Origin: Candidatus Omnitrophota bacterium
GTDB lineage: Bacteria > Hinthialibacterota > Hinthialibacteria > Hinthialibacterales > Hinthialibacteraceae
Direction of reading: 5' to 3'
Assembly: GCA_016934335.1 (NCBI GenBank)
Contig: JAFGTC010000080.1
Span: forward strand, 1 to 36,625
Length of the DNA: 36,625 bases
Shown here: positions 1-36,625 of the stretch, piece after piece
Numbering within the stretch: the first letter of the stretch is position 1
Layout of the letters: every line of letters starts with the position of its first letter
The notes under the pieces: model-generated
Seen by the model: the letters and a program-made list of their open reading frames with translations, nothing else
Databases searched by the model: none
What the model was told of the DNA's origin: nothing
Program-made: the position numbers and the translations under genes

Positions 1-2141
1 AAGAGGCTCCATGCGCCCTCATCCACGCGGTATGAATAGAGGAGACGATCCGGCGGGGTATAATTCCATTTATCCATGCCGGAATAGGCGATATTGATAT
101 TTTCATCCAGCAAGAAATTATCCGCATTCTTTTGGGGGTCCAAGTAAGTTTGCGGAGGATCGAGATCGGCTGTTTTATCATACAAAGAAAGACCGCTCGC
201 CGTACCGGCCCATATGCGCCCCCGGCTGTCTTCCAACAATTTGTATGTGCGGGAAGTAGCCAAGCCGTCTTCATGGGTATTAGACACCCAATAACCATTT
301 TTATATCGATGAACCCCGTTTTGCGATGCAACCCAGACACCGCCCTCGCGCGTGACAATGATATCGTGCACGTTCGCCAATCCCGTTTTGATGATCTCCC
401 AATCCGAACCGGAAAATTCGAGCAACTTATTATGCTCTCCCGCCCAAAGAGCGCCGTCCGGCGTCAATGCGATGCAAAAGACGCCGCTGAATTTACCTGG
501 GAGATCATATCGCCCCTGCGCTTGTAATTTCCCATTTCTCCATTGTCTGATTCCATTAGAAACAGCCATCCATACGCCGCCGTCCGGCGCTTCCAGGATA
601 TGATTAGGCCAATGGCCCATGTAATTTTCATGGATGTCATTGATAACAGTCGTGAAATTTTCGCCGTCATAAGAATCTAATCTATGATGCCCGGTTTCTT
701 GATCCGATGAGATGATCCAAATATTTCCCTCATTATCGGGCGCTATCAGCTCCCACTTCCGGTTTTCCGGATTCAGAAACACAGAGAAGTCGGCTCTCCG
801 GCTTCTCAACGTCATGAATAAAAGATCTTGATCATAAGTAATAATGGCAATGCGGCCGTCTGGCCATGATGCGATAGACTGCTGAGTGTACTTGGCCGCT
901 AACTTATTGTCTGGAAGAAGATATTCCCGCCAATCCTCTTTGTCTAAAACAACAATCCTGTCTTCATAAGCGAAAAATAAACGGCGCTGCTTGTCTTCAT
1001 AAATGGTATAGACCGGTTTTTCTAGATGCTTCACTTCATCAGGAGTTTCCCAAATGGGCGGCGCATATCGAGCTACGCCGCGAACAGACAGCCAGAATGG
1101 GCCGTTCGGCTCTACTGCCATCCCGCGAATATACCCGGAAAGATCATCCTTTCGCGAGACGATTTCTTCTTGGCGATTGACGACATGAGACAATGTATAA
1201 CTCCTTACATCCTTCATGGTGTGAAACGAGAATGGAGAAGCCAGCGCGGCGTCTTTCAGCAGCCAGAAATCCTTTTCCTTACCCGGCCAGCCGATGAGAA
1301 CGTCATTGTTTTCATCCTGGAAAAGAGGCGACCATTTTTCTCCGTCGAAGCCTAGTAAAATTCGCTTGCCTATCTGCTCGGAAAAGGCGGCCCCCCAAAT
1401 TTCTCCATTCTTCGCTTCGATGGGAAAAGCCAAGTCGCGATAGGGTGAATCCGGCGGGAAAGTGAATTCCTCCCAATGATAGGAGCGATCCTTTTCCGCA
1501 GGGTCTCTTGGGATGGTTCGACTCTCCATTTCTGTCAGTTTGGCCAAACCTTTTTCTCCGGAAATCCAAACGGCGCCCTCACGGCCTTCCCTCATGTGTA
1601 TGAAACTAACCAGGTTGGTTTCATCGGCGCGCTTGAGAATGCGCGTTTCATTCGCATCGGCGTCGAATTCTATTAATTCATCATTGAAGAGAAATAGCAC
1701 TTTGTCTTGCGAGCGAGGCAAAAAATCAGAAAGAAAAACGGTTCTCAATTCCTCGATCTCATAACTCGCGGTTTTTCTGATTTGATTTTCACCTTCAAAT
1801 TCAAATCGACTGAAGCCTCGAGTTTGACCCGATGAAACATTAACATCGAGCGTCCAAACAACGCCGTCAGAACTTTCTTTGGCTATTCTGGCAATATCGT
1901 GATCTTTATCGATGACATGGATGCTGTATCCATCCATCCATGAACAAAAATAACCACCTTCGAAATGAGAAGTAACATACAGACGGCCGCTTTGGCTGTA
2001 ATCAAACCAGCCGACATATGCGCCGACTGGATTGCCGGGATCATTCCAAATGCGCCAATGCACCAACTCCTGCCCGAATCCCGATGCGGAGAGAAATAAG
2101 GTAAAAAAAAGTCCAATCGATTTCTTCAATTTACTCTGCAT
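1..2141 (-). CDS. Secreted two-component-regulator-type beta-propeller protein, 5' part (runs off left edge)
   Basis: Reading the minus strand from the ATG at 2141 gives 713 codons without a stop, continuing past base 1. The protein starts with a signal peptide (MQSKLKKSIGLFFTLFLSASG, mature end near GFGQ). The C-terminal half carries repeated blades of the Reg_prop kind, with motifs such as GGVWMAVSNGI, GALWAGEHN, GGVWVASQNGVHRY and GRIWAGTASGLSLYD. Close to the window edge comes a segment like the Y_Y_Y domain (PPDRLLYSYRVDEGAW). In known families this layout precedes a membrane helix and a histidine kinase, a diguanylate cyclase or a DNA-binding domain; which one applies here lies outside the window. 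A perfect TATAAT at 2191-2186 sits about 45 bases upstream of the start, and AGGG precedes the ATG. A role as a carbohydrate sensor is inference from the family. Confidence 0.8.
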   Translation of the reverse strand, partial: MQSKLKKSIGLFFTLFLSASGFGQELVHWRIWNDPGNPVGAYVGWFDYSQSGRLYVTSHFEGGYFCSWMDGYSIHVIDKDHDIARIAKESSDGVVWTLDVNVSSGQTRGFSRFEFEGENQIRKTASYEIEELRTVFLSDFLPRSQDKVLFLFNDELIEFDADANETRILKRADETNLVSFIHMREGREGAVWISGEKGLAKLTEMESRTIPRDPAEKDRSYHWEEFTFPPDSPYRDLAFPIEAKNGEIWGAAFSEQIGKRILLGFDGEKWSPLFQDENNDVLIGWPGKEKDFWLLKDAALASPFSFHTMKDVRSYTLSHVVNRQEEIVSRKDDLSGYIRGMAVEPNGPFWLSVRGVARYAPPIWETPDEVKHLEKPVYTIYEDKQRRLFFAYEDRIVVLDKEDWREYLLPDNKLAAKYTQQSIASWPDGRIAIITYDQDLLFMTLRSRRADFSVFLNPENRKWELIAPDNEGNIWIISSDQETGHHRLDSYDGENFTTVINDIHENYMGHWPNHILEAPDGGVWMAVSNGIRQWRNGKLQAQGRYDLPGKFSGVFCIALTPDGALWAGEHNKLLEFSGSDWEIIKTGLANVHDIIVTREGGVWVASQNGVHRYKNGYWVSNTHEDGLATSRTYKLLEDSRGRIWAGTASGLSLYDKTADLDPPQTYLDPQKNADNFLLDENINIAYSGMDKWNYTPPDRLLYSYRVDEGAWSL

Positions 2142-2185
2142 GCTCCATCCCTGATCAAAGAACGGCGACGCCGTCCAACCGTTTC

Positions 2186-2191
2186 ATTATA
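2186..2191 (-). promoter_or_regulatory. -10 box for the propeller gene
   Basis: The minus strand reads GGTATAAT here, a perfect -10, about 45 bases before the ATG at 2141. No good -35 stands at 17 bases. It lies in the 343-base divergent gap 2142-2484. The rest of that gap is AT-rich, with several short poly-A and poly-T tracts and a possible plus-strand -10 (TACAAT, 2426-2431) before the oxidoreductase operon, also without a clear -35. Confidence 0.4.
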
Positions 2192-2484
2192 CCAAAATAA
2201 ACAACTGTTCGCGTAAATAAATGAACGCTGAATGGATCACGCTGAATCTGTCGCCCGAACATCAGATCGCTGAATTACGAATTTACTTTTTCCTTCCCAT
2301 AGGAATGTTCAACATTTCCTAAATGAAGGCAGCATTCAGTAATTCCATGCAAAATATATTTGTTAATAAATATTTACATTTAAGTTTCCGTGAAAAAAAA
2401 TACAATATACAACTCCAAAATATGTTACAATAGATCGATTTTTACAAGAAACCATCGCCAATCATTTCTGATAAGGAGAGGGCA

Positions 2485-3102
2485 ATGCCTGATAAAAAAG
2501 GAAATCACTCCGAGATTCCTGATGGCGTGTCCCGACGGTCTTTTTTAAAGGGAATGGGAACAGGAGCGGCAATCCTGCCGGCTCTGGGAAAAACCGTTGA
2601 GGCCGCCGATCTGGAAAATCGCTTCGGACCGGAACCGGCGCCAATTACCCTCACGATCAACGAAAAAATCTACCACCTGCAAGTGGAGCCGCGCGAAACC
2701 TTGATTGAAGTGCTGCGCAACCGGCTGAATATAACCGGAACCAAAGTTGTCTGCGATAACGGATCATGCGGCGCCTGCACGGTTTATCTGGACGGCGCCC
2801 CCGTATATGGCTGCATGATGCTCGCCGTCAAAGCGCAGAACAAACAAATAACCACCATCGAAGGAATAAGCCAAAACGGCAAACTGCATCCTGTGCAGGA
2901 AGCCTTTATCGAAGCGGATGCATTGCAATGCGGCTTCTGTACGCCGGGCTTCGTGATGTCGATGGCGAAGGTGTTTGAGGAAAATCCCAAAGCGTCTCTC
3001 ATCGAAGTCAAGCAAGGCTTGGCCGGCCATATATGCCGCTGCGGGGCCTACGCCCAAATTTTCAAAGCCGCCGAGAACGTAAGCAAAAGGAATGGAGGGT
3101 GA
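2485..3102 (+). CDS. Xanthine-oxidase-family aldehyde oxidoreductase, 2Fe-2S subunit with Tat signal
   Basis: This 205-residue protein is the electron-transfer subunit of a three-subunit molybdenum hydroxylase. It starts with a twin-arginine signal (SRRSFLKGMGTGAAILPAL), so the folded complex is probably exported to the periplasm as in E. coli PaoABC. The plant-type 2Fe-2S motif (CDNGSCGACTVYLDG, then GC) lies at about residues 92-112, and the second cluster motif (QCGFC and HICRC) at about 150-195. All eight expected cysteines are present. An AAGGAGAGGG ribosome site stands just before the ATG. The stop at 3100-3102 is 5 bases from the next start, so the operon is tight. The natural substrate cannot be told; aromatic or other aldehydes are the family norm. 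Confidence 0.9.
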   Translation: MPDKKGNHSEIPDGVSRRSFLKGMGTGAAILPALGKTVEAADLENRFGPEPAPITLTINEKIYHLQVEPRETLIEVLRNRLNITGTKVVCDNGSCGACTVYLDGAPVYGCMMLAVKAQNKQITTIEGISQNGKLHPVQEAFIEADALQCGFCTPGFVMSMAKVFEENPKASLIEVKQGLAGHICRCGAYAQIFKAAENVSKRNGG

Positions 3103-3107
3103 CGATC

Positions 3108-5336
3108 ATGGTAAAAAACATCTCCGCCCTGATAGGACATGATGATGTCACGAAACTTGTCCAATTTGATGTTCCGGACGGCGAACCGGGATTTTGGGAT
3201 AAACAATACAAATTTGTCGTCGCCGGCGAAAAACCGGTGCGGCGCCTGGACGGAATGGAGAAAGTCACGGGAAAAGCGAAATACACCTATGACATCTATC
3301 GCCCCAATCAGCTCTGCGCTGAATTGGTGCTCTGCCCGCACGCTCATGCCAGAATAGTCGGCGTCGATGCATCGAAAGCGGAAAAAATGCCCGGCGTGCG
3401 CGGCGTTATGCTCGCCGAGAACCTCGACGCCGCCATGTTCGCGGGTTGGATTATCGCCATGGTGGCCGCCGATACCATCCAGCAGGCTCGAGACGCCGCC
3501 CGCTCCGTTCTTGTTGAATATGACGCGCAGGATTTTGTCGTGCTGGAAGACGACGCCGGCAAAGACGACAATCCGATCCGGAAGCCGAGCAGCGGAAATC
3601 CATCCATAAAAGGGGACGTCGAGAAAGGCTTCCAGGAAGCCTTTGCCGTCCATGAAGCCGAATATGTGACGCAGACCACGCCGCATAACTGCCTGGAGAC
3701 TCACGGCTGCGTCGCCGAATTCAAAAACGGCGAATTGACCGTTTGGTTTTCCACGCAATCCCTGTGGAGCATGCAGCAGGCGGTCGCCGGATATGGCGGT
3801 ATGCCGCTGAATAAAACGCGCGTGATCACCGAATACATGGGCGGCGGCTTCGGCAGCAAACTGTTCGGCGAACAGTTTGCCGATATGTGCGTCAAAATGG
3901 CGAAGAAGATCGGACGCCCCATTAAATTCATGGCGAACCGGTACTTTGACAGCGTGGCTTGCGGAAACAAGCCAGCCGCGAAAATGCATGTCAAAATCGG
4001 GGCGCAAAAGGATGGTGCTTTTACGGCGATCCGGGCTGACTGCTTGAATTATCCCGGATTCTCCGGCGGCGCCAGCGTCGCCACTCCCTTCCGAAGCCAT
4101 TACGAATGCCCCAACATCTATACACAAGAAACGAATGTCTATACCAATACCGGCCTGTCTCGACCATTCCGCGCGCCCGGCCGCCCGCAGGGATCTTTCG
4201 GCCTGGAAATGGCCATCGAAGAATTATGCATGAAGATGGGACTCGATCCCTACGAAGTGAAAATCAAAAATGTCGATGTCAGTCCGCTCGACCCGCGAAA
4301 ATACCAATTTGAAGTCGGCGCGGAGCGGTTCGGCTGGAAAAAGAAATTCAAGAAGCACGGCAGCGATGCCGGCCCCGTAAAAACCGGCGTCGGCTGCGCG
4401 GTGACCTATTGGGGATACTCCGGCGACCCCGGCGGAGCGGTCTGCCGCTGCACCTTGTTTATGGACGGCAGCGCGGAGGTGGCCATCGGCTGCCAGGATC
4501 TGGGCACCGGATTCCGCACCATGGCGGCCTGCACTGCTGCGGAGACGCTGGGGATCGATGTACAGCGCATCCAGGTGCTGACGGGTGACACCGATATCGG
4601 CTTAGTCGGCCCGCTGAGCGGGGGGAGTAAAACCACTCCGACTGTCGCACCCGCCATCAAAAGCGCCTGCTACAAAGCCCAGCAGAAACTGTTCGGCAGA
4701 ATCGCCGGCGATTGGGATGCAAAGCCGGAGGATATTGTATGCCGTGAGAACGCGGTCTTTAACAAAGAGAATCCGGAGCAGAAAATGCCCTGGAACGAAG
4801 CCGCCCAAAAAGTGGGGAGCAATATGATCGTCGCTTTGGGCGAGCATATTCCCCCACCCGATGTAGAAGGCATTCGGATTGGCACAGGCCTGCGCGGCGC
4901 CCAATTCGCGCAGGTGGAAGTGAATGTCGAAACCGGCAAGATTTCCTGCAAAAAAGTCGTCGCGGTGCAGGACTGCGGCCGCGCCATGGCCAAAGCCCAG
5001 GCGGAGAGTCAGATCTGCGGCGGCGTCATCCAAGGAGTCAGTTACGCCCTGTTTGAAGACCGGATCATGGATTCGGTACTGGGCCGCCAGCTGAATCCGC
5101 AGATGGAGCATTACAAAATTCTCAATGCCATGGAAGCGCCGGACATCGAACCCATCCTGATCGATGTGTTTGATCCGGTGAATTGCGCCAGCGCCAAGGG
5201 AATCGGAGAACCTCCGCATGTTCCCACCGCGGCCGCTGTCGCCTGCGCGGTATGCAATGCCATTGGAAAGCCTATCCGCTCGCTTCCAATCACCCCTTAC
5301 AAAGTTCTCGAAGCGCTGTATGGAGAGAGACGTTAA
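3108..5336 (+). CDS. Xanthine-oxidase-family molybdopterin-binding subunit
   Basis: The open frame can be extended back to 3033, but the ATG at 3108 is preferred. It follows GGAGGGTGA, begins 5 bases after the previous stop, and avoids a 25-residue extension with no homology to the family. The protein has 742 residues, normal for PaoC/CoxL-like subunits. Visible motifs include GGGFGSK, RAPGRPQGSFGLEMA, CQDLGTGFRTM and, near the C-terminus, KGIGEPPHVPTAAAVACAV, whose GE carries the catalytic glutamate of the family. There is no signal peptide of its own, so it would travel with the Tat-tagged small subunit. No XdhC/PaoD-type maturation gene is seen in the window. The gene ends inside a duplicated segment (5314 onward). 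Confidence 0.9.
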   Translation: MVKNISALIGHDDVTKLVQFDVPDGEPGFWDKQYKFVVAGEKPVRRLDGMEKVTGKAKYTYDIYRPNQLCAELVLCPHAHARIVGVDASKAEKMPGVRGVMLAENLDAAMFAGWIIAMVAADTIQQARDAARSVLVEYDAQDFVVLEDDAGKDDNPIRKPSSGNPSIKGDVEKGFQEAFAVHEAEYVTQTTPHNCLETHGCVAEFKNGELTVWFSTQSLWSMQQAVAGYGGMPLNKTRVITEYMGGGFGSKLFGEQFADMCVKMAKKIGRPIKFMANRYFDSVACGNKPAAKMHVKIGAQKDGAFTAIRADCLNYPGFSGGASVATPFRSHYECPNIYTQETNVYTNTGLSRPFRAPGRPQGSFGLEMAIEELCMKMGLDPYEVKIKNVDVSPLDPRKYQFEVGAERFGWKKKFKKHGSDAGPVKTGVGCAVTYWGYSGDPGGAVCRCTLFMDGSAEVAIGCQDLGTGFRTMAACTAAETLGIDVQRIQVLTGDTDIGLVGPLSGGSKTTPTVAPAIKSACYKAQQKLFGRIAGDWDAKPEDIVCRENAVFNKENPEQKMPWNEAAQKVGSNMIVALGEHIPPPDVEGIRIGTGLRGAQFAQVEVNVETGKISCKKVVAVQDCGRAMAKAQAESQICGGVIQGVSYALFEDRIMDSVLGRQLNPQMEHYKILNAMEAPDIEPILIDVFDPVNCASAKGIGEPPHVPTAAAVACAVCNAIGKPIRSLPITPYKVLEALYGERR

Positions 5337-5463
5337 TCATGAACCGATTCGAATACGCAGCAGTTTGAGCGCATCATGGTGGGCTACGCTTCGCTTTGAG
5401 CCCACCCTACCCGCTGTATGGAGAGGGACGTTAATCATGAATAAATTCGAATTCGCAGTAGCC
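5314..5463 (+). repeat. Duplicated operon junction around a small hairpin element
   Basis: About 52 bases beginning CGCTGTATGGAGAG are present twice, at 5314 and at 5412, about 90 percent identical. Each copy holds the last codons of the molybdopterin gene, its ribosome site and stop, and an ATG. The first copy gives a nine-codon start (MNRFEYAAV, then stop), and the second is the real FAD-subunit start (MNKFEFAVAD). Between them sits a palindrome, GGTGGGCT at 5378-5385 and AGCCCACC at 5399-5406, with a 13-base loop. This looks like a small REP-like repeat whose insertion came with a duplication that rebuilt the downstream gene start. Confidence 0.75.
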
Positions 5464-6408
5464 GATTCCATCCAAACCGCCTTGGAAGAATTGAACGAGC
5501 ATCCCGCCGCGGCCAAAGTTCATGCCGGCGGCGTGGATCTTGTCGGCGAATTAAAACACTACACCGCCCAACCGGACATCGTGGTGGATATATCCGAAAT
5601 CCCGGATTTAAAATGGATTGCGGATGATGCGGAGGGAACGACGATCGGGGCGTCGGTTAAACTGATCGATGTGATTCGTCATGAGGCCGTCTCCAAAAAG
5701 CATGCGGCTTTACAGGAAGCCGCATCCGTGGTCGGTTCGCCGCAAATCAGAAACATGGGCACGATCGGCGGCAATTTATGCCAGCGGCCCCGCTGCTGGT
5801 ATTACCGCGATGAAGCCTATCACTGCCTGAAAAAAGGCGGCGATGAATGTTTCTCCGTCGCAGGCCGCAATCGTAATCATTGCATCTTGGGCGGTGGGCC
5901 GTGCTATATCGTGCATCCATCCGACTGCGCGCCGGCGCTGATCGCGCTTAACGCGTCGGTCGCCTTGCAAAGCGTCAAGGGAAAGCGTGAATTGCCGTTG
6001 GAGGATTTCTTCATTCTGCCGGAGAGCGATGCGACCCGTGAAAATGTTCTGCAGCCAGGAGAAATATTGACGTACATCCATATTCCGGCTCATGCCGGGA
6101 AAAGCGCGTATATCAAATTCCGCGAAAAAGAGGGATTCGACTGGGCCCTATCCGCCTGCGCCGCCGCGCTGGAATTCAGCGGGAAAACATGCCGGAGCGC
6201 TCGCGTTGTTCTCGGCGGCGTCGCTCCGATTCCCTGGCGCGTCCGGAGCGTCGAATCTTATCTCCAGGGGAAAGAGATTACGGAGGAGACCGCCCGGAGA
6301 GCCGGCGAAATGGCCGTGGAAGATGCGATGCCTTTAGCGGAAAATGCGAATAAAGTTTTATTGACAAAAGCCATAGTCAAGCAGGCGTTGTTGAAGCTGA
6401 ATGCATGA
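5437..6408 (+). CDS. Xanthine-oxidase-family FAD subunit with extra 4Fe-4S segment
   Basis: This 323-residue FAD subunit is the third gene of the operon. The start at 5437 follows GGAGAGGG; the open frame runs upstream to 5218 only because the duplicated junction happens to stay open. FAD-binding motifs are AGGVDLVGELK (about residues 30-40) and GSPQIRNMGTIGGNL. Just after the second motif comes an insertion with four cysteines (RCWYYRDEAYHC, ECF, GPCY). This matches the extra 4Fe-4S cluster known in PaoB and in the 4-hydroxybenzoyl-CoA reductase FAD subunit, and supports a PaoABC-like enzyme over a classical xanthine dehydrogenase. The electron path would be Mo to 2Fe-2S to FAD, with 4Fe-4S near the FAD. 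Confidence 0.88.
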   Translation: MNKFEFAVADSIQTALEELNEHPAAAKVHAGGVDLVGELKHYTAQPDIVVDISEIPDLKWIADDAEGTTIGASVKLIDVIRHEAVSKKHAALQEAASVVGSPQIRNMGTIGGNLCQRPRCWYYRDEAYHCLKKGGDECFSVAGRNRNHCILGGGPCYIVHPSDCAPALIALNASVALQSVKGKRELPLEDFFILPESDATRENVLQPGEILTYIHIPAHAGKSAYIKFREKEGFDWALSACAAALEFSGKTCRSARVVLGGVAPIPWRVRSVESYLQGKEITEETARRAGEMAVEDAMPLAENANKVLLTKAIVKQALLKLNA

Positions 6409-6453
6409 TCGAAAGCATCTCTTCTAAACGGAATGGAGATAAAAACGGTTTCC

Positions 6454-6558
6454 ATGGCCGTCAAAGAGAATCGAACGCCGGAAGAGAGAAAAACGAAAAA
6501 AGCAAAAGCCGCCATAGGAGAGGTCTGTCAAAAAAAGTCATATTCGCAGATTCTCTGA
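6454..6558 (+). CDS. Possible 34-residue ORF after the oxidoreductase operon
   Basis: An ATG with GGAG about 13 bases upstream opens a short lysine-rich frame (MAVKENRTPEERKTKKAKAA...) that ends at a TGA. I do not recognise it. It may be the eroded start of a lost fourth operon gene or a chance frame. The convergent gap 6409-6667 holds no other gene and no clear terminator. Confidence 0.2.
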   Translation: MAVKENRTPEERKTKKAKAAIGEVCQKKSYSQIL

Positions 6559-6667
6559 ACTTTCAGTATAGTAATTCACTTTTGAACTGAAAAGCCGTAA
6601 TGCGATTATCGTAAACTAACCGGGATGGATCGACAGCCTGAAACTTCTTGAGGATTGTTGAATCCAC

Positions 6668-7219
6668 TTATGGTCCAAAACGGTATATGTTTCCCCAACT
6701 GCTGACTCCGTTAGTTGGATCGTACACGATGAATCCAGTGGGTGTGCCGCCATCGACGTGTTGCACATGGCTAGGACCGATGGATATTAATGTGTATTGG
6801 TAATTCCCAGGAAGTTTGACGCCTTGGTACGATGACGGTTCTATGAACCATTGAACGGGCGAGGTGCGAGGATCGAAATAACCGTACCGAGGTTTATCAA
6901 CGCCATCATTATCGGCTATGTACTGTTTGCGGAACGGATCGTAAATGCTGTCCGGAGCTGAAAGATATGTTATCGGCGTGGACAACGCGTTCAAATATCG
7001 CGGGTGAGTGTGTCCACCCCAATCTGGATAAGGCAGATATCCATTCCGGTCCAGGTTGTATGCTTCCAAAGCGGTTGATATTGAGCGAAATTCGCCTTCG
7101 ACTTTCGCAATCTTCGCTCTCACTTGCGCATTCAAAAAATTCGGCACAGCGATCGCCGCGAGAATCCCGATAATCGCAACGACGATGAGCAATTCGATTA
7201 ACGTAAAGCCTTTTTGCAT
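6668..7219 (-). CDS. Type II secretion GspG-like pseudopilin
   Basis: The protein has 183 residues from the ATG at 7219, which follows GGAG at a good distance (GGAGAACGATCATG). An upstream in-frame ATG at 7411 would put 64 unrelated residues before the prepilin leader and is rejected. The N-terminus is a very short leader and N-methylation helix (MQKGFTLIELLIVVAIIGIL), with the cleavage site after glycine 4 and the conserved glutamate at +5. The helix is followed by AIAVPNFLNAQVRAK, and the C-terminal part contains YDPTNGVSS. Stand-alone pseudopilins of this form are numerous in Planctomycetota and related candidate phyla, and may act in secretion or as pilins. It has no pilus genes next to it here. 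Confidence 0.85.
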   Translation of the reverse strand: MQKGFTLIELLIVVAIIGILAAIAVPNFLNAQVRAKIAKVEGEFRSISTALEAYNLDRNGYLPYPDWGGHTHPRYLNALSTPITYLSAPDSIYDPFRKQYIADNDGVDKPRYGYFDPRTSPVQWFIEPSSYQGVKLPGNYQYTLISIGPSHVQHVDGGTPTGFIVYDPTNGVSSWGNIYRFGP

Positions 7220-7464
7220 GATCGTTCTCCTATATCCCAATTGTGCACATGATAACAAAGCAACGTTATGAATTGAATATTCCTTTGCATTTTGATACAT
7301 GTGCATAGAGTCGAATCGCCTTAACTTATAAATGAATCCTGATTCATGCTCAAAGCTCTCTCGCATTTTCCCGATTTTCTCCCAAAAAATCTCTTGACAG
7401 GAAAATCCCAAAACAATGGCATATGGTTGCTTTAAGAGAAAGGATCGGTTTCGAACAAGAGAAC

Positions 7465-7560
7465 ATGGTTAAAAATGACAAGAAAAACATAAGCCCCACC
7501 GAGTGGCGATTGATGAAGATTCTCTGGAGCCGGGAAGCGGCCTCCGATTTGCAATTTTAA
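7465..7560 (+). pseudogene. Truncated BlaI/MecI-type repressor remnant
   Basis: This 31-codon frame reads MVKNDKKNISPTEWRLM, then KILWSREAASDLQF and a stop. The stretch SPTEWRLMKILWSREAA matches the first helices of the BlaI/MecI/CopY winged-helix repressor family, whose members have about 120 residues. The DNA-recognition helix and the dimer domain are missing, so it is a remnant. TTGACA at 7394-7399 may be its old -35. The rest of the gap 7220-7814 is AT-rich and holds only the promoter described next. Confidence 0.6.
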
Positions 7561-7712
7561 TAAACCGCACAAAAAGTTGAATGCAGGATTCCAGGGGTGA
7601 AACACTATTCTATAACCCGATTGGCAAAATTGGATTAAATTCTTACTATTTATTTTTTATATAGCAATATTGTATTTTTTGTAATTTTCAGCCGCTTCTG
7701 CTTCCAATTTGT

Positions 7713-7741
7713 TTGCAAAAATCTCCATGATCATGTATTAT
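7713..7741 (+). promoter_or_regulatory. Sigma70-like promoter before the surface-protein gene
   Basis: TTGCAA at 7713-7718 and TATTAT at 7736-7741 are separated by exactly 17 bases. The start codon at 7815 lies about 74 bases downstream, with GGAG at 7801-7804. This is the best promoter match in the gap and may serve the following four-gene run. Confidence 0.45.
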
Positions 7742-7814
7742 GCTATATCTATTTTTACGTTTTCAATTTTTATTTCAATGATTCTAATAAAAATTGTTTG
7801 CGGAGAACTAAATT

Positions 7815-10800
7815 ATGATAAAACATTTTTTTCCAATCATCATGTCTATAATTATTTATGGCTATGCAATTACTTGCTATGCGGGTGAATTTGTGTATCG
7901 CTCTGAATTTTCTTCTTCAACTATAGAAGATAACCATGTTGACATCCAAGGCGCTGATTTTGGAAAGATTCCACAAGCTGACATTTCTTTTGGCGGCATA
8001 CCGATTAAAGGCGGAATCAAAGAATCGGAGGATGGTCTAGGGATGATAATTGACGCTTTGCCTGGAGAAGGCGTCATGATTTTCAGCAATCCTATTGACA
8101 ATCAATATCCTGCAATGATTCGCTGCACTATCTATTCTGAAAATCCCCAAGTTTCTGTAACAGTCGCCGCCATAGATTTAACATCCAATACATTTGTTTC
8201 AACGAATGGACCAGTCAATGGGGCTTATTTTCACAATCAATACCAGCGAGCATCCACTTTTTTTGTACCTTCGTCATCTTTGTTTCAACCCTTGATACAA
8301 ATCATTAATCAAAGCGAAACGGAAAAATTCAAAATTTTCTTAGATGACTTTGAAGTGTATTCTCTTCACGAGGATGATTATTACAATGAAGACTTCTTGG
8401 ATAATGATTCTTCTGATCCAGACGCAGCGATGACTGTTTTGCATCCGAGTATGGTTGATTTACAGTCATCTTTTGAATCGATTCCTAATGATCCATTAAG
8501 GATTGATTTTTCACATTCAACTGCAATGGAAAATGGCGTTATATTGCAGGGTGCGGATTTTGGAAAATTGCCAATGGCTGATATATCGTTTTCATCGATT
8601 CCGGTCAACAACGCATTTCCAGGAGCGACAGACGGAAATGGGGCGGTTATTACGGCAGAACCCGGCGAAGGCGCCATGATCATGTCAGAGAGCATCCTAT
8701 CGTCCTATGCAGCTATGATTCGTTGTCACGTTAGATCCGATAATCCCCATGCAATAGTAACTCTTGCCGCGATCGATCAAAGTACAAATCTATTTGTTTC
8801 TACCAATGGTCCTCAGCATGGCGACTTTTTTGTGGATCGCTATCAACGGCTTACCAATTTTTTTGTCCCTCCATCTACAGGATTCATCCCATTAATACAA
8901 GTGTTTAATGCAGGCCAAACCGATATGACAACCGTCTATATCGACAATTTTGAAGTTTATTTTTTTCTACCTGATGTTTTTTATTCGGGAGAATTATTAG
9001 ACGGCGATCAAGTAGATCCTGAAATAATAGGCGTTCGACCCATTGATGTTTTTACGCCGACGCCTTCTGAGCCTGATGTATTTACTTTTGATGGAGGAAC
9101 GTGGGATGAACTTAAATCGATGAATCCTTCTTTGCATTTCGAACAATTGATCATTGATGGGACTCTAGATCTTCCCTTGTCTTCGAGCGCAGCGATGACA
9201 GTGAATCAATTGATTATCACTCCTAACGGCAAAATTCGAGCGCCCTGGAGTGAATGTCAGTACCAGTCGGCCCCGACTCTCTCTATTTTTTCATCCGGAG
9301 ATGTAGTCATTGAAGGAGAAATACAGTTGAATGGCAGGTCGGGGACGCGCGTTACGCTGTCGCCTGAGTGTAAAAGCTGTGCAGGGCAAGCGGGGGGGAA
9401 ACTTTTCATCATTGCACAGACAATTCTGATCGAAGGTTCCATCCAATGTAATGGAGGAAGCGGCGGCGTCAGTTCACTAGGCAGTTTAGGCAGCATTCCA
9501 TGCGCCGGGGCTCAAGGTGGAGAAATCCATTTTGAAGCCCCGTCAATCATTCTTGATGGCGCTACAGTCGAATCTACAGGCGGAAATGGCGGCATTGGAT
9601 ACTCCGATGGCAATGAAAAACACGGTGCGGATGGCGCACCTGGAATAATTGATTTTGATTCGAATGGATTCGTGCAAATTGAAAACGCCAGCGTGAAGAC
9701 AGACGGAACTTTATTTTTACGAGCTCAACAAACATCGATCTATTCCAAATTCGAGAAAAATGAATTAAACGCTTCTATAAATGGAATAGCTGATAACCAA
9801 ATCCCCTTTGTCGAAATTCTTTATCCCCAAAGCAATTCGAATGTACGGGTTGATGAGCCTTTTCTGATTCGCATTCGTTCGTTTGATGCTGGAGCGGGAA
9901 TCAGCGACATTCATATTTCTGGAATGGGAATCAATATCGAGGCTTCAGTCGATGGCTTTGTTGATGGAGAAAAGGAATTTATTCTACCGCCTCCTTCTCC
10001 CATCGGCGATTCAATTACAGTAACCGTTTGGGATAATAACGGATTATCTAATTCGCAAACCGTCTTCGGCCTCAAATTATCGGGAATGCGGTATATCGAT
10101 AAAGATGAAACCTATCCTATTTCCACATCATTAGATTTTGGCGATCTTGCACTGATGGTAGATGGATCCCTTCTTGTGAGACGTTCGCAGCAAGCTTATA
10201 CGATTCAATGCGCTACTTTTGTTATGAGTGAAAGCAGTTCGATTCAAGTGGATGATGCAGATGCAAAGCGGGAAGATGTTCCATCACTTTCCATTGTGTC
10301 TAGCAATGCGATTCAAATCGATGGAATAGTTGATTTAAGCGGGAGGAGAGGGACCGGTCCGCTTGGTCGTCACGGAGAAAATGGCGGCGATTTCACTTTA
10401 CAATCTCCATGGATTGATATTGGTACGTCTGCGACCATTCACACGGATGGAGGCGATGGACGCCGATATACAGAAAACTTATTCTCTACCAGTGCAGATG
10501 GCGGGGATGCTGGAAATATAACGATGATAGCGGATCAACTGAGTCTCTCAGGGCGTTTTTCCGCCGTTGGAGGAAAAGCGGATAATGGATCAATAGGCGG
10601 ATGCGCTGAGGCGGGAGAAGGAGGCGACATAAATATTACGTACGAATACGGTGATTCATTTCATTCCCGTTTCTTCCTCACAGGAGGAGAAGCGACTCAA
10701 AGTTTCGCATGTAACAATCCTTCTCCTGGCATGGACGGGCGTTTGCTTGGCGTTTATGTTGGTCCGAAGCAGTCTGATTACTGGGTTTCAGGTGCAGAAA

Positions 10801-11207
10801 TTGAACCGAACAATGTTCTTGGAGAAGAGCAGTTTTTATTACCGCCATTCAAAATTAATGGACGAATTTCTACACAAGATCAAGGGGATTTTCTGGTAGG
10901 CGCAGAAGATGATATTCATGATGATTTGGAAGACCTATACAGGATTTCGATTACAAATCCAATGGATATTCTTGTTTATGTCGCCTATGAATCGCAAACG
11001 GCGGATCTTGATTTTCACTTAATACGTCTAAGCGATTTGTCTGTTTGGAGCAGCCAATCACGCGATATTGGTGAAACAGAAGGATTTCAAATCTTCGAAA
11101 CGGACTTAACTCCAGGCGAATATATTTTGGCAATATCTGCATGGGAAGGTCTGCCGACAGAGAACGAAATCTCATACAGCCTATTTGCGCTGCCTGGTAG
11201 ATTTTAA
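7815..11207 (+). CDS. Large secreted surface protein: two N-terminal repeats, glycine-rich beta-helix-like blocks, PPC-type C-terminus
   Basis: The protein has 1130 residues and a signal peptide (IIMSIIIYGYAITCYAGEF). Two related repeats of about 165 residues cover roughly residues 27-195 and 230-395. Both contain a block like QGADFGKxPxADISF, then PGEG, AAIDxSTNxFVSTNGP, YQR and a closing DNFEVY or DDFEVY. Residues of about 440-620 and 770-960 form two glycine- and aspartate-rich stretches (for example GGNGGIGYSDGN, GEGGDINITYEYG), typical of stacked beta-strands. The last 100 residues resemble a PPC (pre-peptidase C-terminal) domain (DLYRISITNP, LTPGEYILAISAW). Surface display and glycan binding are inference. 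No catalytic motif is seen. The stop is 77 bases before the next start. Confidence 0.75.
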   Translation: MIKHFFPIIMSIIIYGYAITCYAGEFVYRSEFSSSTIEDNHVDIQGADFGKIPQADISFGGIPIKGGIKESEDGLGMIIDALPGEGVMIFSNPIDNQYPAMIRCTIYSENPQVSVTVAAIDLTSNTFVSTNGPVNGAYFHNQYQRASTFFVPSSSLFQPLIQIINQSETEKFKIFLDDFEVYSLHEDDYYNEDFLDNDSSDPDAAMTVLHPSMVDLQSSFESIPNDPLRIDFSHSTAMENGVILQGADFGKLPMADISFSSIPVNNAFPGATDGNGAVITAEPGEGAMIMSESILSSYAAMIRCHVRSDNPHAIVTLAAIDQSTNLFVSTNGPQHGDFFVDRYQRLTNFFVPPSTGFIPLIQVFNAGQTDMTTVYIDNFEVYFFLPDVFYSGELLDGDQVDPEIIGVRPIDVFTPTPSEPDVFTFDGGTWDELKSMNPSLHFEQLIIDGTLDLPLSSSAAMTVNQLIITPNGKIRAPWSECQYQSAPTLSIFSSGDVVIEGEIQLNGRSGTRVTLSPECKSCAGQAGGKLFIIAQTILIEGSIQCNGGSGGVSSLGSLGSIPCAGAQGGEIHFEAPSIILDGATVESTGGNGGIGYSDGNEKHGADGAPGIIDFDSNGFVQIENASVKTDGTLFLRAQQTSIYSKFEKNELNASINGIADNQIPFVEILYPQSNSNVRVDEPFLIRIRSFDAGAGISDIHISGMGINIEASVDGFVDGEKEFILPPPSPIGDSITVTVWDNNGLSNSQTVFGLKLSGMRYIDKDETYPISTSLDFGDLALMVDGSLLVRRSQQAYTIQCATFVMSESSSIQVDDADAKREDVPSLSIVSSNAIQIDGIVDLSGRRGTGPLGRHGENGGDFTLQSPWIDIGTSATIHTDGGDGRRYTENLFSTSADGGDAGNITMIADQLSLSGRFSAVGGKADNGSIGGCAEAGEGGDINITYEYGDSFHSRFFLTGGEATQSFACNNPSPGMDGRLLGVYVGPKQSDYWVSGAEIEPNNVLGEEQFLLPPFKINGRISTQDQGDFLVGAEDDIHDDLEDLYRISITNPMDILVYVAYESQTADLDFHLIRLSDLSVWSSQSRDIGETEGFQIFETDLTPGEYILAISAWEGLPTENEISYSLFALPGRF

Positions 11208-11284
11208 TGAGGCATATTTTCTTCAATTTCCACTCCGCTCCGTGGGGCCATCATCCGCATAGTAATATCGCCATAGAAAGGTTT

Positions 11285-14212
11285 ATGATGCGTTCAAAAC
11301 GATTTTTCAATCTCAGACTTTACTACGCGCCCCTCTTTATCTCTCTCTTGATTCTCTCTTCTGGAAACCTGCAAGCCATGGATAATTCCATCGCGCATCA
11401 TATCTCCGCGCATCGCCTGGAGCCGCGCGAACACCCAGACGACTCCAGGCGTTTTGTAAAACCGCCGGATTGGAACACCTTCGGAAACCGGACGCGGTTC
11501 ACCTGCCTGCGCGGATTTACCATCCAGGACGATCAGATAATCAATTTTAACGAGGAACTGGATAAATATACTCGCACCTATCCATTGGGCGACATAATCT
11601 GGCCGTCATACTCAATCTTGTTCGCCAAGAACCTCGGCGACCTGGCCGACGAGATCAAACGCAGAAACCTTTTCCTGTTCGACATTTGGGGATACGTTCC
11701 CGGCTCCGGCCCGGGAGGATACTGGCAGCAATACAAGCCTCCGGCTGGCGTCTTCGACCTTCTGCAATCGAAACTGGGAGAACGCTGGCTGGGCATGGAT
11801 GTGGGAGAACAAGACGGTCGCTACATCGGCGGCTATGCATCCCAGATGATTTCTTATTCTTCCGACCGCTTTCACCAATACCTGAATTTTCAACATCACT
11901 TTCAGCGGATGTGCGACGACCTGGGCAACAAAATGTCGACGCTGGCATCCCTCAATTTTGGGCATTACTTTTTAAAGGAGGGCGTTTACACACTGATCGG
12001 CGCGGAAACCGCCCAGGGACTTCCCAACGGGCAAATCTACTATTCTTTTATCCGCGGTGCGGGAAAACAGTACGGAGTTCCCTGGTTCGGCAACGCATCG
12101 ATTTTCAATCGGTGGGGATATAAAACCTACGGAAGCGAAGGTGAGGATCATAGTCCGACCAAGGGAACAAGCCTGAGTTTGTTGAAACGCCTGATCTACA
12201 GCCACATCCTGTATAACTGCGTGTTCGCCGGTTTTGAAAACGGCTGGTTCGATGGGAAGGGAAATCTCTCCCCCATTGGTCAAATCCAGGCATCCGCCCG
12301 CCAATGGATACAAGAGCAGGGCCAGCCAGGCGAAATGATCACTCCCATCGCCTTGATGCTGGATTTCTACTCGGGGTGGTCGTTCCCTCGCCATTTGTAC
12401 TCGGGAAACGTTTACCGAGTCTGGGGCAATCTGCCTTACCAAGCAGGCGATTACCTGACCGACGGCGTACTGGATATGCTATATCCAGGTTACCAGGATT
12501 CTTCCTATTTTCATAACGAGAAAGGATTCCTGACCGCGACTCCCTATGGCGACTCCGCGGACTGCCTCCTTAGTGACGCCCCCTTGTGGCTGCTTAAACG
12601 CTATGCAGTGCTCGTAATCGCCGGGGAATTGCGTGGTGGATTGGAACTTCGAGATAAACTTCGCCTGTATGTCGAATCCGGCGGCCATCTGATCATCACC
12701 GCCGGCAGCCTGGCCAAATTTCCTGGAGGATTCGCTGGCATTCAAACCGGCGGGCCGCCGCGATTGGTCTCGCCGGTTACAGTGATTATCGGTGAGGAAG
12801 CGAGCGAGGAAGAATATCCATTTTCGCTATATCCGCTGACATTTCCTTCAAACACAAGCATTTTAGCTCAATGTGGAGAACTGCCTGCCACTGTCGAAAT
12901 CACTTCGGGATCGGGATGCGTCACCGTGTTTGCCAGTCCATTTGGCGTATATGAAGAACCGGCGACGGCGAGACCAATCACCAGCCAAGAAGATCAACCC
13001 TTGCCAAATTCCTATCCACTCTTGAATCATGTCCGCATCGTGCTGGATAAAATTTTCCACGAACAAAAACTGTTCGACGTAGGAAATGAACTCAGTCTGA
13101 TTACTTGCCGAAAAAGTGCAGGCGAATACATACTGGGAATCGGCAACAACAGTTGGGACGAAAAGCCGCTGCACATCGCTTCCAACTGCGGGCCCATTGT
13201 TTCAATCCAGGAACTGCCCCTCGATCAATCGGAAAAACAATCCATCGGCTATTTGCCGGAAAGCGTGCAAAACAAGAATCTCGGCGTCAGTGGGGATAAT
13301 GCAATTGCGGGAGGCGATATCCGAATCTTCGCTGTGAAAGTGCAAGAACAATCCATCGAACTGATTCCTCACGAAAAGCCCGAGGCTCGCCCAGCCGGCC
13401 GAATACTCCCGTTGCGGGATATCGATTCCATTCAAAAAGCCATCCTGGCCCGGCCCACTTTTTTTGAGCACTACGACGGCGTCTCAGTTGACTGGAATTA
13501 TCTGCGCAAAAGAGCGCAAGACGCTTTACGCAGCGAAGCCGGATGGATCACCCGGCAGAGCTTGCGCATCATCGTTGATCTGTCGCCCGGAATCAACTTG
13601 TACCCGGATTTGCGGCTGATAGACAACGATCCGGAAGAATACGCAAAAAGCATGGATATCATCAAAGACATCCTGGTGAAAATGGAAATCCTCCATTCAC
13701 ACGACCTGCTGTTGTCATTGCATCGCTTCCCCGAAAATAATTTTACAGAGGAACAGACATGGAATTCTTATGACAGTACTCTGAAAGAAATCTGCCAACT
13801 CGCGGAGAAACATTCCATCACCGTTTATCTGCGAATGACGCCCAACAAGCCGCCCTGGAGCCTGAAAGCCGCCGTGCAGTTCATGGACCGGCTTGCCGCG
13901 CCTAATTTTCGCCTGGCGCCATGCACGGCGCTGCTTTTATCACAACTCATCCCAATTGATGAAATATCAACAATACAAAACCGTATTGGATTATGGCTGC
14001 TTAGTTCACCATCCTCCGATATAAGCGGGCGGCTCTGGAACGCAAACGCCCCTATCAGCAATTATCCAGAAACAAGCAGGCTGCAAGAAATCCTTGCAAC
14101 CGCTCCCAATGCTCCTGTACTTTTTGATGCACTCTACAGCTCGCAGGATGAAGAATATTTGGACGCCCAAGCACTGGAGCATTTGCAGATAAAATCTATG
14201 GATAAGAAATAG
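11285..14212 (+). CDS. Secreted multidomain glycosidase-like protein with GATase-like and xylose-isomerase-like domains
   Basis: An ATG overlapping the previous stop (11207) is open, but the start at 11285 gives a clean signal peptide (MMRSKRFFNLRLYYAPLFIS..., cleavage near LQA) and has AAAGG before it. The protein has 975 residues. Residues of about 50-400 look like a glycosidase TIM barrel, with acidic candidates in WLGMDVGEQDGRY and FAGFENGWFDGKG. Residues of about 425-475 (WLLKRYAVLVIAGEL, YVESGGHLIITAG) look like the GATase-like domain that follows the barrel in GH42-type enzymes. From about 750 to the end is a second barrel-like part resembling sugar-phosphate isomerase/AP-endonuclease-2 proteins (SLRIIVDLSPGIN, LLSLHRFPENN, VYLRMTPNKPP). 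I cannot assign a GH family, and activity is unproven. Confidence 0.6.
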   Translation: MMRSKRFFNLRLYYAPLFISLLILSSGNLQAMDNSIAHHISAHRLEPREHPDDSRRFVKPPDWNTFGNRTRFTCLRGFTIQDDQIINFNEELDKYTRTYPLGDIIWPSYSILFAKNLGDLADEIKRRNLFLFDIWGYVPGSGPGGYWQQYKPPAGVFDLLQSKLGERWLGMDVGEQDGRYIGGYASQMISYSSDRFHQYLNFQHHFQRMCDDLGNKMSTLASLNFGHYFLKEGVYTLIGAETAQGLPNGQIYYSFIRGAGKQYGVPWFGNASIFNRWGYKTYGSEGEDHSPTKGTSLSLLKRLIYSHILYNCVFAGFENGWFDGKGNLSPIGQIQASARQWIQEQGQPGEMITPIALMLDFYSGWSFPRHLYSGNVYRVWGNLPYQAGDYLTDGVLDMLYPGYQDSSYFHNEKGFLTATPYGDSADCLLSDAPLWLLKRYAVLVIAGELRGGLELRDKLRLYVESGGHLIITAGSLAKFPGGFAGIQTGGPPRLVSPVTVIIGEEASEEEYPFSLYPLTFPSNTSILAQCGELPATVEITSGSGCVTVFASPFGVYEEPATARPITSQEDQPLPNSYPLLNHVRIVLDKIFHEQKLFDVGNELSLITCRKSAGEYILGIGNNSWDEKPLHIASNCGPIVSIQELPLDQSEKQSIGYLPESVQNKNLGVSGDNAIAGGDIRIFAVKVQEQSIELIPHEKPEARPAGRILPLRDIDSIQKAILARPTFFEHYDGVSVDWNYLRKRAQDALRSEAGWITRQSLRIIVDLSPGINLYPDLRLIDNDPEEYAKSMDIIKDILVKMEILHSHDLLLSLHRFPENNFTEEQTWNSYDSTLKEICQLAEKHSITVYLRMTPNKPPWSLKAAVQFMDRLAAPNFRLAPCTALLLSQLIPIDEISTIQNRIGLWLLSSPSSDISGRLWNANAPISNYPETSRLQEILATAPNAPVLFDALYSSQDEEYLDAQALEHLQIKSMDKK

Positions 14213-14229
14213 GCGCCGAGGAGATAATC

Positions 14230-15771
14230 ATGCGCACGAATTCAATTCCCGCTTTACTGATATTCACCCTCGTATGTCTTTCCTCATTCGGCCAAACGCT
14301 TGACATCTCTGATCTCGCTCAATTGACGCCGGGCAAGACTTATGCACAAAACGCACTCTGGATCGAAAACGCGTTGAGCGCCCGGTTCGACGCGTCAAAG
14401 AAAGTCGTCGCGGCGGATGTGACCGGCCCGGCGGTGATCACCATGATCCATTTCGCCATGCCCCAAACGCTGGAATTAAACCGTGATTTGTTGCTGAAAA
14501 TATACTGGGATGGAGAAGCCTCGCCCAGCGTGGATGCACCGTTAGTCGATTTTTTCTGCGATCCAGCCGGTCAGCGAGAAACTATCAGCACGGTTCTGGT
14601 GAACAAGCAAAGGGGATACAACGCCTATTTCCCCATGCCATTCCGACGTTCGGCGCGTATTGAACTGGTTTATGACGGCCTCGTCGAGCCGGGTGAAGAT
14701 CTATGGAAAATCATGCCTTGTTACAGCTACGTCATGGTGCGCACTTTACCGGAAATCAGCGGCGACGCGGCGTATTTCCACGCCTATTGGCGCCAGGAAG
14801 GATTGTTATTGGGGGAAAAGGAATACCAAGCGCTGGACGCCAGGGGACGAGGAAAATTTGTTGGCTGGAATCTGACCGTGCGCCGGCCGGGCCGATCCAA
14901 TTACCCGGTGGACGAAAACGCTAAGTTCTATATCGACGGCAAAGAGGAGCCCTCTATTGAATTGCAAGGCATCGAAGATTCCTTCGGTTTCAGCTGGGGA
15001 TTCCCACCCGAAGATATTCTCAATCCTTATACGGGATACGTTAAATACTTCGAGGGCGCAGCAGCCTACCGCTTCTTTATCCAAGATTCCATTTCCTTTG
15101 AACGATCATTGCGAGTCGCCGTCGACTTCGGGAAGAACGAGAATCCGATATTCCGCCGGGAATACTCCAAGCCAGGCAATGAACTGCAACTCTCCAGCGT
15201 CGTGTACTGGTACCAGCAAGAACCGCACGCGCCGCTGCCCCCTATGCCATCCGCACAGGATCGCCGCCCCGCTCCGGAAGATCCGTTCTGGCCCAGCGAA
15301 GAAAAACTGCCCTCCAAAGAAGAATTGCACAGCCGGGGAGTGAAACTGGAAATGCTCTGCGGACACAAACCGGAAGAAATAATCTATGCCGAATCCGGCT
15401 ACAAAGCCGAGGTGAAACAGGGATTCAGCTGGGACGGCTTTCCCCCGCCGGTCTATCATTGCCGCGCCGATGCAAAAGAACTGATCATCGAACTAACCGT
15501 TCCGCCGCGCGTGACAGGAACAGTGCGCTTGTACGCCATCGATGCAGACAACTTCCAGGGAGGAAGAAAAGAAGAAATCCTTGTCAACCAAAAATCGCAG
15601 GGAGTCCTCGATCACTTCCAGGAAGGATGCTGGCTGGAATGCCCCGTAACCGCACAGGATACCCCTGAAGGAAAAATCCTCATCCGCGCCAAGAATCTTC
15701 GCCGGGACGCCAACGCAGTCCTCTCCATCGTGGAATGGGTGGAAAAAAAACACGGCATGAAATACCATTAA
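14230..15771 (+). CDS. GH172 (DUF2961) secreted protein
   Basis: The protein has 513 residues, a signal peptide (IPALLIFTLVCLSSFGQ) and a GAGGAG ribosome site, and begins 17 bases after the previous stop. The GH172 signature is clear: IYWDGEASPSVDAPLVDFF (about residues 92-110), YNAYFPMPFRRSARI, YFHAYWRQE (about 180), KFYIDGKEEPSIELQGIEDSF (about 231-252) and YRFFIQDSISFERSLRVAVDFG. Characterised GH172 enzymes act on furanosides such as alpha-D-fructofuranosides and D-arabinan. The usual GTEDYF motif is here GIEDSF, keeping the glutamate. A C-terminal extension of about 150 residues follows the GH172 core. The gene belongs to the same run as its neighbours, which points to a furanose-containing glycan. 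Confidence 0.85.
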   Translation: MRTNSIPALLIFTLVCLSSFGQTLDISDLAQLTPGKTYAQNALWIENALSARFDASKKVVAADVTGPAVITMIHFAMPQTLELNRDLLLKIYWDGEASPSVDAPLVDFFCDPAGQRETISTVLVNKQRGYNAYFPMPFRRSARIELVYDGLVEPGEDLWKIMPCYSYVMVRTLPEISGDAAYFHAYWRQEGLLLGEKEYQALDARGRGKFVGWNLTVRRPGRSNYPVDENAKFYIDGKEEPSIELQGIEDSFGFSWGFPPEDILNPYTGYVKYFEGAAAYRFFIQDSISFERSLRVAVDFGKNENPIFRREYSKPGNELQLSSVVYWYQQEPHAPLPPMPSAQDRRPAPEDPFWPSEEKLPSKEELHSRGVKLEMLCGHKPEEIIYAESGYKAEVKQGFSWDGFPPPVYHCRADAKELIIELTVPPRVTGTVRLYAIDADNFQGGRKEEILVNQKSQGVLDHFQEGCWLECPVTAQDTPEGKILIRAKNLRRDANAVLSIVEWVEKKHGMKYH

Positions 15772-15827
15772 GCGGATGATATCCCTGTAATTATCCAGTT
15801 AAAAAATGGATTTCAGGAGAATTTCCG

Positions 15828-17096
15828 ATGTTGAAAGCAATTGTTTCCTCTCTTCTCGTTTTGATCCTGTCTTCCGGCATGGCGTGGAGCGAATTGAACG
15901 CCGCCGACTTCGGCGCAAAAACGGATGGTTCGGATTGCACCGCGGCGATTCAAGCCGCGCTGGATAAAGCCGGTGAAAAGGGCGACAAGGTCACACTCCC
16001 CGCTGGACAATACCGTGTGGAAGGAACATTGTCGATCCCGGAAGGAGTAACGCTGGAAGGCGTCTGGCCCGGTCCGCACGCCTCGCACCTGGACAAAGGC
16101 ACGGTGCTATTGGCGTACGCCAACCGGAGCATCGAAAGCGGTGCGCCGTTCCTATCCCTGCAAACCTCCAGCACAGTCAAGGGATTGACGATTTTCTATC
16201 CCGAACAGACCGTCGAGGATATTCAACCCTATCCCTGGACCATCCAGGGACGCGGCCAGCATTACAACGCGCTGGACGTGACGATTGTCAACGCGTACAA
16301 CGGCGTCGATTGCGGAACCTATCACAACGAGGGGCATCACCTCCGCAACGTGCTGATCTGCGCCCTGCGGCGCGGCGTCCTTATCGATCAAACCACGGAT
16401 ATCGGGCGCTTGGAAAACGTTCACATCCACAACGTCTACTGGTGGCGGGTCAGTAATCCTTACCGATTGACCGCTGAGCAGATCAAGCAGTTGGAGCAAT
16501 ACACAGTGGACCATTTGGAAGGCTTCATCATTGGACGAACCGACTGGGAATACATGTCCAATTGTTTTGTCATCTGGGCCAAAACCGGTTTTCGCTTCAC
16601 GGATCTGGGTCACGGATTGCCCAATGTCATGCTGACGCAATGCGGGCCGGATATATCGCCGTGCGGCGTCGCCGTGGAAAAAGTACAGAAACACGCCGGA
16701 ATCACGTTTGAAAACTGCCAGTTCATGTCCGGCTTGGAAATTCATCCCAGCAACGAAGGCCCTGTTAAATTAACCAACTGCGGATTTTGGGGCGGCTCGG
16801 AAAGCGGTTCGCAAATCATCCAGGAGGGATCCGGCGCGTTGACTCTCACCGGCTGCCACTTCACCGAATGGAATCAGCCCGAAGACAAACCTTACATCAA
16901 GGCGACAAACGGCTCACTGATCGTACAAGGATGCGAATTTTTCGAACGGAAAAAGGCGTCTCCCGATATCATGATCGGCGATCGCATCCAAACCGCCGTA
17001 ATCATGGGCAGCAAACTGAGCGGTCCTGACAAAATATCAGCGCCCCAAGACAGGCCGGGGCAAGTGCAGGCGCTGGGTAATGTTTTTGTAAAATAG
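15828..17096 (+). CDS. Secreted pectate-lyase-superfamily beta-helix protein
   Basis: The protein has 422 residues, with signal peptide LKAIVSSLLVLILSSGMAWS and AGGAG before the start. The N-terminus (ADFGAKTDGSDCTAAIQAAL, then LPAGQYRVEGTLSIPEGVTLEG) is the classical opening of pectate-lyase-3/GH28-type right-handed beta-helices. Later turns show the ladder pattern, for example NALDVTIVNAYNGVD, NVLICALRRGVLIDQ and FENCQFMSGLEIHPSNEGPVKLTNCGFWGG. No definite catalytic set can be read, so it may be a lyase, a hydrolase or a binding protein. It closes the four-gene run, 56 bases after the GH172 gene. Confidence 0.75.
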   Translation: MLKAIVSSLLVLILSSGMAWSELNAADFGAKTDGSDCTAAIQAALDKAGEKGDKVTLPAGQYRVEGTLSIPEGVTLEGVWPGPHASHLDKGTVLLAYANRSIESGAPFLSLQTSSTVKGLTIFYPEQTVEDIQPYPWTIQGRGQHYNALDVTIVNAYNGVDCGTYHNEGHHLRNVLICALRRGVLIDQTTDIGRLENVHIHNVYWWRVSNPYRLTAEQIKQLEQYTVDHLEGFIIGRTDWEYMSNCFVIWAKTGFRFTDLGHGLPNVMLTQCGPDISPCGVAVEKVQKHAGITFENCQFMSGLEIHPSNEGPVKLTNCGFWGGSESGSQIIQEGSGALTLTGCHFTEWNQPEDKPYIKATNGSLIVQGCEFFERKKASPDIMIGDRIQTAVIMGSKLSGPDKISAPQDRPGQVQALGNVFVK

Positions 17097-17142
17097 ATTA
17101 TTTCGAGATCATGGCTCCGCAATCTGATCCAGTCTCAGGACG

Positions 17143-17337
17143 TCAATTCGGCCATCTTCTTCGCGGAATAGGTGGAAAATAATTTTCATAATCCAAATCC
17201 AGATAGCGCTTGTTGAACCAGGTCGGATCGGCAAGCCCGAACGTGTGGAGCCCGGGAACCAGGGATGCCAGCTGATCACAAAAAGAAACGCTGGCCAACA
17301 AACTTGAGAGCATCAACTGGGGATCGCATGCTTCTCG
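17143..17337 (-). pseudogene. C-terminal remnant of an unrecognised gene
   Basis: On the minus strand a frame of 64 codons is bounded by a TAG upstream and ends at TGA (17145-17143). It ends LADPTWFNKRYLDLDYENY, then FPPIPRRRWPN. The tail is rich in aromatic residues and prolines and looks like a real protein end rather than chance coding, but I cannot name the family. The rest of the gap 17097-17529 holds only the promoter below. Confidence 0.3.
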
Positions 17338-17436
17338 CTAGGGAAGGACGTTTTTCATTCCATCCGAGAAAAGCGATCCGTGTTTATATTCTTGTACAAA
17401 CTTAATCCTCACATGAGAATTTTTTGAAAAAAAATC

Positions 17437-17465
17437 TTGACAGAACTCGATTCTCTTTAGAAAAT
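17437..17465 (+). promoter_or_regulatory. Promoter candidate for the PcfJ-like gene
   Basis: A perfect TTGACA at 17437-17442 is followed after 17 bases by GAAAAT (17460-17465), a 4-of-6 match to the -10 consensus. An AAGATC/GATCTT inverted repeat with an 18-base gap follows directly (from 17467) and could be an operator. The start codon at 17530 is about 60 bases downstream. Confidence 0.4.
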
Positions 17466-17529
17466 CAAGATCTTTCCATCAAATAGATATGATCTTTCTT
17501 GCAATAATAAATGAAATCGGGTTGAGAAG

Positions 17530-18858
17530 ATGTATCAGATTCATTTTGATCCGGAAAAATGCGTTCTCCGCATGATCGCCGTCAATCATCGACTAAAAAT
17601 TCTGGGCGGAAATAAACCAGAAGTTTTCAAGCATTCTTTTGATTATCCCTATTGGAGCCGTGTTCGATATTGGAACTTCCCTCCGATTGTAGAAAAAGGA
17701 TTGAAATGTGCTTCGCATGATTTCCCTGTAACGACAGAATCGAATCAAGATGTCATCCGTTTTTGGAAATCCATTCCATCTCAATTGATTCACGTCATTC
17801 AAAACATTCGTTTCAATCCATGGCGCGCGCTATACATATTGACGCGGCTTAACGATGTTTACGAACTAGCCAATCGGAATCCCTACTTATTTTTTGCCTT
17901 ATGCAACTCTGAGTTCATCCTGAATCATCCCCTCTATTCTTCATTAAAGAGCATTGATGATCTCATTCACAAAAAACAACGCGATGTATTGGAGTTGTTT
18001 GGATTCGAGAATAGAGAATGGATCGCAAAGATCACCCAAAAGGTTTGCGTAGAGACTTTGAACGTTACCAGTTTCAAAATAATCAGGAAAGCGATTCTTT
18101 CCGAGAATGTTTCGAAGCGCTTAAGGCATCTTTCTGCTTTCAATGGCGGCATCCTTTCTCTTATCAAACTCGATCTATTCAGATTGCTGTCACCCAAGGT
18201 ATTGAATGAGATTTCCAGCCTACCCAAGAGTTCGAGCCAAGATGCCGTGATCATGATCCGTGATACGATTCGAATGCTGATCGCCTTGAATCACCCAACG
18301 CTTCTATCAAGAAACAGCCTGAAATCGATTCGAGATCTGCACGATGAATTGTCGAATCGAATGTCGCTGAAGTTGAAAAATCTGACCAACCGCAAATATC
18401 CTGCGCCGCCGATAGATGGAATCGAGTTGGAGGTAGAATTCGTTCTACATAAATACAAATGGAATTCTTCCGTGTCGATCAAGCCCATTCTCAATACATT
18501 TCGATTAGCTAAAGAAGCGGAGGAAATGAAGCATTGCTGCTTGTCTTACGATGATGCGATTCAACAGAGACGTTCTTATTTATATTCGATCCATGCCGGC
18601 AAACATAGAGGAACTCTTGAAATTATCCCAAATCGCAGAGACCAGAGTTGGAGGATCCATCAGTTGAAGGGAAAATACAACCATACTAACTTCCCTAAAA
18701 CATTAATGACGATTTTAGAGGATTGGGTGAGTGAATCAAAACGACTCGAAATCAAGCATGCTCCAAAATCTGCAAGGGAAAAAAATAGCGAGAAATCAAA
18801 AATCCTCTTGGGGAATCAACCTCTTCTGTTTGATTTATTTGAAGAAACGATTGAGTGA
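17530..18858 (+). CDS. PcfJ-like protein
   Basis: The protein has 442 residues and no signal peptide. The region of about residues 315-400 has the PcfJ signature: a leucine-rich lead-in, then LAKEAEEMKHCCLSYDDAI, a serine-tyrosine strand (RSYLYSIHAG), GTLEI and WRIHQLKGKYN. The family is named after a protein of the enterococcal conjugative plasmid pCF10 and also occurs on chromosomes and mobile elements; its biochemical role is not established. The N-terminal 300 residues are helical and of unknown function. The gene is more AT-rich than the glycosidase genes and is monocistronic with its own promoter, so horizontal arrival is plausible. Confidence 0.65.
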   Translation: MYQIHFDPEKCVLRMIAVNHRLKILGGNKPEVFKHSFDYPYWSRVRYWNFPPIVEKGLKCASHDFPVTTESNQDVIRFWKSIPSQLIHVIQNIRFNPWRALYILTRLNDVYELANRNPYLFFALCNSEFILNHPLYSSLKSIDDLIHKKQRDVLELFGFENREWIAKITQKVCVETLNVTSFKIIRKAILSENVSKRLRHLSAFNGGILSLIKLDLFRLLSPKVLNEISSLPKSSSQDAVIMIRDTIRMLIALNHPTLLSRNSLKSIRDLHDELSNRMSLKLKNLTNRKYPAPPIDGIELEVEFVLHKYKWNSSVSIKPILNTFRLAKEAEEMKHCCLSYDDAIQQRRSYLYSIHAGKHRGTLEIIPNRRDQSWRIHQLKGKYNHTNFPKTLMTILEDWVSESKRLEIKHAPKSAREKNSEKSKILLGNQPLLFDLFEETIE

Positions 18859-19004
18859 GAAATAGGAGATGCTGAGAGAGAGGCGGAGGGCTTGTGGATT
18901 CGGCCGTCATAGGGACAAACAAAGAACAAGTTCCGAGAATATGTTGACCCACAAGACTTGGGCTGGTTTCTGGAAAGAATGAAAATTCCTTTAGGCAGGG
19001 CGCT

Positions 19005-21563
19005 TTACCAAACCACTATGGTTTGATTGATGGAAGGCGATGTGGGCGGCCATAGAATCTTCTGACCATCATTCAGTGAGGCCTCGAGGTAGTATTCTAC
19101 TGCGCCCTGAGACTGCGAAGGCAGCATGACTCGATACGCCTGCCGGGCGCAATGTGCGGCAATCACCTTATTGAAGGTCTCTTCGCCTAATGAACGCCAA
19201 TATAGATTGACGCCGGCGCACGGCCGATCAGAGAGCACAAAGATCCGGATTTCATACGGTTCATCGGCATTCATTTGAGTGCATTTTGACGATGTAAAGA
19301 TGCGGGGCGCTCCACGATAGGACGTATTGACTGCCGTTTCAGCGGGCAGCGGTTCTCCAAGAATATCTGCGACAGCGGAGTCGTGAGCGGTTAAGATCCG
19401 TTCCCGAGAGCCGCTCTCGATGCTTGCGATCACACCCACTTCACCCGGCGATTTTGCGCAACACACAAAGGCTGCGATCATGTCTTCGTAAGTGCGGGTA
19501 ATCTCAATCCTGCGCGGCAGGATTTCTTCCCGTACAAAACGTTTCTTTTCATTCGAGTTCTGGATCGTTTTTGCTTCGTTCATTTTCAGAGTCAATCGAT
19601 CCGCCAATACCCACGTTCGAACACGAAGATAAGTCGCGCGGATAAAGTTGAGCCAATAATCAAATCGTTCTTGATTTCCGGGGCCTTTTATGCGGCAGCG
19701 CAATGATTCCAATTCGCGCAGCGGAAGAAAAAACTCAGTAATGCTCGCATCGGTTGTTTTCGCGCCCCTCGAAATCAGCGCATTAATGCGCTGATGACTG
19801 CCGTCCAGCTGTTTCAGGATGCGCCCCGCCTCCGCTCCTGCATCGCCGCCGAACATGTTTCGACCCCAATCAGCCCAGTAATCCTCCATTCCCGGCATTT
19901 TCCCATCGCTGGCGGAAGCATTGGCGTCGCCGCCGAAATCCCAGCACGCCTGCGCCAACGCCATAATATTCGGTGATATCGCCGCTGTTCGCCAATGGAT
20001 CGCCAGCATGCCTTCACAGCCGTAACGGAACGCATCCGACGCATTGACCATCATGCGCTCGACCCAGAGTTGGAGATCCCAACAAGTGCAGCAATGAGCG
20101 CCAGCCGTACCGTCGTCCTCGGCCCAACCGATCACCCACTTGGGGCGGTCTTGTATGGCGCCATAATGTTGTTCCACCGGATCGTCTCCCAGACCCGTAA
20201 TGAGAGATGATATCGGCCAACTTTTTGGAGCGCGCCGATCCATCCAAAACGCATCGTCGCGAGTCCCCAGACGCCATCCGCAGAGCGCCAAGCCGAAAGG
20301 CGCCTGCACCGATTGGGCCGCCGCCTCGGCGAGCTTCAGGTCGCGTTCGACATTCTCTCTTGTGGTCATTTCCCAGCCTTGGCAGCCCGGCTCCATTCCC
20401 AGCCAGACTTCCGGCGTCCAAAGCCAATAATAGTCAATCGGCGTCTTACGCATGATCCGAAGAAACGTTCCCTCATATAAGCGACTAATCACCTCAGGAT
20501 CATCCGGCCTCATCCCTTTGGATTCCAGGCGCGCGGTCAATTCTTTCGGGACGCCAAGGGGAAGTTCGGTTCCGAGAGCGGTGTTGATGCCAAGACGCCG
20601 GGCTTGCGCGAAAATGCGTTTCTGAATGTCTCCATATCGGTTGAACATGGCGACGCCCGCTTCCTCGGTCTGAGGCCAATCCAGGCAATCCAGCATAAAA
20701 TCGGGAGCATAGTCATCCTCTTTAAAAAGCAAACCTGCGCCGGAGGCGTATAGATGAGTCGGAAATGGCTTGACTGCCCATCCTCGTCTGGTCGTCACAA
20801 CGCCGGCTTCATATCCAAACCGGACATCGCCCCGGTCGTCCACATCTTCGGGAAGCCCCGTCCACACATTGGCTTCAGGTCCGGTAGAAGGATTCCAACT
20901 CGGATAAGTGTGAAAGCCGATGAAGTTCATTCGCAATTTCGCCATTTGCGTCAAGACGGTTTGATAATCATGGAAATTCCACCAGTCCGGCCCGACAGAA
21001 AAATCATGGAAAGGCAGAAGGCCGCGCAAAGCAAAGCGAGGCTTGCCGGTTTCATTGAATTCAGGCCAGTCGCCGCTCATCAACTCATCAGGTATAATGT
21101 CTTCATCCAGACCGAAGCGAACGCCTAACTTCTCAGCGAAGCGATACGCGCCATACAAAGCGCCGATCTCATCGCCTCCAATGATCCACCAGACGGCTTC
21201 GTCATCCGAAACACGGGTTTTCAATGCGTATTGCTGAGACTCCAAGTCCCCCTCTAATTCACCGTCAAAAAATCGATTTATGACCGATACAGCAATACGG
21301 TCGCCGCGAGTCACGTTCCTTTCCACCGGCATCAATTTACCCGTGCGTAAATAGACATAACGTCTCACTTCATTGGCCGCCGCCAATTCCATGGTGGAAG
21401 CGTCTTGGCTGATCGTTATGATTTCCGGTTCGCGTGTGGAGAAGCCGGCTTCTCGGAGAACTGCGTCTGATTTCAAATCTGATGCACATTGAAGCTGGCT
21501 CATCACCATGTAAATCGTGGTACAAATCAGAATTACCCCTATCGTATTCAAATGGCGCATCAT
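19005..21563 (-). CDS. Large secreted glycosidase-like protein (GH67/GH20-type N-terminal domain plus TIM barrel)
   Basis: The start at 21563 is preferred over the ATG at 21599 because it follows GAAGAGAAG and begins directly with the signal sequence (MMRHLNTIGVILICTTIYMV). The protein has 852 residues. Residues of about 45-150 have the alpha/beta domain found before the catalytic barrel in GH67, GH20 and GH84 enzymes (ELAAANEVRRYVYLRTG, WIIGGDEIGALYGAYRFAEK). A barrel of about 400 residues follows, with many tryptophans and acidic candidates such as TPEVWLGMEPG and VIGWAEDDGTAG. The C-terminal part is helical and then a beta domain. The exact GH family is not recognised; alpha-glucuronidase-like or a related inactive form is possible. 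The gene is convergent with the PcfJ-like gene; the 146-base gap shows no clear terminator. Confidence 0.6.
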   Translation of the reverse strand: MMRHLNTIGVILICTTIYMVMSQLQCASDLKSDAVLREAGFSTREPEIITISQDASTMELAAANEVRRYVYLRTGKLMPVERNVTRGDRIAVSVINRFFDGELEGDLESQQYALKTRVSDDEAVWWIIGGDEIGALYGAYRFAEKLGVRFGLDEDIIPDELMSGDWPEFNETGKPRFALRGLLPFHDFSVGPDWWNFHDYQTVLTQMAKLRMNFIGFHTYPSWNPSTGPEANVWTGLPEDVDDRGDVRFGYEAGVVTTRRGWAVKPFPTHLYASGAGLLFKEDDYAPDFMLDCLDWPQTEEAGVAMFNRYGDIQKRIFAQARRLGINTALGTELPLGVPKELTARLESKGMRPDDPEVISRLYEGTFLRIMRKTPIDYYWLWTPEVWLGMEPGCQGWEMTTRENVERDLKLAEAAAQSVQAPFGLALCGWRLGTRDDAFWMDRRAPKSWPISSLITGLGDDPVEQHYGAIQDRPKWVIGWAEDDGTAGAHCCTCWDLQLWVERMMVNASDAFRYGCEGMLAIHWRTAAISPNIMALAQACWDFGGDANASASDGKMPGMEDYWADWGRNMFGGDAGAEAGRILKQLDGSHQRINALISRGAKTTDASITEFFLPLRELESLRCRIKGPGNQERFDYWLNFIRATYLRVRTWVLADRLTLKMNEAKTIQNSNEKKRFVREEILPRRIEITRTYEDMIAAFVCCAKSPGEVGVIASIESGSRERILTAHDSAVADILGEPLPAETAVNTSYRGAPRIFTSSKCTQMNADEPYEIRIFVLSDRPCAGVNLYWRSLGEETFNKVIAAHCARQAYRVMLPSQSQGAVEYYLEASLNDGQKILWPPTSPSINQTIVVW

Positions 21564-21848
21564 ATTTTCTTCTCTTCGTGACAGTATTGTATAATGCATT
21601 CATCTTATATATATTGAGTTATCAATTCAAATATATTTTTGCATCCATGATCTATGAATTGATTTCTGCGATCATTGAGAATCTGAATTCGTTCATTTTA
21701 TGTGGGATTTCTTGCAAAGTATGCCTGATGATGTCAAAATTCAAATCGAATCGATTTGTTTCCAGCGACGCCGATGTGTGACGATGAATAGGCTGTCGCT
21801 GTCGAATAGGATTGCGTCGATCAATTTTACAGAGAGGGAGTCTTTGCC

Positions 21849-22730
21849 ATGAAATACAGATTTATCGCCGTTTTTACGCTTCTATTTCTATCCCTTTGTA
21901 ACATAGGTAATGCACAGAAACTGACGAGCAACATCCCATACGTCGAGAACGGCGGCGAACGGCAAGTTCTCGATATTTATACCCCCGAAAAAGCGGTTGA
22001 TGAGCGTTTGCCAGTCATGTTTTGGATACACGGCGGCGGATGGCAGACCGGCGACAAGAGCGATGTCGCGCTGAAGCCCAAAGTGTTGACTGAGCGCGGA
22101 TTTGTTTTCGTTTCCACGAACTACCGTCTCTTGCCCGACGTAGAGATGGACGTACTGATCCGCGACGTCGCCAAATCGCTTGGTTGGGTGCACAGGAACA
22201 TTGCCGAATATGGCGGAGATCCCAAGCGAATCTTTGTCGGCGGACACTCCGCCGGCGCTCAACTCGCGGCGTTGATCTGCATCGATGATCGTTACTTGAG
22301 GGAAGAAGACGTCTCTTTTGAAATCCTCAAGGGGTGTGTGCCGGTGGATGGCGACACTTATGACATCCCCAAAATCATCATGACGGCAGAGCATCGGCAG
22401 ACTCTCTATGGCGGCAAGATGTTCACGTTCGGTCATCGGCAGAAGTTTGGGAATGATCCGGAAAAACACGTCGATTTCTCAGCTGTGACGCATGTTGCGA
22501 AGAATAAAGGCATCCCGCCGTTCCTCATCTTGTACTTTTCCGGCAACCCCGACACCCGAGCGCAGGCGCAGTGTTTGGAAGCCGTGCTCAAAGAGGCCGC
22601 TATCCCTGTCAGGGCGTACGGCAAAAGGGATAGCAATCACAGCCGCCTGAATGACGAACTTGGAAAACCCGACGATCCGGCGACGCAGGAACTCTACAAG
22701 TTTCTTGGCGCCATTCTCGACAGGAAATAG
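21849..22730 (+). CDS. Secreted alpha/beta-hydrolase (carbohydrate esterase or lipase-like)
   Basis: The protein has 293 residues, signal peptide [21 protein letters not shown] and a GAGGGAG ribosome site. The oxyanion motif HGGGW (residues 61-65), the nucleophile elbow GGHSAGAQ (serine 134), an aspartate near SGNPDTRAQ and a histidine in DSNHSRLND make a complete catalytic set. The form is that of the BD-FAE/hormone-sensitive-lipase-like group often found in polysaccharide loci, where members remove acetyl or feruloyl groups. Substrate is not readable. It lies between a minus-strand glycosidase-like gene and a decayed region, so it is probably transcribed alone. Confidence 0.8.
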
Positions 22731-22748
22731 AAGGGCGTGAAGCATCGC

Positions 22749-22780
22749 AGCGCTCCGGCTGCAGGGCGCTATCATCTTTT
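22749..22780 (+). terminator. Terminator-like hairpin after the esterase
   Basis: AGCGC at 22749-22753 pairs with GCGCT at 22766-22770, and CC with GG inside, around one bulged T. The stem is followed by ATCATCTTTT. It begins 18 bases after the stop codon. The T tract is weak. Confidence 0.35.
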
Positions 22781-22834
22781 GGTCATGTTGTCGCCGAGTG
22801 AGATTCCTTCGCAACCGAGGCTGTCTTGGAAACA

Positions 22835-23047
22835 CTATTAAATCCTGTTGCAGTGAGTTTTGGCCTCCCTGATGAAACGACAAGGAAAACGATTGAATAC
22901 TTGGGGAAAAAATAGAAGAAGATTCATTTCTTGTGGAGCGTGCTGACTCAAATTTCTCATGGATCGGTAAAGGCTTCCGCCGCCAGGAGGGAATCTCTGA
23001 TCCATAAAGCTTTCGTCGCCCGCCAAGTCGATCCCGAACTTAAATAG
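22835..23047 (+). pseudogene. Decayed plus-strand coding fragments
   Basis: Two short frames look like leftovers of real protein. One runs 22835-22915 (NPVAVSFGLPDETTRKTIEY, then LGKK and stop). The other ends at 23047 (KASAARRESLIHKAFVARQ, then VDPELK and stop). Both are too short and frame-broken to be genes. I do not recognise the family with confidence. They share the region 22731-23520 with the recD2 remnant; the remainder (23301-23520) shows nothing coding. Confidence 0.25.
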
Positions 23048-23300
23048 CGCTTGATTCCCGTTACCGACGCGGGAACCTTGGATTCGTAAGAGACGATTTT
23101 GAACTGTTCGCCGAATTTGAGATGATGGCTCCATCCCCCCGCAAGTAGACGATTTCACCGGGATTCATCGGATGCATCGTCCCCACCACGGCGACGAGAT
23201 CATGACGGCCGTATACTTTGAGGCAGGCGATGGTGCAGCCTGTCTCGTCATTGAAATAGGTGATGCGCTCGATTTGGCCCTGGAGTTCGGTAAGCATCAT
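23032..23300 (-). pseudogene. N-terminal fragment of a RecD2-type helicase gene with a frameshift
   Basis: From the ATG at 23300 the minus strand reads MMLTELQGQIERITYFNDET, then TIACLKVYGRHDLVAVVGT and NPGEIVYLRG, the OB-like start of RecD2/TraA-family helicases. At a run of six Gs the frame is lost. One added G continues it as GWSHHLKFGEQFKIVSYES, then KVPASVTGIKRYLSSG, again as in RecD2. The match stops near 23032, where full-length proteins (about 730 residues) would go on with the helix-hairpin-helix and helicase domains. It is a clear remnant. Confidence 0.7.
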
Positions 23301-23520
23301 AGGCGCGAATGGAATGCGATCGGATTTCGTTTACGCTATTACTATCGCGGCGCAGCCTAAAGAAAAAAGCAGTTCACTGCAGCATCGGGCGCTCCTGTTT
23401 AAGTACGCCATATGTATTTACTGTCGAAATGTATTCAGATGAGATTTGTGGTCAAAATGATTATGAAAGCGTTATGGGTATGTGATTTCATCGTTATTCG
23501 ATTTTTTGGAGATTACGCGC

Positions 23521-24768
23521 TTATGGACAAAACTTCGTCATTAATCGAGATACAACATGTTTGATTGTAAGCCCCTGAACGACAATGGAGAAAAGTACAA
23601 TAATATAAGTAATCGCTAATAGGATCTGCCTTTCGTCTCCTACAGGCAGCGATAAAACTAGCGCAACAGATATTCCTCCTCGCAAACCGCCCCAAGTCAT
23701 TATTGTAATAGCGCCTGGCGTAAATGATCGCCATCGACTTACGATTAAGACGGGTAATCCGACACTGCTCCAGCGTACCAACAAAAGGATGGGGATTGCG
23801 ATGATTCCAGCAGTTAATAAAGCGCTTGAGAAGGATATTAGTAGTATTTCCAGCCCGATGAGAACGAATAGAACTGAATTCAGTATTCCATCCATTAATT
23901 CCCAAAAAGTATCTAAATGGAGTCTACTCTTTTCTGACATGGCAAATCTTCGTCCATGATTCCCTATGAACAATCCCGCTACGACAATCGATATTGGTCC
24001 TGATGTATGGATCGCTGAGGCAAGACTGTATCCTCCCATTACTAAAGCTAAAGTAATTAATACTTCGACTTGATAATCATCTACGGTTTTCAGCAGGCGG
24101 TATGTGATCAAACCGAGAAGAAATCCAAACAAGATGCCGCCAACCGCCTCTTCCATGAAAAGAAGTCCTACATGGCTTATTTCAAAAGGATGATCGCCTG
24201 CGGCCATCTCAAATAGAATGGTAAAGACTACAACGCCCACACCATCATTAAAAAGGGATTCTCCGGATATTATTGCCGTAAGACTCCGAGGTACTTTTCC
24301 GCTTTTTAACACGCCTAAGACTGCAATGGGATCCGTAGGAGAAATTAGGGAGCCAAACAATAGACAATAAAGAAAATTCAGATTGAATCCGAGCATATTG
24401 AAGACAAAATACATGACGGCGCCATAAAAAATCGTGGAAAAAATTACTCCGCCCGTTGCAAGGGAAGCTATAATATATTTTCGTTCTATTAAATCATTAA
24501 GATTAATATGGAGAGCGCCTGCGAACAATAGAAAACTGAGCATTCCTTGCATGAGAGTTTTATTAAAATCGATCTGAATAAGGAGATTTTCAGCCGTTTC
24601 TACAACGATAGTCAGACCGAGTTTCCCCAGACCTATTAATACAAGCGACATAAGTAAGGAAATAAGCATAACTCCAATCGATGTAGGGAGTTTGAAATAG
24701 CGATAGTTCAGATAACTGAAGATGGCCGTCAAGGTGATAATAAAAGAGAAAACCTGGATTGTATTCAT
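23521..24768 (-). CDS. CPA1-type Na+/H+ antiporter (NhaP-like)
   Basis: The protein has 415 residues and about twelve membrane segments. Hallmarks of the monovalent cation:proton antiporter-1 family are present: SLISPTDPIAVLGVL (the TD motif), SGESLFNDGVGVVVF (the ND ion-binding motif) and WGGLRGGISVALVLSLP. It sits in the inner membrane and would exchange protons for Na+ or K+ for pH and salt homeostasis. It ends shortly after the transmembrane core and lacks the long cytoplasmic C-terminal tail of some members. It is a single gene, divergent from the next. Confidence 0.9.
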   Translation of the reverse strand: MNTIQVFSFIITLTAIFSYLNYRYFKLPTSIGVMLISLLMSLVLIGLGKLGLTIVVETAENLLIQIDFNKTLMQGMLSFLLFAGALHINLNDLIERKYIIASLATGGVIFSTIFYGAVMYFVFNMLGFNLNFLYCLLFGSLISPTDPIAVLGVLKSGKVPRSLTAIISGESLFNDGVGVVVFTILFEMAAGDHPFEISHVGLLFMEEAVGGILFGFLLGLITYRLLKTVDDYQVEVLITLALVMGGYSLASAIHTSGPISIVVAGLFIGNHGRRFAMSEKSRLHLDTFWELMDGILNSVLFVLIGLEILLISFSSALLTAGIIAIPILLLVRWSSVGLPVLIVSRWRSFTPGAITIMTWGGLRGGISVALVLSLPVGDERQILLAITYIIVLFSIVVQGLTIKHVVSRLMTKFCP

Positions 24769-25052
24769 GATTCAATAGCGTTCCTTCATTTATTTGAGCA
24801 AGAAATGAAGATACAATTTTAGCATCTTTCCGCTCCTAATAGGATTGAATATTTTACTATTATGTTTGACCGTTCTATCATATCTTGCTATATTTGATCA
24901 TTACGTTATTTATTTTAAGGATATAGTGCTTGCGCGCAAATCCATTTTGAAGCAAGCGATTTCCTACGATATTGTGAATTTGAAATAGAATGATTCACTT
25001 GACGAAAGTCGAAATGAGGAATTAATTAAATACAAAAAAGGAAATCATAATT

Positions 25053-25649
25053 ATGAGCGACTTAAGAAAATTATTTGGTCCAGCCAAAGAAGCCATCTGG
25101 AATAAATTGGTAGATGAAATCGGAGGCAAATATGAAGATGGTGCGCCTTGGGAAGGAGGAAAGATTATTGCAAAAGTAGAAGAATGGACTGTAACCCTCG
25201 ACGTACGTAAGTTCACCACACAACATGATACAATTCTTCACACGCGTTTCCGAGCTCCTTTCGTAAACAAAGATGGATTTCGATTCACCATCTATCGAAA
25301 AGGAATGTTCGGATACTTTAGCAAAATACTAGGTCTGGAAGGACAAGATGTAGAAATAGGGTATCCCGAGTTTGACAAACTTTTTATTATTCAAGGAAAT
25401 GATCCTGTTAAATTAAAAGAATTTTTCATAAATCAAAAGGTTAGAGAAACAATGCTAAACCAACCTGATATACGCATGCGCGTCAAAGATGACGGTGGTT
25501 GGTTTAGCGACGTTTTTCCAGAAGGGGTGGATGAACTTAATCTAAAAGTCGAGGGGATCGTATCTGATTATTCTCGACTTCGAGATTTATTCGATTTATT
25601 TTCTGAGTCGCTTCACCAAATATGTAATATCGGATCGGCTTACAAATAG
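25053..25649 (+). CDS. Conserved-looking hypothetical protein
   Basis: This 198-residue soluble protein has no signal peptide or membrane segment. The start has AAAAGG about ten bases upstream. TTGACG at 24999-25004 may be part of a promoter, but the -10 is poor. Features include a tryptophan- and glycine-containing start (AIWNKLVDEIGGKYEDG), alternating beta strands (EEWTVTLDVRK, RFTIYRKG) and a helical end. I do not recognise it; a DUF3137-like fold is a guess. The surrounding gaps 24769-25052 and 25650-25933 show nothing further. Confidence 0.6.
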   Translation: MSDLRKLFGPAKEAIWNKLVDEIGGKYEDGAPWEGGKIIAKVEEWTVTLDVRKFTTQHDTILHTRFRAPFVNKDGFRFTIYRKGMFGYFSKILGLEGQDVEIGYPEFDKLFIIQGNDPVKLKEFFINQKVRETMLNQPDIRMRVKDDGGWFSDVFPEGVDELNLKVEGIVSDYSRLRDLFDLFSESLHQICNIGSAYK

Positions 25650-25933
25650 GATTCCTATCTTGAGCCATGAAGGATTTCTTGGTTGGAGTGCATACATATA
25701 TCTGTATTCATAAAACATGATATTAAGTTCCTTACGGTTCACAGCAAAGTTCAGCACGCGAATATTTTGTATTGAATGATCACAATCGCGGAAGTTAACG
25801 GCGATTCAGTCATCGGTGCAGCGAAGAAAACAGTTTCTGATTGTAATTGGCTGCGATCCTAATGGATTAATTTCACCGCCGCTGTTTCCAAAACTCAAAT
25901 TCGTTATTGTATTTTTACCAGTCGAGTCTGCAT

Positions 25934-28900
25934 CTACCATCGAAAGAACCGGTAGGGATCATCCATCTCCTCCGGTTGATCAAGGTATAAACCTTTCAGC
26001 CATCTCGCTTGTGTTATGTGATTGTTTTGATTCCGTTCGACAGGATGGGAGAATCGCTGAATCAGCGGCGTGCTGGCACAAATTCCCATATTTCCCAGTA
26101 GACGAGTAAGCATAAAACTCGTTCGGCGGAAAGTCATTTTTCGATGAAAAATTTCATCATAGTTAAAATGCCATGGCGCCAATTGAGTATGAATAATGCT
26201 TCCATTATTCGCTTCTCCTAAAATGCCGCTTCTAACAATGGCTGCTCCATTCACAATCAAGGGAAGTTGTCTAGGAGAACGAATCATAACATCGGATGGG
26301 CCGATTCCGGCAAATGGAGAATTCCATGGAAAAGGATCGAAACAGCTGTTAATGTATTCGGTTGTTTTCATAGATGCTATAGAAAGAATGGCGGCATCTG
26401 CAGCCTCCAGTCCAATTGCCAGCATCCTTCCTCCTTCATTCAGCCAACGATTGATTTCTCCCGCACGGCCGGCTAATGCAGCGCCCCCTTCCGGCCCTAC
26501 GATCAAGATATGATCGTGTGAGAGTTCTTGTTCCTTGAGCGGGGAAATCGGGAATCCCGCTTTTTCCAAATGTTCCAGGCCCGCTGATTCACCGGCATAA
26601 AATGCTTTTTTGCTCTCATGTGGTTTATACTCGGAGATATAGTGAATCATATTGGAGACCAATAAGCCTGCCGCAGGATCATTTTCCGTCCGACCGGTAA
26701 CATCCAATTGGCAGAACATAATCACGCCCTGCCCCTCGCGGTATTCCATCAGCGGCGAATATTGCAGGTTGAAGCCGCCATCCAGGATCGGTGCAAAATC
26801 GCCGATGAGTGGTTTTTCGATCAAAACGGACGCCGCGTTTCCCCGGCAGCCGCAGCGCCATGGACGGGTCACATCGATTCCACACCATTGGATGATGGGT
26901 CCATGCATGGGTCGGGTTTCATAATTCAAGCGGGATGAAAGAATAGTCGCTTCTCCATTCCAATCGTGGAGATGATCATCATCCAGATGGGATAAAACCG
27001 GATGATTTTTTATTCGCGAGAAAACTCTCCGAAGCCCATATTCCTGCACGCGAAATCCCAGCCGTTTTTCCAATACTTCAGCCGTTTGTTCGAATACAAT
27101 CACTTTCATTCCATCCCGCACGCGACTGATATCCGGCGCAGGATCATCCAGGGTTAAAGCTTTTTTGCCGAATATAAGCATATTGAAATCGTCGAGACGA
27201 GAATCACTTTTTACTGTTTGGAATGGTATATCCAAGGATTCCAAGAGCGTCTTTGTTTCACCTGTAGGATCGAACAAAGCAATGTTTGCCTGACTCAAAC
27301 TCATTTTATTATGAGGCAGAATTTGAATCACAAACGTATCTTCTTGAATGGCGCCCGGATCGAATTCTACGAGCAGATTGATCTCATAAGATCCCGGGCG
27401 AACTGACGGCGGCAGATCAAACGAGAGAGGGATTTCGATGATCTCGCCCGTTTTGGCGTCAATAGTTGTACTTCCATGGATTGGATCGGGCAGCTGGAGC
27501 GACCACACACAATCCGCTCTTACTGTTTTTCGTGAATTATTGATGACAACGATCTGCTTCTCGACGGTTTGCCCAGGAAGGTAGTTGTGATCTTTGCTTG
27601 TAAACTGTGGATGTTTCCCCGCAATATAGGCAAGCAATGGCTGGTTGTTTTTGATCAATGCTTCCCCTGCCTCCGTTGGGATCCAATCGGCGCGTTCGTA
27701 AGCAGTGTCAATTCTTTCGTATTGTCTATCGATAAAATCGGGACTGAATCCTGGAGTTTGCAAACGCTTCCAGTCCACATCCAGGTTTTTTCGCCTTTTG
27801 TCTGCATCCCGGCTCAATTCCCAAAATTTTCCATAGCTCCACGCATTGAATCCGGAAAGACCCCACGTCCGAAACGCCCGCCAATTGTCTTTTATATACA
27901 TGGCCCAAACCCTGGCCTGATTATCATTTCCTTCTGCATACGATCCAATAACGGGGCTGGGATAATCCCATCGATGCCAGAGATTACCCGCTCGCGCTTG
28001 ACGGTCTTCAAAGCGAAGATTCTCTTTGTCCCGTTCTTCAAGTTGATATGCGCGATCGCCCAAAAACTGGGCGTTCCACTCAGCCATGCAAAATTGCCAG
28101 GGAACTTTTGCGCTTCCGAAATCGCGCTTGCCTTGATGCCAACCCCGGTACAACGTCCAATTCATCCCCCAGGGCGCGCCGTATTCAAAAAGAAACAACG
28201 GTTTTACGCCTTCGGCCGCCCAGTGTTCAAACCAGTCGGAACGTTCCTGAATAGGCACAAAGTTCAAATAAAAATTGCTCGAATGCAAGGGCCCTAAATT
28301 GCCGCCGGCGTGATGGTAAACGATTCGCGTCGGATCGAATTGCTTGACAATGGCTTCCGCTCGGAGCGCCCTTTTGGCGTTGCGATTGGCCCAGTCATCT
28401 CTTTTTTCCTGTATTCCATCCATCATGTCAGGATTCATGTCTTCACTGTAGCCGGCGGCATTGTGACTCATGGAGTACATCACCACGGAAGGATGATTTT
28501 GCGCTTGCCTCACGTAAAACTCGGCGTGCCGCGCATAACCATTGGTTGATTCCGCATCGGGGATTTCCCAGTCATATTGGGAACAATGAGGTTGAGAGAA
28601 AAACAAAAGCATTCCAACATCATCGGCGGCGTTGAGAATCTCATTAAATCCAAGGTGGACGCCGGGTTCGCAGCCGTAATTGTGCGTATAAACCGCATTG
28701 ACGCCGAATGATTTCAAACGCAGCATGGATTCACGCGCGCCTTCATAAGATGCCGCTGCGGCTGAAACCTGAGCGTTGTCGAAGGGAACGGCAAAACAGA
28801 AAATGTGCGAGCCGTTTAAAATAAAATCCCTTCCATCTATCCAGAACTCGCGAAATCCAAACCGGATCGGGAAAACCTCGTCCAAGACTTTACCGTCGCG

Positions 28901-29854
28901 GCCAATCAGCGAAACCTGTATTTCATACATGTTGCGGGGCGTGTGGATGTCCCACAGTTTCTCCGGCATCCAGGAATGGCTGAATGAGATGCGGTTTTTC
29001 TTGACGCATTCGGATGAGAATCGTTCGCTTTGAAACTCTTCTATAATCCGTACGTCATTTTTGATTGCAGCATGAATCTGGAATTCTTCATTTTCAGGTA
29101 TATCAGAGAGAAGAACATCCAAACAAATTTCTTTATTTCGAACCGATGTCCCGATTTTTACATCGCGAATGCGGCATTCTTTGGGTGTTGAAACTAAAAA
29201 GACATCGCCGCACAATCCCCTGTGCAGCACCTCGCCCGGAACTTGTTTCGCCGCATTGGAATCATGGAAAGATTGAATCACTGCTTTGATTGGCAAGGCT
29301 AATACAAAGAATGAGACGACGTGCTTTTTCCCGGGCGAGCATGCCTCTGTTATATCGACCTCGCCTCCGGGAAAATGCATTTCTCCTATTTTAACGCCGT
29401 CGACGTACACAAGCGCATATGAATTTAAATAAGCCGCCGATATGGCAATTCGCCTGTCCGCCCAGTGGGGAGGGATTGTGATTTCCCTTTGGTACCAGGC
29501 GCTGTTTATGGAACCAAGGTTTTCATTCTCCCACTTGGGGTGGGGAAAAGATCTTTGCGTTTCTCTCCACATATAATTTCCCGCTTTCCCCGGCCAGGGG
29601 GCGGGAACTTTTATATATCCCCAATTGCTTGACGGCGTGTCATCCGCTTCACCTGTCGCCGGCTGCCATAACCAGAGGCCATTCATGCATATCTCTTCGC
29701 GTAATGAGTTTGACTGACGAAAGGCTTGATCGAAATCCCAGACGACCTCAACGTCTTCCGGCAATGGAGCAATCGAAAGAGACCATGAAATCTGAGCGAC
29801 TGCGAATAATACGAAAAACAAAAAAATAATCGAATAATAACGATGCTTTTTCAT
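25934..29854 (-). CDS. Very large secreted GH2-like protein with GATase-like C-terminal region
   Basis: The start at 29854 follows AAGGAT and begins with the signal peptide (KKHRYYSIIFLFFVLFAVA...), which the upstream ATG at 29893 does not. The protein has 1306 residues. Residues of about 90-250 are the GH2 jelly-roll domain (SAWYQREITIPPHW, SYALVYVDGVKIGEMHF). An Ig-like domain and then the barrel follow (RFGFREFWIDGRDFILNG, MLRLKSFGVNAVYTHN). The acid/base position, normally NE, reads MYSMSHNAAGYSEDMNPD (about 460), so the usual glutamate is absent. The nucleophile-like glutamate in FLFEYGAPWG (about 558) is kept. Residues of about 850-1130 resemble GATase-like domains. The gene lies downstream of the sulfatase on the same strand, so joint action on a sulfated glycan is likely. 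Confidence 0.7.
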   Translation of the reverse strand: MKKHRYYSIIFLFFVLFAVAQISWSLSIAPLPEDVEVVWDFDQAFRQSNSLREEICMNGLWLWQPATGEADDTPSSNWGYIKVPAPWPGKAGNYMWRETQRSFPHPKWENENLGSINSAWYQREITIPPHWADRRIAISAAYLNSYALVYVDGVKIGEMHFPGGEVDITEACSPGKKHVVSFFVLALPIKAVIQSFHDSNAAKQVPGEVLHRGLCGDVFLVSTPKECRIRDVKIGTSVRNKEICLDVLLSDIPENEEFQIHAAIKNDVRIIEEFQSERFSSECVKKNRISFSHSWMPEKLWDIHTPRNMYEIQVSLIGRDGKVLDEVFPIRFGFREFWIDGRDFILNGSHIFCFAVPFDNAQVSAAAASYEGARESMLRLKSFGVNAVYTHNYGCEPGVHLGFNEILNAADDVGMLLFFSQPHCSQYDWEIPDAESTNGYARHAEFYVRQAQNHPSVVMYSMSHNAAGYSEDMNPDMMDGIQEKRDDWANRNAKRALRAEAIVKQFDPTRIVYHHAGGNLGPLHSSNFYLNFVPIQERSDWFEHWAAEGVKPLFLFEYGAPWGMNWTLYRGWHQGKRDFGSAKVPWQFCMAEWNAQFLGDRAYQLEERDKENLRFEDRQARAGNLWHRWDYPSPVIGSYAEGNDNQARVWAMYIKDNWRAFRTWGLSGFNAWSYGKFWELSRDADKRRKNLDVDWKRLQTPGFSPDFIDRQYERIDTAYERADWIPTEAGEALIKNNQPLLAYIAGKHPQFTSKDHNYLPGQTVEKQIVVINNSRKTVRADCVWSLQLPDPIHGSTTIDAKTGEIIEIPLSFDLPPSVRPGSYEINLLVEFDPGAIQEDTFVIQILPHNKMSLSQANIALFDPTGETKTLLESLDIPFQTVKSDSRLDDFNMLIFGKKALTLDDPAPDISRVRDGMKVIVFEQTAEVLEKRLGFRVQEYGLRRVFSRIKNHPVLSHLDDDHLHDWNGEATILSSRLNYETRPMHGPIIQWCGIDVTRPWRCGCRGNAASVLIEKPLIGDFAPILDGGFNLQYSPLMEYREGQGVIMFCQLDVTGRTENDPAAGLLVSNMIHYISEYKPHESKKAFYAGESAGLEHLEKAGFPISPLKEQELSHDHILIVGPEGGAALAGRAGEINRWLNEGGRMLAIGLEAADAAILSIASMKTTEYINSCFDPFPWNSPFAGIGPSDVMIRSPRQLPLIVNGAAIVRSGILGEANNGSIIHTQLAPWHFNYDEIFHRKMTFRRTSFMLTRLLGNMGICASTPLIQRFSHPVERNQNNHITQARWLKGLYLDQPEEMDDPYRFFRW

Positions 29855-29979
29855 GACTGAATCCTTGAATTTACTGCGTATTCCATAATCCATTTTGCTT
29901 CTCTTTTCTTATTTGGATGAGTTTCTCCGCTGCCAATCTGGATCAACCAATTTCACAACAATTAATCCCTCAAATGTGT

Positions 29980-30060
29980 TTATTTATTTCTTGAACAAGA
30001 ACAATCAACGTCAATATAGAATCCTTCAGGAATAGCTTTTTTCAAAAGAGGTTTGTTCAT
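29980..30060 (-). CDS. Possible 26-residue ORF between sulfatase and GH2-like gene
   Basis: A short minus-strand frame starting MNKPLLKKAIPEGFYI and ending in DVDCSCSRNK lies in the 279-base gap. The ribosome site is weak (GTAAGAA) and no modification or transport gene is near. It may be chance. Confidence 0.15.
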   Translation of the reverse strand: MNKPLLKKAIPEGFYIDVDCSCSRNK

Positions 30061-30133
30061 TTCTTACGTTTCATACACCAAATCGCAGGCATAGGGAAAC
30101 TGGAAATGTATGATTTTTGTGGAATCGCTATAG

Positions 30134-31591
30134 TCATACAACAATGAATCTTTCCTCAAGTACTTCGCCGTAATGTTGATACCAATCCTTCAGCAAACGG
30201 CGATGATTGTGGAGTGTTTCGGTAAAATCGGAATCGACCGCCAGGTTTTTCATTTCGCCCGGGTCTTTTTCCAAGTCGATGAGCATTTCTCGAGAATCAC
30301 CATGGTCGTAAACGGCATACTTATAGCGATTGCTGATGAGAATACGCGATCTTTCATTTTCTACGACAAGAGTCTTGCGCCATGGCTGGTCGACGCTGGA
30401 AGAAGACGTAAGTGGTTTGACACTATGCCCTGGAAGCGCTTTGGGAATCTCAATCCCGGCAAAATGACACAGCGTTGGCATCAGATCTAATCCCGTGGAA
30501 ACCAGATTTTCCCGGTCAACTCGTCCTTCATCAGCAACACCGGGCTGGCAAATGATTAGAGGAACGCGCGTTGCTTCATCATAGGGCATCGATTTATGCT
30601 CCAGCCTATGCGCTGCGTCCATATCGCCGTGGTCGCTGGTAAACACAACAACGGTGTTTTCATCGAGTCCTGACTCGTACAATGAATCTAATACTACGCC
30701 AATGTGTGAGTCGACTCGTTCGGTAAGGCGTGTGTAGGCCCATCGATGCATTCGCCACTTTTCTTCCGACCAATGTTCTTGGACATATCGTCGAAAGTCG
30801 CGCCAATCAGAATCTCGAACAGCTTTGGATTCATTGGGAGGAATCTCAAAATTGTCAGGCAAGGGAGGACAAACGGACTTGAAAAATTCTTCACGCGACA
30901 TACCGGCAGGCAACTGAAGCGCTTCAGCCAGACATTCCCGTTCGCGCGAGCTGTTTGGAAACATCGGAGGTTTGGAATTCGCTTTAGTATAAGCGTCTAT
31001 CGCCATGTAGCAAATATCATGAGGATTGATAAAAGAAGCGACCATCAAAAAGGGTTTATCGTGCGATTGCTGAAAGAAATTTCTGCAGGCATTGGCCAAG
31101 TCTTCCCGTTCGTCATTGCTCAAAGAATCAAAACCATAGGCGGTAACGCCTTTTGATTGGTCGCCGGGCAAATGAACCTTACCCCCATAGACGGTTTCAT
31201 AACCCTGGCTTCGAAAAACATTTCCCATGGCGTGAGACAGAATTCCGGGCGGAACGTTGGCTTGCCCGTTCTTTTCCATTCCAATGCGGCTTGGCAATAC
31301 GCCAGTCATCATGCAGAAACGGGAGGGCATGCAAACAGGATTACCACAATAGGCTCGATCAAACCGAACGCCCTGAGAGGCCAGACGATCCATCGCGGGG
31401 GTCTTTAAATAGGGATTGCCGGCGCAGCTCATCATTCCCGCATGCTGTTGGTCAGTAATGATGAGCAATATATTCGGATGCTTTACCGCGGCTGATTTTG
31501 CCGCCGATGTATTCAGTTGACTCGAACTAAATATTCCGGCCGCCCCAAGGCCAACCGAACTCATAAAATTTCGCCTCTTCATTTTGCGCAT
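30134..31591 (-). CDS. Tat-exported type I sulfatase (S1 family)
   Basis: The protein has 485 residues. The N-terminus has a twin-arginine signal (RRNFMSSVGLGAAGIF). The active-site motif CMPSRFCMMTG starts at cysteine 87 and fits C-x-P-S-R, the sequence turned into formylglycine. The metal site TDQQHAG (about 46) and the TSDHGDMDAAH motif are present. No formylglycine-generating enzyme or anaerobic maturase is in the window. The enzyme would hydrolyse sulfate esters in the periplasm. The GH2-like gene lies downstream on the same strand after 279 bases without a clear terminator, so the pair may be co-transcribed. The start ATG has only a weak ribosome site; an internal ATG (residue 4) is a less likely alternative. 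Confidence 0.88.
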   Translation of the reverse strand: MRKMKRRNFMSSVGLGAAGIFSSSQLNTSAAKSAAVKHPNILLIITDQQHAGMMSCAGNPYLKTPAMDRLASQGVRFDRAYCGNPVCMPSRFCMMTGVLPSRIGMEKNGQANVPPGILSHAMGNVFRSQGYETVYGGKVHLPGDQSKGVTAYGFDSLSNDEREDLANACRNFFQQSHDKPFLMVASFINPHDICYMAIDAYTKANSKPPMFPNSSRERECLAEALQLPAGMSREEFFKSVCPPLPDNFEIPPNESKAVRDSDWRDFRRYVQEHWSEEKWRMHRWAYTRLTERVDSHIGVVLDSLYESGLDENTVVVFTSDHGDMDAAHRLEHKSMPYDEATRVPLIICQPGVADEGRVDRENLVSTGLDLMPTLCHFAGIEIPKALPGHSVKPLTSSSSVDQPWRKTLVVENERSRILISNRYKYAVYDHGDSREMLIDLEKDPGEMKNLAVDSDFTETLHNHRRLLKDWYQHYGEVLEERFIVV

Positions 31592-31826
31592 GATTACTTA
31601 TCCCATTATTTAATTTAAAATGATTGTATCTCTTTAGCCAAGTATAGGCGAGAATGGTGATAATGTGTTGGTGAGGATGTATTTCCGCAAGGAATTCACG
31701 TTGATTTCAATGGGATTGCGGCCTCGTAATTTGAGCGTTCGCATAATAGACAGCGGTTTAGAGGGTAAAATGGAAGAACCTTAAAGGATTGGATTGAGAA
31801 TCGTCAATAATAACAGGCCTTTCCGC

Positions 31827-31885
31827 ATCCAACCGCCATTTTCGGGCAAAGGTATATTTGCTATGAGCGCAAATGACGGTTGGAT
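31827..31885. repeat. 59-base imperfect palindrome next to the transposase stop
   Basis: ATCCAACCGCCATTT at 31827-31841 pairs with AAATGACGGTTGGAT at 31871-31885, 14 of 15 bases. Inside lies a second small hairpin, GCAAA (31846-31850) with TTTGC (31857-31861). It begins one base after the transposase stop. It has no T tract on either side, so it may be an IS end or a structured RNA rather than a simple terminator. The rest of 31592-31826 shows no gene. Confidence 0.5.
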
Positions 31886-31886
31886 T

Positions 31887-32218
31887 TCAGAGTGACGCGC
31901 AGGCGGCATAATGTACGCACAGGAGTTGGGGGAAAGCCGGTTGGGCAATGATTTTCTTGATTGGGGGGGAGATAACAGCGGAACTTGTGCGGGATTGCTT
32001 AAATTGATCCCAGATCAACCGGCAATCCATCTGAGTGAATCGTTCTTCCAGGCTTTTGCAGCCATTCAGTATGACTTTTTCATAATCCTTCTGTTCAAGA
32101 TTAGACGCCAAGGGAGTTGAGGGAAGCATGTGGGTGAGTGTTTTCCCCATGCTGGAGAATCCACTTTTCTTCCGGTTTCGCCGCCGTAAATCCCGGAAGA
32201 AGCGCTCCAATATATTAT
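31887..32218 (-). pseudogene. DDE transposase, C-terminal part, cut off by the recombinase element
   Basis: The minus-strand frame reads NNILERFFRDLRRRNRKK, then GKTLTHMLPSTPLASNLEQ and LEERFTQMD. This is the end of the transposase whose first part lies at 35613-36625 on the same strand. ILERFFRDLRR carries the third catalytic residue (E) of the DDE triad. The open frame extends rightward to 32261, but the bases after 32218 belong to the inserted element. Joining 32218 to 35614 gives PQRTNNILERFF without a frame change. Confidence 0.8.
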
Positions 32219-32241
32219 TGGATAGCATCATCAATTGCACC
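32218..32241. other. Left attachment site (attL)
   Basis: The core TTGG (32218-32221) is followed by 12 element bases and then ATTGCACC (32234-32241), the exact reverse complement of the arm at the right end. Left of the core is host transposase sequence. In the circle the two arms stand symmetrically, 15 bases from a central TT. Confidence 0.65.
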
Positions 32242-32527
32242 CTTACAGGGTGTTGAACCAAAGACTTTCAAAGTCACACATCCCTTTCACCCATTATATG
32301 GCCGTGAACTTGACTTGGTGATTCGCCGCAAAAATTGGGGAGAAGACCGAGTCTATTATCATGACGAAACAGGCAACCTCATTTCACTCCCAATCCAGTA
32401 TACAAGCGTAAAAGAGATTGATCCGTTTGTGGTAATTGCTGCAGGCCGATCTTTGTTTCGCTTCCAGGATTTGGTGAGTCTCGTTCGTGTAATCAAGGAG
32501 GAGAAAGGAAAGGAAGCGGAGAGATGA
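32219..32527 (+). CDS. DUF5372-like protein, body without its start
   Basis: The frame contains KVTHPFHPLYGRELDLV, RRKNWGEDRVYYHD, SLPIQYTSV, DPFVVIAAGRSLFRFQDLV. This is the DUF5372-type small protein that I recall as an accompaniment of recombinase elements; its function is unknown. The frame is open upstream into the host transposase (ATG at 32138), but no ATG or ribosome site lies inside the element. If the ends are joined in a circle, the ATG at 35599 with AAGGAGG ahead of it continues in frame as MKCNRWIASSIAPLQG into this body, giving a 107-residue protein. The stop is at 32525-32527. Confidence 0.7.
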   Translation, partial: WIASSIAPLQGVEPKTFKVTHPFHPLYGRELDLVIRRKNWGEDRVYYHDETGNLISLPIQYTSVKEIDPFVVIAAGRSLFRFQDLVSLVRVIKEEKGKEAER

Positions 32528-32674
32528 TAACGAATAGATGGCCCCAGAGGCGTAAATTAAATTATGTCATTAATGTAAATGGAAATATGCCGATATCCCA
32601 GTATGGTTTTTGGAGTACAAAGGATTAATTTGAAAAAAAATCAAATATAACAGATGGTATTTGAGAAATACGAC

Positions 32675-32702
32675 TTTACAAAAACGAGAAGTGTAACATA
32701 AT
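32675..32702 (+). promoter_or_regulatory. Promoter for the HTH-recombinase operon
   Basis: TTTACA (32675-32680) and CATAAT (32697-32702), each a 5-of-6 match, are 16 bases apart, 43 bases ahead of the HTH start. A TTTGA/TCAAA dyad around A7 stands just upstream (about 32628-32645) and could be an operator. The gap 32528-32744 is AT-rich and otherwise empty. Confidence 0.5.
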
Positions 32703-32744
32703 TATATTTACAGTCATGCCATCTTATTCCTCTGGAGGTCTTCG

Positions 32745-33227
32745 ATGTCTACTCGCAATCCTGCCGATGCCAAAAACCAAACTTTGCGCGAACAAGGAAC
32801 CCTCAATCCCCATCCCGAAACCGTACGCGATCCACTCTTCCTCGAAAACGATTTTTTTGATCCGAGAGATCTCATTCAGGTCAAGTACGAAATGTTGCGT
32901 CGAGTGCAAATCGAGGGGCAGTCCATTCAAGGCACAGTCCAGGACTTTGGCTTCTCTCGGCCCTCCTTCTACAAAGCCCAAGACGCTTTTGGGAAAGAAG
33001 GACTTCCCGGCCTTCTTCCCAGACGCCGGGGGCCCCAACGCGCCCACAAGCTTACCGAGGAGATCATGGAATTTATTGAGCAGACTTTGCGAGAGGAAGG
33101 TCCTTTGCGGGCGACGGCTTTAGCTCGACGGGTCGAAGAACAATTTGGTGTGCTCGTTCATCCACGCAGTATTGAACGGGGATTGACACGACGGAAAAAA
33201 AAACGACAGGAGGCAGAACGAGCCTAG
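32745..33227 (+). CDS. Helix-turn-helix protein of the recombinase element
   Basis: The protein has 160 residues and a strong GGAGG ribosome site (32734-32738). The region of about residues 45-85 is a transposase-type helix-turn-helix (VKYEMLRRVQIEGQS, TVQDFGFSRPSFYKAQ, then FGKEGLPGLLPRRRGP). A second helical unit follows (IMEFIEQTLREEGPLRATAL, then VHPRSIERGLTRR). It is probably a DNA-binding partner or regulator of the recombinase; such a gene commonly precedes recombinases of this type as I recall the arrangement. Near its end lies a run of nine As (33195-33203). In the reading frame given, the protein stops 24 bases later; one base fewer leads into the next ORF. Confidence 0.75.
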   Translation: MSTRNPADAKNQTLREQGTLNPHPETVRDPLFLENDFFDPRDLIQVKYEMLRRVQIEGQSIQGTVQDFGFSRPSFYKAQDAFGKEGLPGLLPRRRGPQRAHKLTEEIMEFIEQTLREEGPLRATALARRVEEQFGVLVHPRSIERGLTRRKKKRQEAERA

Positions 33228-33609
33228 GGAAGCATGGAAAGGTTTTTCCCAGCAAGACTTAGCGGCTTGCTACGAGAAACTCCGCAATCAAGTCCTGGGA
33301 AACGCAGTCTTTCCCTCAAGAGGTTTGGGGTGGGCGTTATTCATTCGAAAAGGAATGAAGGCGTGGATAGCCACTTGGCAGGAAAATATTCCTCCATTGC
33401 GGGCTATTCCTGCGAGCCAGTCCCCAAACGAAATTTCTCTGGGAGCGCATTTTTCCATTAGTGTGGCAACCTTGATAGCCAATATCATAACAACTCTTTA
33501 TCAGGAGGAGAACAATGGAGAGAGCCACTCATCAGAAAGTGACTTCCGATCATCTCAAACGCAATGCCTATCTTTACATTCGCCAGTCGACGGTGCGGCA
33601 GGTCTTTGA
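33204..33609 (+). CDS. Linking ORF without a start codon, reached by loss of one A
   Basis: The +1 frame after the A9 run is open to 33609 and reads REAWKGFSQQDLAACYEKL, then RNQVLG and GLGWALFIRKGMKAWIATW. The parts YEKLRNQVL and GLGWALFIRKGMKAWI look like a small protein that I recall between the HTH and recombinase genes of related elements. No ATG, GTG or TTG stands before YEKLR in this frame, so it would be made only as a fusion with the HTH protein, or it has lost its start. Its tail overlaps the recombinase start by 95 bases and includes the recombinase ribosome site. Confidence 0.5.
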
Positions 33610-34621
33610 AAACACGGAAAGCACGCAGCGCCAATACGCGCTTCGTCAACGAGCCGTGGCGTTGGGATGGCTCGCCGAACAGGTGGTTGTGATCGACTGT
33701 GATTTGGGGTATTCCGGTGGAACGACAGGCGACCGGCAAGGCTTTCAACAGTTGGTGGCGGAAGTGGGGATGGGAAAAGCCGGATTGGTGATGGGATTGG
33801 AAGTGTCTCGATTGGCCCGAAATTCCGCCGATTGGCACCGGTTATTGGAAATCTGTGGATTGACAGGGACTTTGCTCCTGGACGAGGATGGACTCTATGA
33901 TCCGCAGCATTTCAACGACCGTCTTGTGCTGGGACTAAAAGGAACCATGAGCGAAGCGGAACTGCACTTGTTGCGAGCCCGCTTGCATGGGGGGATTTTG
34001 AACAAAGCGGAGCGAGGCGAATTACGGATTACCCTTCCCATTGGATACGTGTATAACTCAGAAGGACGGGTTATCCTGGATCCGGACAAACAAGTGCAAG
34101 AAAGTATTCGAATGTTTTTTCAAACCTACCGCCGGCTAGGATCGGCTTGGAGAATGATTCAGACTTTTCACAAACAAGGTCTGTTATTTCCAAGGCGTGT
34201 ACGCTACGGGGCGAGGAAAGGGGATTTGGGTTGGGGAGAGTTGCAGTATTCCCAGGCGTTGTACATGCTTCATAATCCCCGATATACCGGTGCATTTTGT
34301 TATGCCCGAACTCGCACCAGAAAAAAAGTGGATGGAGGAATGGCGACCAAGCGATTACCGCCCGAAGAATGGCATACGCTCTTACGAGGAGCACACGATG
34401 CCTATATTTCCTGGGAGGAGTATGAAGATAATCAGCATCGATTACAAGAAACAGCCCAGGCTTACGGAAAAGACCGGTGGAAGAGTCCGCCTCGGGAAGG
34501 GCCAGCGTTGCTCCAGGGATTGGTGATGTGTGGTCAATGTGGACGAAGAATGACCGTTCGTTATCATCAACGGTCGGAAAAGTCGGTTCCCGACTATGTA
34601 TGTCAAAAAAAACCAGATTGA
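33515..34621 (+). CDS. Large serine recombinase, N-terminal part (catalytic domain, recombinase domain, half of zinc ribbon)
   Basis: The start has a strong AGGAGGAG site. The 368-residue frame has the resolvase-type catalytic domain: nucleophile serine 25 in YLYIRQSTVRQ, ESTQRQYALRQR, then GYSGGTTGDRQGFQQL and the arginine motif LEVSRLARNSADWHRLLE. The recombinase domain follows (LPIGYVYNSEGRVILDP, HNPRYTGAFCYARTR). Near the end comes the zinc ribbon half CGQCGRRMTVRYHQR and YVCQ. At an A8 run (34605-34612) this frame ends at TGA (34619-34621), before the fourth cysteine. Loss of one A joins it to the next frame without any missing residues. Alone it lacks the coiled coil that large serine recombinases need. 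Confidence 0.85.
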   Translation: MERATHQKVTSDHLKRNAYLYIRQSTVRQVFENTESTQRQYALRQRAVALGWLAEQVVVIDCDLGYSGGTTGDRQGFQQLVAEVGMGKAGLVMGLEVSRLARNSADWHRLLEICGLTGTLLLDEDGLYDPQHFNDRLVLGLKGTMSEAELHLLRARLHGGILNKAERGELRITLPIGYVYNSEGRVILDPDKQVQESIRMFFQTYRRLGSAWRMIQTFHKQGLLFPRRVRYGARKGDLGWGELQYSQALYMLHNPRYTGAFCYARTRTRKKVDGGMATKRLPPEEWHTLLRGAHDAYISWEEYEDNQHRLQETAQAYGKDRWKSPPREGPALLQGLVMCGQCGRRMTVRYHQRSEKSVPDYVCQKKPD

Positions 34622-35609
34622 ATATGGTGAATCGATCTGTCAACAAATACCGGGGGCAGAAATCGACGAAGCCGTGGGTAACCTTCTGGTGGAATCGATG
34701 ACACCTTTCACCTTGGAGATCGCCTTGCAGGTGCAGCAGGAATTGCAATCGCGAATGAAAGAAGCCGATCGATTGCGGCAAAAACAAGTGGAGAGAGCAC
34801 GCTATGAAGTGGAATTGGCTCGACGCCGTTATATGCAAGTGGATCCCGAGAATCGATTGGTCGCGGATGCGCTAGAAACAGAATGGAACGAGAAACTCAG
34901 AGCATTGGCAGAGACACAAGAAACCTACGAAAAACAGAGTCAAAATGATCGTCTCCTTTTGGACGAAACCCGGCGAGAAGAAATTATGGCGCTTGCTACT
35001 GATATTCCCCGGCTTTGGCATAATCCCCAGACTTCTCAACGGGAGCGCAAACGGATTGTTCGTCTGTTACTGGAAGATGTTACTCTCGTGAAGGATACTC
35101 AAATTCATGTTCACGTTCGCTTTAAAGGAGGAGGCATCAAAACATTGATTCTCGCGATACCATCTCCTTCTTGGAAAACATGGACAACGGATCCCAAAGT
35201 GGTCAAAGAGATTGATCAATTGCTGGACCATCATACAGAGAGTGAAATCGCCACGATTCTCAACCAACGGGGCTATCGTTCCGGGAAAGGACGGGTATTT
35301 GATACCATCTGTGTCGCTCGAATCCGCCAGTCCTATAAAATAAAAAAACGCGTTGATCGCCTAAAAGAAAAAGGTATGCTAACTCAAGAAGAGATGGCTA
35401 AACGACTTGCAGTGGGAACATGGAAAATCCGGGAGTGGCGCAACCTTGGGGTTTTGAAGGCTTATGCCTACAACGATAGGAATGAGTGTTTATATGAACC
35501 GCCAAGTACAAATTCGCCGATCAAAACGATGAAGCAAAACCTTCCGATAAAGAAACATTCTCCAGAGGTCTCTTCTGATTGTATGAAGGAGGTGCAATAT
35601 GAAGTGTAA
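34613..35609 (+). CDS. Large serine recombinase, C-terminal part in the +1 frame
   Basis: The frame continues the recombinase as NQIEYGESICQQIPGAEIDE, supplying the fourth zinc cysteine. A long helical coiled coil follows (VQQELQSRMKEADRLRQKQ, ARRRYMQVDPENRLV), then a C-terminal helix-turn-helix region (ESEIATILNQRGYRSGKG, TQEEMAKRLAVGTWKIREW). An ATG at 34596 could start it as a separate protein, but it has no ribosome site and lies inside the zinc ribbon. With the N-terminal part the total is about 700 residues, normal for the family. The stop at 35607-35609 overlaps the start of the DUF5372 gene (35599), which suggests coupled translation in the circle. Confidence 0.8.
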
Positions 35610-35613
35610 TCGT
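35586..35613 (+). promoter_or_regulatory. Ribosome site and first codons of the DUF5372-like gene at the right end
   Basis: AAGGAGG (35586-35592) stands 6 bases before ATG (35599-35601), followed by AAG TGT AAT CG and then the TTGG core. In the integrated state this start runs into antisense transposase sequence and stops at 35757. In the circle the next codon is TGG at 32219, which continues the DUF5372 frame. The ATG overlaps the recombinase stop. Confidence 0.6.
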
Positions 35614-35616
35614 TGG
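35591..35616. other. Right attachment site (attR)
   Basis: GGTGCAAT (35591-35598), 14 bases, then TTGG (35613-35616), after which host transposase sequence begins (TGCGCTGGGG). The arm is the exact inverse of that at 32234-32241. Confidence 0.65.
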
Positions 35617-36625
35617 TGCGCTGGGGCTGGATCATTACGATCCCCTGGGGCGCGGCGACGGGAATGGGATCGGCGAATAATTTCCCCCAATATTGATCGA
35701 TCTGCGCGACCATCTTTTTATAGGCCTTGTCCCACAGGAACCGCTTATCGGTTGTGATCCAGGTTCGAAACGCTTCCACGTTCTCTTGGATAGTGGATAC
35801 CGGCGTATCGTCCCCCCCATCATTCAAGCCCTTCTTCCCTTCCGGGAGCGCCAATCGCAAGGCGGAGCGAAGCGCATCAAAGACTTCAATCTTCTCTTCG
35901 ATTTTGGCTAAATGGACGAGCAAGTTTTCATTGTTAACGGTCTTTCGCAAGACATGGAGCATTCGAAAGAAGGGCCAATTGAAATCGAGATCCCTCTGGA
36001 AGGACGTAACCAACAGATCCCGCAGCGCCGATTCCAACGTATGCAACCGCTGCAGAAAGACGACATGCGTTCGATCGAAAGGAAAACCGTATCCGCCGAA
36101 TTGATCGACGGGATGAAGCGCCCAATGAAGTAAGGCATAGGTAAACGCGGCCGGGGTCTGTGCGAGCAAGGACTGGGAAGAACATCCCTCATTCAATCCC
36201 ATGAGAATCTCTTGAAAGACGCTCCGTTCCTCCCGGAACAGGGGCTCAAGCGTTTTGATGTAACTCCGGAGGGCCGTTCGAATCTTGAGCCGCCGCAACC
36301 CCTTTCGGATTTCATCATAATCTTTCTCGAGCAGATCGTTGCCGATGTCGCGCAGGAAATGGTAATGGCAGATGAAATCGGGGATGCCGGGAAACACTTC
36401 CTCAACGGCTTTGAGGATGCCAGTCCCCATATCGTGAACCAACGCGATCGGCGGGCCGTAGTCCCGCTGGACGCCTCGAAAGAATGACGCGATGGAGGCG
36501 GCGTTCTCGGAAGGATATTTGGCGCTGGCCAAAACGATGTTCGACAGGCCGTCCATGCCGGTGAACACATGGGGGCTGTCGCTTTCGCAGGTTCCATCCA
36601 CATGAAGGATATATCCCCCCTGAGA
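35613..36625 (-). pseudogene. DDE transposase, N-terminal and central part, interrupted by the element (runs off right edge)
   Basis: The minus-strand frame is open from the right edge (SQGGYILHVDGTCESD). It contains the first catalytic aspartate in HVDGTCE, the second in ALVHDMGTGILKAVEEV, and FPGIPDFICHYHFLRDIGND with the helical domain after it. The frame meets the element after MIQPQRTN; the rest of the gene is at 31887-32218. All three DDE residues are therefore present if the two parts are joined. The start of the gene lies beyond base 36625. I recognise a DDE transposase of the QRTNN-ILERFFR kind but do not name the IS family. Confidence 0.8.

Follow-up and report, generated by a model that had tools for sequence, protein, structure and literature searches.

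Several systems have been described in which an attachment site lies within a gene, or in which a gene is turned on when the ends of an element are joined. In the accessible parts of the respective reports, the archaeal SSV-type 'suicidal' integrases are elements with attP inside one of their own genes, which integration splits and the circle restores (PMC8371274), and mycobacteriophage BPs has its attP within a gene whose free and integrated forms give different products, with integration removing the C-terminus to yield an active repressor (PMC4557955). The corresponding parts of other reports describe circles of IS110/IS1111 elements in which the joined ends supply or create a promoter that serves the recombinase gene (PMC11187229), a circle-formed promoter for the recombinase gene of ICEKp1 and ICEclc (PMC13023037), and large serine recombinases with a TT core that are partly multi-targeting (PMC10083194). 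Our literature search returned no title or abstract opening that names the arrangement described here, the closest being PMC8371274, and DUF5372 was not found named.

In the window, which is the whole stretch of 36,625 nucleotides that was analyzed, we found a 3.4 kb serine-recombinase element whose attP, judging from sequence, very probably lies within the 5′ end of a DUF5372 gene, so that integration would take the start away and the circle would give it back. As far as the accessible text on SSV-type integrases goes, these share with our element an attP placed in an element's gene that is split on integration and whole in the circle, but the split SSV gene is the tyrosine integrase itself, whereas here it would be a small accessory gene and the serine recombinase is left whole. 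Unlike the SSV-type split, the far part here comprises the ribosome site, the start, and the next few codons only. We rejected a suicidal integrase, which is defined by attP inside the integrase gene, as attP here falls within DUF5372 and touches the recombinase gene, if at all, only at its end. Integration-dependent immunity of the BPs type, defined by C-terminal truncation, was also rejected: by its partial account BPs loses the C-terminus and gains an active repressor, whereas here the start and N-terminus are removed and the gene should fall silent. IS110/IS1111, ICEKp1, and ICEclc, as described, resemble our element in that a gene is turned on by end joining in the circle, but there the joining makes a promoter, whereas here it would make a reading frame and a translation start, for another gene. 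A circle-made promoter is reportedly found in Tn4451 as well. The TT-core large serine recombinases have the recombinase type and the two-base core in common with our element, and a circle-completed accessory gene is absent from the accessible part of their account (PMC10083194).

All features of the element are on the plus strand. The left core dinucleotide TT (32218-32219; with GG, TTGG) was chosen blind to reading frame, and TTGG recurs at 35613-35616, with the right core TT at 35613-35614. The left arm (32220-32241) consists of 14 bp followed by ATTGCACC, the reverse complement of GGTGCAAT; it mirrors the right arm (35591-35612), in which GGTGCAAT precedes 14 bp that open with the start codon, and other loci have the same geometry. 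A helix-turn-helix protein of 160 amino acids is encoded at 32745-33227 (Pfam HTH_32, 1.1e-10; NCBIfam IS630, 1.7e-12, under its cut-off) and resembles the N-terminal part of IS630/IS481-type transposases. The recombinase consists of a catalytic part (33515-34621; Pfam Resolvase, Recombinase, and Zn_ribbon_recom) and a C-terminal part in a different frame (34596-35609), which was recognized by tblastn to relatives and has no Pfam match of its own. It combines Resolvase, Recombinase, and zinc-ribbon domains in a single protein, as large serine recombinases do, with the frame of the copy here broken at a run of eight A (34605-34612). This break is confined to the window, as 49 other loci have one intact frame at the same place, and because of it the window copy may be unable to excise itself. 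The element interrupts a transposase-like host gene on the minus strand, with the N-terminal part at 35615-36601 (NCBIfam IS256, 1e-5, under cut-off) and the C-terminal part at 31887-32217; joining the flanks keeps its frame open across the junction, and the joined host protein of the window has no Pfam match.

The body of the DUF5372 gene occupies the left end (32219-32527, stop included; Pfam PF17342, 77.3 bits against a cut-off of 25, E 9.5e-22). Its frame opens at the core (32218-32219) and ends with the stop at 32527, and no ATG, GTG, or TTG stands in frame in this left end ahead of the conserved THPF motif. An earlier note, made from the letters alone, had claimed that this frame has no start inside the element, which is the case for the element only: in the integrated state the frame extends back into host DNA, where a 129-aa ORF opens from 32138 at a GTG that lies 80 bp upstream and has no SD-like motif before it. 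The same note had placed a ribosome site and start at the right end, and we see AAGGAGG (35586-35592), 6 bases, ATG (35599-35601), and AAG TGT AAT CG (the start and first codons together covering 35599-35612), followed by TT(GG) at 35613-35616. The ATG stands 14 bp ahead of the right core, and these bases also contain the TAA stop of the recombinase (35607-35609), which overlaps the first codons as had been described. Joining the ends at one core copy reproduces the claimed frame of 107 residues, beginning MKCNRWIASSIAPLQGVEPKTFK.

The position of the core is fixed, by sequence comparison, through a relative in S. meliloti. This relative (L068, strain 1021) has an unbroken recombinase frame, and strain 2011 has an identical right end. 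Two plasmids of S. meliloti hold natural empty sites that correspond to the joined flanks of L068 with one TT, unbroken at the junction, so that site and element have the two-base core in common with no other target duplication; for the window, whose genome has no second copy of the right flank, we infer the same two-base core without further duplication. Inverted half-sites of GCART plus 14 bp flank the attP core on each side in the loci compared. In 8 of 60 listed records the match to the right end breaks off precisely at the second T, and the others extend 1-24 bases or begin in similar target DNA. Joined flanks match transposase or reverse-transcriptase families in 9 of 10 loci, a sample picked by eye from 33 among the matches listed, with minus-strand frames only, a short flank at L128, and the L068 protein searched in shortened form. 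Circle or tandem junctions were found neither in the window's genome nor in 295 genomes of the genus of another genome in the set (G030), and none of 74 matching plasmid records covers 80% of the attP query. A promoter scan of the integrated form only gave 3 promoter-like sites (shuffle mean 3.6), and promoters and terminators together were no more numerous than in shuffles.

The check that the earlier note had proposed, a search of related elements for the same joining of ATG, core, and body, was carried out on 71 retained loci including the window, 48 of which have DUF5372 and a recombinase end and were examined. An in-frame, stop-free join was found in 41 of the 48 (window included), with 4 failing and 3 unreadable. 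Core choice could be scored in 43 loci (a right site is lacking in L054, L118, L126, and L132, a left end in L013); 36 of these 43 join by frame-blind choice of the left core, and 5 further joins were made by hand, three with hand-set cores plus L010, whose core itself lies just beyond the contig end, and L132, both read by eye. Among the failures, L131 is one base out of frame, and L056, L017, and L054 do not join. Two distant DUF5372-like genes were left out of the counts: L142, with no recombinase annotated in the stretch viewed, and L143, whose two flanks are presumably istB-like, in opposite directions. Four recombinase relatives were taken as a DUF5372-free control, which failed: two carry DUF5372 after all (L138 and L141), and in the other two different insertion sequences occupy the place of the left end, one that we take to be IS256-like in L139 and an IS5, by annotation, in L140. 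At the level of sequence, an in-frame join of the two gene parts at a single core copy is shown, and the split arrangement is conserved, with relatives in several bacterial phyla built likewise.

Further counts come from 39 loci, the 43 minus L056, L131, L010, and L017, with hand-adjusted cores for L067, L112, and L114. The stretch from start to domain (66, 69, 72, or 78 nt, with L112 measured over 24 nt only, its motif being unmatched) is free of stops in the joined frame in all 39, vs 2 and 5 in the other frames. Close copies are present in the sample (L006, L007, and L009 from one genome, and five rhizobial loci), and because the arm geometry is fixed, the agreement in frame across families is in part one inherited event. 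The first search for the right site required [AG]TG 14 bp before TT and ranked candidates by likeness to the arm and to an SD motif, with sites picked by eye in six loci with other cores (L018, L114, L119, L131, L134, and L135). Since it demanded a start and favored SD-like motifs, only a start-blind matrix search is free of this bias; the matrix was built from left arms only, the left cores having earlier been scored by right-arm likeness. It returned the same right site with a start in 38 of 39 loci (ATG 24, GTG 14), and background NTG at core-matched positions is 54 of 541, true sites counted in. These numbers bear on the idea that the right-end ATG and GGTG are merely the inverted half-site of the recombinase, the DUF5372 join being a by-product and no protein start. 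The two arms repeat each other in inverted order on either side of the core, so part of the motif must serve DNA recognition, but 38 of 39 loci have A or G at right-arm position 0 by the start-blind search, against T or C at the left-arm position in 36 of 39, an SD-like motif is present in 35 of 39 right arms (at the same place) vs 9 of 39 mirror arms, and the joined frame is open throughout. We give this idea very little credence.

It could also be argued that DUF5372 is produced when integrated, from an internal GTG or TTG or an upstream host start, and that the junction is no switch. Public annotation sets DUF5372 starts inside the left end, 20 of 39 loci have an in-frame ATG, GTG, or TTG there before the THPF motif (ATG in 1), and the window has its host GTG. 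However, an SD-like motif precedes the host codon in 1 of 39 loci and the internal codon in 2 of 39, the latter being the internal start with a ribosome site that the earlier note had named as evidence against the split. Moreover, 19 of 39 loci, the window among them, have no internal start-like codon, and the annotated start in pNGR234a sits on an ATA codon. Expression from the integrated copy seems quite improbable. The gene y4bA is not mentioned in the NGR234 literature among the matches listed.

We favor a split that acts on expression. In this reading, ribosome site and start codon belong to the right half-site, and everything from about the fifth to sixth codon of the gene onward belongs to the left one. 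After excision or entry, the recombinase message of the circle would run directly into the DUF5372 start, often through a stop/start overlap, so that, given established serine-recombinase chemistry, the protein would be made. By the same chemistry, integration would strand the start at the far end and leave a body without one, so the gene would be silent. That integration switches the gene off and excision switches it on was already proposed in the earlier note; loss and regain of the start follow from the sequence and from the natural empty site of a relative, and the effect on expression we infer, with production presumably confined to free circles or head-to-tail copies. The distance from recombinase stop to DUF5372 start is −59 to +36 nt (range searched −80 to +220), with an overlap as ATGA in 21 of 39 loci. 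DUF5372 is under purifying selection, with dN/dS values of 0.05-0.48 for its body in the pairs that could be computed. A codon-position test is mixed, giving a third-position excess in some rhizobial pairs and none in Streptomyces pairs. It is also conceivable, if somewhat unlikely, that the split is real yet not regulatory, attP having fallen in the 5′ end of an entry-only gene whose silencing is unselected. The pattern would be no different for a gene needed only once in each transfer, but the 39 loci fall into 28 clusters (70% identity), every one of which keeps the split (the failing loci having been left out), with coupling to the recombinase stop, a coupling that compactness could equally explain.

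The predicted structure of DUF5372 is a small barrel plus helices, and because the first 11 residues are modeled at low confidence, the far end appears to provide a start and not a fold. Besides DUF5372, no named family was matched in Pfam, NCBIfam, PHROGs, or PDB sequences, the sequence search of solved structures gave 0 matches, and relatives were absent from the phages and viral contigs searched. The fold search gave no match with E up to 0.001 in the PDB or the viral library; the best VIA-align match (Z 5.5, rmsd 2.2 over 48 residues) is a common small barrel. We think it most likely that DUF5372 works on the recombinase itself, or on the DNA sites that it uses, in the short free phase. 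That it helps the circle capture a new target is possible but doubtful. Large serine recombinases integrate stably by default when a directionality factor is absent, and a small protein adjoining such a recombinase would fit that default as a recombination directionality factor, as the earlier note had suggested, driving the excision of resident copies in trans. On the other hand, it would be made only after excision and so cannot trigger that of its own copy, and neither a named family nor a strong fold match points to one; no directionality factor appears among the fold matches listed, which excludes nothing. This role is unlikely in our view, and the remaining probability goes to circle survival or transcription.

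Taken together, we tentatively propose, with rather less than even confidence, that these are widespread small serine-recombinase elements inside the genes of other mobile elements, in which a circle-only protein sets the next act of the recombinase (a new target or the release of residents) and the state of the element is sensed through a ribosome site and start codon that are split at attP. If true, this would be a switch at the level of translation without a regulator, in which a gene has or lacks its start depending on the form that the element's DNA takes, and it would explain why some DUF5372 genes have odd annotated starts or no annotation at all. The DUF5372 family would be given a definite period in which to act, that of the free circle, and serine recombinases would gain a candidate partner. 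Integration-split genes, described for archaeal integrases and phage repressors, would come to include those of a bacterial transposon-like group that spans several phyla.

In the window, the 3.4-kb element lies between TT cores at 32218 and 35613, inside a minus-strand gene. At its left end, an open frame lacking a start codon ahead of the conserved THPF motif matches DUF5372 (Pfam PF17342); its right end carries AAGGAGG, six bases, an ATG, and 11 more bases before the core, overlapping the recombinase stop. Joining the ends at one core copy, as in an excised circle (attP), gave a frame of 107 residues, reproducing the in-frame join described in an earlier note; the details reported there were all right, with the addition that the left-end frame also extends into host DNA, reaching a GTG with no SD-like motif. 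The recombinase is divided between two frames at an A8 tract (34605-34612), a place read in one frame by 49 other loci compared, so the window illustrates the arrangement and is not clearly an active element. This break may be a mutation or an assembly error, and recoding is less likely.

The same joining of ATG, core, and body recurs in related elements. With the left core set by a motif score that ignores frame, the join was in frame in 36/43 loci; three more (L067, L112, and L114) were in frame once the core was placed 14 bp from AYTGC, and L010 and L132 by eye, the core of L010 being taken as TT because its contig starts just past it. This brings the total to 41 of 48 loci, window included. 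No in-frame join was found in L056, where recombinase matches are in pieces, in L017, where TT is absent at the contig start, or in L054, where the recombinase is in pieces and the right core is not TT; the L131 join is one base off frame, and L118, L126, and L013 each have one unreadable end. Several contigs start or stop at or beside cores (L020 1-3300, L013 3249, L010 1), the expected result of assembling repeated elements from short reads. In L139 and L140, other insertion sequences (presumably IS256-like in L139; IS5 by annotation in L140) replace the left end, and the right end retains its SD-ATG.

The joined stretch was free of stops in the DUF5372 frame in 39/39 loci, versus 2/39 and 5/39 in the other frames. 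A matrix trained on left arms only, blind to start codons and with the tested locus left out, picked the same right site in 38/39 loci (ATG in 24 and GTG in 14 at position 0), although the locus set was first chosen with [AG]TG and the result represents two methods agreeing, not a new sample. The single miss was L020, whose contig ends at the core. SD-like motifs were found at 35/39 right ends versus 9/39 left mirror positions.

Across loci, attP reads GGTGCART, 14 bp, a two-base core, 14 bp, and AYTGC. Most loci have a TT core; L018 and L114 have GG and L119, L134, and L135 have CC, these non-TT cores being chosen by eye. The start codon opens the 14-bp right arm and lies 30 bp from the body across the core, and because the arm spacing is fixed, frame agreement among loci is partly inherited. 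Three features count as independent evidence: junction codons remain stop-free despite diverging arms, start-to-domain distances vary by whole codons (66, 69, 72, and 78 nt, with L112 measured only in part), and the start and ribosome site are retained on one side only.

The recombinase stop lies -59 to +36 nt from the DUF5372 start, and the two overlap as ATGA in 21/39 loci. In L010, whose right end has CTG ATG at the start position, the start is kept despite ~580 bp (3292-3870) separating the right end from the recombinase stop, so the start is more than a by-product of the way the recombinase ends. The 39 DUF5372 bodies form 28 clusters at 70% identity and show dN/dS of 0.05-0.48 among computable pairs; apart from some rhizobial pairs, codon positions over the N-terminal stretch showed no clear signal. 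The earlier note had named a conserved internal start past the core as evidence against the split. Most of the loci examined keep the join of ATG, core, and body; an in-frame ATG, GTG, or TTG occurs inside the left end in 20/39 loci, with an SD-like motif at two, and the window has none before THPF. Internal initiation could thus occur in those 20 loci. In pNGR234a (L053 5025), the public DUF5372 gene begins on an ATA codon within the element, which points to a true start at another position.

The species-genome search gave 24 loci and the plasmid search 129 matching records. Counting the centre genome of each search, PF17342 matches were found in 7/398 genomes in the phylum of G020, 8/293 in the order of G015, and 18/301 in the phylum of G014 (13 above the family cut-off); in the window's own phylum, the only one among 14 was the window's genome. 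Named hosts include Streptomyces, Rhodococcus, many rhizobia and Burkholderiales, and one Chloroflexota plasmid, and MAG hosts, by name, Verrucomicrobia, Eisenbacteria, Aegiribacteria, and Peptococcaceae. In L120 (2253, from the order of G015), a DUF5372-like frame scores weakly, at 31.9 bits; an ATG stands in frame upstream of it, the stretch contains no recombinase match, and we take the neighbor gene to be P450-like. L143 (4330-7330) has a distant DUF5372-like frame and a serine recombinase between what we assume to be istB-like flanks in opposite directions, perhaps an inversion between two copies.

In the Sinorhizobium meliloti 1021 copy (L068), flanks joined at one TT matched an annotated IS21 istA gene on pSmeSM11a and a similar stretch of Rm41 pSymA, both without gap or mismatch at the junction, and right-end matches stop exactly at the second T in eight of the 60 records listed. 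The joined flanks of ten loci (the window, 31887-32217 plus 35615-36601; L005, L018, L066, L067, L068, L079, L114, L119, and L122) were compared with Pfam in minus-strand frames chosen by eye, with orientation uncounted, and nine matched a transposase or reverse transcriptase. L005, L066, L067, and L068 matched an integrase core, the last of them below the curated cut-off, and L114 a reverse transcriptase; the other matches were IS66 TnpB, IS66 transposase, Mutator family, and Y2. The window's joined flank had no Pfam match, and the N-terminal part of its interrupted gene weakly matched IS256. A plus-strand flank of L135 is, by motif, presumably reverse transcriptase-like. Given the matches of the joined flanks, the element seems to live in genes of other mobile elements.

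The AlphaFold model of DUF5372 (18 sequences; pLDDT 80, below 50 at residues 1-11) has five strands and two helices, the longer one C-terminal. No fold match with E up to 0.001 was found in the PDB and viral libraries; nearly all of the 50 VIA-align rows shown were barrels (SH3, Tudor, KOW, NdhS-like, and ribosomal; Z 4.5-5.5 over 45-60 residues), a small-barrel fold of a common type. Since the N-terminus encoded across the junction resembles a tail without structure, the contribution of the far end would be the start.

Published work places attP within a gene in suicidal archaeal integrases (PMC8371274) and in BPs integration-dependent immunity (PMC4557955), a placement these systems share with DUF5372 elements, and describes circle-made promoters in IS110/IS1111 (PMC11187229) and in ICEs and Tn4451 (PMC13023037). 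No split translation start of an accessory gene was found among the open-licence papers listed by the searches, and no circle or tandem junction in plasmid records, the window's genome, or the genus of G030. At the level of sequence, the split of the gene, its conservation, and the core in a relative (L068) can be taken as demonstrated, and we consider the split-gene reading highly probable. Excision or entry would yield a circle in which the recombinase message runs on into DUF5372, and integration would part the two again. DUF5372 could be a directionality factor, as the earlier note suggested, but a factor of this kind would be unable to start excision of its own copy; we favor DUF5372 as a partner that may act with the recombinase during the free phase of the element.

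Follow-up and report, generated by a model that had tools for sequence, protein, structure and literature searches.

The window (the entire stretch of 36,625 nucleotides analyzed here) carries towards its end one copy, apparently of recent insertion, of a mobile element that is widespread and combines a DUF5372 gene, an HTH gene and a gene for a large serine recombinase. The features of the locus are as follows:

32218-35612, forward strand: whole integrated element, some 3.4 kb long, each junction having a TTGG (32218-32221 and 35613-35616)
32234-32527, forward strand: DUF5372 gene (Pfam PF17342, E 1.7e-21), found at the equivalent position in relatives
32745-33227, forward strand: HTH gene, with a zero-frame product of 160 residues (Pfam HTH_32 1.1e-10, HTH_28 2e-5)
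33195-33203, forward strand: A9 run, the proposed programmed slippage site, with A6-A9 at equivalent codons in 38 of 38 non-actinobacterial elements and a bias in its lysine codons
33204-33609, forward strand: frame of domain B, a conserved C-terminal extension of about 100 residues, +1 relative to the HTH frame, with its stop at 33607-33609
33515-34621, forward strand: N-terminal part of the large serine recombinase (Pfam Resolvase 1.1e-19, Recombinase 8.1e-11, Zn_ribbon_recom 1.6e-7, the last covering the first part of the ribbon)
34605-34612, forward strand: A8 run, which breaks the recombinase frame in the window copy only
34599-35609, forward strand: C-terminal part of the recombinase, with what remains of the ribbon and with the C-terminal half; all evaluable relatives have it in one frame with the N-terminal part
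31887-32221, reverse strand: C-terminal part of the split transposase gene, from the rejoined ORF
35613-36625, reverse strand: N-terminal part of the split transposase gene, from the rejoined ORF, with weak MULE and Transposase_mut matches and open at the contig end

Profile searches recovered the Resolvase, Recombinase and zinc ribbon domains of the recombinase, all with Pfam matches over the cut-off. These are the domains of the large serine recombinases XisF and CcrA/CcrB, and the best NCBIfam match is to XisF (E 7e-26, below the XisF cut-off). The HTH product, of which a 19-member alignment was made, is similar to the N-terminal half of the IS630 (NF033545, E 8e-12, below the curated whole-protein cut-off) and IS481 (2.7e-10) transposases. 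A scan for promoters and terminators around the HTH gene recovered nothing beyond chance level, and no standard start codon was seen for the DUF5372 gene within the element.

When the flanks of the element are joined at their common TTGG, they yield a transposase frame of 447 codons without a stop (...QPQRTN-NILERFF...). This rejoined frame (31887-32221 plus 35613-36625, reverse strand) carries the motif QPQRTNNILERFF. Intact copies of the split transposase were looked for elsewhere and none was found, so that the reconstruction of the empty site rests on the joining of the flanks. Since the split gene is not decayed the insertion appears to be recent, and the recombinase, or one supplied in trans, was presumably functional at the time of insertion. 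The sequence ATTGCACC is present at both element ends (32218-32260 and 35590-35616) in inward-facing orientation, 12-14 nt from the TTGG junction, and these copies are possible half-sites of the recombinase. The element is single-copy, with no second copy in the host assembly; it was absent from 97 related genomes searched at E 1e-60, and a search of phage records for it recovered none.

The first-pass annotation of this DNA had singled out the A9 and A8 runs, and proposed that the loss of one A at each opens the downstream frame, that the two are independent cases of one mechanism acting in the same sense, and that this mechanism is transcriptional slippage yielding full-length recombinase at low level, with assembly error or decay as the alternative. 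Both runs lie where it placed them, in the HTH ORF (32745-33227) and the recombinase ORF (33515-34621) respectively. A one-base loss at A9 does open the frame through to the stop at 33607-33609, and a one-base loss at A8 leads into the frame 34596-35609, thereby completing the zinc ribbon and the C-terminal half of the recombinase. Comparison with relatives separates the two runs: we consider it likely that A9 is a conserved programmed frameshift site, probably operating by transcriptional slippage, and that A8 is a private defect or error.

The relatives come from several sources. One scan of GTDB genome contigs recovered 23 relatives of the recombinase, among which the whole DUF5372-HTH-recombinase array is present in L003-L011 and L017. 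Plasmid records contributed further members (450 with the recombinase, 132 with the HTH gene), from which 30 annotated regions were taken, and L051, L054, L055 and L056 were added from whole-genome searches and viral contigs. The resulting non-actinobacterial set comprises 38 elements (that of the window and 37 relatives), falling into 27 clusters at 80% HTH identity and spanning Chloroflexota, Acidobacteriota, Myxococcales, Bacillota, Desulfobacteraceae and the alpha-, beta- and gammaproteobacteria. In one Chlorohelix plasmid element (L028) the DUF5372 gene and the recombinase are kept, and the HTH gene was not found between them.

In all 38 non-actinobacterial elements a run of A's lies at the same codons, directly after the HTH_32 domain (R-K-K-K). 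Among the 36 elements tabulated, the window included, it is A9 in 17, A8 in 14, A7 in four and A6 in one, and it is again A9 in L054 and L055. The zero frame usually stops no more than a few codons away from the run, and domain B goes on in another frame, which is -1 relative to the HTH frame in 27 of the 38 elements and +1 in ten (including the window); in a single element B is in frame. Because all 37 non-actinobacterial relatives carry A6-A9 at this place, with B displaced or once in frame, the A9 run of the window is not a matter of chance. Runs of at least eight A or T are similarly concentrated there: the junctions of 37 elements account for 30 of them, and all other positions in 195 kb for 9. 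Within the run lysine is encoded by AAA and AAG in a ratio of 81:1, as against 71:183 in the rest of the HTH gene (Fisher 8e-34, a value that is indicative only, the sequences being related and the run having been chosen as the longest). In genes with a GC content of at least 60% the ratio is 66:1 in the run and 44:148 elsewhere; all these codon counts are tilted somewhat towards AAA, as the run was located by taking the longest stretch of A's close to the end of the domain.

The part downstream of A9 is real coding sequence, as had been suspected from the window alone: domain B is conserved, with a Y-E-x-L-R ... G-[ML]-x-x-W motif, and the dN/dS of its frame (0.26-0.58, in pairs with dS of 0.36-0.61) indicates purifying selection. 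Searches with B against Pfam and NCBIfam gave no real match, and its predicted structure consists of three helices at a mean pLDDT of 64, too weak for a fold search. The actinobacterial members (L031, L034, L037 and L068, from Rhodococcus and Streptomyces) do not have the run, and in them B is an overlapping ORF, which probably has its own or a coupled start. These exceptions suggest that the element needs B and can make it in either way, via the run or as a separate ORF.

The direction of the shift offers a clue regarding its mechanism. In the study of Antonov et al. 2013, the direction was constant in genes that rely on ribosomal frameshifting while poly-A transposase families showed both, and the authors read poly-A shifts in both directions as a mark of transcriptional realignment, the IS630 family having 495 cases at -1 and 185 at +1 (PMC3711429). 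The DUF5372-HTH-recombinase family likewise shows both directions, the shift not being fixed among homologs. Two further characteristics of slippage genes are present, namely a long run that non-identical homologs conserve where two frames meet and a downstream frame that is real coding sequence. Between close sister copies a single A is gained or lost while the adjacent bases stay unchanged, and the frame relation shifts accordingly: L059 and L085 have A9 with B at +1 as against A8 with B in frame in L039 and L084, and L066 has A8 with B at -1 as against A7 with B at +1 in L017. We infer that the frame shift is transcriptional rather than ribosomal. For comparison, three magnesium chelatase sites with 7, 9 and 11 A's gave 10, 40 and 63% frameshifting in E. 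coli. Slippage, as the first-pass annotation had proposed, is thus well supported for A9 with its conserved run and both directions of shift; the sense of that shift is the same as at A8 in the window, but most relatives need the opposite one at A9 and none of them needs a shift at A8.

An alternative in which ribosomes undergo programmed -1 frameshifting at the A run, in the manner of IS3 and dnaX, would accommodate the -1 shift needed in the majority of members, and A_AAA_AAN heptamers are indeed present in the A8 and A9 runs and in the A6GGGG of L009. However, canonical -1 frameshifting cannot produce a +1 shift, which the window and nine other members need, and the direction varies within the family. 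RNA folds of the 61 nt after the run, computed for four members, gave z values of -0.7, -1.7, 0.0 and 0.2, with no consistent stimulator. Overall, this alternative is unlikely. That B is instead a small gene in its own right, with an independent or coupled start, and that the A run is just a set of incidental lysine codons, would match the overlapping ORFs of the actinobacterial members, the plausible separate B start in several members with the run and the separate B ORFs annotated on some plasmids. It is made very unlikely by eleven members with the run (the window included) that have no ATG, GTG or TTG in the B frame from the run to the YEKLR motif; the B frame of the window is open from only 8 nt upstream of its A9 run. 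The run is, moreover, pure AAA in genes of more than 60% GC, where lysine elsewhere is mostly AAG.

The possibility that both runs are assembly or base-calling artefacts draws on the origin of the window contig from a fragmented assembly (316 contigs), and on signs that run-length error may exist in the family, the copies of Sinorhizobium medicae ml49 having A8 and an in-frame B where WSM1115 and S. meliloti 2011 have A9. Nevertheless, A9 with B displaced recurs across many separately sequenced replicons, including the closed replicons pNGR234a, pSymA of S. meliloti 2011 and that of S. medicae WSM1115, so that these runs are not an artefact as a class, and an error at both sites is extremely unlikely. 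For A8 taken by itself an artefact is possible. The two HTH copies examined in S. medicae ml49 (L039:2706-2713 and L084:1327-1334) both have A8 with B in frame, as against A9 in S. medicae WSM1115 (L085). The two ml49 copies are identical at 695 of 700 positions, and their A8 state may represent a true shortening that copying has spread, or else an undercall of the run length. The fused ml49 relative was dropped as proof of function, with both copies being A8 while other strains are A9 and an undercall being possible. The long HTH gene annotated in P. phenoliruptrix was likewise rejected as a fusion, as it represents a long zero frame.

The A8 run contrasts with the conserved site in the HTH gene. 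The ribbon is in a single frame in 39 of 39 evaluable relatives, in which the longest A run at this place is at most five, and hence A8 is not a feature of the family. The proposal of two independent cases of one mechanism accordingly fails, and relatives with continuous frames and no A run, which the first-pass annotation had itself named as evidence against slippage, are what the comparison of run lengths returned at A8. Since the window contains seven runs of at least eight A or T, a lone A8 is nothing unusual for a gene with a GC content of about 49%. Judged by these comparisons the break is either a one-base mutation of recent date or an error in base calling, private to the window copy; its freshness follows from the recent insertion of the element, with the transposase ORF rejoining cleanly. 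A selected role for A8, in which slippage would supply low-level full-length recombinase in this subfamily, could appeal to the productive slippage on eight A's that Baranov et al. 2005 inferred for some IS elements (PMC1088944), to the intact remainder of the recombinase and to the apparently recent insertion; yet with every evaluable relative continuous at the site and no second copy in the host genome it is decidedly improbable. According to Baranov et al. 2005, genes with frames broken at such runs may still give some product (PMC1088944), and it is possible that slippage at A8 could partly rescue the recombinase in an incidental manner; a selected function, by contrast, lacks support. The case serves as a warning that not every A run in a broken frame is recoding.

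Returning to programmed slippage at A9, the arrangement of the genes suggests a possible scheme of expression. Most expression would yield the HTH protein alone, while in a minority of cases the frame would shift at the A run, most probably by slippage of the RNA polymerase, to give the HTH protein fused to domain B. Ribosomes finishing B on the slipped messages could then reinitiate at the overlapping recombinase start, and the slip might thereby also set, in part, the dosage of the recombinase. The first-pass proposal of low-level recombinase through slippage would then hold in another form, through translational coupling via the HTH gene with its A9. In 29 of the 38 elements the stop of B and the start of the recombinase overlap by 1-16 nt, the overlap being 4 nt in 15 and 11 nt in 11 of them. 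Many recombinase starts are preceded by good Shine-Dalgarno sequences, so independent initiation of the recombinase is also possible and coupling need not be the sole route. In the window B ends 95 nt inside the recombinase gene and not at its start, and therefore the coupling may be weaker in this copy. Both the coupling to the recombinase and the functions given here to the two HTH products are thus proposals. A stronger version, in which slippage in the HTH gene meters the recombinase, with mainly slipped transcripts bringing ribosomes to it via B and the unslipped HTH protein restraining the element, is tentative, being plausible but short of probable. In L029 (2761-5055) and L030 (2614-5082) B and the recombinase share one frame, the recombinase gene being annotated from a start inside or before B; slippage in these elements would join HTH, B and recombinase in a single fusion protein.

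Among mobile elements, it is mainly in DDE transposases that programmed slippage is known. In the IS630 family (PMC3711429), too, an HTH half is followed by an A run, with the direction of the downstream frame varying by member, and L075, an IS630 element in a class-level relative of the host, has an A8 directly after its HTH domain. Unlike IS630, the HTH gene of the present family has no DDE catalytic domain after the run, only B with its roughly 100 residues and no Pfam or NCBIfam match, and the catalytic enzyme of the element is a separate serine recombinase. Given the similarity of the HTH half to the N-terminal halves of the IS630 and IS481 transposases, and the equivalent placement of the A8 in L075, the module of HTH domain plus run may have descended from an IS630-like ancestor.

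The family is also reminiscent of the IS elements with 9A sites (PMC1088944) in being mobile elements with A8 or A9 where two ORFs overlap, although the text of that paper mentions neither recombinases nor resolvases. Baranov et al. 2005 describe 9A slippage in IS elements of Mesorhizobium loti, the names of which are absent from the text (PMC1088944), and these elements could include the DUF5372-HTH-recombinase family. Among the papers covered, none was found that links programmed slippage to serine recombinase elements, and searches on DUF5372 and on gene names of pNGR234a recovered no useful paper. The novelty is nonetheless limited because of this possible overlap with the M. loti elements: it is that of a known device in a class of elements where no description of slippage was found. 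What appears to be new is the apparent conservation of a slippage device over many phyla in an accessory gene that lies upstream of, and overlaps, the recombinase gene; if true, unrelated recombination enzymes would share one route of throttling. The HTH-B protein is mostly absent from annotation, in which the HTH gene is given with or without a separate hypothetical protein. The IS630 transposases of relatives of the host (L073, L074, L075 and L080-L083) have A7 or A8 between their HTH and DDE halves, and their frames differ.
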